Part shown: positions 1-64,000 of the stretch, piece after piece
Position numbering within the stretch: the first letter of the stretch is position 1
Layout of the letters: each line of letters opens with the position of its first letter
Source of the DNA: Tetraselmis striata
Lineage: Eukaryota > Chlorophyta > Chlorodendrophyceae > Chlorodendrales > Chlorodendraceae
Length of the DNA: 64,000 nucleotides
Direction: 5' to 3'
NCBI GenBank assembly: GCA_006384855.1
Contig: VCJN01002376.1
Coordinates: 1 to 64,000, forward strand
Notes under the pieces: model-generated
Databases searched by the model: none
What the model was told of the DNA's origin: nothing
What the model saw: only the letters and a program-made list of their open reading frames with translations
Translations under genes and position numbers: made by a program

Positions 1-118
1 CGTACACAACCCAAACCGCGAACTGTCCAGATATTAGGAAAGACAGTATTGTCATGGCATGTCTCATTCCAAAATACATCATGAATAGGTATGCTCACTT
101 CAAGGTGATGGCTTGCAG

Positions 119-490
119 GCAGGTGATGCACGCAGCGGACGGGCAGGCCTCGCGCCGGCGACGACTTTTTCGCGCGACAGGAACAGTGGGTTTCCCAGCA
201 AGGTGCGCGCAGTGCAATGGCGCTTCTTTGCCCCAAAAGTGTTTGCATGGCTGGTTGAACATAGAGCCGAGGAAGCGCGCTGGTCATGTGCTGCATGTCG
301 TGCTTCGTGGCTTCATGGTGTGTTTCACGAAATGTACGCTGACATAAGACGTTTGCTGGATCATGCTCTGCACGCAAAGAGGGTGAAGACCGACAGGAGT
401 ATTCAGTCTGCTGCCGCGCGAGACATCACGAACTTCCTGACGAGAAAGCCTGCCCGGAAGACGGAAGAGGAGAATTTCATCTTTTCATAG
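119..490 (+). CDS. 3' end of a TRAIP-like gene, upstream tandem copy (partial)
   Basis: Two exons resemble the last two exons of the complete gene at 3890-10180. Exon 119-202 (28 codons, preceded by TTGCAG, followed by GTGCGC) reads AGDARSGRAGLA..., which lines up with GADGRGGPPGIA... in the downstream gene, and ends FPSK against VPSR. The last exon ends at TAG 488-490 and carries DITNFLTRKPARK against DITNFFVRKPATQ downstream. Its 5' splice site is unsettled: possible acceptors leave starts at 380 or 407. Both copies share KR-x-K upstream of the motif. The rest of the gene lies before the window. The nucleotides have diverged clearly, so this looks like an old tandem duplicate or pseudogene end rather than an assembly duplicate. 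Confidence 0.55.
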   Translation, partial: AGDARSGRAGLAPATTFSRDRNSGFPSKVRAVQWRFFAPKVFAWLVEHRAEEARWSCAACRASWLHGVFHEMYADIRRLLDHALHAKRVKTDRSIQSAAARDITNFLTRKPARKTEEENFIFS

Positions 491-2946
491 CAATCGTCAT
501 CAAGGCATCAAGGAGAGGAAAATTCGCTGATGTCTGCGCCGGTTCTGGCCTGAGGTTGCGTACGCCGCGACAGACATGGCCAACTATCAAATAACGGTTG
601 AGATGCTCCTCGGATATAGAAAGAAGCTGGATGTCATTACCACCACGCCGCCGTAACCTATTTAATAATAGTACTATACCAGCAGTCCGGCAGTGCCTGT
701 AGTCAGGCGGAGCTTGCAGTGAAATGATATAATACCCAACATGTAGGTGGAGGGGTAGGTGTGCACGAGCAGAAGCGTACGAAAATATCGCAAAACTAAG
801 ATAATGCGTTTTTTTTTAATGTAGCACTACCGGTTACCTTGTACCGACACATACCGGCGATACCGTATATATTCTCATCAATTATCAAAAGTCGTCGCTG
901 AAAAGTCGCTACTTGTACGGGTACATCAATAATGGATCACCCACTAGGCACGATATTCCCAGACTAATGTATTCATTCATACTAATCCTTATATCATATT
1001 TGCGGGGCAGCAAGCTTGAGAGGTGCATGCGCACCCCCATGAAGCTGCATCGCATTCGATCACATGTAAACACTTTTACATTTTTAAGGTCGAAAACGCC
1101 ATAATAATATTTACTCACTGTCTGTCTTTTTGTTTTTACTCGCGGGAAAACAACAGTAGCGCGACCATACGTTTTGGAGAGCGCGCTGCAACCAAGGCCA
1201 TGCAAGCGCGAAGGTTTATGGTAAGGAATGCAGTTTATGTTGCTCTGACTATGTGCTATACTGCCATCTCGTAGATAGCGATATGCGTTCCCCTGCAGAT
1301 ATGTTCATGGTAATAATTTAGTGGGGGAGTATATGGCAGTACTCCAATCCACATATTAAGTCTTTGCGCATAGAAGTCCGCGCGTACCCACGTCACCTTG
1401 GTGCTCAAGCCATGGGGCTACGGGGCCATGGAGCCTCACCTTTTGAAGCATGCAAGTGTCCTACGCCAAGGAGGCAGCCGCTTCGTCCGGTTATCGCCCT
1501 TGTAAAATTGTTTTTCGGTTCTGTTTGGCACAAGGCTAGAACCACCGAAACATGGTCACCGCACATGGGAGCAAAATGTTGGTAGTTCAGCTACCGTCCG
1601 TCGCATTTGCACGCGCGCTCCTGGTGGTATGTAGAAATATGCATTGCATGAATGACGCGCAGGTTTGAGACCCATCAATGCATGCTACCGTTGCAATGCA
1701 TGGGCATTTCCATGACAGCGTGCTAATAATGCTGGTTCTACAATTCTCCAAAGTTTTCAATGCCGCAATTTTCCAAGATGCATGAAAAGCGCCGCTGGCT
1801 GCGCCTTGCCTGGTTAGAGCAGTACACATGAATAAGTGCTTTCGATTCCACAGGGGCGTGCTTATACCATCCGCACCGTGGGCTAAGCGCGGGCTCGCCC
1901 CCATCGACAGCAATTTCACTACTAGCGCACATATCCGCGCGCATGTTGTAGCACACGTCACCCTTGACCAAAGGCCGGGGGGGGGGGGGGGTGGGGGGGG
2001 GGGGGGGGGGTGGAGGGGGGGGGGGGGGGGGGGGGGGGGAGGGGGCGAAATGGTGACGGGGGTCGACGCAACGTGGAGACGATCCAAGAGGTCCTCGCGC
2101 CTGGGAGCTTGCTTGGAGTGGCAAAGTGTATGCCCTACCTTCTCATGCCCCCCCACCCACAATGACATGGCTGGCTGGCATGCCAGAGTAGAGGGGATAG
2201 CTGACAGGCCACAGAATTGCCATAGAGTGCCCAACTGTGCTGATAAGCTGCGAGAGCTGGATAGGCAGGCAGCATTGCGCAGCATGGCTGAGCAGAGGGC
2301 GGGGCAGCAACCAGAGCAGCAACAACAGTAGCAGCAAGTAGCATCGACATACGGCAGGTCATCCGCATCATAGCACTACATGGAGGGCGGTGGCTAGGGC
2401 GGCCACCGTATGGTTGGGTTGTTGTGGTGCTGACCGTAATTTGCTGATGAATCCAAAAAGTACCCCACCCCCTGAGATGTATCATGCCACAGGGTACAAG
2501 AGCATGGGCAAGGACAAGTTGAAAGCGCTGGATCTGCAGCGAACGCGCACAGGGCCAACAACGAGTGTGCGACGTGCAGCATCCATCAGTGAGCAACAAC
2601 CAGATGCCAGCAACTAGTCGTGACAACTTTGTACGGAAGGCACAAGCCGGGAGGGTTCAGGAACCAGCCATAGACCACTGTAATCATGTGGTTTGTGCTT
2701 CTTACATTTGTTGCCAGATGCACTGTGCATGCACAACAACTAATAGCAGCTATGCTGCACATTCTACATTCAATTGTGGCTGGTTTCCCCCTGAAAGTGC
2801 TGAGTACAGTACTTTACACAGTACGTCACCCAGCTGAACACTTCTGGAGGAGGAGGGCGGGGGGGGGGGGGGCGCAAATCGGAGCGGGGCTGTGCCCTAA
2901 ACCGGGATATCAATTCTCACTGGCCTAATACAGAGGCGCGCTGCTG
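491..2946. other. intergenic stretch, no gene seen
   Basis: No reading frame here has credible splice sites or a recognisable domain. Apparent long frames around 1600-2330 are produced by the interrupted poly-G tract and are proline- or glycine-rich in every frame. It separates the upstream TRAIP-like gene end from the next gene in the same orientation, so the promoter of the 3890 gene may lie at its far end. Confidence 0.6.
1978..2043. repeat. interrupted poly-G tract
   Basis: About 65 bases, nearly all G, with a few T and A interruptions. It is the longest of some thirty poly-G or poly-C runs in the window. It lies between genes and generates artificial glycine/proline reading frames. Confidence 0.9.
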
Positions 2947-2957
2947 CTGCTGGTCAT

Positions 2958-3142
2958 TTGTTTTTTCGCCCCCGGGACAGGACTGGCACCAGTGAAACCC
3001 TTGCAGCGTCTCTACGACGGCCGTTTAGGCAGCAATCCAGTTACGGAAAGCCCTGGGTAGGCGACGCTCCGTTATAGTCATCAAGCAAATTGCCGAAGCA
3101 TTGTGCAAGACTAATTGAAGGCAAGCGACGGAATTTCCAACA
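2958..3142 (-). mobile_element. short retroposon (SINE-like), copy A
   Basis: A 185-bp unit bounded by an 11-bp direct repeat, CTGCTGGTCAT, at 2947-2957 and 3143-3153, read as a target-site duplication. Read on the minus strand it ends in a short A run, the expected 3' tail. Its body is shared with units at 18610-18940, 19003-19171, 24890-24955 and 31512-31670; common segments include GACAGGACTGGCACCAGTG and AACCCTTGCAGCGTCTC. It encodes nothing. Direct flanks plus an A tail point to LINE-mediated insertion. Confidence 0.75.
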
Positions 3143-3153
3143 CTGCTGGTCAT

Positions 3154-3889
3154 ATCGTCGTGGCCCTGCCCTGAGTTTTTTCTGGCAAAGTTGTAAAGCA
3201 ACGTGAGACAATCCCAGCTCGAATTGACGATTCACTATTGACGCCCTCTCCATGTGCCGCATCCCCCGCGCCGCTGTGCAAATCAGTCGTCAGCAGCCGA
3301 TCATCTGGCAATCTTTCCTCTAGCGCTACCCTACTCGCGTGAGATACAAAAGGGCCGCCGGTAAGAAATCCGCCGCTCTAGAAGCAGTACCAATAAAGAT
3401 CACAACAGCAAGCCGCCTGAACGACGCCCGCATCCCGCTACTGGTGTGAATTACAAAAAGGGCAGTTCCCCAGAATACTGGTAGCGACTACCCTGTACTG
3501 GTACCCCCGCGCCCTGATCGCAGCAGAGCAGCCCGGCAGCAGTGACTGGCCGCTGGCCGCTGGTGCCCGCCCCAACCTGCCCACCTCTTCACCACCCAGC
3601 CCTGGCCAGCTCAGCGCCTGCCTGCCCCAAACGCAGACCAACAGCGGCAGCAAGTGGCCAGGGAAAGCGCCCTTCCGTCGCTGTCCCGCGAGGCTTTGCA
3701 ACCGCGAGCGTTGACCGACTGGAGCGCGTGGTCGGCCCGTCAATAAAGCAATTCTGGAATAACGCTGGGCGGCGAACGGCTGGGCTAGGCCAAGCCCGGG
3801 GGGTCAGCAGTTCGCAGCAGTCGCCTCGCCCGTGCCCGGCTTCAACCAGCCCCCGCCCGGTCAAGCGCGCGCGACCCGTCCGGTCCGCG
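3154..3889. other. region upstream of the TRAIP-like gene
   Basis: No separate gene is visible. The frame of the RING exon stays open upstream to about 3542, so translation could start earlier, but this part is arginine/proline-rich without a domain; ATG 3890 directly before the RING is preferred. Bases 3443-3478 are repeated inverted at 20601-20634, inside the DIRS-like element, and are a small shared repeat. The promoter is probably here, but no motif can be assigned. Confidence 0.45.
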
Positions 3890-10180
<6,291 letters not shown>

Positions 10181-11090
10181 CAAGCATGCCAGCTGCTGCC
10201 ACGCCTTGCCGGGAGGCGCGTTTGAAATGCGAATACGAGCCACATCGACTACAAAAATAATGGAGAATCCGCCTGTACGAGTTTTTTGCATGCGGCCGCC
10301 CAGATCGAGACCTGTGGCGCCTGTAGTGAAGTCACCAGCCATGGGTCGGTAACGGGGCTGCTTGAAGCCCCTAAGATCAACAACCATTTTGTCCCTAGTT
10401 TACACTCGAAGTCTATACGGGACCTGACCTGATACTCTGTTCTTTTTTAATTAATCAAAAGATCTAAAGTTCGAAAGATCGATGCATTAGTCGTAGTTTA
10501 AATGTCAACACCCACACATCAGGATCATGGTGCACTCTTGACCTGTCACATGCGTCTGATTATAATGAGGGTCGCTTCATCTCACCTGCCGAGTGCACGA
10601 CGCGCACCCTGCTTGCAATGCACCGCACCGTGCTGGGATAGATGCGGGCAATAGGGCAACCGCCGCGCCGCGTTGCTCCAACGGCGCGTTATTTTCGTCC
10701 CTGCTACAATTGATGACCGCCGCCGCACCTTCGTTGAGACACGTGTCGGGCTGCACTGGCTGGCTGGCGTGTTATTTATCGATTTCGGCACGTGCGACCC
10801 TAAAACACAGGATTCTCTTACATCGGCCAGAGTTCGGCTGGTATCCATTCGGGTCGGTGAATAAACTGCATCCCGATTTTCGAGATTTGTGGACATACAG
10901 GTACGTGAACGCACCGACTGCGGGTTCATTTTTCAGCACGAATTCACATTCGATTCGCATCGAATGCTGCGAGAGAAGCGCCGGCATATAAACTTGGCAG
11001 GCTTGGCCGAGGCGGGGGCGTATGGCCGAGAGCCAAAGCCGTTTCAAGCAAAGCTGTTCATTGAGGTTTGACGACAGCAGCTGCCGGCCG
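10181..11090. other. intergenic stretch between convergent genes
   Basis: Lies between the 3' ends of the plus-strand TRAIP-like gene and the minus-strand 601-aa gene, so it should contain both 3' UTRs. No frame with splice support or domain was found, and no clear polyadenylation motif could be singled out. Confidence 0.5.
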
Positions 11091-14000
11091 TCATCGCCCT
11101 TTGCTGTGGTCGTAGCGCGCCTGGTGCGGCAGGGCCGCGGGGTCGAACAGGCTCCGGTGCCAGCCGGCGGTTTTGACCGTGCCGGTGCCGCGATCCACCG
11201 GCGCGCTCCCCGCGGGGCGGCGCTTGCTGAGGATCTGCTGCGCCAGGGAGACGGTCGCTGCGGCGTCGGTGGGCGCTCGAAGCACCGAGCCGCGCGGCCC
11301 GTGGCCGCTCCTGAGAAAGAACACCGCGCGAAAGGGTGAACAAGACGGGCCATTTAATGAAACCAGTCGATGCGATAAAGGTCAGCGCGCCGTGGTAGTC
11401 TGTGAGCACGCTCAAGGGGAGGGGGTCGATACGAGTAGTGCTATTGGTAGTTAACACGCGCACATTCGTCGACGAAACATACGCGGGTTTCCCCCTGGCA
11501 TCGGTGGTCTGCGGAGGGGTAAAAACTAGGCATTATTAGGCGCTGATTAAAGCGGCCTTCCTTAATGCAAATAAGCGGTTAACCAAGTTAGAGGAATTAA
11601 AAATCGCTTATGAAATCACGTGGTTTGATAGGTATCAAGCAGTACAGGTAAGCAAATAGAGAAATGGGCGAGAGTGACATCAGCTTATTATTACTAGCTG
11701 ATATTAATATATAAGCAATATATAAGCAGTATAGGCAATATTAATATAACTGTCAAGTAGCCTACGGGAGCGCAAGAATCTGATATTAAAGGCAGGAATA
11801 TTCATGTCACTTCAACCTTGTGGAATGAGTTGTCAGAGTGGTTTTAAACACGCTCGCAGTGGCTGAGCCCAGGCACAGAGGGGAAGGGGTGCGTGGCGTA
11901 CCGGCACGCTATGGCCGCTGCGGAGCTGCTGGCTGCCGGGTGCCGGTGCGCCTGGCGACCCATCTGATGAGAGTATTGCTCCGTGCGGGTGAGCCCCCGC
12001 GGCGCCGCCCACTGCGCGTCCTCCCACCCGCGAAACCTGTGCCAGCACGGGGTCGGGATGCTCAACTGGCCCAGCAGGCTTAGGGCTTGTCGTCTCATCG
12101 ATACAGTCATGCGGCTCATTCAGCAGCTGCATATGTTGCTGTCGAAGCGTCACTGGCCGAGATGTTATATTTCTACGTGTATCGTATTCTGCCGTGTAAA
12201 CTACTCGACCCGAGAAAGCTACCGCGCTCATATATCGACTCGCTTTACATCGGCCCAGCCTACTCGTCTCCACGCATGTGCACGCATGCAGCACGTATGC
12301 AGAGTGCCCGGGGGATTCGACGGTTGGGCGGGGGCGGGGGGTGCATGGTTGTGGGTGTTGCCGGTTTTGGGGCAGTGTACATCCCTGGTGTACTAAAGAG
12401 AATCCTGTACTATGAAACTTGTACCGGCGAACAAGTTCACAGCAACACTCCCGGCTTCATGCCTCCGACGGCTGGGGGTGCTCTGTTGGTTGTAGAGTGA
12501 GCTACTGCGATCTACGTGTCAAGTCGCAGGCGGGTCGAGACCTCCGGGGGCGTGAGAATCTTCATCACTACGGGCATGTCGAAACCGTGCCGTTTTTAAA
12601 AGTACTGCGTACATAACGACGTCGAATTCGGCCGGGGTACAGTGCAAATCGAATGGCCGACACGCAGATAGGTTGGCAGCTGGTCCCATGCCACTTCGCC
12701 AAGGCCATCTGTCCGGGTACGTGAAGCTATCTACAGGGGCATTAATGGAGAGTATTTATAGAGTTTATGACTACTTATATAGGAGTAACTGCAGCGAACA
12801 TATATATATAAGTATATATATATATACTCCTACATATATATACTCCTCTATATATATATACTCCTAGCAACTGCAATATCCTCTCGCCTCAGGGGCGAAG
12901 GATAAAACTACAGAAAGCTGCCGCCTCCCTCACCTCTCCACAAAGCTGTCGCCGTGCCGCCTGCGGCGCTGCGCCAACGTCCACTTGGTGATCTCCGTTT
13001 CCGTGGCCTCCGAGTACTGGAACGCCTCCCCGCTGTCTGGAGACCTTGGCCAGGCGTCCTTGAACTGCGAGTGGGGTGCGCAGGTTGAGCTGTTGAGGTG
13101 TATTTGAATGAAATAGACTGTAGTAATGGGGTGATCAACAGTACATGTGTCACAGTCGTGGACTCGTGGGTACTGGTGCAGAGCATTTTGTAAACAAAAC
13201 AATGAAAGTGCCGATTCGCACAGCCGCAAGCACCATGTTGCTCATGAATTCCGATCGGAACCACTTCTTGGAATCATACGACAATGCGAAGGGTTACGAG
13301 TGCTAACGGCGAACATTGCGAACAAGAACCTGCACTACTGGTACGTGTCAGATGTAATGGTGCAGCGCATTTTGTAAACAAAACATTAATGGAAATGCCG
13401 ATTCACGCAGCCGTAAGCACCATGTCGCTTATGAATGCCGGTCAGAATCACTGCTGGGAGTCGTACGATAACTTGAAGGGTTATGAGTGCTAACGGGGTA
13501 ATACAACGAACCTGCACTACGTGTCAGACATAAACGAACGCACGAAGCTATAGCAAATGTTTCTATGGCATGTAACATGCAACCCAGATTTTATGCTGAT
13601 ATGCCGCGTTCCTCCTAGAAGTGTGTCAGCACTCGTGGAATAAAAACATGTTGATATCAGGAGGATACTTACCGGCATGATTATTAAAGCTTAGCAAAGT
13701 GACTGTCGCAAGATCACAACACGGACAAATCACCGGCGGCACGCTGGGATTACTCCAGGGAGCTAGTCAGTTACTCCCCAGCGCTGCCGTTTGATTATAC
13801 CATCGCAAGTTCTCACATCCTCCACTGACACGTGACCAAAAGTATATTACTCAATGATGGTGCCCCCTAATTGTTTCTTATTGTCGCTCCTTTCACATTG
13901 CAAAGCCACCTTATCGTAATGCCTGCGTGATGGTTCAGCATATAATATATTCTCCACCGCGAATTCTTTCGAACAAAAGGGGGCGGGGAGCGTCCGGGTT

Positions 14001-17000
14001 GGGAGGAGGGGGGGGGGGGGGGGGGGTTCATGCTGGTCACTCACGGCAAGCGAGCGCTCCATGGGGTACCGCTCCCGGCTGGCGCGGCCCATGAAGCCGG
14101 GCTCCTCCGGCACCTGTGTAACTACCGACACCCGCTTCATCTGCTCATCCCCGGCAAAGTACCCTGCAGCGCGCCATGGGCCGCACCCACTGTCAGCGAG
14201 GTGGGACAATGTGACACATCGCAGCTGAAAGCACAGTAAAGGCTTTAATACACTTTTAAACTCACATGAATGTCATCGCGCTTCCAGTTCAGTTCGAACT
14301 CGTGGTAAATCGCTATTGCTAAGCTATGCATCTGAAGGAAAACATATTATTGTATATTACTGAAAGTGTGTAAGGAACATCTTGTAGCGGAGTTACATCT
14401 CACTGAATCACACAGCTAACTTTATTACTTCTCATCAAAAACTCGTTGTTGAAATAACTAAACATCATCATAAACATGGTTCTGTATATTCTTATCCGTC
14501 AACCGGTCAGCTGTGTGCGGAGGGGGACCTGGGGCATGAAGCTGCGGCGGCGGGGTCGGCAGGGGGGGTGCGCACCCGCCACTTGGCTGTGGTGCAGGAA
14601 GGAGAAGACGCTGGTCTTCTTGCCCGCCACGTCGTAGGGGTTGAACACGTGCGGGAGCCGATACACGGCCTTCACCCTGACCACCGTGCCGAGCGGCGTG
14701 TGCAGCAGGGTGCCCGTCCTGGCCAGCGTAAACCGCAAAGCAGTAAGGCACTGCTGCTCGTAGAAAGTGGAAGAAGGGAAGGGGGGGGGGGCTGATGATG
14801 AGCGCAAACGCACTGCGGGCAAGAAGCAAATCGCATGCCCCTGGTGAAATGTCCCTGAAGCATTGATTTAGATGCATTGCTACGATCTCAACTTGTTGTT
14901 GAAAGATAGCGGTCTGATCATGCCGGTCGTTATTATGATATGGGCTTAGGGGTTCATATTACAAAAATATAGAAAACATGTTAAAATGTATACATACAGC
15001 AGAAAGAAAGAAATCTTTCACCTGGGTAGCAAAAGAAATAATAATTATGCTGTTATTTTCAACACTGTTGTGAATTGGTGGTCTGATTCGATACTGGTAT
15101 TGGACTCTTTTCTTTGAAAGAAGAATTCTTATTCATTATGCCAATCTTAACCATGATAGGGGCTTGGGGGTCAAACTACAAAATATAGACAAAATAGACC
15201 ATGATGCATGTATTCCATTCCTTATAGCAAAAGAACAACAGCTTGCATCAATAAAAGAGGAAATAATTCTGACATACTATTTTCAACACTATTGTGGATT
15301 GGCAGTCTTATTCTATACGTGTAGTTCGAGCTGGCGATGATATTGAGGCCACAGGGCAATTGGGTTATCCGTATTTGTTCATTACGATGCGCTTTGGAAG
15401 AGTACTGCTGCGGTCATAGATTGTGCGCTGCAATTATGATATGGACCTCACGTGAAGTCGCCAGCCCCGATGAAGCAGCCGTAGTCCACGTCCATGAAGG
15501 TCATCATCTTGGGGGCTCTGACCTGCGCCATTACGGTGAGGAGCAGCACGGCTCCTAAGGTGGCGCGCCTCAGCATGCGCCTCCACTGTGAAGATCGTCA
15601 GGGAAAATGCAAATGCCAGGGAGGGATGATGGTGGTGGTGGTACTGATAGTGATGGTGGTTGTGATAGTGGTGGTGATGGTGATTTTTATGGTGATGGGG
15701 ATGGAGATAGGGCTGGTGGCGGTGGTGGTTATGGGCATGGGGATGGTGATGGTGATGGTGATGGTGATGGTGATGGTGATGGTGATGGTGATGGTGATGG
15801 TGATGGTGATGGTGATGGTGATGGTGATGGTGATGGTGATGGTGATGGTGATGGTGATGGTGATGGTGATGGTGATGGTGATGGTGATGGTGATGGTGAT
15901 GGTGATGGTGATGGTGGTGGTGATGGTGGTGGTGATGGCGGCGGTGGTGGTGATTATCATGATGGAGACAGGAGTAATGGTGATGATACTGGTATTGATG
16001 GTGATGAAGACTGGGGGGATGGTGATGGAGATGGGAACAGGGGTGATGGTGTTGATATTGATAGTGAATGATAGTAGTATGGGCATTGACCGGGTGGAAC
16101 GGGGGGGGGGGGGGGGGGGTGGGGGGCTCCCTCACCACATGCGCATATGCGGTGCTTGTGTTGTCATGCCTCATCTTGGGCGTGAACACCTCGTAGCCCT
16201 CGTGGCGCGAGGTGGACATCGGGCGTGCGGGCATGAGGAAGCCGCTGGCGCTCAGATGTGGGCGCTGGGGCGCGGTGTCCTCCCCCGGGCTAGCCGCTGC
16301 CTCACCCGCCGTGTCGCCACCCGCCCCCCGCCGCAGCTGATCCGGCACGCAGGCAGCGCGCTCCTCCGCCATCGCGATCGGCAGTTCCTTCCCTGACGGG
16401 AAAAGCGTGGCCTTCAGGCTGTGGTCGTGGCGGGGCGGCCTGCTTTGCTGATCGAATTGGCTGCCAGCATCGCCACCCGAGGCGCCACGCGCATCCGCTG
16501 CATCCCGTGCATCCGATGTGACACGATCCCCACTGGCGGTGGCAGCCTGCCAGCGGCGGCAGCTGCGCGCCTCGCGGTCGTGCGCTGGCGGAGTCGCAGG
16601 CGGGCGTGGTGAGAGGCTGGCTCGGGGGGGTGCGCTTAGGGGGTGCGCCTCCCTGCGACCAAACCGCACGGCGGCGCCAACTTCACGTCAGCGCTGCGAT
16701 CTCCATGGGTACACGTGAACCCATGCCTGCATATGTGTGAAGTGACTAACCAGTCTATCAGGATGAAAGCCAGGTTGGGGGTGGGGGGCACACCGCGCTT
16801 CTGACGGCCGAAGTTTGCTGAGAGTCTGCCGGGGGCTCGGCGGTGGGGACGCCCACCCCTTCGCAAGGCCAAAGTTGGAGGTCCACTCGCGCGGCGAGCT
16901 GCCCGCGCTGCCTCGGGGCAAGGGGGCGCGGTCGCGGCCGCGCGGCGTCCGAGGGCTGGTGAAGCACTGCGGCGTCCCAGGCATCTGCGTCTGCTCTCGC

Positions 17001-17889
17001 TCCGTGTCTAGCAGAGCGGCCTCCTCCGTCTTGTCAAGGGTGCCGTGCACGTCTGCACAGGTGGGGAGGCGACAGTCAGCCGTACGCCCAAGCCAATGGG
17101 ACATGCACGCGCCACGCTGGGACAATGGCCTTGCTTTTATTACATTAGGTGTCATTATAGTCCGGCATGCTTCATTACCCGCGTACTCAGCCCACAGCCG
17201 CCACGTGTTTTCGTCGCGCGGGTCTGTTTGCACCGCGCCGATGATCTTTGCCATCTTCCTGGGGGCGCACAGGCGGAGGCATGAGGTGTCAGATATCGAT
17301 ACACTGTGCATGGGACAGCACGGCATGGGCGATGCCAACACATTTCACGTCATGTCGTTCCAAGCCATGCCATCACAAGAAATGACATGCTATGGCATGC
17401 TATACTATGCCATCATACCACATCACATCATATCACAACACATCACAACACATGCCAGGCCATGCCATCACAGCAGATCACATCACACATCACATCATAT
17501 CATATCACATCATATCATACCATATCATATCATATCATATCATATCATATCATATCATGACATTGTAGTGTTTTTGAAAAGGGAGGCATAGTATGGAGGA
17601 CCGACCCTGTAGGAGTGAGCACAACCGTTCCAGGAAGGAAACCCAGGCGGCCACAGACGCCGGGGTCGAGCGTGATCCTCGCCTGCAGCTTCTCGGACTT
17701 GACGCTCGCGGGCTCCATGTCGGGGCGCCAGAACACCGCGCGGGGCGAGCTCGATCGCGGCAAGATGGAGGCGCAGCTGGAGTGGTCGATGAGGTCGCCC
17801 CAGTTCTCGAGGTGCGGCGGCTTGGGCATGCCGGACCTGGGTAGCACCGACAGGTCCAGGACCGCCATGTCCCGCTCGTCCCAACCCAT
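11091..17889 (-). CDS. unrecognised 601-aa protein, 10 exons
   Basis: Exons in transcription order: 17889-17606, 17258-17179, 17052-16857, 16562-16136, 15522-15452, 14718-14576, 14163-14045, 13064-12934, 12036-11902, 11310-11091. All phases match and the sum is 602 codons with a TGA stop. Many donors are GTGAGG, GTGAGT or GTGCGC. The start MGWDERDMAVL has no acceptor nearby, so it is taken as the initiator. Residues of about 120-330 are polar and low in complexity; the rest looks folded, with stretches such as TFMDVDYGCFIGAGDF, FNPYDVAGKKTSVFSFLHH and DAWPRSPDSGEAFQYSEA. No signal peptide, membrane segment or known domain was recognised. The least certain junction is exon 1 to 2 (donor GTCGGT). 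An exon-like segment at 18170-18310 could be a further upstream exon. Confidence 0.6.
15640..16070. repeat. GGTGAT hexamer microsatellite, in an intron
   Basis: About thirty perfect GGTGAT units at 15742-15920 with degenerate copies on both sides. It lies in the intron 15523-16135 of the minus-strand 601-aa gene, where the sense strand reads ATCACC. Apparent long frames rich in His, Asp-Gly or Val-Met are translations of this repeat. Confidence 0.9.
17340..17562. repeat. CATAT/CATCA pentamer array, in an intron
   Basis: Degenerate pentamers (CATCA, CATAC, CATAT) that become regular CATAT toward 17562. It fills much of the intron 17259-17605 between the first two exons of the 601-aa gene. Not coding. 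Confidence 0.85.
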
Positions 17890-18169
17890 GATGTTTGGTG
17901 TGTGTTCGCTTACGTTGAGTGCGGAAGATCAAAGAGCATGCACGGTATTGCTTGATGATGGGAAGATCACGGAGTTGTCCTGTGTAAAAATTAAAGATGG
18001 TGAGCAATAAGGGGCATTGCTGGTGAGCTATCAGATGCTAGGTCCTGATGACTTGATGACTTACTCATTGGGATTATAATCTGTTTTTCAATGGCATAAG
18101 AGAGCCATCAGAGACACTGCCTGTCAGTGCCGGATGCTATCAGCCATTAGCTACAAGAAAGCGGCTTAC

Positions 18170-18310
18170 ATTTGCCGAGGCGATCACCTCATCGACAGAC
18201 CCACTGGCGGCAGCCACCTGCTCGCCCTGCCTCTCAACCTCCCGCGCCACAGCGGCGCGGCGGATCGGGTCGGCGCTGTGTGCGGCGCCACAGCCCGCGC
18301 TCCACACCGG
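18170..18310 (-). CDS. isolated exon-like segment, helix-rich
   Basis: 47 codons between an acceptor-like CTGCAG and a good donor, GTAAGC, phase 0 at both ends. It includes SADPIRRAAVAREVERQGEQ, which reads like an amphipathic helix. It lies just upstream of the 601-aa gene on the same strand and may be an alternative 5' exon, although no acceptor was found that joins it in frame to the MGWDERD exon. A poly-G tract at 18376-18431 lies upstream on this strand. Confidence 0.3.
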
Positions 18311-18375
18311 CTGCAGACGTCTAGCAGGCTCGCGCAACCCACCCCCGGCCCGTAGCTCGTCGGTGTGTGTGTGCG

Positions 18376-18431
18376 GGGGGGGGGGGGTGGGGGGGGGGGG
18401 GGGGGGGGGGGGGGGGGAGGGGGGCGGGGGG
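18376..18431. repeat. interrupted poly-G tract
   Basis: More than 50 bases of G with a few T, A and C interruptions, between the exon-like segment at 18170-18310 and the short retroposon block. Confidence 0.9.
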
Positions 18432-18609
18432 GTATTCCAAACAGCTCTGCTGCATGCCCAGCGTTGCCTGCTGCTGTCGTCGGCGGCATGCGCCATATTA
18501 ATAACATTTTTATGGGCTCGACAATTTTACTATGTACAGCACCGCGAGTACGGGTACACAGTGACAGACAGTGTAAGGTAATCATCATCACGGAATACCA
18601 AAGTTTACA

Positions 18610-18940
18610 TCCCTTTTTTTTTCCCCGCCCCCGGGACAGGACTGGCACCAGTGAAACCCTTGCAGCGTCTCTACGACGGCCGTTTAGGCAGCAATCCAGT
18701 TACATCCCCTGTCCGCTCGGTAGAGCGGTCGTCTCATGTGCGAGAGAACCGGGTTCGATTCCTGGCCGATGCATTTCGGCAATATCGGCCCGACGTGTCC
18801 CGGGTTTACCCGGTTGATGCATTAGCCCTTCGGGGTTCGAATGAGGCAATGGTCTATGGGCTATGCCAGACCTACGACTGCAGTTGGCGCACGAGGTCAA
18901 GTGCTGGGGCGGCTTCGGCCGATGTCCCGGGGCGAACTTT
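18610..18940 (-). mobile_element. short retroposon, copy B, carrying an antisense tRNA-like segment
   Basis: A 331-bp insertion bounded by a 14-bp direct repeat, TACCAAAGTTTACA, at 18596-18609 and 18941-18954. On the minus strand it ends in an A9 tail after the shared family body (plus-strand 18620-18704). The remaining 235 bp are absent from copies A and C. They contain, on the plus strand, a tRNA-like stretch at about 18712-18772: GCTCGGTAGAGC resembles a shortened D arm, a CAT sits in an anticodon-like loop, and GGGTTCGATTCC is a good B box. A second B-box-like GGGGTTCGAATGAG lies near 18835. The tRNA-like part is antisense to the A-tailed element. Confidence 0.7.
18712..18776 (+). ncRNA. 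tRNA-like (Met-type) pseudogene segment
   Basis: D-arm-like GCTCGGTAGAGC, then GTCGTCTCATGTGCGAGAGA, where CAT sits in a loop closed by TCTC/GAGA, then T-arm-like CCGGGTTCGATTCCTGG. The D loop is about four bases short and no convincing acceptor stem pairs with the 3' side, so it is called tRNA-derived rather than a functional tRNA. It may supply an internal RNA polymerase III promoter (A and B boxes). Confidence 0.45.
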
Positions 18941-19002
18941 TACCAAAGTTTACACGACGAAAATGGTACTATTCGTACCGTAGTTATTAGGACTAGCAAA
19001 GC

Positions 19003-19171
19003 TCACTAGCCTTTAATTAGGCTTGCAGAATGCTTCGGCAATTTGATTAATGACTATAACGGAGCGTCGCCTACCCAGGGCTTTCCGTAACTGGATTGCT
19101 GCCAAAACGGCCGTCGTAGAGACGCTGCAAGGGTTTCACTGGTGCCAGTCCTGTCCCAGGGGCGAAAAAAA
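19003..19171 (+). mobile_element. short retroposon (SINE-like), copy C
   Basis: A 169-bp copy, inverted relative to A and B, bounded by an 11-bp direct repeat ACTAGCAAAGC at 18992-19002 and 19172-19182 and ending in A8. Its target lies in the terminal segment of the adjacent DIRS-like element, so it inserted after that element. Copies B and C face each other about 60 bp apart and could form a hairpin in a transcript. Confidence 0.75.
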
Positions 19172-19287
19172 ACTAGCAAAGCCGGGGGCTCGCAGTTTTG
19201 CCAAAATAATGTCAGATCCCTTACAACATTTGGCACAGGGGCTCAGCCCCCAAAACACGCATGAAAGGGTTGGGAAGGGTGGTTGCA

Positions 19288-19472
19288 CTAGCTGGAAGCT
19301 GGCGCGAAGGTGGAGACACCGCCGCGTCGCGGGGCGTCATATCGGGGTGAGGGATGGACGTGGGCACACGACAGTAACGTACTAGCCGCGTATGGCGGAA
19401 TTGTAACGTCGGGTAACACCCGCCGTACTTCGCCCCGTGCAATTCAAACCTCTATAATTCTCAATATGACCA
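19288..19472 (-). repeat. DIRS-like element repeat A2
   Basis: A 185-bp copy of the terminal repeat at 24136-24330. The best visible differences are a 6-bp shorter stretch after GCGCGAAGG and a missing GTC near the end. It abuts the 30-bp B1 segment on its right, which marks the internal junction expected in split direct repeats. Confidence 0.8.
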
Positions 19473-19743
19473 TTAGCAAAGCAGGGGGCTCGCAGTTTTG
19501 CCATCATGTCGCCATTTGGCGTGGCAGCCTGGCTGGTTGACCACCCCAGGGGGTCATCCAGCCAAAGAGGTGCCATGCTGCCAGACACGGCAGCACTGTT
19601 GGGTCGATGTAGTCGAGCACCACGCACACTGGACTCCATCGCCCAGCCGCCGAAGTACTTGATCTTCTGCATCGTCACGCCGATCACGTACGCGGCTGTT
19701 GTGGCCCCCTTGCGGAGGGAGTGGGACGTCCACGTGAACCCCA

Positions 19744-19774
<31 letters not shown>

Positions 19775-20510
19775 CTCGTGCACTTCTGTCAGCACCAGTT
19801 GCAGCCAGTTGGTGAGGGTGTCCGTCGTCCATTTGGCCTGCCCCTCGCGCTGGCTGATGGCCCATCGCGCCGCTAGCACGCGGTCGCCGGCGAACACCTG
19901 ACGGGCGGCATCAAAGTAGTGCAGCAGCTCCGCGATATCGGCATGCGCTGACGCTTGCAGCTGACACAACAACTTCTTGCTTGCATCCGCGCCGCGCGGG
20001 CCTTTCCGGTCACGATGGTATAGGAGGATTCCGCCGTCCGGGCCGACCGTGAAGGTCGCCCGTACGACACTCCACCCCCGCTCCTCAGCGGCAGAAAAAT
20101 AGACAAAGCACGACGACTGCCAGGCTGGCGCGGAACAGCTCCACGCGCACCATGGTACTTGGGTCCGTGCCCAAGGTAGGTCCCAGCTCCAGCCGTAGGG
20201 CTTTTGCCAGGGTCAGGGCTTTCAGCACCACACACGCGGGCGATGGGGCCCGCATCGGCTCGGGATTTAGCGTCATCTGCGACGCCGCAAGGCCCTTGCG
20301 GACCCTGCTCACCATATTGCCCAGAGCCATCGGCTCCCGGCCGTGGTCCTTGAAAAAGCTGTTGACGGCCGACAGGTAAGGCTGCAAGCGGAGGCTTTGA
20401 TCGTCCCTAGGTTGCCCAACCACGTGACGTACCGTGCCATAGTCCCGGGGTCGGCAGCTAGGGCCGGTCGCCGCTCCTCTTCGCAGAAACGAAGATATTG
20501 CTTCATGCAA
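19382..20510 (-). pseudogene. tyrosine recombinase of the DIRS-like element (broken)
   Basis: The recombinase must be read across several frames. An N-terminal SAM-like part (around 20310-20510) has MARYVTWLGNLG, and the adjacent frame has LQPYLSAVNSFF. The C-terminal part (around 19560-19760) has TSHSLRKGA (the H-x-x-R box) and IKYFGGWAM, and the catalytic-tyrosine region DYIDPTVLP sits in yet another frame. A 30-base G run on the plus strand (19745-19774) is read as ten consecutive prolines between the N-terminal and catalytic parts. At least three frame breaks make it non-functional. In DIRS elements this enzyme integrates circular cDNA. Confidence 0.75.
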
Positions 20511-20940
20511 CTTGTTAGCTGTACTCGTACCGATACTCGGCTGCCCGGTATCGATACTAGTATAGCGAGGTATACCAGCAGTACTCGGGAACTAATTCTT
20601 ATTCTGGGGAACTGCCCTTTTTGTAATTCACACCAGTACTCGGCTGCCCGTGTACCGGCTGTATGGCTATATATGCGGTTGCCCGCGTGTATGTGACATG
20701 ATCGGATCTTTTGAATTGCTTTCACAACTGGCGTAACACGCCGCAGTGGCCGGCACCCACGCAGCTCATAGGAGCTCCAGGGTTTGGACGCCAAGGGTGT
20801 CAGACCCTAGAACCCGTGTCATGTACGGGCGCATCGAATCAACCCATGGTGTCGTACAGCTCGCGACCTCGACGCGGTACTTCACCGCTGCAGTTCGTAC
20901 TGGTGCCGCACGTACATCCGGTAGTTGGTGGCCGTTGCCC

Positions 20941-22950
20941 GGAAACATGGATAGCATAGCACTTACGGCCCCTCGGCGAAGGTAGACCCATGCCGGAAGG
21001 GAGCGCGGAATACAGTCACGGGCCAGTGAGGCATGCCGATCATACCTCGCCCGTCCCGCCGTCCCGGCCGGAACAAACCGGCGCGCGGCGCCACCGTGAG
21101 CTCCTCCACTGCCATCTCGGTGAGTGACTGGTGCCACGCCTTGCCCTCCCATCGAGGGGCGACGACGGTCGCCGCTGCGCCACTCTACTGCAACTTCTGC
21201 ACGAGGCCGGGTAGCAGGGGCCAGGGTGCGTTGCACCAGTTGTTTTCGCGGCGCCAGTCCGCATCCGGCAGGTGTAACGAGTCCACCGCATCGCACGTAG
21301 GGTCCAACCACGCCGCGTTGTAGCGGGGAAGCAGGGTGTTGAGGGCGGACGCGAAGCGGTCGATGGAATGAGGGCCGAACCAGCTCTCCATTTCCGCGAA
21401 CAAGAGGGGGTCGAGTTGCCAATCGTCGATGTCGAGGTGCCGGCTTAGACGGTCCGCCCAGATATTCGCTGCCAAGCGAATGTACCGCGCGCGCAGGTGG
21501 ATGCCGTGCGAGTCCAGCAAGCACCAGAGTCGTTGCAGCTCGGCCATCATCTCGGGAGAGCGTGAGGTTAGGCCTGACAGAACGTGACATACCGCCTGGT
21601 TGTCCTCGTGCAGGAGGACTTGGCGCCCGGCGAGGTGGGGGAGGAAGCTTTTCACGGCAAGTCGGGCCGCTTTGAGCTCCTTCCAAGTGATGTGCTGGCG
21701 CTCGTCCGCCGAGCTCCAGAATCCCCGCGCCTCCAGCCTGCCGTTCAACACCCCACCCCACCCGTAGCCTGAGCTGTCGGTGTGCAGATAAGCCGTCTCC
21801 ACCGGGCGGTGGATGGGCTTGCCGTTGGGCTGACTGGGCACCGATGTCCACCACTGTAGGTCGCGGCGGAGCTGTGGCGTCATCCGGACGCGCCCGCCCC
21901 ACCGGTCGCCGACCACGGAGTGGAGTTCCCGCAGGAAGAATCTTGCGGCTGGGATCGCCAGAAAGAGGTACTGCGCCTGCTCTGCCAGTGATTGTTGCAG
22001 CTCGCGCACTGGGAGCCACCTGGCGTTCCGCGTGGCGCGGCCGAGCGATGAGCCGGGTGGCCTGCCGGGAGAGCCGGTTCAGCTTGTCTGCCGGTGCGTA
22101 GAACATGCCGGACGCTGAGTCGATGTCCACCTCCAGGTGCCTGCCGAACTGGCATGGCTCCCAAAAGCCCTTTGTGGGGTTCCGCTGCAGCCCCAAGGCG
22201 TCGAGGAGGCCGGCGAGCCGTTGACGGAGGTGGAGCGCCTGCTCCATCGATGCAGAGAAGAGGAGGAAGTCGTCCACGTAAGGTATGTAGGATGCGCACC
22301 TCCCTCCACCTGGTCCGCCGGAAATAGCGCTTGCTCCGTGTGGGCTGCGTACGTAAACGATGAGGGGGGCTCGGGCTCGGGTTTCCGCAGGTGGGTGATG
22401 AATACTTGGGTGAGCGTGACGAAGTAATAGGGCGAGAGGCTCCAGCCCATTGGCAGACCCGCGAGCATGTAGAGCTGACCTCGGACGTCCACGGTGAACT
22501 AGTCTCGGTCCGCCTCCGCGATGCCTAGAGCATAGAAGCCGTTTTGGAGGTCGAAGGAGAACATGTAGTCTCCTTTTTTGGTTAGGTGGCGCACTCCCAG
22601 TAGGGTCTCCATCTTGAGCCGCTCGCGCACACAGTAAGAGTTGAGCACGCGGAGGTCGATGATGCAGCGCCACTGGTTGACGCCGAGCTTGGGTACTAAA
22701 AAGAGTCTTGACACGCACTTGCGGCAGGTGCCAAGCTCCCACGCGCCGGACTCCACGAAGCGGGCAAGCTCGCCCTCGAGGAAGGTGAGCTGCGCTGGGT
22801 TAGCGTCCTGCATGCTGATGCCGTTGTGGAAGTTGGGTGGGGGGCGGTTGCTCGTGCTTGAAGGGGATCCGGACGCCCTCATGGATCCACCGTAGGACTT
22901 GATCGCTCGCCCCGATGTCTTGCCATTGCCGCCATTGCCGCCGCACGCGG
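20941..22950 (-). pseudogene. reverse transcriptase-RNase H of the DIRS-like element (broken)
   Basis: RT motifs run from about 22800 down. VSRLFLVPKLGVNQWRCIID and MFSFDLQNGFYALGI (catalytic region A) sit in one frame, ended by TAG at 22499-22501, where the frame would be expected to continue. AGLPMGWSLSPYYF follows in a second frame and SYIPYVDDFLLFSA, with the YVDD active site, in a third. RNase H, around 21300-21850, has LHTDSSGYGWGG, ITWKELKA, LLHEDNQAV and IWADRLSR, giving the D-E-D-D set. The domain order matches DIRS elements. Two frame breaks and one stop make this copy dead. Confidence 0.8.
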
Positions 22951-24030
22951 TGTCGCATGTAGCTTGAACTTGGGTAGCATGACTCGGAACGGCGGGGTAC
23001 ACCGTCAATTCTGCTCCTCGGTCTGCGGGGTAGTAGTCTTCCTCGCAGGGTTGCCGGGCTGAGGCTTGCCCTTGATCTTGTCTTTGTCCTTGTTTTTGTC
23101 CGCCCTCTCCTTTGTGGCGCGGTCTGCGTGTTATGCGCGCTCTAACTTGCTCCTTGATGCGGATGTTGCCGATGCAGCCTCCGCTCCCTCCGCTGCCGCC
23201 GCCCTTGAACTGCGCGGCGGCATGCGCCTTGGTCACCTGCTGGTGGAGGCTGACCTCGAGTCTTTTGTCGTCCAAGGCGTTGAGGCCGTCAACGCCATTG
23301 CTGGAGCGCTCGGCGGCGGTGGTGTCGACGAAGCGGGAGTAGACGAGGCGCTCGGCGACTCGCTCCTCGCCGGTAAGCGCCTTCTTGCACTTGAAACGCC
23401 GGAGGTAGGTGAGCCGGTCTTCAGCAGCCTGCCCGCACGTCGCGATCGTGCGAATCGCGGATAGAGTCGAGTAGGTCGTTGGCGTCCGCGGTGTCGCGAG
23501 CGGTGGCGTTTTTCGCGCGAAGCGTTGCCACAGCGTCCGTGAGCGCCGCGTGCGCGGCGGCGGTAATAAAGACTCCATAGCACAGCAAGTGGCGATACTC
23601 GTCGCGCGTCGCGTGCTTCTTCTCGTCGGTGAGGTAGCGGTCCCACTCGTCGTTGCGTGGGTTCCACAGGCCGGGGTTGGTGAGTCCTACAAGGGGGCAT
23701 AGACTCGGCGTATGCCCGCGGCAGGTAGTCGATCCAGTCGCGCGGGTCGATGAACGCCGCGTGGCAAGGAGATTTTGCAGGGAAACCGGGGGGAGGGTCC
23801 TCCTCCTCGTCGTCACCCTCGAGGCCGTCGGCTAGCGTCGCGGGAATAGGTTTCTGCGGAGGTGGTTGTTGAATGGAAGAGGTGCGGGAGTCTAGCTCGT
23901 CGAGTCGCAGCAGCATCCGTTGCACCAGCGCAGTGAGGCTAGCGGTGTCAGTCGTCGAACTCGCGGCGTTGCCTCTACCGCATCCCTCCGAATCGTACAG
24001 GTCGTTAGACAACCGTGTGTTGTCCATAGT
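22951..24030 (-). pseudogene. gag-like region of the DIRS-like element (broken)
   Basis: From an ATG near 24028 the frame begins MDNTRLSNDLYDSEGCG, then has a heptad-like LVQRMLLRLDELDSRTSSI and an acidic stretch. A frame change follows near 23700, where GLWNPRNDEWDRYLTDEKKH and a helical segment continue, then another change leads into a Gly-rich and Lys/Gln-rich basic tail that runs into the RT frame. Placement between A1 and the RT, and the coil-plus-basic-tail layout, suggest a structural gag protein; no specific domain is recognised. Confidence 0.55.
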
Positions 24031-24135
24031 ACGGCATGCTATCGTTAATGCAGTCACGGCGAGCGGCTGGCGTCGAACGTCGTTGTGGGATCGTGTGTCA
24101 CCTTACGAGACTGCGAGAGTCTCGATGCCGCAGCG

Positions 24136-24330
24136 CTAGCTGGAAGCTGGCGCGAAGGCATAAGGTGGAGACACCGCCGCGTCGCGGGGCGTCATATCGG
24201 GGTGAGGGATGGACGTGAGCACACGGCAGTAGCGTACTAGCCGCGTATGGCGGAATTGTAACGTCGGGTAACACCCGTCGTACTTAGCCCCGTGCAATTC
24301 AAACCTTTATAATTCTCGTCAATATGACCA
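24136..24330 (-). repeat. DIRS-like element repeat A1
   Basis: The 195-bp counterpart of 19288-19472, at the 5' side of the element on the minus strand. Similarity stops sharply at CTAGCTGG on one side and AATATGACCA on the other, which sets the element's outer edge near 24330. Confidence 0.8.
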
Positions 24331-24889
24331 ATATTAATGTGGATGATAGTCGCACGTACATACGTACCGGTACTTCGAATCGCAGTTAATTTACGGACAT
24401 ATATTGCAATTACGCCGCAAAACTTTGGATAACGTGTTATTTATTATTAGTCAAAGTCGTGAATCTGGAACAACAGTCGTCCATGTACATATTTCCGGCC
24501 GGGCGCACTGCCAAGTATTCGCAGTAGTACTATACGGCCGTACTACACCGTAGTCAATATTGGTGTGCATCATTAGGAGGGCGTATTCGTATCATCCATA
24601 CCAGCAGTGCATAAACCCTTAGTGCCCTACTATCGCATCATCATCCATCATAATCCATACCGCGCCAGACGTAAATAAGAATCCTGGTGTGGGTGAGGAT
24701 TATATCCTTTAACGTCTTTAACAAATCCTTGATACAGCCAGCGACGAATCCTGAATAGCGCTGAAGCTATGGCGTACGTAGCGGGCGGGTGACAAAATAA
24801 TGAAATGCCACATCACTCCGTCAGCATCCGTCGCCAGCGAAGCAAGAAGGCGGAGGAAAACACGCGCATGATGGGCGGGCGCCTCGTTT

Positions 24890-24955
24890 TTTTCCCCCGC
24901 CCCCGGGACAGGACTGGCACCAGTGAAACCCTTGCGGCGTCTCTTGGGCGCCGCG
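24890..24955 (-). mobile_element. short retroposon fragment, copy D
   Basis: It matches the 3' part of the family (TTTTTCCCCCGCCCCCGGGA, then GGACTGGCACCAGTG and AACCCTTGCGGCGTCTC), then the match ends abruptly. A 5'-truncated copy is what incomplete reverse transcription would give. No flanking duplication was identified. Confidence 0.65.
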
Positions 24956-25014
24956 TTATCTTGATAACATCACTTCGTGGTCTGCACCAGGGTTGGACTC
25001 CAGTATCTAATGCA

Positions 25015-25375
25015 CCGCAGGCTGCAGAAACTGCGGCCTGCAGTTAAGCTACTGCACTGCAGCCTGCAGTACTTCCCGAAAAGGGGTTGCAGTGCAGTTA
25101 CCCAAAGTTCCCCAAATATATGCCCTTCACTGTCCCGCCCTTCCCTATAATCAACCGCTTCAGTGCTACTACAACCTGCACTGCAGCATGCAGTACTGCA
25201 GCCTGTTGACTGCAACCTGAATTGCAGCCTGCACTGCAATCTGCCTGCAATCTGCAGTATTGCAGCCTGCAGTACTGCAGCCTGCACTGCAGCCTGCAGG
25301 CAGCCTGCAGTACTGCACTGCAGCCTACAGTACTACTGGAAAGTGGACTGTAGCCCAACCCTAGTCTGCACTGTA
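25015..25375. repeat. CTGCAG-rich degenerate tandem array
   Basis: About 25 occurrences of CTGCAG/CTGCA-type words (GCCTGCAGTACTGCAGCCTG and variants) with spacings of about 8-20 bases. Frames through it give Leu-Gln-Cys-rich or Ala-Cys-rich peptides on both strands, reflecting the palindromic unit. Not a gene. Confidence 0.8.
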
Positions 25376-25458
25376 GCACCTGTACTGCGGATATTTTGGT
25401 AACTATTGTGGACGTTTTCTATTGCCTATTCGGGTGGTTTCCTGATCGCCTTTTGCAG

Positions 25459-26028
25459 CTAGCTCATGTAACTATTATTTTGGTAACTACTGGTACCGCC
25501 GGTCTGCCGGTCTTGGACAGCGCAGTATCGTATACAATTACATGAGCTAGCAGCAGAAGGCGATATCAGGAGATCACAAAAAAAAGGACAATCAGAAAGG
25601 TCCTCTACAGCGACTGCGAGGAGGAACGAAGCAGTAACATGAGAAGACGCAGAATGGGCACGAGCCCACGCCTCAGACTTGGCCATCTGCACACCGGCAG
25701 AGAGAATGCCGCTCAGGGTATCATGCACGCAAGCAGAGTAGACCCGCTGCAACAGCCCCCGCCGTGTGCGCGACAGGTGACGGCGGAACTCAGCAGGTTG
25801 GCTGGCGACAAAGTTCCGAAGTGCATGAACGGATTGACCACGAAGGAAGCATGAGGTCGGGGCGGAAGGACCGCCAGGGAAGTTGCGCACAGCCAACAGC
25901 ATTGCGAAGATGTAGACCACCGTCAAAGCGGACTTCCCGAGGCGGCCGCGGTCCTCAACCACCAAAGGGTAGTACCGGTGAACACCCTGCACTGGGGCGG
26001 AAGACGCCCGGTCCGCAGTATCGTCCAC
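25459..26028 (-). pseudogene. possible LINE-like ORF2 3' remnant
   Basis: A 189-codon minus-strand frame. YYPLVVEDRGRLGKSALTVV resembles the conserved tail (V-x-x-G-G-R-x-x-x-x-A-L) of reverse-transcriptase ORFs in some LINEs, followed by a basic helical stretch (FRRHLSRTRRGLLQRVYSA). The frame then runs into sequence that recurs at 59144-59210 (GCTGCTAGCTCATGTAA), as a shared 3' tail would. No catalytic RT motif is present. Alternative: a chance frame. An inverted copy of the tail (about 25416-25470) makes this end palindromic. Confidence 0.3.
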
Positions 26029-26635
26029 GGGTTATTGTGATACGGATATTAGGTTTTGGGGTCAAACCCTACAAACCCAGTACATGCAGTACAGAGTACT
26101 GGCGGTAGGTCTCTTATGTAGGTACCCGTACCCGTACTCTGTACAGTCGCTAATAGTCTCTACAGTACAGGTAAACAGCAGGTAATACAGTAGTCGCTCC
26201 CGCCCCGACCCGGCGGTACCCGTACCCGCCTGGACGACGACTAGCGACTATATTGTCGTACTTTCCGTGCATTCTCTTGACGCTCTCCCTACAACCAAAA
26301 AGATCATCACATCGCGACTGATGATGATCGTACTATATTGTCGCACCACGCGGTGTCCACTTCACCGGTTCTCTGCCACAGCGCCCATTCCAACAGGAAC
26401 ATCCTGTGGCCCACCCTGCGCTCGCGGAGGGCTGTGCATACGGAGGGACCCAGCTGCTTTGAGGCGCTGCCTGATATCGTAGCGGTGGCGGAACATCTGC
26501 ACGGCGGCAGTGCGCACGCCCGACCGGCCGGGGCGTCATAAGGTCCCAAAGTACGAGTAGTGGTTTCTGGGGAGGCGACGTCCGTTAAATAAGTGGCCCG
26601 ACGGTCAAATCCACCGGTTACCCCCTCCTATCCCC

Positions 26636-26660
26636 CTCCCCCCCCCCCCCCCCCCCCCCC
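26636..26660. repeat. poly-C tract
   Basis: About 25 C in a row, roughly 100 bases upstream of the start codon at 26759. It lies in the presumed promoter or 5' UTR rather than an intron, so not all such tracts here are intronic. Confidence 0.9.
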
Positions 26661-26758
26661 CTTTAAAACCCTGCGCCTCGCCAGGCCCAGAAACACCTGT
26701 CGGCGCCCAACGAGGCAGGTGCCTGGGCAAGCCGGTCCACATCCGGTGAGGGTTGAAG

Positions 26759-28254
26759 ATGCTCCAGCGCGGGATGGTGCGGGCGCTGACCGCGCTTCTC
26801 CTGGCGACGCTGGCCGCCGGTGCCGCCTCCGAAGGCGACTCGGCCACGTGGGAGCTCACCCGCGGGTACGACCTCTGCGGCAGCGCAACGCTCCCGCCGA
26901 CCCTGGAGGCCGGATTGAACCGGGCGCGGGACGCCGCATTCGATCCGCGAGGCTCGGGGACGCTCTGGCTCGCGTCCTCTGCGGCCGCCAGCCTGCGTGC
27001 AGTCACGCTCGGCGGCGCGCCGTTACGGGAAATACCCTATGACGCCCTGGTGGAAGGTGCGTCGCGCGTCTCCAGTTTTTTTTGTCCCCTGGGACATGCC
27101 ATATCTCGCGCAAGCTTGCTCCACGACGCCAGGTATATCAATGGGAGGCTCGTGCGGGGTTCTGGCTGCCCCACCAAGAACCAAACAATACCTCTACCTG
27201 TTCCATGTGAAATCATCCACACAGTGACACTTGATAGGGTGTGGGTGCCCATCACAGCGCTCAAAGTCTTTGTGCCTACACCACAGGGTCCGGGCTGGCG
27301 GGTGAGGTGAGTAGCATGACCTGGGTGGAGCCCTCCAGGCTGGTGCTGGTGGTAGGCGGCGGGGTGCTGGTGTTGGACGTGGACGCGGAGGAGCCGACCG
27401 CCAAGGCGCTCCTGTCGGGCAGTGCGCTGAGCCACATCGCGTACGACCGCGCCAGCGGCAAGCTGCTCGCGGTCGAGACGGCCGGCTCCGTCGGGGCGCT
27501 GTATGATTTGGGATGGGACGGCACCCTGACACCGGTGGAGCAGGACGCGCTGGACATTATGGGCGTGGATGCCACGCTCACCTCGGTGCTGGCCAGCCAG
27601 AATGTGTCTGGCCTGCACGCGCATGGCGACACGCTCTACACGCTGTGCCAGAGCTGCATGGCGCTCATCCAGAGCACCGTGTCCGGGGAGGTTATTGCCA
27701 CCCGGAGCTTTGGCGAGGGCATCCCCCGCCTTGTCGACTCGGCGTGGGAGCTCCCGCCGCCGCCAGACGCGTTCACCTTCACCCCCAACGGGGAGGTCCT
27801 CGTCGTCATCACCGGCGATTCCATGTTTCAGTACTGCCAGGGCGGCGAGCGCGCGGACGAGGCGTCCAAGCAGGAATGGCGCACCGTACCCGTACGGTCG
27901 CGCACTCCCACGGGGCAGCGGAGGTCAGGACGCGCGAGGTCCGGCAGGCTGCCGGTGGCAGGCAACGGTGTGGCGGACAGCCTCTTCTCCTGGATGCCAC
28001 CGGAGCTGCGCCCCGCCATCTCCCCCTCGCGCTCAACTCAGCCCAACCTCTCTCCGATCGACCCCAGCCGCGTCATCACGGGCATCGCGCCCACGCCGGC
28101 CCCCGCCGGCAGCACCCAGCTCGACATCGACCAGTTCTTCGCCAACCAGGCCAGGACCTCCTTTGCGTATGACATCTCGAGATACCAGCCCAACCCGCCC
28201 CCCATTGTCTGGCCGCTCGAGGACTGGAGGCCGCCATCCCAGCCGCCGCCATGA
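26759..28254 (+). CDS. predicted secreted protein, possibly beta-propeller-like
   Basis: Two exons, 26759-27056 and 27287-28254, 421 aa; the intron is phase 1 with GTGCGT donor and CCACAG acceptor. The N terminus (MLQRGMVRALTALLLATLAA) is a typical signal peptide with cleavage likely near residue 24. The segment after it, LNRARDAAFDPRGSGTLWLA, resembles NHL/SMP-30-type propeller blades (R-x-x-D-V-A-F-x-P...LWV), and later strands such as LVLVVGGGVLVLDVD and GEVLVVITG suit repeated beta blades. Cys pairs (CQSC) suit an extracellular or luminal fold. The last 100 residues are proline-rich and probably disordered. There is no membrane anchor. The family is not identified with certainty. Confidence 0.65.
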
Positions 28255-29051
28255 AGCGCTGCGCAGAGCCGCCACGCTTGGCGCCCAAGGGCATGCGCGC
28301 ACCCGCATGTGCCCATTCTGACACAGGCGACCGGCGCTTTTCATCGTGGTCCCCGTAAACCCCCACACGTTCCTCATTCGGGGAGGGAAAGCCCTGGCTC
28401 TGCCGGGCCGCAACACAGCTTAGCGTTACATTATACTCCTTTTTGTAAGTCCTTGCAACTCTTGCGGCCAACTGCCCACCCCTGGCTGCATTGCGCTGAG
28501 CATCTGTCCCCCCGCTCCCCACCACCAAAACGCTCCACGGGACTGGCGGATTATCTCTTGACCTCCTCTATGTTGATTGGCATCCCTACAAAACATGTCA
28601 AGACCTTTATTAGCGCTAAGATTGTTTAGATTTAGGCTGTTAAACCCTAAACGGTGGCGCTCCACACTACGGGGCGCCGAGAGAAGTCTGCGGCGTCGAG
28701 GGGCTGGCTTGAGTGTGTGGCGGTGGGCCCAACCGTGCAACTGGGATACAAATAGGTATTTAAAAGGAAAAGACAAGGTACGTTACACCATTTAAGTAGA
28801 TATAAAGGTAAGCATCGATGGTGCTGCTGCCGTGTGTGCTGCAATGCGACATGTCCTGATCGGACGACGGCGTGTAGGTTGCATGCGGTACATCGCCGTG
28901 CTGCATCATATAATCCAGGCCGTGAGTCGCCCGACCCTGGTGTATCTGAGATCCTGAGTCCGCGCCTGTCACGATTTGGTGAAATGAGACGGTGACACTG
29001 CCAGTGGCAGCGGCCCATATCCGCCCTGAGCCGCCCGGCGACCGGTGCGCA
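28255..29051. other. intergenic stretch between convergent genes
   Basis: Lies between the 3' ends of the secreted-protein gene (+) and the carrier gene (-). No convincing frame or recognisable repeat was seen; it should hold both 3' UTRs. Confidence 0.5.
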
Positions 29052-31093
29052 TCACAGGATGTTTTTGAAGTACTCGTACAGCAGCCAGACGATGGCCGAC
29101 TCAGGTGCGATCGACATCACCCTGGCGCCCGTGCCCGCGTAGAAGCCGCGCCAGCCCTCGGTGCGCAGCACCTGCCGCGCGACCTGCAGGCCGGTGAGCT
29201 GCGACCCGCGCGGGGCGGCCGCGAGCACCTGCCATTCATCGGGGCAGCCGGGTCAGTGCACGGTCGCATGTGCAGGGCGGCGCGCTGGGCGGGCGGCAGG
29301 GCCCCACCTGCAGTCGGGTCTTGACCACGTCGAAGGGCTGCGTCAACACGGCGCCCAGGGCTGCTGATCCGCATGCGCAGCTGGCCACCGCCCATGACGG
29401 CAGGGCCTCCACGCCCTTCACGCCTGGGAGCTCCTCCGCCATCCGCGCCCGGGACGCCTGCCGCACGGGGAGGGACGGGCGCATGGCTGAGCAGCGCACA
29501 CCAGGCGGGGGACCTGGGCAGACGGGTGGGTTGCATGGTAGGGAGGGGGGCGGCACCTCATAGGAAGCGATGTAGATGACACTGCAGCCAACATTGGCAA
29601 AGTTAGCATGATTTGCCTCCTGGCACCCTAAGGCATCAGCGACAACAGCAGCGTGTGGGCGAGGCATGCACAGGCAGGATCAGACGCAGCTCACTTCCAG
29701 GGAATCCACGCGAGGTTGGTCATCCAGTAGCCCTTCAGCAGCCCCGCTGGCCCGGCCTGCCGCAGCAGGGAGCCGATGGCCTGCGCGCTGTTTTTGTAGT
29801 TGTACACGCTGGACATCAGCACCTGCGCGCCGCCGGCATGCAGCCGAGGGTTTGAGCACTTCGGCAGCGTCACCCAGTGGCATTGGCTCCCAAGTTCAGC
29901 TGCTTGCCCCCTCTCGCCTTAGCATGAGCCATGCAGGAGGACAGGGCAGAGTTCCATCCGGGAGTGGGAAGCGAGCATGGCATGACATTTGACATGACAT
30001 GACATCACGTCACATGTCACATACATGACATGACATAAAATGGCATGACAGAACATGGCATGGCATGACATGACAGAACATGGCATGGCATGACAGAACA
30101 TGGCATGGCATGGCATGACATGACATGACATGACATGACATGACATGACAGGACAGGACATGACATGACATGACATGACATGACAAGATATGACATGACA
30201 TGACATGACATGACATGACATGACATGACATGACATGACATGACATGACATGACATGACATGACAAGATATGACATGACATGACATGACATGACATGACA
30301 TGACATGACATGACATGACATGACATGATGACATGACATGGCATGGCATGGCATGACAATTACGGGAGGGGGTGGGTGGGACTAAGCCCACCTGCGCCTG
30401 CATGCGCTCCTTTATGATGTCCACGGGGTTGTACACCGCACCAGCCACTATCTGCGCAATCGCTCCCACCATCATGTCGCCCGCAGTGCCCCACCCGGCG
30501 GGCACCACCGCTTTGCCGAGCTCGTACCCGCCAAAATAGGCGATGTTTCCCGGCACCGTACCCCACAAGATGACTCCAAAGCCGCGGTAAAATCCTGCCA
30601 GGCCCTCCCTCTTGCCAATCTGCCGGCATGTACGCATCATGCGCACCCTCAAGGCGGGCATTGACTCCGGCCATTATTGCCATCCAGCAAGCACTCCAGG
30701 TAGGCCGGGAGGGAGGAAAAGACAGTAATATGAAATTAATCATCAGATTGGTTCAAGGCTGGCTCTCGGCTGGGCCGCGGCGCGGACCTTGGCAGCCGCG
30801 TCGAGTGTGTTCCTGTACGAGGGGGCGGACTGGAGCGCGCCCTGCACCTGCATCTGCGCTGCGACAAAGTAGACCGCCCCAGGTTCCTCTCAGCAGTGGG
30901 TGGGTGCGCTCCGCGGTTATAGAGGCATGCGATGGGTGCGCCGCGCCCGCCGCCGCCGCTTTCACTGTGCCTCACCTTTCAGCGTGTCGGCGGGGTGGAT
31001 CACGCAGCGCGCAAGCATGCCTGACAGCGCCCCCGCTGCGAGGCCCGAACCTAGGGACGCCGCGCGCGGTGCCTCCTCTGCCGGCTCAGCCAT
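29052..31093 (-). CDS. mitochondrial carrier family (SLC25) transporter
   Basis: Seven exons: 31093-30976, 30858-30788, 30619-30392, 29822-29695, 29581-29557, 29457-29308, 29228-29052; 298 aa, the normal length for the family. The three signature repeats are intact: PADTLK (34-39), PVDIIK (128-133) and PFDVVK (231-236), each at the end of an odd-numbered helix and followed by a matrix helix with EG-x-x-GFY-x-G-type motifs (REGLAGFYRG, EGWRGFYAG). Such proteins exchange small metabolites or cofactors across the inner mitochondrial membrane through six helices. The substrate subfamily cannot be told; GYWMTNLAWIPWNVIYIASY in the fourth-helix region is its most distinctive part. Exon 5 is only 25 nt, yet joins in frame. 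A large pentamer repeat occupies intron 3. Confidence 0.9.
30000..30355. repeat. TGACA pentamer array, in an intron
   Basis: Near-perfect tandem TGACA, with GGCAT variants at both ends, inside the intron 29823-30391 of the carrier gene. Reading frames through it give Cys-His-Val-Met-Ser repeats on the minus strand and are not genes. Confidence 0.9.
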
Positions 31094-31386
31094 CGACGAA
31101 GGGTGATCTTGCCTTATGCGCTGCGAGATGGGCAAAAATTTTCCCGCCTCCAGAGCCCGACAGGGAGTGGTGTGCAGCTACCGTACCAAGCCGAGGTATG
31201 TGCCATATACCCAGGGAACTAGCTAGTGAGCTACTAGTCGCTACTACCGTAGCAGTGAACTCATACGCTGAGCTCGGGCGGGAACTACACGTCGGAGTCG
31301 CTACTCGCTACAGAAAAAACTACCTGTACCGCACGGCGGTGGTACGAAACAAACTACACGCGTACCAATACATGCACTGCCATAAT

Positions 31387-31461
31387 GTAAGGATAAGTCC
31401 CACACAAATCCCCATGTGGGTACCCAGTGCCTGGTGCGTTTTTCTCGCGCGGTATCCTTAC
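31387..31461 (-). mobile_element. 75-bp TIR mini-element (MITE-like)
   Basis: Ends GTAAGGATA...TATCCTTAC form perfect 9-bp terminal inverted repeats. The interior (CACACAAATCCCCATGTGGG, TACCCAGTGCCTGGTGCG) is the reverse complement of three units at 45455-46010. It has no coding capacity. The next bases (AGCATAAGGATTAC) repeat part of the end sequence. Confidence 0.6.
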
Positions 31462-31511
31462 AGCATAAGGATTACGTACACAGCTATAACACTACAGGTA
31501 CTGTTGGTGCC

Positions 31512-31670
31512 AATCGTTTTTCTTCCCGCCCAGTGACAGGATTGGCACCAGTGAAACCCTTGCAGCGTCTCGACGACGGCGGGCGTTTTGGAAGCGATCC
31601 TGTTACTTTATCCAGGCGACGCTGGTACCGGTATAGAATAGTGAAGAAACAAAGCATTCTGCAAGACTAA
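31512..31670 (-). mobile_element. short retroposon (SINE-like), copy E
   Basis: A diverged full-length copy: its body (GGCACCAGTGAAACCCTTGC, AGCGTCTCGACGACGG) and its far end (GCAAGACTAATTG) match copy A. A short direct repeat, TTGGTGC, at 31504-31510 and 31671-31677 may be its target duplication. On the minus strand it ends in a run of A interrupted by G. Confidence 0.65.
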
Positions 31671-32130
31671 TTGGTGCAAGTCTGTCCTGGACTCCCGTCC
31701 CGGCGCCGGCCTGGCGGGGCGGGGGGGGAAATTGCGGTACCCATATCTCCGAGATACCCCTGGCCCGTATGTTGGCATGCGCCGGGAAAGAATAAGGCGG
31801 GAAGGCGGGGCGGATTACATCTCGGCGTGAAGAACTTCGCATGCCGCGTGACTCCATGTGAACACACCACAGGGCTCACGTGAGGGACTGGCATAGTCCG
31901 GAACCGCAGCGGCGCGCTGCCCTAAGAAGACAGGACCAGTAAGGGCCCACGCGCGGTTCCTGCCGACTACGTGGTGGCCGCGCCGCGCTGAGTGGGAACT
32001 GGCTGGGCCGAGCGCTCTCAGCTCCACTGGCCGAAGAAGCCAGCTGGGCGGCACAGCCCCTGGGAGCAGACGCCGGCCAGCGCGTGCAAGGGGGAGGGGG
32101 GAGGGTTGCTGGAAACGGGGGCGGGGCGCC

Positions 32131-35100
32131 ATGGGGTGCGGGTCGTCGGTCCAGATAGGGTTCCAGACGCTGCCGCGCCTCGCGGCCGAGGCGTCCCAGC
32201 CGCTGCTCGAGCCCCGAGCGCACTCGATCCTGGTGCGCTCTAGAGCCGTCGGCGCCTCCTTCTCCTCCACCGCCAGCTCGGTGGCCTCCACCTCAAAGGC
32301 AAGGCACAACCCCGCACTCCCGTCCCTTGCCTGCGCTGCAGCTTCACCGCTGCACAGGCCGCCACGTTGGCCCTACCAGCAGCGGGGGTGTCTACCGCAC
32401 GTTGCAGCCGGATGTTTAATTCTGATTATTTTATTTCGTTTCATTTTTATTTTGAGCGGGATGTTCGCCCGCTCCGCATAACACTCTCCATGGTTGACGT
32501 TTGCTGCTGCATCGCACCCGGCCGCACCATTCAGGTTGACCAGCTGCCCACCAAGCCGGTGAGCGCCTGGCGGGAGTCCGACGTGCGCAGTTGGCTGGTG
32601 TCGCTGGGGCTGGGGGAGAAGGTGGAGAACCTTAAGGGCATCAACGGGAAGGTGAGCCGCCGCCCCCCCCCCCCCCCCCCCCCCCCTCGCCCCTCTTCAC
32701 CATTCACCAGCCCAACGCCCTCATTAAAATCAAAGTCCGCCGCCGCAGCCGCCACCCTGGCCCGGCACTCGCTCGTGCATGCATGTAGCTACATGCCAGT
32801 GCTGGCGTGTCGTGCGCTGAGTGCAAAGCGGGTGGCCGCCCCCAACAGGCCATCCTCACCATGACGGAGGCGGAGTTTGAGGCGCTGGAGGGGCTGAACT
32901 GGCCGGACAGGGCGCTGCTGCAGGGAGCCGTCGCGAGCCTGCGCGCAAGACAGGTGCGCGGGTGGCCGGGATTTTGGCTTGGCCGGCATATGCAGCCGCG
33001 GTGCTTTCGCACATGTGCTGACAGCGGTGCCGGGTGGCGGTGGCTGCGAGCGGAGCAGGCGGAGGAGCAGGGGGGGGCGGCCAAGACCCCGCTGGGCAAA
33101 CTGCTGCTGGCGGAGACCGACACGCTGGGCAGCAAGCTCATGTCCAAGACGTTCTTCGCGCGCCGCCGCAACTCGCAGCCGAGCGACCCGGCAGGCGCGG
33201 CGGCGGCGGCAGCAGCGGGCGGCGGCGAGGAGGAACCGGACCCAGCGGCGCAGACGGCAGCCGCGGCGGCCGCGCCCACACCCGCGCCCTCCATGCGCCT
33301 ATTGGACCCCGCGTCGTGCGCCTTCATTCTCCCCCAGCTTCCCCACCTGCCTGCTCCATTCCGGACACAATCGATCCCCCCAACCCAGCATTGCCTTGTG
33401 CTTTTGAAAATGAGAAGATGACCGGGTGTCATTACTGCTGGTCAGGGCAAGAGGGATTTTACATTAGTGAATGCTGATTATTATTCCTTGCCGGCATGCC
33501 AACGTTGCGGCGAACTGCCGCTGCGTACTCGCAGAAACGACAGCGCCTCGCCCGCAAGCTCGCCGCGCAGCGGCCGCGGCGTGCGCCAGCTGAGCATTCA
33601 GGTGCTCGACACCAGCATGGCCGACACCCGGCCGGGCCCGCTCAGCGGCCTGGGCGACCTGCACATCTCTGAGGTCTCCGACGAGGGCATCCAAATCAAC
33701 TCCTGGATGGGTGCGCTCCCCCCCCCCCCCCCCCCCCCCTCCCTGTCTCCCTCTCATCACCAACACACTTGCCGATTATCGATTTATTAATTGCGATCCA
33801 CCGTGTCGCTGCTCAGGGGACCAGCTCGTGGGCGACATGGGGGATGCGTGGGCGGAGAGCTCACCCGACATCCTGTGGGCGGAACCCGCCTCGACTGTCC
33901 TCCTGGGCCGGCGGCTCTCACCGGTACCCGAATCCCCCACCGTCTCCATGGTGAAGCCCCCGCCCTCCGTCCCCCCTAACCCCACCCCCCTCTCATGCCT
34001 GCACTCGCCATGCCTCTTGGGCCCCCGTACAATGTAGGGCTACAACGGCAGGGAGGGCCGCGCTCCATTGCCGTTGGCGGACTGACTTCGCAACCCTCCG
34101 TGCCCGCCCTGTTGCACAGTCCGGGTCCCTCGACAGCCCCGGCAGCGCGTCAGGCGTAGGCAGCATCCCCAGCTCCCCCTCGTTTGGCAGCCCCGGCTGC
34201 CGCAAGCCGCGCCGCGCCATTTGGGACCTCAATGACGGCAGCATGCTGCAGGAGCAGGTGGACCCACCCTCCCACCCACCCCCGGCCGCTCTCTTTCTCC
34301 AAACCCACATCCTTCCCTCTCGAGTGACGGTCATGGTTGCCGGTAAGAGGCCCGCCTCGCATGCTCTCAACCTCTGACGACCGGCTGACGCTGCTCGGCC
34401 AGGCTGACAAGGCGCTGAGCTCCATTCGGCGACTCACCGCCGCGGACAACGAGCTCATCATCATCTTTGCCAAGGCCACAGGGCAGAGGTGTAACCCCCC
34501 CCCTTCCCCCATTGTGCACTCCAACGTGTACCCCCTGCATCGCTACTGCGCCTCATGCGGTTGGCGCACAGGGGGGCTGAAGCTCGCCCGCACCTCACCC
34601 CGCCACTCCCGCTGCAGCTGCGATGTTGCGCGGGCCAACGTGCAGCAGCTGCTGCAGAACACGGACACGGCGCCCGGCGTGGCGGGCGACCTGCAGATCG
34701 CCGCGCTGCTGGACGACACCGCCAAGCTGCTGTTCAGCAAGGGCCACTTCTCCGACGCGGCCAACCAGTACCGGTGCGGAACGAACCCTGCTCGGAAGAG
34801 TCCGGTGCATTGCCGGTCGAATGGAGTGAAACACTTGGGTCAACTGTGAGGGCAGCTGCTTGCAGACATCTGATAGCTGCGGGACCCCACATGATTTAGT
34901 CAACAATCATTACTATAGTAGCCGTGCTCTCTTAGTCTGGATATATACGTGTATTAGAGTACATCATAATAATACAGCATGGAGCCCCCCACTCTATATA
35001 CATATCGATTTCGACCCCCCCCCCCCCACACACACACACACCCATTGAACAAGAGGAAAATAGCTGGTAAAACGGAGCAATAAGTCAGAATACAGCACGA

Positions 35101-35719
35101 ATAATCCGACGCAAAGGTGCAAAACAATTTATATAATATTTGTAATATTATATTGTGTTTGTAGTTTGACCCCGCGGACAGTAGGTAATTCTACGGTATA
35201 CTCCATTGCACTTTCGGGTTGTACCGGTGCGGGTCGCAAGTACTTCCTGACTTGCCTGTTTGGGACGTGTTGCGCAGGTCGGCGCTGGGCGTGCGGCTGC
35301 GTCACCAGGGGCGGCGCAACCGTGAGGTGGTCGGCACCATCCGCGGGCTGGCGGACTCGCTGCACCGGTGCGGCAAGCGCGAGGAGGCGGAGGAGCTGTA
35401 CCGCGAGGCGCAGCGCTCGCTCAAGCGCCTCGTGGGCAGCGACCACACCGAGGTCGGCGCGGTGGCGACCCGCCTGGGCGCGCTGCTGGCCAAGGCGACC
35501 AGGCCGGAGAAGCTGGCCGAGGCGGAGCAGCTTGTGCGCGGCGCGCTGGCCATCAGCCGCCGCCACAACGGCGCGTACCACCCCACTACAGTGGAGGGCC
35601 TGGTGGTGCTGGCGGACGTGCTGGCGGCCCAGCAACGGTAACCCCCCCCCCCCCCCCCCTCTCACACACACGCACAGACACACACACACACACATGCGCG
35701 CGCGCGCACACACACGCAC

Positions 35720-35761
<42 letters not shown>

Positions 35762-38700
35762 TCACAAGCAGGTCAGCTTCTTATGTGCAATGTTCGTATT
35801 ACGGCGTCGGCTACCCCCCCCCCCCACACACACACACACACAAACACGCGCTCGCTTAACTCCTTGCTTTAATTTTCACGATGCGCGACTGCGCAGTGTG
35901 CTTGTCACGCCAGCCTCCAGGATGCGCCCCCCTCCCTTCATCGCATGCCATTGTTACTTTGCAACAAGTTCGCGTCCCCTTCCCGCTCGCGCAGGTACGG
36001 CGACGCAGAGACTCTGTATCGGCAAGGCAACGCGCTGGTGCTGAGCTCCTACGGCCCAATGCACATCGCGAGGGCCACCGCGCTGGAGGGCCTCGCCAAG
36101 GTGCGCGCCCCGCTGCGACTCCGCCACCACCGCCGCCCCGCTACAGTACTGCGGGGCGCTCGCTAACAAGTCCACGCTCGGGCGCCCGGACCCGCGCAGA
36201 TCCTGTGCCGACGCGCCGGCGTGGAGCGCAACCCGGCCTCTTTTGCAGCGCAAGCTCACGTCAAGCCCGCGCCCCAACATGGCTCGGAGGTACGCCAAAC
36301 AACTGTGAAGACTCATTGCTGTGATATCAATGATGGTGGCGACATAGATTAATACAATTGCGGGCCAGGGATGCGCTTCGTCAGGGGGCCCTGCGACTGG
36401 GTTCATGAAATTATATTTAAGCATCCGCGCTACACAAGTATAATTTATGTATTAAATATATATTAAAAGCGTCCTCTGCTACACACGTATGATTTCGCGC
36501 AATCGTCACCCCCCACGTTCCCCCCCCCCCCCCCCCGAAGTTTCAAGGAGCATTCCGTACATTTCCCACGTCCCCCCGTACATATCTTTCACTATTCGAA
36601 ATACAAATACGCGACAGTCGTTTATTACGGTGCTCCAGTATTCCTGCCTGATGGTACAGCCGGTCTAGCGTATTGTTACGGCGAACCTGTATGGTACACA
36701 ATGCTCTATGTATGAAATCGTCAACATGGTGTTGTATATTTTGAGTAATAGCAATTGTGAATCCATAGAATGTTTCGATGAAATTTTCAAACCTTTGCTA
36801 CGTTCCGCGGCAAAAGGAGCTGCTCAACGAGGCGGCGGAAATCATGGAGGAGGCGCTGGAGGTCCGCAAGGAGCTGCAGGGCTCGGAGCACCCCGACACC
36901 GGGCTGTCCCTCTACGCGCTGGCCGGCCTGCTGCACGCGGTGCGCCGCCTGCCCGAGGCCTGCAGGTGCTTCGACGCGGCGCTGGAGGTGCTTCTGCCCA
37001 TCTACGGCATCTCGCACGAGCTCACCGGCTACTGTAAGATGGGCCTCGGCGACTGCTTCACCGACCTCCGGCAGTACGAGGACGCTGCGCTCAACTACCG
37101 CACCGCACTTTCCTGCTTCGAGGTGCACCGCCCCTACCCTCTTCTCCTCTCCCCACCCGCCGCCGCCGCTTCCGCGAGCGCGCGCGACGTCGTCGGCGCT
37201 ATCGTCCCCGAGTTTCGCTCTTTCGGCCCGCTCGAGAAACACTGCGCCCCTTGCCCAGGCTGGTCTCGCCTAGGCCATACCTGACATACTTACCATAGTA
37301 GAGCACTGTCGCGGCTCCGAGGCGGTTGTTTGCACAGGTACGAGTTAGATGTCGTGAAACCAACGATTCGTAGCGAGTGGCCGAACAGCTCGGCGCGGCC
37401 CAACTACGGTCCTGAAGCCACGGGCATCGGCCCGCTCGACACGCCCGCTCGGTACTGTCGTCCCGTACTCGTCGTACTTGAATCCTTTGGGGCCACCGCC
37501 CACTACTACCGTCCGCACTGCCCCTGTCCGTTTTGCTGCATATGCGATTCCGGAAACGCGAGCGCACGTCGTCGTCGTCGCCGTCTGTGTGTGGCGCTGA
37601 CGCGACATGGTTCTGTGTATGCCCGGGGCGCAGAGCCACCAAACGGGCCACGCGGAGGAGCTCAGCTCGCTGCTCTCGCGGCTGGCAATGGTCGCCGACT
37701 TTCAGGGCGAGCATGCCGAGGCTGAGAGCCTCATCCGGCGCAACCTGGCGTTCTGCAAGGAGGTGCGAACAGAAAACTTGCAGTTTCAAGTCTGAGTTAA
37801 AATAATTTTATTACTGTATGTCATTTTACGTCGTGTGATTCGGGGTGAGTGTTATTGCCCTTTTCGTCGAAAGATCTTTGCTGACGACAATGTACTGATT
37901 GTTTCTCTTCTTAGCATTCTCGGTGCTGACGACCCATTTGGTTCAATACATGGGGCGGTTGTTCAGGTTTTTAACATCGCTTGTTTTTAACATCGGTTTT
38001 TAACAATCTTATTTAGCATCTGTATTAAAAAAATGTTTTGAGAATTGTTAAGGGCGTTTCCACCTCCAGAATGCATAACACGATTGTCTCGTCTCCTTTT
38101 CCTCTGAGGTAAATGTGAGAACTCGTACTTCGGTAAGCAGAAAGCGTAGCGTCTCGCTGCATAATATTAAGTTGGGAACACCTGCGGTCGAAATGAGCAA
38201 TACGCAGACGCATTGCCATCTCCCGAGTGCGCAGCATTACGTCGCAAAAAATGTCTCGACGGTCATGACGGCGCCGTCGTATCCACGACTGACCCGAGTG
38301 TGGGTGGCCTCCGCGCACAGGCCTGGGGCGATAATCACCCAAACGTAGCAGCCTGCTGGTTCAGTTTGGCCACGGTGCTGCAGAACTGCGAGGAACACGT
38401 GCCGCTGACGGAGCGGCAGCGCCTCGCCGAGGCGGAGGCCGCGCTGCGGACGGCCATCCGCGTGTGGGAGGCCGCCGCGGGGACGGGCCTCAGCATGGCC
38501 ATGGCGCTCAACAACCTCGCCTCCCTGTTGGACCGCAGCGGGCGATACAAGGACGCCGAGCCGCTGCTGCGCCAGGTCTCCCCCCCCCCCCCCTCCCCCC
38601 CTTCCAGCGCGCGTCATCCCCTTCGTTTCCGGCACTGCTACAACTGTTTGCGCGGCCATTTGTCTCGGACGCCCCAACACCGGTTTCGTTTCATTTTGGG

Positions 38701-41700
38701 CGACAGGGCAGCACCCAGCTTTTGTAAATAACGTCGCCAGGTTCTCCCGGTCTGTGCCGACAGGTTCTCGTCGGCTCGTCTCGTTCGGTACATGTGTCGT
38801 CGTCTCCACTGATACCATTTGAACGAGTACAGTATTCGCCGACCCGAGAACTGGTGACCAATCGCTATGGAAAACTCCGACGCTAATTGCAATGGGGCGG
38901 GCGATGAAGTATGGTCGGACAAGGGGTGGGGTGGGGGGGGGGGGGGGGCAGCTACCACCAGGCCATTCGTAGAAACGGCCGACGTATCGGTTTCCTGTTG
39001 GAGCCTGGGCGACGTGTGCCTGTGCTCCGACAGAGCCTCGACATTGTGCGCAGCCTGGACGGTGACGTCGCCACCGCGCAGAGCAACCTAGCGCTGCTGC
39101 TGCAGAGCACCGGGCACTTCCACGAGGCGGAAATGCTGCACCTCAGCGCGCTGGAGGAGCGCGAGAAGCCGGGGAGCCACGCCTCGCAGGCCGAGATCGC
39201 CGACAGCCTCGCGAACCTGGCGGCGTTGTTGCGATGCGGTGAGCCCACGCCCGCCTTTGGTTGTTGTACACAGCAGCAGCGGGCTGCGGCACACGTCGGC
39301 GTCTAAATTTTGAAAATACCTGGGCCGATGATCGCTACATGTACGTGTGCTAGTAGCAACACAAATGTCTTCCCCAGATTCTGCGTACAAAATATACGTA
39401 CATGCATATAGATTGTTTGGCATGTGTTTGTATTTTACATTTTTTGTTACCCAGAAGTACATATCGCGGGCTCTGTGTTTAAATAAGCTTCAGAGCTGTG
39501 CCCTTCTCGTGACATAGAAACGTTTTGTAATCGGGATATCGACATTAGCTCGCTCGGAGATGAGCAGCCACATCCGTGTACTCGTACGGTATTCAAAAAT
39601 CAGTATTCGTACAATATTCGAAGATCAATCCCGCACGAACCCCGAGTTACAAGTATTATGATATAATACAATCAGGTCTTAGTCAGGGCGTGTCCTGTAC
39701 ATGATGCAAATGCTGTTTTTTTTTCTCAAGTACAGTTCTTAATGAAGGCCCAAATGCCTGGCCGCTGAGTCCGCCGCAAACCATTCTGCCTGACGCCTGC
39801 CACCAGTTGGCGACAAGCCGCACGAGGCGGAGGCGTACCTGCGGCGATGCATCAAGATCCGCCAGAAGGCACTTGGCGGGCAGCACCCTGAGACCGCGGA
39901 GGTGATGCGGGAGCTGGCTGCCCTCCTCGACCAGCAGCTGAACCAGACCGAGGTGCGCCTGCCCCCCCCCCCCCCCCCCCCCCCTCTCCTCCCCCGCGCC
40001 CTTTTCTCGCCTCCACCCCAACATCGCAACCCCGGATACTTACTCCCAGTTCAAGTACGCTCCAGCGACTCTAACATCACCTGCGGGTGATGACGCATTC
40101 ATGACACTGTGGATAGGAACCTGCCCGGCCTGCCAAGTGACAACTATAGACATCAAAACTATAGCGGCGAATTGTCTTTCCTCCCATCATCAAGTTTCTA
40201 CCAACACGCACAATTTCCAGAGGCTTCTGATACGGGTTGTGATAGGCACGTTGGCACCCGTGCGCTTCGTTATTCTCATGTCGCGTTTGCAACGTTCCAA
40301 TTCTCACATAATATCGCGCTTTTTTTCTTTTTTGGCCACATTGACGGGTGCCGACTTATCTTTACCCTCCGCCGCCCTACGAATTCATGCCAGCTGCTGC
40401 TGCTCTCTCGATTCGTGCCGTTTTCTCGGTTCGCCGCCTTTGCGGCACCGCCTCGGAAAGAGTATTGAATGATGCAGTCTGTTTGGGAGTTGTTCCGGCC
40501 GTGGTCGAGACAAGCATTGACGGATCGCACCTTTGTCTGGTACAATGGTTCCTCGGCGAAAAGTCGTCATCTGTCGACGTGTTGTGCCATGTCTCCAGGC
40601 TGGCAGTGGAAGCTGTGACACAATGCTGCCGCAAAGACTCGTCGACATTTCGAATTAGCTTATGCGGCACCTGCGACGTAGCGAGGGCGACTTTAGCAGT
40701 GCAAGCGACGCAAAGTCGACTCGCATGTTGCGGGGGGAGCACTCTCACGGGACGGCACGTGGTTATTGCGTGCGCCCTGCTGTGTGTGCAGGAGGCGGAG
40801 CTGCTGTACAACTCGGCCGCAACCACCCTGGCGCGCGCCCTCGGCACGGAGCACCCGGCGTACGTGCGCGTGCAGCAGCTGCTCGGCGAGCTCTACGCGC
40901 GCACGGGGCGGCTGCCGGAGGCGGAGGCCTGCCTGCGCACGGGGCTGCTCGCGGCGGAGGGCGTCCTGCGGCCGTCGGAGGAGCTGCCAGTGGCCTCGCT
41001 GCTGCTCAATCTCGCGGGTGTGCTGGCGCAGCGGGAGCAGTACGCCGAGGCGGAGCTCCTGCTCCTCCGAGCCCTCCACGTGCGCAAGCAGCAGGTGTCC
41101 CAGCTGCCAGGTCCGCCCCCCTTGCCCATTCTAATTACATCCTAATGTAAATGCTATAGCACTAATACTAATGCAGAGAGTGCATATCACCCTCTGATTA
41201 GTATATATACTCTTACATACTAATAGATTAGTATATACTACATATACTTTAGAATATGTTATTATAACACATTAGAATATGCTATTATATAATAATAGAC
41301 ACAAACTATATTTACTCTATTGTTGTATACCATATATTTCTTAGTATATATAATATATTCTTCAGACTACATATATTGGTAAACACTCTATTTATCTTCG
41401 ATGGGCTACGCCGCAGGCATGCATGCATCCCTTGAAAATCACCCCCTTACAGGGTTGTTGCCCGTACCAATTGAACGGGTTCGCGGGTCCAGGCTCAATG
41501 AACTGTTTTGCATCATCAAGCCAAGGATCCCGTGGTGTTTTCACAGTTTATGGGGATATTAAAAGTAACTTCGACCAGCATGGTTTCCCATTTTTCGTGT
41601 CGGGACAAAAAAGAGTTACACGTAACGTGGTTTCGTCGACAGATAATACTTAGCATCCACGTGTTATTATAAGATACATCGACCTTTGCTTGCCGACGTT

Positions 41701-42993
41701 GCTTGGGCCGTCTTAATTACCAGCAGCAGCTATCCATACAGGTGTCGGCTCGTTGCCTTATACGATCAACACGTGCTTGTGCCGCCGGTTGCACGTGTAC
41801 TCGTTGATTCATTCCCTTAGTTCCCCTAAACACGAATTGGTTTGCGATTCCGTGTCGATCGTTCTGATATGTGTTTATGTATTATGCATGGTTGATTATC
41901 CTGATGGATTTTGACTGCTCAGACAGTGTTTCCTCCCTTTGCGGCCGGGGAGCAGAGATGTGGATTAATATGATATGCGTTATGATTTATTATTTATGGG
42001 GGTGAATTGATCAAGCCCAAGGTGTGTCTTATTAGTCATTGTATTACACGTGGAATCCTCTTGCAGTGGTGTGCATCAGGGGACTGAGACGGGGCGGGTC
42101 GGGCAGTGCGGTGCCCGTGGTTCGCGTACTGATGGATCGCGCTTCCGCTCGCAGGCATCGTGGAGTGCCTGGCCGCGCTGGGGCGGCTCTACCTCGGATG
42201 GGGCCGCCACAGCGACGCGCACGCATCGCACCTTCAGGCCCTGGCAGCCGCGGAGCGCCTCGGCCCGCACCACCGCGCCACGCGGCAGCTGCTCGAGGAG
42301 ATGGACGGGCTGCGCTCCGCGGCGCCGGACTACCTGGGCCACGGGGAGCTGGAGAGCAAGCTGAGCGCGATGGCGCGCGACACCTTCGCGCGCGGCGCCG
42401 AGGCCGAGCCGCCCGTCAAGTCCATCGGAGGCCGCACCGCCGGCGGCGCGCTGGGCTCCACCCTGAGCCTCGGCCACGCGAACTACCGAGGGAATTCGAC
42501 TGCTGGGACTGCCGCAACCGGCGGTGGAGCCGAGCCGGCGGCCCAACGCAGCGTCGAGAGCCAGGCTTACGTGCGCTTTGCTGCGCGTCGAGAGTCCGGA
42601 GGCAGCTCCGAGAGCGCGCCCGGCGGCCCCTCCAGCCACCGGGGGAGGGGGTCGGCGCTGCTGGAGGACTGGGCGGCGGACGGGTGGGGTAACCTGGTCC
42701 ACGCGCCCAGCGCTGCCGGCATCGACTTCCAGGACGCCAGGCGCCCCGTGTCGGCGGTGCTCACGCACCAGACGCTGCGGGACGTGTCGGACGTGTTCCG
42801 GCGCGCCTCGGACGCGTACGAGGGGGCCGCCCGGCCCCGGGCGCGCCCCCGCTCCACACCCATCGTGCAGCTGTCGCGCACGCCCTCGCAGCCCAGCCGC
42901 AGCACCGACAGCGGCGGCGGCGGCGGCAGCAACGTCATGCATCCGCAGACCATGGTGGAGGCAGTCACCCCTGGCATGCTCCTCGTCCAGTGA
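32131..42993 (+). CDS. acylated SAM-domain and TPR (KLC/NPHP3-like) protein
   Basis: Nineteen exons, 1363 aa: 32131-32298, 32535-32651, 32849-32953, 33059-33315, 33535-33710, 33817-33950, 34120-34257, 34403-34488, 34618-34773, 35278-35637, 35995-36100, 36200-36289, 36817-37122, 37634-37762, 38321-38575, 39034-39238, 39807-39952, 40792-41110, 42155-42993. Every junction keeps phase. MGCGSS at the N terminus suits N-myristoylation at Gly2 with palmitoylation at Cys3. A SAM domain spans about 65-130 (VSAWRESDVRSWLVSLGLGE onward), then a disordered Ser/Pro region. From about 394 to 1110 there are many TPRs of kinesin-light-chain type (e.g. EEAEELYREAQRSLKRLVG, EAELLLLRALHVRKQ). The tail is low in complexity. 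Myristoylation plus KLC-type TPRs recalls nephrocystin-3, but the SAM domain and lack of a P-loop domain differ. Likely a membrane-tethered scaffold. Intron 1 is GC-AG. Confidence 0.8.
35661..35765. repeat. CA/CACG dinucleotide microsatellite, in an intron
   Basis: Mostly CA repeats with CGCG interruptions in the intron 35638-35994 of the SAM-TPR gene, directly after a poly-C run that starts at the splice donor. Shorter CA tracts lie at about 35026-35041 and 35826-35842. Confidence 0.9.
41150..41400. other. AT-rich segment in the last intron of the SAM-TPR gene
   Basis: The 1044-bp intron 41111-42154 starts with AT-rich sequence containing repeated words such as TATTAGTATATA, ACATATA and TTAGAATATG. 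No exon or element was found in the rest of this intron. Confidence 0.5.
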
Positions 42994-45100
42994 TCAAGGA
43001 CATCCCGCGCCCGGCACCCGCCCATGGCCCCAAAGCGCCTCCGTTTCCGCTGCCCCAGCACGCGCAGTTTTTTTGGTCAAGACTTAGTAACGGCGGGGTT
43101 GCAACTACCCCCATCCCCCGGTAACCCCATCAAGCGGCACGACACCCAAGCTAGAGCCAAGCTTTATTGGATATTCACTAAGCAGCTGTGTATTCAGTAC
43201 GTATGTGCATCGAGACAACCTTACTCGCGCATACCATCCTACCTACTAGCACCATCACTGTATGTGGAATTCGCAATTCACTTTGTATTCGGCAATTATT
43301 CTGTAACCATTTTGCCACAGAGATTTGTTGCCCGTCCTTATTCGCAATCAATCGTTTTTTGGCACTACGATGAAGTAGTAGTCCTTGCGAATATTTTGAC
43401 CATTGTTCAAACATTCCTCGCTCGCGACCACAACGCCTCGAGGAGGCAAACAGAATCAAAATGGTTCAAGGATGCATGCGGGAATGCTCAAAATGTATCA
43501 TCAATTGGCATTACTACATCCACGTGCAATGGAGTCTATGAAATCAGCGTGTGAACGGTGTGAACGCAATTTCACGCCGTGAACACCCACATTCCATTTG
43601 TAGCCTGATATCGTCCGCCATATGATCATCATTCACCAGGCCCGCAGAAATCTTTGCCGTCATTGGCGACCGGCAAGCAATGCCACGGCAATGCCGAGAC
43701 ACTTTGCTGCGCCGCATGGTTGCGTTCACACCAAAAAACTGGTGCGGCGCTGGTCAAAATTGAAATTGGCTACAACTGAATCAAGCTCTTTCTGTTGACA
43801 AGCTGTCTTTACCCAGCATCTGCGAAGGGCCCGTCCTTGGCGATAATCTCAAGCTATGCTTGATGTTTGAAGTCGCGAGAACACTTAGCGAACCTTTACC
43901 CAAAGGTGGTACTGCTAGTGTAACTTGGGCACATTGCGCATTTACTAATGTGGCTACTGTTACAGTGCGCATTTGCTTTTGTGATGCGACATGGAGCCGG
44001 CATCAGCTGTGCTCGCTACAGCGCGACCCGCAGCGCTGCCAACCCACCGCCCACTACCACACCATGATTGAACTCCCGCGCCAGGGAGGCCATGGGGAAC
44101 ATGGGCGCCCTCTTTCCTGACCTGGGATGTTGCCGTGAAAGGACTGCATGCTACGCCAGAGCTACGCCGACCCAGACTGAAGGGACGACAACACCTAGCT
44201 GAAAAAAGTTTCCGTATTGCTTGGCCTTCAAAGGGCCCACATTCAACGGGCATAGCTGGCCTTAGTCAAGTTCATGTAGACGGGCCGTGAGACAGCTAGC
44301 ATGCGACAGCGATGCTGACCTGGTTAAAGCTGTACCAAATTTCATTTTTCTTGTTGTTCAGGGCTCGCTTGCGGCATCCCTTGCCGCTAGGGATGTGGTG
44401 ATGCCCTTAACCGCCTTGACTTCCCGAGTTGGCGCCTTCGTCGCTCTCTCTCCTCACACCCGCAACCACCACCGGCCGATTCGGGTCACCTCTTGAAATG
44501 GCTTCACCGAGATTGTGCTTGTGTTCAGTCTCAAACGGTATAATTCCGCGGCAATAAACTCTCTGCAACCGTGGCGTAGCTTGTGCAAAGCCACGCGGAG
44601 ACGATATGGGCGAGACAATCTACCAACCCACTCTCCCGGTTGTCTAGGTCCAGGCATCTCAAGTATGTTTACCGTCTGACGAAATCCAAGCGCAAAGTTT
44701 GGCTATCGGGCCTGGCGGACCAATCGATGCGCAGATGCTCCATACTTTTTGGGAGGTACCCTATAGGAACGTCCGTGCCCATGCCCATCTCATCATGTTC
44801 TCGGAGCATGATATGTTGGATGCCATTTGGAATCACCTGCAGCAAACGGACGCTCGCGTCCATTGCCAAGGACGTCAGGCCATGTAGACAGCCAAGTCCG
44901 TGCGCAACGCAGTCTTGCAGAGCTTCCAACCATACGTTTAAATGTCAAGAGTTCCGAGGCAGGACAGACCTCGCAGGCTGGCCAAGAAGCAGCTTCCCTT
45001 CAGCTCTTCACAGTGATTCAGGGAGAGGCTGACCATGCCAGGGGGCAGTTTCAAAGTGGGCATTGTCTCGCCACCATACCAAACAAAAGTCAGACTCAAG

Positions 45101-46195
45101 TGTGACAATTATACGAGTACGATCTTTAACGAGTTAGTACCAGTGCTATGTGTACGAGAACTAGTACGATGTGTACATGCGACTACGGGTATGCGTACCA
45201 TATAATGCTGCCATATGGCAAGAGTTGCTCTTTTGAGACAAATGTCGCCTCGATTGAAAAACTGGTTTCGGAGCATGAGTTTCGATCCATGAACCTGGAG
45301 GTCACTATGTCGATCCCCAATGTTGTCGAGAGTTCATGTCTCGCAGAGGGGGGGGGGGTATGTAGTGTGACAATTACGAGTACGAGAATTACGAGAATTT
45401 CACAAGTACGATATATTACGAGTTAGCACAAGTACTATGTGTAACGAGTACCTATAAGGATACTGCGCAAAACGCACCAGGCATTGGGTACCCACATGGG
45501 GATTTGTGTGGTACATATCCTTACACCCCCCCCCCCCCCCCCCCCCATAGGATGGAGGACCTCCTCCAGCAACGTTTCGGCTTGGATTCGGTGGCGATCC
45601 GCATTGGCCGGGTCGTCCAACATTGCGGGATATCAGATCATATTATATGTTTCTCCGCGGGATCGAACCCGGATCCAATGCGTGCGTAGAAGCACCATCT
45701 GTAAGGATACCGCGCAAAACGCACCAGGCACTGGGTACCCACATGGGGATTTGTGTAGTACATATCCTCTTACACTCCACCCCCCCTAGGATGGAGGACC
45801 TCCTCCATCAACGTTTCGGCTTGGATTCGGTGGCGATCCGCATTGGCCGGGTCGTCCAACATTGCGGGATATCATATCATATAATATGTTTCTCCGCGGG
45901 ATTGAACCCGGATCCAATGCGTGCGTAGAAGCACCAACTGTAAGGATACCGCGCAAAACGCACCAGGCACTGGGTACCCACATGGGGATTTGTGTGGTAC
46001 ATATCCTTACAGTATTAGTACGATGTGTACCTGCTAGTACGGGTATATGTACCGTATCTTGCTGCCATGTGGCAAGAGTTGTTCTTTGGAGACAAATATC
46101 GCCTCGATTGTTACACTGGTTACGGAGCATGACTCTCGATCCAGGGGCCTGGAGGCCACTATTTCGATCCTCAACGTTGTCGAGAATTGATGTAG
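45101..46195. repeat. dispersed repeat unit (GTGTGACAATTA family), two interrupted copies
   Basis: A unit starts GTGTGACAATTA and contains ACTATGTGTA, TACGATGTGTACATG, GGCAAGAGTTG and GAGACAAATGTCGCCTCG. One copy spans about 45101-45360. A second starts at about 45366, is split by the insertion 45455-46010, and resumes to about 46195. A third is part of the palindrome after it. A fragment (GTTACATTGGCTCCGAAACC) recurs near 47727. No coding function is evident. Confidence 0.65.
45455..46010. mobile_element. insertion built of three 70-73-bp TIR units and two spacers
   Basis: TIR units at 45455-45524, 45701-45773 and 45940-46010 each begin TAAGGATA and end TATCC(TC)TTAC, and share CGCAAAACGCACCAGGCA and CCCACATGGGGATTTGTG. 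The two spacers (about 45549-45700 and 45789-45939) are close copies of each other: GATGGAGGACCTCCTCCA at the start and CGGATCCAATGCGTGCGTAG at the end. The block interrupts a neighbouring repeat whose halves continue on both sides, so it is an insertion. The spacers carry GGGATCGAACCCGG, a tRNA B-box-like sequence on the minus strand. A single TIR unit lies at 31387-31461. Confidence 0.6.
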
Positions 46196-46540
46196 TGTGA
46201 CAATTACAAGAACACGATAAACTACGAATTAGTACCAGTACTATGTGTACTAGTACGATGTGTACCTGGGACTAAGGGTATATGTACCGTATAATGTACT
46301 AGCCATGTGGCAAGAGGTGTTATTCTGAGACAAATGTCGCCTCGCTTGTTACACTGGTTTCGGAGCCAATGTAACAATCGAGGCGGCGTTCGTCTCAAAA
46401 AAACATTCTTGCCACATGCTGGCTGCATCTATGTACGGTACATATACCTGTAGTCGCAGGTACACATCGTACTCGTACACATAGCATTGGTACTACCTAG
46501 CACCTAGTATATCGTATTGGTATGATTGTCACACTACAAA
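46192..46540. repeat. imperfect palindrome of about 350 bp
   Basis: The left arm starts TGTAGTGTGACAATTAC and ends near the centre at GGTTTCGGAGCCAATG; the right arm is its inverted copy, ending GATTGTCACACTACA. Matching inner words include CATGTGGCAAGA (46304) against TCTTGCCACATG (to 46418), and GATGTGTACCTG against CAGGTACACATC. It is an inverted duplication of the GTGTGACAATTA repeat unit. It may be a foldback element or the result of head-to-head insertion. Confidence 0.65.
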
Positions 46541-48179
46541 GCGTCATGATGCCTCTCCTGGCTGTGCCAGGGGTCTATTAACGAAATAGGATACTGAAGT
46601 TCGCCCAGGTTTGGGTGTTTCTCCATGTAGTTGCGGGTGAGGTGCTCCAGTGCCGGAAGGCCCCCCACCATTGTTGCTTGCATTGACGGCCCGGCTTTTG
46701 CCATGCAGCTCGAGACGGCGCAGCTTCGTCCGGACGGGCCCAAAAAGAACGCAGTCGAGGACAATGACATTGCAGCAAATAATGCCGCTCAAGGTCACGG
46801 ACGTCAGGGACGTAAGCCGCGGCGCCCCCCACGAGCGGCAGTCTTCCAAACTCATGGCCTTCAGAGGGCTGCACGCTATGCGCTTTCATTTGTGGACCCT
46901 ATGCGGGTTCGTGCCGCCGGGGCGTGAGACAGCTGGCGTGTACGAGTTTGGGGGCTCTGATAAGTGGGTTCGCCCCAGTTCTTCATGCGGTCACCATGCT
47001 ATGCGCGGCATGATGACACGAGTTCCGGCGAATATACCCCCCCCCCCCCCCCCCCCCTCCCACACACAGACACCGCGGCCGCCAGGTAAGGGCCGGCATC
47101 CAGGGATACCAATTACTTGTGAAAGTATGAGCCCGCCTCTGAGTGTGGGCCATCATGCGGCGGAGCGGCGGCACCAGCATTCATTCCGGCTTTCAATGCA
47201 GGGGACGAAGAGGGCGGATGCAATCTACCATATAAATAACTAATTCATGCATTAATGGATATTGTTAAGGATGTATTTACCCGCATAGGCACGCAACATG
47301 TATCTACGAGGGGAAACAAATGTACTGTACTAGTTTTTATAGTATATCGTAGTAGTAGTTTTAATCGTACTATAAAAATGACATACTATATAGTTTTTAT
47401 AGGATATCTGGAAACTACAAACTTCCAGATATATATAGTTTTATTCCGTTAAGTGTTGATGCGGTTCTGGGGCGCCGAGATAGAAGCAGCCGGCAGCATT
47501 GCGGGCTGCTGCCGCCAACGGAGTGCCAAGTTCCTGTACGCGCCGAGGCCGGGATGCAGTAAATACGCGGTATACTACGTAGTCTTCTGAAAATTTATTC
47601 CACATGAAAAATTGTAGTATGTATGAATTCTGCGCTGCTCAGGGCTTGTGAAGGCCTGAAACTCCAAATCCATGACGAACCCCGGCGCCATTGCACTGCC
47701 GCAGCTGCAGTGCTGCTGCTCCTCGATTGTTACATTGGCTCCGAAACCAGTGTAACAAGCGAGGCTAGAGCGCTACTGCTGCCTCCAGCGCGGCAGCGGG
47801 TGAGGCAAGCACTCATGCTCGCCAGTCCGGACACATGGGCAGACATCCATTGCCTGCAATTTATTTTCGGAAGAGGTACCGGGGCAGCGTTCATCAATTT
47901 CACGCAACCTCTTCCATTTCCGGGACATAAAATCTGCCCGTTTGGCCAAGGGCAACACTCCGGACCATTCAATTGGGACAACCATTACATGTGGCCGCCA
48001 GCGCGCCACGCCCCATCGCGCATACGAGATTCTGCCTTCAAAATCGATATCAGAGGGCACTGTTTGAAGTATTAGCTGGTGTGGCTTGGGCTCACTGGTA
48101 GCAGCCCCTCAAACGGCAATTCGGGACAGTATTTTAAATCGTGCTGTACGAGTCGCGGACTGCATAATACATCAATTGG

Positions 48180-48770
48180 TCATGACCAGCGCGCCGCCAG
48201 CATCCGGGCGCGCTGCAGTGCTTGCTCGACGGCCCCCTCCGAGGGATACCCATTCCCGAGATTTTCGCTAGGCTGAGATTGAAAGCCATGCTGGACAGGG
48301 GCAGTCCGCGGCATGTCGGGCAGGACGCCCGGGGGTTGCTGGTGCGTTGCGCTCAGAATCGTCGATGCCTCTGCTCGACTGGCTTCGCTTGCAGGCCGAT
48401 GCTCGGTCGGACCGGTTTTCTCGGCGGCGAACTGCGCTCCGCGGGAGCTCCACGCCATCTCGGGGTGAGCGTGCGCGTCATGACGAGCTCCGTCTGATAC
48501 ACCGGGAGAGTCACGCGGCGGCTCTTGCCCGCGTCGCTCTGGCCATGCCAGCTCTGCAACAGCTCTGGGACGTCCTGACGCCGAGGTCGCAAGCTCCGTC
48601 TCGTCGCCGGATCGGGCGACTCGATCGCGAGGTGACGCCGAACGGCGCTCGACGACGGCGGCATCCGCTTCTTGCGCAGCCGCAGCGGCCTGGAGCATTT
48701 CCCACTGGTGTCGCTCCGACGCCAAGCTGTCTCGGAGGAAGACGGCTTCCTGCAGTTGGCGAGACCGCAT
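48180..48770 (-). CDS. uncertain ORF, helix-rich start and disordered tail
   Basis: 196 codons open from ATG 48770. It starts MRSRQLQEAVFLRDSLASER, suitable for a coiled coil, and becomes a polar Ser/Pro/Ala-rich tail. No domain is recognised. It lies 3' of the frame at 48863-49681 on the same strand and could be its continuation after an intron or stop. Unlike its neighbours it contains no poly-C tract. It may be a degenerate or element-derived gene. Confidence 0.3.
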   Translation of the reverse strand: MRSRQLQEAVFLRDSLASERHQWEMLQAAAAAQEADAAVVERRSASPRDRVARSGDETELATSASGRPRAVAELAWPERRGQEPPRDSPGVSDGARHDAHAHPEMAWSSRGAQFAAEKTGPTEHRPASEASRAEASTILSATHQQPPGVLPDMPRTAPVQHGFQSQPSENLGNGYPSEGAVEQALQRARMLAARWS

Positions 48771-48862
48771 ACATTCGACTAAATAAGGTCAGGCGACTGC
48801 GAGATTCGTGCCATAAAGGATGCTTCTAGAGGGTGAGCGGACATGGATAAGGGGGGGCAAGG

Positions 48863-49681
48863 CTAGACGGATGGACGAAATTCCCACAGCGCCCCGCTAG
48901 CGCTGCAAAACGAGTTGGCAGCTCGCCGGAATGATGACAAGGCGATGTCTGGGCTGTCGCCACACCTGGAATAGAATTCCGAGCCGAGTCTCCATGTCGT
49001 GCAGCTCACGCACGTCGGCTGGTAGCACAGGGCGACGGGTGGCTGCGTCAATGGGGAAAGAAACTCGCAGAGGCGGCATGTCGGGGGGATATCGGCGCGA
49101 TTGGTGCGGACGGCCTCCGCACCTAATCGCAGCGCCTCGAGACGGTGCACCCTCCGCAATTCCATCTGCCGGTTGGAGCGAACAGTGGCCTCCGAGGCGC
49201 GCGACGTCTCTAGCTCGCCGCGCAGATGAGCTTCCTCCTGCTGCGCCTCTGCGATATGCCGACCAGCACCGGTATAACTCAGCGCCGGTGCCCAGTTTGA
49301 CAACAACTGCTCGGCAGCCAGGAGCGCATGGTCCGAGATAGGCAGTCGGCAATCCTGGGCGATCGACAATCCACCTTTCACGCCCGCCCGCAGAGCGTCG
49401 GCAACTTCGGTGGACTCGCGGACGGCATGTTCCAGCACCCTGGCAGCAACGGCAGGCGTCAAGCTAGCGCTGTTGACAGCCGACCGAGATGACTACTTGA
49501 CCGAGTGCACAGTCGCGTCAGAGGACAAGACGGAGAGCAGCTCGCACCTGATGTACGCCTCGATGACGCTGTCGCACTCACCGCTGCCGGGCAGCACGTC
49601 CTGAGCCCCGGCACGCGCCAGCTCGACGACCTGTTCGGTCCGTTGGATGGAACGACAGAGGCAGCGGGGCAACATCAGCAA
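48863..49681 (-). pseudogene. ORF with a RING-like Cys cluster, split by an in-frame TAG
   Basis: One frame runs from about 49681 to 48863 with a single TAG at 49493-49495; on both sides it reads like protein (VELARAGAQDVLPGSGE before, AVAARVLEHAVRESTEVADA after). A helical stretch (EAQQEEAHLRGELETSRASE) leads to a Cys cluster, CRLCEF-x10-ALCYQPTCVSC, which resembles part of a RING or zinc finger but lacks the first half of a classical one. Either a premature stop has made a pseudogene, or a short intron removes the stop; no in-frame splice pair was found. Confidence 0.35.
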
Positions 49682-49758
49682 GCGGGCAACTCAGCACCCG
49701 TCCCGGAATGCCCCTCTCGACCGACAGTCGCCCGGCCGACTCGGCGACACATTCACCA

Positions 49759-52700
49759 CTATACTGGCCCCTGTGCCGGGGATATGTTTGGCTCGCTAGG
49801 ATACCAAGGTCGGACAAGCGGCAGTGCTGGCGCTCGTGCCTGCAGCAGAGTCGTCGACTTCGCTTCCAGCAGCGCCTCTCGCAGCTGCAGGACCTCCTCC
49901 CTCGCACCCTGCAGCCCAGGGAGACGGCCTCGGTCGCATGTCGCCGCCACCAACCACAAGTCACGCAGGCAGGCGTCCTGGATGGAAGGGATATTCGCTG
50001 CCGAAGGGGCAGCACCACCTTCAGCGCGGACTCCGCGGCGGACAGCTTGCCCAGCAGGTCGTCGTTCTCCTGCTGTATGCCCAGCGCCCGCCGGCACGCC
50101 AGCTCCGCATGCTCCGCACCCTCCACCACCTCCCCCCGCAGCCGCTCCACCTTGTTCATCGCCTCCGTGACGTGCGCCCGCGTCGCGCCGTCCGCCTGCC
50201 TGTACGTCGCCAGGCTAGCCGCCATGCCCCTGGCCTCCCCATGCGCCTCAACCGTGGCGCGGTGCGCCTTCCGCTTCTCCACCTGGGACGCAAGCCGGCG
50301 GCGGCGCAGTCAGCGCGGGGAGCGTAGTACTGAGAGGCACATTGCAGGCGGCAATGCTCCTGCTGTGAGGGGGGGGGGGGGGGGTGGAGGGGCGTGAAGG
50401 GAGGAAGGGGGGGGGGGGGGCGGGGGGGCATGCGAGCCGCTTGCCCTGCCTGCGCGTGTGCGAGGGCCATCTGCAGCTGCTGGTTCCGCCCCTGTAGCGT
50501 CTCAACCTGCAACGGTACAATGCGTGACGGCAGCGGCGGCGGACGGGACAAAACTTCAGCACCATCTCACCCCGGCAATGTGTGTCTTTGTGCACATTAC
50601 TATTATATGGAGCCACATGACCAATTTATTCACAAACCTGATCCGATGATGCCCTCTGATTAGCCACTGAGTATTCACACGTCAGTAGTCTCGATTGACC
50701 TCTATTCAAGCATGTGACACCATCCCCATTGCCCTCCCGCCTATAGGTAGATATATATAGAGGGGGGGGGGGGTGCATATGAGTGCAAATGAGCTGCGCG
50801 AAAGCATCTCCTTCAGGGGGCAAGGGATGACTAGCGGGCACCTCCCCGCCACAGGGGACATCCGGTCGCACCCGCTGTTGTCCCCCCGGTGTACAAGTGT
50901 ACCATAATTGCTGTATGAACAAGTAATTGCATACTGACTTGATACGGAATGCAGATGAACACGAAGCCGGATGTCCATGCACCCGTGCAAGATCAACAGG
51001 AAGGTGCCTGCTTTCGCACTGGGGTTCACTGCCGCTCTCATCTCTCCTGAGCCAAGTACGAATCCGTTCGTGAAAGTACTGCCTCCCTCTCTCTCTCTCT
51101 CTCCTTCCCCCTGCGCCTCGGTTGTTTGGCGCACGGCCCTTGTTAGAGACCAGACGGGGTTAGTGGGGTGGTGCAGAGAGGTCACCCACCTGCAGCAGCA
51201 GGTCCCGCTTGGTGTACTCCCACTCCGCCTTCTTCGCCTACAAGCAGATTCGAACCCCATCATCCACCGCGGCAACCCCCCCCCTTCCCCGCTTCCAGCC
51301 GCCCAACTGCACTGCCTCCTTGTCCGTTTCCCCCTTGCCGCACCTGCGCGCAGCTGGCGTCCGCGCGCCACCCGGACTGCGCCTCCCGCCACGCCGCCTC
51401 TAGCCCCTCCAGTGCTGACGAGAACCCCTGCGCCTTCCGCTCCCCCTCCTGCGCCAGCCTGCTTGGGGGGGGGGGGGGGGGGGGGGGTCAAGGGCAGGCG
51501 GGGTAAGCGCCGCCGACAACAAGTTGGGATTTGGTTGTGGGTATGGAGTTTGCGAGGTGAAAGCCTAATAACGCTATAGTATTACGCCTCAATGGGGGGA
51601 AGTTGAGGGGGGGTAAGGGATCCCACGTCTGCAGGGAGCGCTCCATCTGCTCCACCTTGCCCCGCAGTGACCTGCGGCCGGGCACAGCAGCAAACCGGGC
51701 CGCATGAGTGCACCGGCCAGCAACGCCACCTCGCCAACCAGGCCGCCATCCAGGCGTGTGCATCCAGCACCCCCCCTCCTTCCTCCCCTCCCCTTTGCCC
51801 CCCCCCAATCCGCGCCCTTTCCTGGCCGCACCGCTCCATCTCCTCCGCCCGAGACACCGCTCTGCCGGCCTCGGCCTTGGCGCCGTCTGCCACCCGCAGC
51901 GACCTGCCAGTGGCGCCGCACCGAGTCATCCAGCGGCAGCAGGAAAAGGGATTTGGGGGGAGCGTGAGGCATGGCGCAAGCAAGCGGGGTGGGAGCCGCC
52001 ATCGCACCGCTCCGCGCGCGCCATGTGCGATTGCAACGTTCCGCGCTCCTGCTCCAGCTGCTGCACGCGGCTGCGCAGGTGGTCCGCCTCGTCCTTCACG
52101 TCCAGCAGGGCGTCCTCCAGCTCCTGCACCCGCCTGACCTCCGCGTGGGAAGAGGGAACCCCATGTGCCGCCTCAGTGCTGGCCGGGGGGGAGGGGGGTC
52201 GCGCCACACAGCTTGCCGCACCTGGCATGCGCTCGCGCCTGCTTGGACAGGCGCTCCTCCCGCTCCGCCGCCTCCGCCTCGGCTGCCTCTGTCTGCGCGC
52301 CCATGCGGACGCCGTCAGCTGTATCAGGGACGGCAGAGGATGCTTGGATGTGACGGCCGGGCGCGGGATGGCCAGGGCCCGGGTGGATGTCCCCCCCCCA
52401 CGACCCCACCCCCCACTTCTCCGGCCCTCACGCCTTGATGGCCGCCTGCTGATGGGCTGGCAACCGCACCTTCCTCTGCAGCAGCGCGATCTTGGAGCCC
52501 GCGTGGCCGTCCTTGCCCTTGGCTGCCGCCAGCTGCCGGCCCTTCTCCTCCAGCTCCGCCTGCCCCGCCAGCGTACCCCTCAGCCTGGCCTGCTCAGGCG
52601 GAGAAGTGACCCCCCCCCCCCCCCCACACTGGTATAATTAATTAATTATATGCGTAACCACATTACCACCGCCGCACTGGGTTTAGGTAACAATTGTTAC

Positions 52701-53385
52701 TGCGAGTGCTAACACGACAATTCGACCAATGGGAACACGGACCTGCCCAGCTTGTTAAAGGTCGAGAGTAGACGAAACGAGACCGGTAGCAAACTACAGC
52801 GAATGCCCTTACAGGTAGCAGGCAACCCCAGGTAGAGGCACTGCAATTGGGTGCGCCAGCATACTGACGGGTGGGGAAACGTTTGTACATACAGGTAGTA
52901 GTCAGCATCCCTGTACGGCCGTAGTGGGTGGGTACATTGACAGTATTTATGAAGAGTGTATTGCCGATCCCCCCCCCCCCTGGCTCCCCAATGGCAGTAA
53001 AGTAGACGGTACCGGATCCACCTGCTGACACGCCCCTATTCACAGGTTCTCGTGGGCAACATGGGGTGCGGAATGGGAGGGGGGCAGCCGCTCGCGGCGC
53101 ACCTGCAGGTCCTTGATGACCCGCCCCAGCAGGCTGTTCTCCGCCTTGAACTCCTCCAGCTTCTCCTGTCGCCCCCCCCCCCCCCCCCAACCACACCCGA
53201 GTGAGTGCGCGCGCCCAGGGCCCACCGCGCAACGGACGCTCACGTGGGTTGCGGTGCGGCACAGGTGCGAGTACCTGCAGCGGGTCGCTCTGCGGGCGTG
53301 GCGGTGCCGGGATTCTGCTGCTGCGCGGCGCCGTGTCCCGGCCCCCGCCGGGAGCATCGGACGCCGCCCGAGTCGCCGTCGCCAT
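49759..53385 (-). CDS. coiled-coil protein, 12 exons, family unknown
   Basis: Exons: 53385-53275, 53165-53103, 52589-52470, 52292-52222, 52133-52008, 51903-51832, 51671-51627, 51458-51344, 51237-51190, 50506-50450, 50282-50019, 49977-49759; 436 aa. All phases agree. After a 37-residue disordered start, nearly the whole protein has coiled-coil character, e.g. EKLEEFKAENSLLGRVIKDL, VQELEDALLDVKDEADHLRS and QQENDDLLGKLSAAE. Intron 10 uses a GC donor (CAG|GCAGGG). It could be a centrosomal, basal-body or axonemal rod protein, but coiled coils alone do not identify a family. The end is the weakest part: the last exon loses coil character after LLEAKSTTLLQ, so a downstream exon may exist. Confidence 0.65.
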
Positions 53386-54478
53386 GCCGCCCACCCCTGC
53401 TGCCGACTTCCTGTCGAGACGGTCAGACGGGTACCAGGTACGCTGGGTGGGGGGGGGGGCGCGCGGCGCCGCCGGCAGCTCTCCCTGTTGAAGCACCCCT
53501 TGGCCGGCCCCGGCGGGCAGAGGGACTCACTGTCCGGCGACGCTCTACGGAATCGACGCAAGGTTGGTGCCCGGGCCGGTGATGAACTGACGATGCCGTG
53601 CGGCGGTGCCCCTCGTGCTCTCGCCGTTGACGACGACGCCGCACGCGACGCGACCATATGACGGCGTCGTTGACGACGGCGAGCGAGGAGTTGGTTCGAA
53701 GACGTGTGATTCAGACACTTTTACGTTAATATGATCACAATATAGCGACTGACACAGAATATTCCATATCATTTTAATGTATGTTAATAAAAAAAATGAT
53801 ACACTATTTCGTCTCACATGCGATATGCGCGATTATAACGTCGTCGTACCGTACGCTGTATTGCATTATTTTTTAAAACAGTAAGGATTACTCGTACCGT
53901 TACGCCGCTCGGACCGGCGCGCGCCGCGGTCAACCGTGCGCTGCACAGCCAGCATCCCCGCCGGCATCCCCGACTCGGACAACACGCTGCCGCTGCTGCT
54001 CCTCCGTTCACGTCCCGGCCACTTGTGTTCCGGCACCGACAGCCAGATCCCAGGTACCCGAAGCGCACCGGAGCTCAATAGCGGCGTAAACATCCAGCGC
54101 GAGATCGGACGCAAAGCCGTTGCGACGCCGGCGCAGTGCTGGGAGCCGCCTCGGCGGGTGGGCGAGGAGCGCGCGGGAGTCGCCGTGACGGCAGAGGCGC
54201 TGCTGCAGGCTGGAAGTCGCCGCTGCACTGGCCGCTGCGCCAGAGGCCCTCACCCGCGATGCAGGCCGCACAGCCTCGGACGGTGCCGCAAATCCATCTT
54301 ACGAGTAGGTGGCGCAGGCTATGCCACTTCCGCTTGCCTGCAGGGCGCCGGCTATTTCCTGCATGTCAACGGGCAAGGGGGGAAGGGGGGGGGGGGGGGG
54401 GGGGGGGGGGCGGGGGTTGCGAGTAAGGAGCTACAGGCAGCTGACCCCTCGTGGCGGCCGGGCCGCACCAGACCGCAG
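53386..54478. other. divergent region between coiled-coil and TMEM17-like genes
   Basis: It should contain the promoter of the minus-strand coiled-coil gene and the start of the TMEM17-like gene. The N-terminal exon(s) of the latter could not be chosen among several open frames between 53930 and 54330. A poly-G tract lies at about 54387-54410. No other feature is recognised. Confidence 0.4.
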
Positions 54479-55388
54479 GATATGCTCCAGCCTGCTGCTG
54501 CAGCAGCTGGTGTACTACAATGTCTACTACTCCATGGCGTGGTTCCTGTGCAAGGCCATTCTCATCTGCGGGCGGGTACGATCCCGCCCCGGACGAGGGG
54601 CATCCTGAATGAGTGAATGGAGAAAATAGTCTGAGCAGGTGGAGTTCAGGGGTAAGGAGGGTGGGGAGAATATCCGGCTGGAGACCTCACGGACTGATCG
54701 CCCGCTGTGCTCCTGCCCTGTCCGCATGCAGTACACCTACGGCCTCAACGTGAACGACCCGGATAAGGTCCGGACGGTCATGATGGCGTTCTTCATCCCG
54801 GCGGAGCCCATCCGCCTGCTGTGCGGCTTTGCAGGCAACCTGCAGGAGAACGTAGGTGTCACCGGCCCCCGGGCGCCGCCCTCTGCATGCTCCAGGCCCG
54901 CGCCTCTGATGGGTGCTTCCGATGCGGCCGCAGGTGCCGCTGGTGGCCTTCTTCCTCGTGCTTACCATCTTTCCAGCATCGCCAATCTGCCTGTACTTGC
55001 TCTTCGGGCAGAAGGTGCGCCCCCCCCCCCCCCCCCCCTCGCCTGCAGTCCCAGCGACCCGCATGCACCCCGCGGCAGCCGCTGAGTATGCGTGGGCTGC
55101 GCGGCGCTGTCGCAGTGGAAGACGCCCATCGACACCGCCATCCAGGTGGTCATGACATGCTTCCTGTTCACAGAGATGATCGTCGGCGTCTATGCGGTGA
55201 GTCGCGCCCCCGCGTCAGCGCACAGCGTGCACCGCGCGTTCATAGACTTCCGTTACCTCCGCACTAACCCGCTTCCCGCTCCTGCCGCCGCCACTGTGGG
55301 CCCGCAGATCGTGAAGATGGTAATCGCGCAGAAGATGCAGTTTTACCTGCACGACTTTGTGACGAAGAGATACGGGCACGACAGCTGA
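54479..55388 (+). CDS. TMEM17: TMEM17-like ciliary transition-zone membrane protein (5' end not located)
   Basis: Exons 54479-54575, 54732-54851, 54934-55014, 55116-55196 and 55308-55388 join in frame and end at TGA. Matches to animal TMEM17 run in order: SSLLLQQLVYYNVYY (SSLALQ-x-x-LYFNTYY), EPIRLLCGFAGNLQENVP (the EAIRLYLGY-x-GNLQEKVP motif), a helix ending ICLYLLF, a further helix (VVMTCFLFTEMIVGVYA), and QFYLHDF (the F-HLQDF end). Four membrane helices are expected. TMEM17 belongs to the MKS/B9 module that controls entry of membrane proteins to the cilium, so the organism is probably ciliated. The first exon, with the start codon, is missing from the model; the cytosolic N terminus is short in this family. 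The third intron begins with a poly-C run at its donor. Confidence 0.8.
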
Positions 55389-56875
55389 GCAGCGTCCGGG
55401 CGTCTGTTGGGACAATGCCATGCTGGGGAAAGAAACCGGCTGCCAGACGTCGGTGTGGCAGCCTGCGCACGTTGGCTACCACCGCCAGGCCTGAATATTC
55501 GCATATTCGCCCCTCCGTTGCCTGCATCGGGAAGGGCACCGCCATGATCTGACCGAGTCAGGCACGCGCGGCCAGGTGACGTTGGTGCAGCGCGACAGGG
55601 ATCAACCAACAAATATACAACATGTAATTATTTGTATCTGACAGCACTTCGATTTCACACTCATAATTCGTACTACTTCACCCTCACATGCGACCTGTGC
55701 CCAACATTGTGAGTGCAAGCATGTATATCCCGTGCAAAAACGTGCACGTGCATTGGCATGTCTTCCAATCAGCAAACACAGCACTGCCCGAACTTCGACA
55801 TACAAGTGTGAAAGAGTCGCCGATATACTGATTAAATGGCTTGCCAAAACCGCGGTTTGTGCACCGCCGGGTGGGGGCCGACTCGGAATGTGCTGTTCTC
55901 ATACACTACATACCGCAGTCACACTGCAGGCCGCGGCACAAACGAATACGAGTCTGGCACCACTGCCCGGGCAGGGAGCTGTTGCAGAGATTGACAGTGA
56001 GCAGACAGGAATTGGGGAATGCATGGCTTTAGTTTTGCGGCTTTGAGCAAAGATGTCCATGAACCTAATCAGTTTATTGGGGCGTACACTGCCCTGCATT
56101 GAATTCAGCCGAGTGGGCGTAACTTCCTGGGTGGGGCGATAGAATGCCTACATATTGTACTGCTGCTTGCCATCCCTGCTGTCAAAGCCTAGGCTCAACA
56201 ATGCGCGTGCGGATAATCATTGCGACAGCCACATATCTGGCATATCAGTTATACGTTATATTTATTCTCTGCGAATCGGATTTGAACGTTGCCGGCTGTG
56301 GGTGGCGCCTCTCACAATCTGGGAGCCTCTGCGCATGTATATGTCATTGCCTGAATTGAAATGAATCGACCGTGACGGTATGATGGATCAGGAGCGCATG
56401 TCCTGGCGTATCTTAGGTGACCTGTAAATAAGAGTGCACGCACGGACGGCACCCGACGGGGATGGATATATTTCTCTGTCAGTGCCCGCAGTGCGGCGCT
56501 GAGCAATGTTGCAGTGCCTCAAGCGGCTGCCCAGGTGTGACTGCTGGTGTGCGCCCGATACGTGGCAAGCTGCAATACAGATGACTGATATAGGTATCGT
56601 TACATGCTGTACAGCAACTTTGGCCTCTGCAGCCGTGCGCCGTGTTCATTCATTATAGTGAATGCTATCTATCGCCACAGTTATTTATCGTGGCGCTCAG
56701 AGTGCTCACTGAAGAAGTCAACGCGTAAACAATGTCGCTCGGCGCTGCCACATCAGGTGAGGGGGGGCTGGAAAATACATCCTGAGCGACATCTACAACT
56801 ATGCAATACAGCGCTACCAATGAATCGTATTAAGAGGGTACAGTATACAGGGAGTCATGGTCGCCAGCCGAGAGC
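55389..56875. other. intergenic stretch between convergent genes
   Basis: Between the 3' ends of the TMEM17-like gene (+) and the LOV gene (-). Several open frames of 60-100 codons exist, but none has a domain, splice support or a neighbour in frame. No repeat shared with the rest of the window was noticed. Confidence 0.5.
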
Positions 56876-58477
56876 CTAGCTGACGACGCCATGAGAGAGA
56901 GCCAGACCAAGCAGGTCGCCGTGGCTGCCCGACTTGGCTGCTGGGTTGTTGAGCAGGCCCAGAGTGTTGCAGCTGATGGACCTGGGGAATCCGCTGGTGA
57001 CTCTGCTCAGGGCTGGGCTTGTAGGCAGCGGCTCGGGCTGCGCCACGCCACGAGGGCTGGAGCACATCGGCGTGCCGGGGGAGCACCCTGCGGCGGACAC
57101 GGCGCCAATGGGACGGAAGGTCTGCAGGCCGACAAAGTGGGTCACCTCGCCACTGCTGTCGCGCAGCGGCAGCAGGGAGAGGTCATTCCACATCGGGGAT
57201 CCGTCCTTGTGGTAGTTCAGTAGACGGACATTCATCGGCATGCCATTTTGAATCTTGCGCTTGAGGGACATGGAGGTGAAGGTTGGCACGCGAGGCTTCC
57301 CAGGAGGCGCCTGCAGGAAGCGGCAGTTCTTGCCCAGAACTTCCTCCTGGCTATAGCCTGACGTGAGCTCAAAGATGGGGTTGGCATACACAATGGGCTG
57401 GTCCTCCTTGCGCGCGTCGGTAATGACAACAGCCGTGCTCTTGGTGTCGAGCATGGTGGTCAGCAGTTGCGACTGGGGGGCGTCCGCCTCCATTGGCCCG
57501 GCCAGCGCCTCGAGCAGAGAGCGTGGCATGTTGCTCGACTGAATCGACAGAGCCGGCAGAGTCAGCACGGGCGTGACGTCGGACTGCGCGGTCGCCTTCG
57601 GCTCTTCGACGCCGGCGACGGACTTCGCCGGCGCGGCCTCGACGGGCTTCGGCGCCGGCTTGGCGGCGGCTACCACCTTTCGCTTGGGCTTGGTCGACTT
57701 GCCGGCGGCCGGCTTCCTGATGCCGGCCAGCGCCTTGAGCGCGGCGCTGGTCGCGTCGGTCGCGCCGCGCTGCACGGTCTGCAGCTCGTTGGCGTACTTC
57801 AGCGGCTTGGAGTACCATCCGTATTTATAGTAGCCGGGAGGCATCGCGCGCACCTCGCTAACGTCGGCGGGCAGAGACGCGCCGCTGGCGACCACAAGAG
57901 TCCCGCTGGGGCAGCGGCCGTGCACAAGAGGTACCGCGCCGCTGGGATCCCGCACCGCTAGCACGCGCACGAGGTGCGAGTCGTAGCAAACAAGGGAGAA
58001 CTGGCCGCGAAGCTTGGCGGGCATCTCCTTGCCAATGGAGCAGTACATGCGGCAGAGCAGCTGCGCGGCGGAGACTGGCGCCGCGGCTTTAATTTCGTTC
58101 AGCCCTTTCCATGCCACAGCCTTGCAGTCCTCGTCGTCGGAGCAGAACTTCTTCACAAGGTAGGCGTAATTCTCCAGGTGGCCACGGAACACTGTCATCA
58201 CCCCGTTCTCGCTGGCGTGGCTGTGCTCGTCGCGGGGAAGGGCGCCGGGAGCGCGTGCGAGGGCGCCACCGGGCAGGTGGGCGTATTTGTACTCAGTACG
58301 AGTACGCGCCTCGCCGGCACCTGCACCATCCTCGAGCAGAAGCTCCAACTCGTGCTGCAAGCGGTCGCGCGGGTCGCCACGAACAACGTGTCCGTCCTCG
58401 CCAAAGTCGACGCTCTTGGGCGGGCAGAGCAGTACGAAGCTCCCGTGAGAGGGGGTAGTTGCGGGCGGCAGAGTCAT
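56876..58477 (-). CDS. LOV photoreceptor fused to a DUF3700/AILP1-like amidotransferase-fold domain
   Basis: Single exon, 533 aa, stop TAG. Residues about 93-222 resemble the DUF3700 (AILP1/TSJT1) family, a class II glutamine amidotransferase-like Ntn fold: VFRGHLENYAYLVKKF, LRGQFSLVCYD and VLAVRDPSGAVPLVHG. No Cys follows the initiator Met, so amidase activity is doubtful, as in plant AILP proteins. A Lys/Pro/Ala-rich linker (about 240-330) leads to a LOV domain at 347-457 with GKNCRFLQ (Cys385, the flavin adduct residue), NYHKDG (Asn421), Asn431 and Gln452, the usual FMN contacts. The FLQAPPGK loop recalls fungal White Collar-type LOV domains. A Ser-rich tail follows. Likely a soluble blue-light receptor whose effector is the N-terminal domain. 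It is intronless among intron-rich neighbours. Confidence 0.85.
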   Translation of the reverse strand: MTLPPATTPSHGSFVLLCPPKSVDFGEDGHVVRGDPRDRLQHELELLLEDGAGAGEARTRTEYKYAHLPGGALARAPGALPRDEHSHASENGVMTVFRGHLENYAYLVKKFCSDDEDCKAVAWKGLNEIKAAAPVSAAQLLCRMYCSIGKEMPAKLRGQFSLVCYDSHLVRVLAVRDPSGAVPLVHGRCPSGTLVVASGASLPADVSEVRAMPPGYYKYGWYSKPLKYANELQTVQRGATDATSAALKALAGIRKPAAGKSTKPKRKVVAAAKPAPKPVEAAPAKSVAGVEEPKATAQSDVTPVLTLPALSIQSSNMPRSLLEALAGPMEADAPQSQLLTTMLDTKSTAVVITDARKEDQPIVYANPIFELTSGYSQEEVLGKNCRFLQAPPGKPRVPTFTSMSLKRKIQNGMPMNVRLLNYHKDGSPMWNDLSLLPLRDSSGEVTHFVGLQTFRPIGAVSAAGCSPGTPMCSSPRGVAQPEPLPTSPALSRVTSGFPRSISCNTLGLLNNPAAKSGSHGDLLGLALSHGVVS

Positions 58478-59654
58478 CGGAGGGCGGGGATTGTGGCGCG
58501 TAGGTATGAGTCAGCACAAATATTACTTGCAGTCCCGAGACCGTGTCGTCGCGAGGGCGAGCTGCAGCACCAGTTGCGGCAGCTGAGACCGGCCGAAACT
58601 TCAGCTCCAGCACCCGCAGATGCTTTTGCGATCAGGACAGCTAATTCTCTTGTCGCGAGTGCAGCCGGCTGGGAAGGGGGGAAACAGGTAGGGAAAGACG
58701 GGCTGTGAAGGGGGGACGTGTTCCGCAACTGGTTGCCTCGCCACCCGCCGCGTGCATTTATTGATTTACAAGACGCGTCACGCACGGAGGCAATCCTCCT
58801 CCTCCCAGTGCGCCTCTTGAGCCGCCTCGCGCGCTTGATTTTTTTTTCGCTCGCCTGATAAGGATAAATCCTTTCCTTTGTACGCGAGTATGATGTTGCA
58901 TTGCTTTATTGCTGACGCGGCCGCGCACCATCTCCCAGCGTGCACAATTTTGTGATATAGCACAATTTTATGTACTATATCAGATGCAATACAGCCTAAC
59001 TAAATAAGCCCTACGCCTGATGAGGTGGCTGGCACGTGCCACGTCGCCGTCAGTACTACTTGTACCAGTACCACGTACGGCGGCGGCTTCCCGAGTTGAT
59101 TTTTTAGTACTACTTTCAGCAGTGAATTTGTCATTCAGGACCCTAATGATTGTCCCTTTTTTTTTGGTGATTCCCTGATTCCTTCTGCTGCTAGCTCATG
59201 TAAATTTGTCATTGCCCTTCTTGTAATTCAAACCAGTACCCGTACCACGTATAAGGACAGTCGTACTGATAGTACTGGCATAAAGTAGTAGTACAGTGTC
59301 AGCAGTGTCGTCGACTCGTCAACTCGGCACGCAGTTGTCATCATAGATAGTCTTTTTGGTTACAGATAGTGGTGATGGGTATGGTTGCACGGGGACGTTA
59401 CACGGAGTCTCGCTCTGCTTGCGTGCATGGTACCTTGGGCGGCATTCTCTCTACCGCAATGCAGACAGTCTGATGCGTTTGCCCGTGCTCATTCCGCACC
59501 CTCTTCCGGTGCTGCTTCCACCTCGCAACTGATGTAGTGGAAGTTTCCTATTGCCTATTCGGGTGGTTTCCTGATCGCCTTTTGCAGCTAAAAACCCGTA
59601 ACTAATACACGGGGACGGGGACACGGGGTAGACTCGGGCGAAGGCAAAAAGTAC
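58478..59654. other. intergenic region with LINE-tail-like repeats
   Basis: Upstream of the LOV gene (its promoter should be here) and left of the recombinase element. Bases 59144-59210 match the inverted sequence at about 25535-25600 (GCTGCTAGCTCATGTAA), and 59545-59600 matches 25416-25470 (CCTATTCGGGTGGTTTCCTG). No gene was found. Confidence 0.5.
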
Positions 59655-59840
59655 TGATCTAAACTAGTTTATGGGGTTTCCATCCTTGACCTAACCGCTT
59701 TTTAGCTACAAGTGCTGCTCAGTGGTACGGGAACTAGTAACTGTTGTTGCGCCCTTGTTGGGTGCAGCACGAGTAGACATAAAAGCAGCCAGAACAGCTG
59801 AGCCTGCCATCTTCCAGTTTTCGCTGCGTTCCACGCAGCG
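59655..59840 (+). repeat. left direct repeat of the recombinase element
   Basis: Starts TGATCTAAACTAGTTTATGG and ends TTCCACGCAGCG. It contains GTTGTTGCGCCCTTGTTGGG and GCATGTCT-free pyrimidine-rich stretches; the gag-like start codon follows 114 bp after its end, so promoter elements may lie inside it. Confidence 0.85.
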
Positions 59841-59953
59841 ATGTAAAAACTGTCTCGTAACCCGTTGCGAGCAAGGTCACCCCAGGTTGTTCAAGACCAC
59901 ACCCGGCTCGCCATCCGAGTGTGATATTCTCGTCCGTACGTCCGTGCGTTACT

Positions 59954-60808
59954 ATGTCAGATGGAGAAGAACCCGTCGTTGAGCCGACGCTCAAGTCGTT
60001 GCAAGCAGATGTGCGTGCATTGGCTACAGTTGTGGCACAATTGACGGCTCGTGATCGCGTTGTTGATGGAGAAGGGGCACATGGCTCCAGCTCAGGGCAG
60101 CGCTTCGCGGGACAGCCGACAGGCAGCGGGGGAGCCGCAGAGCGCCCCGACTTGCTAGAGCTAGCCCAGAGCGGCCGTGTCGGAGCAAAATCCGTGAGTG
60201 CCGAGGATGATTACCTCGCGGTGCCAGAGCTACTGCAGAGAGCAGAGTCTGGTTACGAGGCCGTTCGACCGGTCAGCCGAGTGCCTGGACTTTTCCCTTT
60301 GAGCACCGACCTAACGAACGAGTACCTCAAGCAGGATGACCGGCGTCTGCCGGCCCAGGAGGAGTACTTGTGGATGTCGTGTTTCGGGGCCCACATGGCC
60401 GCCCTTTTCGTGGCACTCGACGAGCTACCGCCCTACGTCCCTTCCACCAACCAGGACTTCACCCCCTACCTCGCGAGAGCTCGGAACCACGCCGAGGCCA
60501 TCGACAAGGCGTTTCGGTTTCGTTTGGCCTTCCTGCGGAGGCTAAATGAGATCAAGCGTGTGCATGGTGACCAAGGTGTTCTGGATGTGCTGCGAGCCCA
60601 GCATTTTCAGCCCTCTTCTCAGCACCTGGGTTCCGCGATTTTTGGGGACCTCATGCGGGACTACGAGCGTCGTGTCTTCGAGGCGACCATTGCCAGCAGC
60701 GCCAAGGCGACCGCTACTTCTCGAGTGGCGGCTGCAGCTGCAGGTCGCGGGCGCGGGCGAGGACGTGGCGGCGGACGTGGACGTGGTCGCGAAGGTGAGC
60801 ACGAGTGA
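59954..60808 (+). CDS. gag-like protein of the recombinase element
   Basis: 284 aa from ATG 59954 (MSDGEEPVVEPTLKS). A short coiled-coil-like segment (LQADVRALATVVAQL) precedes a folded-looking middle (NEYLKQDDRRLPAQEEYLWM, YLARARNHAEAIDKAFRFRL), and the protein ends in an Arg-Gly-rich tail, typical of nucleic-acid binding. The frame is intact. This layout (coil, helical core, basic tail) matches structural proteins of DIRS-type elements, and it precedes the recombinase by 36 bp. No enzyme motif is present. Confidence 0.65.
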   Translation: MSDGEEPVVEPTLKSLQADVRALATVVAQLTARDRVVDGEGAHGSSSGQRFAGQPTGSGGAAERPDLLELAQSGRVGAKSVSAEDDYLAVPELLQRAESGYEAVRPVSRVPGLFPLSTDLTNEYLKQDDRRLPAQEEYLWMSCFGAHMAALFVALDELPPYVPSTNQDFTPYLARARNHAEAIDKAFRFRLAFLRRLNEIKRVHGDQGVLDVLRAQHFQPSSQHLGSAIFGDLMRDYERRVFEATIASSAKATATSRVAAAAAGRGRGRGRGGGRGRGREGEHE

Positions 60809-60844
60809 CGGTGTGGGGCGCCTTTCGCCGGAGCTGCAGGAGCC

Positions 60845-62550
60845 TTGCGAGGCCACCTTTCGGTGACCGCCGCAAGACGTACCCTTGCAGCTCAACGGCG
60901 GGATGAGCGCCCTGTGTCAGGACCTGACCCCCCCACCTTACAGACTTCATTTAGACCTTCCTCGGTGCGGCGCTTCTTACAGCTACAGCCGAGTGCGGCT
61001 CAACCATCCGCACGCCTGCACATGGCGGCTCAACCATCCGCCTTTCTTACCACCCCATCTCCGCGTTCGTCGGTTGTTACACTACGTGTTACAACCGGTT
61101 CGCAACGACCAAGTTTCGCGCGTGTACGTTACGCACGTGACAGGCGCTATGAGCGCGAAGGGCGCGCGGGGCGGCCCTCTTACCTGAACCTAGCCCCGCA
61201 AACCCGTACTGGAGCTACTGCAAACCCGTCCAGCAACTACCGGCCAACTGCCGGGAACCTAACTGTTGCTGCCGAGTACTTTGCGAACAGTAGCCGTGCC
61301 GGTGGAACTTTGTCAGTAAAACGACGCACTTACGTAATTGACGAGCCCGCAGCTATCGCTCCGTGGGCTGCGTCACTGCGATCTCGACTACAGGACGCGT
61401 TCGGCTCAGACGAGCTAGGCCAGCGGACACTCGACCTGCTCTCCAGCTCCCTCAGCGCTCAGACCCTCAAGAGCTACGCCGGCCGGTTGTCTCAGTTCGC
61501 TGAGTTCTGCCACGACTCCGAGAACATCAGCCCGCTGGAAGCGACTACTGCTACTGTTGTTCGGTACGTTGCCTGGATCGGGGAGCGAGGGCACATCGCA
61601 GCTAAGTCGCTGCAGCCCTACCTGTCTGCCATCAACACCTTCTTCGAGCTGCACAACCTCGTCCCGATCGCCAAGGACAGCCTACACCTCACTTCGGCAC
61701 GACGCGGGTTAATGTTGCGTCAGCGCCGACTGGACGCTGCCCCTTTACGTGTCCCTCTGCCTGCGGATGTGGCTTACCGCTTCGTCTCAAAGGCCGAGCT
61801 AATTGTGTCTGCTCCTTACCCAGAGTCCCACCTCGACTACCGAGCCCTCTTGGCCTCGGTTGTCAACTTCCTGTTCTTTGCCAGGGGCCTTACTGGCGTC
61901 TCCTGTCGAGTGCAAGATGTGCATGTCAACACCTACAACATCACCTTGCAGATCTACCGCGAGAAGGGTCGCGCTGGCCGGCGGGGACCCGACGACCTGC
62001 GCGTACTTCTCCTTCCTGTGTCCGAGCACCCTCGAGTGGCACGTCTCTTGCGCTACTTCATCGACAACGTCCAGTCTGTCCCCCTGGTTACTGTTGGCTT
62101 GGCTGCCTCCAACTTCTGGGCTGTCAATGTGGCTGAGCAGTCAAAACCTTGGACTGCGGCTACGATGTCAGACTGGTTGTCCACCGCAGTCAACCTAGTC
62201 AACGCTGCCCCCCTGCTGGCACATCCTGGACTTCACACAGTCTACGCAAGGGCGCAGCCTCTGCAGCAAACGCCATCGGAGCACCACTGTCCCACATCCG
62301 CTATCAGGGCGGTTGGGCCACTAACTCTGATGTCGTTATGGACTACATCGACCCCAACGTTCTTCCTTCTCATGGCGCGTGGTTCTTCTTTGGACACATC
62401 GCCCCCCTCCGCCACTTCCAAGTCCAACATACAGGACTCCGCAGCGGTGGCCTTCCCAGTGCCTCCCTCATGACTTGGCGCTACCCCTTCTCCGTCAATC
62501 TACCGCTCTCTACGTTCGCTCAAGACTGGCAAAACCAGACTCAACTTTGA
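60845..62550 (+). pseudogene. tyrosine recombinase of the element, one frameshift
   Basis: The frame is open from 60845 to 62473; its first in-frame ATG is 61022, so it may start there or be made by coupled translation after the gag-like stop. An N-terminal domain (LKSYAGRLSQFAEFCHD, LQPYLSAINTFFELH) is followed by the catalytic Arg region (FLFFARGLTGVSC). At a C6 run near 62210 the reading must shift: the H-x-x-R box (TSHSLRKGA), GGWATNS and the Tyr region (MDYIDPNVLP) are in the next frame, ending at TGA about 62550. A one-base indel in a C homopolymer is the simplest cause and could be a sequencing error. If so, the enzyme would be complete. Confidence 0.75.
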
Positions 62551-62552
62551 AA

Positions 62553-62733
62553 TGATCTAAACTAGTTTATGGGGTTTCCATCCTTGACCGCTTTTTAGCT
62601 ACAACTGCTGCTCAGTGGTACGGGAACTAGTAACTGTTGTTGCGCCCTTGTTGGGTGCAGCACGAGTAGACATAAAAGCAGCCATAACAGCTGAGCCTGC
62701 CATCTTCCAGTTTTCGCTGCGTTCCACGCAGCG
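62553..62733 (+). repeat. right direct repeat of the recombinase element
   Basis: The second copy of 59655-59840. It lacks the five bases CTAAC after CCATCCTTGAC and has a few substitutions (AACTGCTG for AAGTGCTG; CATAACAG for CAGAACAG). It follows the recombinase stop at once. Confidence 0.85.
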
Positions 62734-64000
62734 CCCCGCCGGCAGGCAGGGCCGCAGGCGCGGGCGGGCCGGGGACAGATGCTGAGTACAATATAGCGTC
62801 GATCGAGCGATGCTGATGAGTACGGGTACGGGATGGCGAGATGGGTGGCGTGCTGACGCTATTATCTCCCTACTACAGTATGTATAGATCCTGATGCGAG
62901 CGCGGTAGTCGCCAGCGCGACCAATGAATGGCAAGCGGTAGCGTCATCCCTAGGGTGAGTGAGATATTAATGGCGTTATTGGCAGTGGTTTCAAGGCACA
63001 CACAAGGCACATACAGGCGGTATCTCATAGTACATATCATAGAGACCCATCACGCGGGGCAGATATCACGCGGACGTGTTGACGAGGATGGCCAGATTAT
63101 TTTGACGCGTGCGCTATCGATTTTTTTTTGACTCGTGCTCGTCCCGATTTACTCATCTCGATTTCTTAATACGCAATGATGATACACTAGACATCAACAA
63201 GCATGATACACTAGACTCCAGATTTTTTGGCAAGTTGCAACACTCCAGGGATAGTAGTTGGTACATTGGTTGTCCGCTCGGTTGGCTCCGACGTACCGAC
63301 CGTTACTCGACCAAATAGGCGGATGAAACGCGAGTGATTTGCTGGTCACTCGCTGAGGTCCAGAGGCGTGCCTAGGGAATTCCCAGGAAAACGGGAAATT
63401 CCCGGAAATTCCCGATCGCCAAAAAATAATAGGGAATTCCCGGGAATCCCTAGGGAATTCCTAGGTACCGGCACTCGGTACCGGCTCAGGGGCCAAGGCC
63501 GTCAATGTGATGCAGACATGCATTTCCCAGGCACGTAGGGATGTCATTTTAAAACTATTTATCCCGTGAGCACTACTGTGGCTAGCGCATTAATGCAAAG
63601 CGCATGCATGTGGAGCAGTCGAGCATAGCAGGCTGTAATACCGGCCGGGGCCGGGCCAGGGCGGGGCGGCGCGGGGCGGGGCGGATGCGCAAGCGGCCGG
63701 CTGGCCGGCATGGCCGGAAGGGATGACGGCGGGGTAACGGTATCTGTCCCGGACTCAGGCTGTCGTCAAGCCTCAGGCCCTCAATGCCCGTGGCCGGGCT
63801 GAACAACCTTGTTTACAGCTTGTAGGATGACAGTGGTCCGCCCGTTGGTTGCATGCCTACATGTGCAGTAGGGGGTCGAGAGACGGCTGAAATAGTGACA
63901 GTTTCATAAGGCAGTCGCTGCATCCGTCACTTGACGGCCGCTGGCGGGCATGCGCTCGACAGCATGGACTCGTGTTGGCTGGGTTTGTGATAGTCGCGCC
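62734..64000. other. intergenic end of the window
   Basis: No gene recognised. It contains the GGAATTCCC palindrome cluster at 63375-63466 and GC-rich tracts near 62735-62775 and 63640-63720 with repeated GGGGCGG. Several short frames lack support. Confidence 0.5.
63375..63466. repeat. cluster of GGGAATTCCC-type palindromes
   Basis: In 92 bases there are about seven full or half copies of GGAATTCCC, GGGAAATTCCC and CCTAGGGAATTCC. The stretch is close to self-complementary overall and could form a hairpin or bind a dimeric protein. No gene is near. Confidence 0.7.

Follow-up and report, generated by a model that had tools for sequence, protein, structure and literature searches.

Gene and reading frame

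The window, that is, the whole stretch of 64,000 nucleotides that was analysed, comprises bases 1-64000 of contig C1917 (the assembly has 224 Mb in 2903 contigs). Its minus strand carries an open reading frame of 533 amino acids at 56876..58477, with the ATG at 58477 and a stop codon that ends at 56876; in-frame stops lie close upstream of the ATG. These coordinates had been given correctly in a preliminary description of the window, which named no strand. It had also described one uninterrupted and intronless frame that joins a glutamine amidotransferase (GATase)-type domain to a LOV domain. The 533-aa frame is indeed intronless and contains both. On contig C1158 lies a second copy, in which the two ends of the protein are again in one frame. 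Over the same stretch the five remaining frames are interrupted by 3, 12, 16, 14 and 7 stops, which, together with the equal length of the second copy, marks the frame as more than a product of chance.

The protein starts with an N-terminal region (residues 1-92, 58202..58477 on the minus strand, as are all features given here), in which residues 1-79 have no Pfam match. A domain of the class-II glutamine amidotransferase (Ntn) type, DUF3700-like (residues 93-222, 57812..58201), is recognized by Pfam, NCBIfam and profile matches. It is separated by a Lys/Ala/Pro-rich linker (residues 223-340, 57458..57811, no Pfam match) from the LOV domain (residues 341-460, 57098..57457), which is identified by Pfam and PDB matches and by its place in a tree, and which contains Cys385 in the motif GKNCRFLQ. 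The linker includes a basic stretch, KPKRKVV, a possible nuclear signal. A Ser/Pro-rich tail (residues 461-533, 56879..57097), again with no Pfam match and identical in the two copies, completes the protein. About 270 bases past the stop lies TGTAA (56600..56604), a possible polyadenylation signal of the green-algal type; as a five-base word with one occurrence in 1.9 kb, this candidate is weak evidence.

Comparison of the two copies

The copy on C1158 has an identical frame length and differs at 11 of 1602 bases, with 0 gap columns. Ten codons are changed, seven of them synonymously and three non-synonymously, and the three resulting amino acid differences (residues 272, 279 and 286) all fall in the linker. 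Of the 390 bases that encode the GATase-type domain 3 differ, none of them altering an amino acid, and of the 582 that encode the LOV domain and the tail none differs. In the flanks 26 of 1157 aligned bases differ upstream and 40 of 1870 downstream (2.1-2.3%), with 59 and 119 gap columns respectively. When only matches longer than 300 bases are counted, the first 40 kb of C1158 superimpose on C1917:1-84000 in ten collinear blocks (92.5-97.7% identity), starting from C1917 position 50704. Insertions are found on either side of this collinearity, and one extra match, of 79%, is a mobile element. Collinear blocks with insertions on both sides fit two haplotypes, and the C1158 copy is probably the other haplotype. 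The preservation of the frame on C1158, with fewer changes than in the flanks and with amino acid changes confined to the linker, argues for one gene; a chance frame or decay would be hard to reconcile with this comparison. The changes between the copies are few, so finer statements about selection are unwarranted.

LOV domain

The LOV domain that had been placed at residues 347-457 is confirmed by Pfam PAS_9 at 350-451 (53.5 bits, 3.3e-14, cut-off 27). GKNCRFLQ preserves the adduct cysteine, Cys385, and the CRFLQ motif, as had been noticed before. The accompanying claim that all flavin-contact residues are in place goes a little too far, although most of them are. Among those that we take to be flavin-contact or flavin-near positions, Asn421, Asn431 and Gln452 are present, whereas Lys406 aligns with an Arg, the second one, in the phototropin and ZTL rows and Gln360 with the Asn of 'DNPI' in oat LOV2, where ZTL likewise has Gln. 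Read from the alignment, the substitutions at Lys406 and Gln360 could mean that LOV photochemistry has been lost despite Cys385.

The best PDB match of the LOV domain is a bacterial LOV histidine kinase [9vf7, 116.3 bits, 2.4e-31]; Arabidopsis ADAGIO 1/ZTL [6wle] scores 95.9 bits, and the phototropin entries among the matches listed score about 77-84. The NCBIfam YtvA LOV family matches the whole protein at 106.7 bits (1.3e-30), far under its full-length cut-off. The likeness to 9vf7 and the YtvA family consists of the best pairwise match and a profile match; unlike them, the window protein has no kinase or STAS match, and 9vf7 does not have the longer loop that follows CRFLQ in the window protein. 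By our count this loop exceeds that of phototropin LOV2 by 4 residues and is 5 shorter than in ZTL. ZEITLUPE/ADAGIO proteins share with the window LOV domain the DQPI motif, a KDGSP stretch and an extended loop behind CRFLQ in which some of the residues are similar, but their loop exceeds that of phototropin by 9 residues rather than 4. Neither F-box nor Kelch has a Pfam match in the whole protein or in the tail.

A tree of 12 LOV rows places the window domain outside a phototropin-type clade (98/98) that consists of two plant phototropin LOV2 domains together with three LOV domains of this genome, C1378 LOV2, C932 LOV1 and C932 LOV2; C1378 LOV1 is not among the 12 rows. The window domain lies near ZTL and some bacterial LOV domains, with no further resolution (four of nine inner branches are starred, and ZTL is a long branch); a 94/92 split separates it from 9vf7, which groups on the side of the phototropins. 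Derivation from the alga's own phototropin was considered and is held unlikely, since the tree keeps the window domain out of the clade that holds three of the genome's phototropin-type LOV domains. A LOV scan of genome contigs gave 34 PAS/LOV loci, all in bacterial records; three of them (L051-L053) were used, as LOV or PAS fragments only.

Other LOV and PAS genes were seen in the course of the analysis. C1378 and C932 carry phototropin-like genes, the kinase starts being by our reading. The gene at C932:83000-86500 (L032, L034, L038) has two LOV domains and then a third PAS/LOV-like domain without the adduct Cys (GRHPRMLL), followed by an apparent kinase-domain start. C379 and C1958 (L016, L020) have frames in which a nearly identical PAS unit is repeated in tandem about three to four times, and the frames on the two contigs resemble each other.

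N-terminal domain

The preliminary description had assigned residues 93-222 to a DUF3700/AILP1-like domain and had proposed a Pfam search of both domains. This search puts GATase_7, like PAS_9, over its cut-off [32.8 bits, 7.9e-8, residues 138-199, cut-off 25], but leaves DUF3700 (PF12481) under it [23.0 bits, residues 83-198, cut-off 27]; GATase_6 is also under (25.2 bits, cut-off 27). With the isolated N-terminal fragment the scores rise to 36.2 for GATase_7, 28.0 for GATase_6 (now over) and 26.7 for DUF3700 (just under 27). The highest NCBIfam match of the fragment is asparagine synthase B [NF006949, 41.3 bits, 7.1e-11], far under a cut-off of 499 bits that is set for full-length members. 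In the PDB, the asparagine synthetase B structure 1ct9 is reached at no better than 0.0095 by the N-terminal 334 residues alone and at 1.7e-8 by a five-sequence profile that includes the window domain.

The genome's own DUF3700-like genes appear to be the nearest relatives among the proteins that we compared. The DUF3700 model has at least 11 matches in the assembly, four of which (C1214, C1648, C1300 and C1103) are over the cut-off; by our reading, C1300 and C1103 are probably two haplotypes, and so are C1180 and C1376. With a search space of 20000, a profile built from four such genes (hand-picked exon pieces, the window protein left out) reaches 2.4e-7 over residues 87-215 of the window protein. 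Of six assembly proteins that were compared directly, C1214 is the best match (22.7 bits, 7.4e-5), C1648 scores 14.2 bits (0.03, below the inclusion line), the PurF-like frame L086 scores 7.0 and L085, L087 and L094 gave no reported match; three of the four non-DUF3700 frames in this set look bacterial. Of 14 prokaryote genomes used as controls, 7 also contain matches to the DUF3700 model, and in 5 these exceed the cut-off, so that a match to it cannot by itself tell the family from the remaining class-II GATases.

The assignment is therefore retained in part. The profile match at 87-215 and the first rank of C1214 among the six speak for it; the sub-threshold DUF3700 score, the limited specificity of the Pfam model and the higher score of the asparagine synthase B profile speak against it. 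The N-terminal domain is, to judge by these alignments, a class-II GATase relative that is nearest here to DUF3700-like genes. The name 'DUF3700-like' is fair, since the domain seems nearest to those genes yet falls below the DUF3700 cut-off, and membership is unproven. The Pfam model of DUF3700/AILP1, the plant 'aluminium-induced' proteins, aligns with residues 83-198, and stretches of the 'FRG.L' and 'RDP.G..PL' type are common to the window protein and the genome's DUF3700-like genes. The gene model on C1214 starts with MLAVF, has one intron, scores 43.4 bits with DUF3700 and has no PAS match; the DUF3700-like gene on C1648 also starts with MLAVF. The window protein differs from this family in its lower score, the absence of an MLAVF start, the fusion to LOV and the lack of an intron. 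To the GATase domain of asparagine synthetase B (PF13537, NF006949) it is linked by the top NCBIfam match of its N-terminal fragment and by the best PDB match (1ct9), but it has neither a Cys at position 2 nor a synthetase domain.

Catalytic positions

Class-II glutamine amidotransferases need a catalytic Cys at position 2. The window protein begins MTLPPATT and has no Cys there. A missed upstream exon supplying it was sought as a start peptide of the form M[L/C][A/G/S][V/I]F on the minus strand from 58478 to 64000; none was found, and an upstream exon with a start of this form was rejected. The missing Cys fits the DUF3700-like relatives, as C1214 and C1648 start with MLAVF rather than MC.

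AlphaFold models (mean pLDDT 37.0 and 40.9) are too poor to use for the fold, so that both the fold and the catalytic positions rest on sequence alignment. By our reading, FRGH (residues 97-100) occupies the place of the asparagine synthetase 'NGE', with the counterparts FRGR in C1214, FRGD in C1648 and FSGE in C1300; the pairing of FRGH with FRGR is found in the profile alignment only, MAFFT having placed FRGH elsewhere. The reference residues, with catalytic roles, are Asn74, Glu76 and Asp98 of asparagine synthetase B (AsnB). Again by our reading, Arg98, His100 and Ala137 would replace these three; the AsnB alignment covers residues 138-219, and positions outside it were assigned by eye. The N-terminal domain is probably a pseudo-enzyme whose glutamine-binding residues have apparently been replaced, and an active glutaminase appears very unlikely from the same positions.

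Occurrence of the domain pairing

Among the matches listed, C1917 and C1158 are the only contigs that carry PAS_9 together with DUF3700 or GATase_7. Assembly-wide there are at least 49 matches to PAS_9, at least 11 to DUF3700 and at least 14 to GATase_7, counts in which exons missed at first look would not show. Viral contigs searched with the whole protein, with the LOV domain alone and with the GATase part alone contained no relatives.

Among known photoreceptors, aureochromes have an N-terminal effector and a C-terminal LOV domain. The window protein has this order in common with them, and its LOV domain matches theirs at about 80-84 bits; unlike aureochromes, it has no Pfam match to bZIP. 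A census of LOV domains has reportedly been made by Glantz et al. in 2016.

It had been noted earlier that no described pairing of LOV with this fold was known. Among the papers searched none pairs DUF3700 with a LOV domain, although the architecture may have been listed before. No paper was found that combines a LOV domain, a glutamine amidotransferase and an alga, and the pairing of LOV with GATase is absent among the matches listed in further literature searches. The main text of one review (PMC12558739) has neither 'amidotransferase' nor 'asparagine synth'. The only case among the matches listed in which both subjects occur is PMC9026532, where LOV domain and asparagine synth are mentioned once each.

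Proposed function

We consider it moderately probable that the gene encodes a blue-light receptor, of probable green-algal origin, in which the effector precedes the sensor and a non-catalytic binding module is switched by light. The LOV domain would bind flavin, and blue light would form the Cys385-flavin adduct. The change would reach the N-terminal domain by way of the pre-LOV stretch and the linker, which is flexible and basic, a likely path because the Ser/Pro-rich tail after LOV has no Pfam match. The N-terminal domain should release no ammonia, as it lacks the Cys at position 2 and its glutamine-binding and activating residues are apparently replaced; it would act instead as a non-catalytic binding module for a partner protein or a small ligand. 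Light would switch the accessibility or the dimerization of this module, perhaps in the nucleus. More tentatively, LOV may switch a pseudo-glutamine-amidotransferase that has kept the ability to bind a partner enzyme or a ligand resembling an amino acid, such that a single protein reads both light and nitrogen or stress status.

A different division of labour, in which the LOV domain and the tail alone produce the output by light-dependent dimerization or partner binding and the GATase-type domain is a structural cap with no part in signalling, is possible but rather unlikely. The complete identity of the LOV and tail stretch in the two copies and the far divergence of the GATase-type domain from its profiles would suit it, but that domain is likewise free of amino acid changes between the copies. 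That the LOV domain responds to flavin or to redox state instead of light is improbable: the substitutions at Gln360 and Lys406 point in this direction, but Cys385 and CRFLQ are intact, the domain is identical in both copies and the Gln of 'DQPI' is shared by ZTL, which is a photoreceptor. We regard chance, a pseudogene or an assembly-fused frame as very improbable; the intronless frame might suggest one of these, but the 533-aa frame is found, with no gap column, in two collinear copies on separate contigs, which differ less here than in the flanks and whose amino acid changes are confined to the linker. Least probable of all is an active light-gated glutamine amidotransferase or glutaminase, which the GATase_7 and asparagine synthase B matches would favour but which is opposed by the missing Cys at position 2, the lack of an upstream start of the M[L/C][A/G/S][V/I]F type and the residues read at the three AsnB places.

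DUF3700-like proteins of plants respond to stress and hormones, and to our knowledge they have no agreed biochemical role. Should the more tentative reading, of a pseudo-amidotransferase with a retained ligand or partner enzyme, prove correct, the DUF3700-like fold would gain its first direct input signal, and blue-light receptors of a new class would be represented by this protein. With a light sensor naturally fused to it, the role of the fold would become testable, a light-induced change pointing to its function. LOV proteins would also gain a further type of effector, and optogenetics a candidate part.

Origin of the gene and the contig

Retroposition or transfer had been suggested earlier for the LOV gene, and both are conjectural. 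Retroposition is possible, given that the C1214 gene model has an intron and the 533-aa frame has none, but the 376 bases behind the stop contain no poly-A tract. The genome is probably that of a green alga, to judge by its phototropin-like genes and a DUF3700 gene of plant type, with weak support from the TGTAA behind the stop. The collinear copy and an adjoining mobile element suggest that the contig belongs to the nuclear genome of the alga. Bacterial contigs seem to be present in the assembly. By our reading, bacterial-looking frames occur on C695, C2058, C1694, C2280, C1804, C145, C731 and C2487, and their types include PAS-GGDEF-EAL, histidine kinase, asparagine synthase, PurF and GFAT.

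A 3.1-kb stretch of the window (59656-62734), some 1.2 kb upstream of where the LOV gene starts, is missing from the collinear place in C1158, and is for this reason probably a mobile-element insertion in one haplotype. It contains a frame of 295 aa with no Pfam match and one of 542 aa with a tyrosine-recombinase-type SAM-like domain (Phage_int_SAM_1, 7.5e-8). A stretch with 79% similarity lies at C1158:16039-18191.
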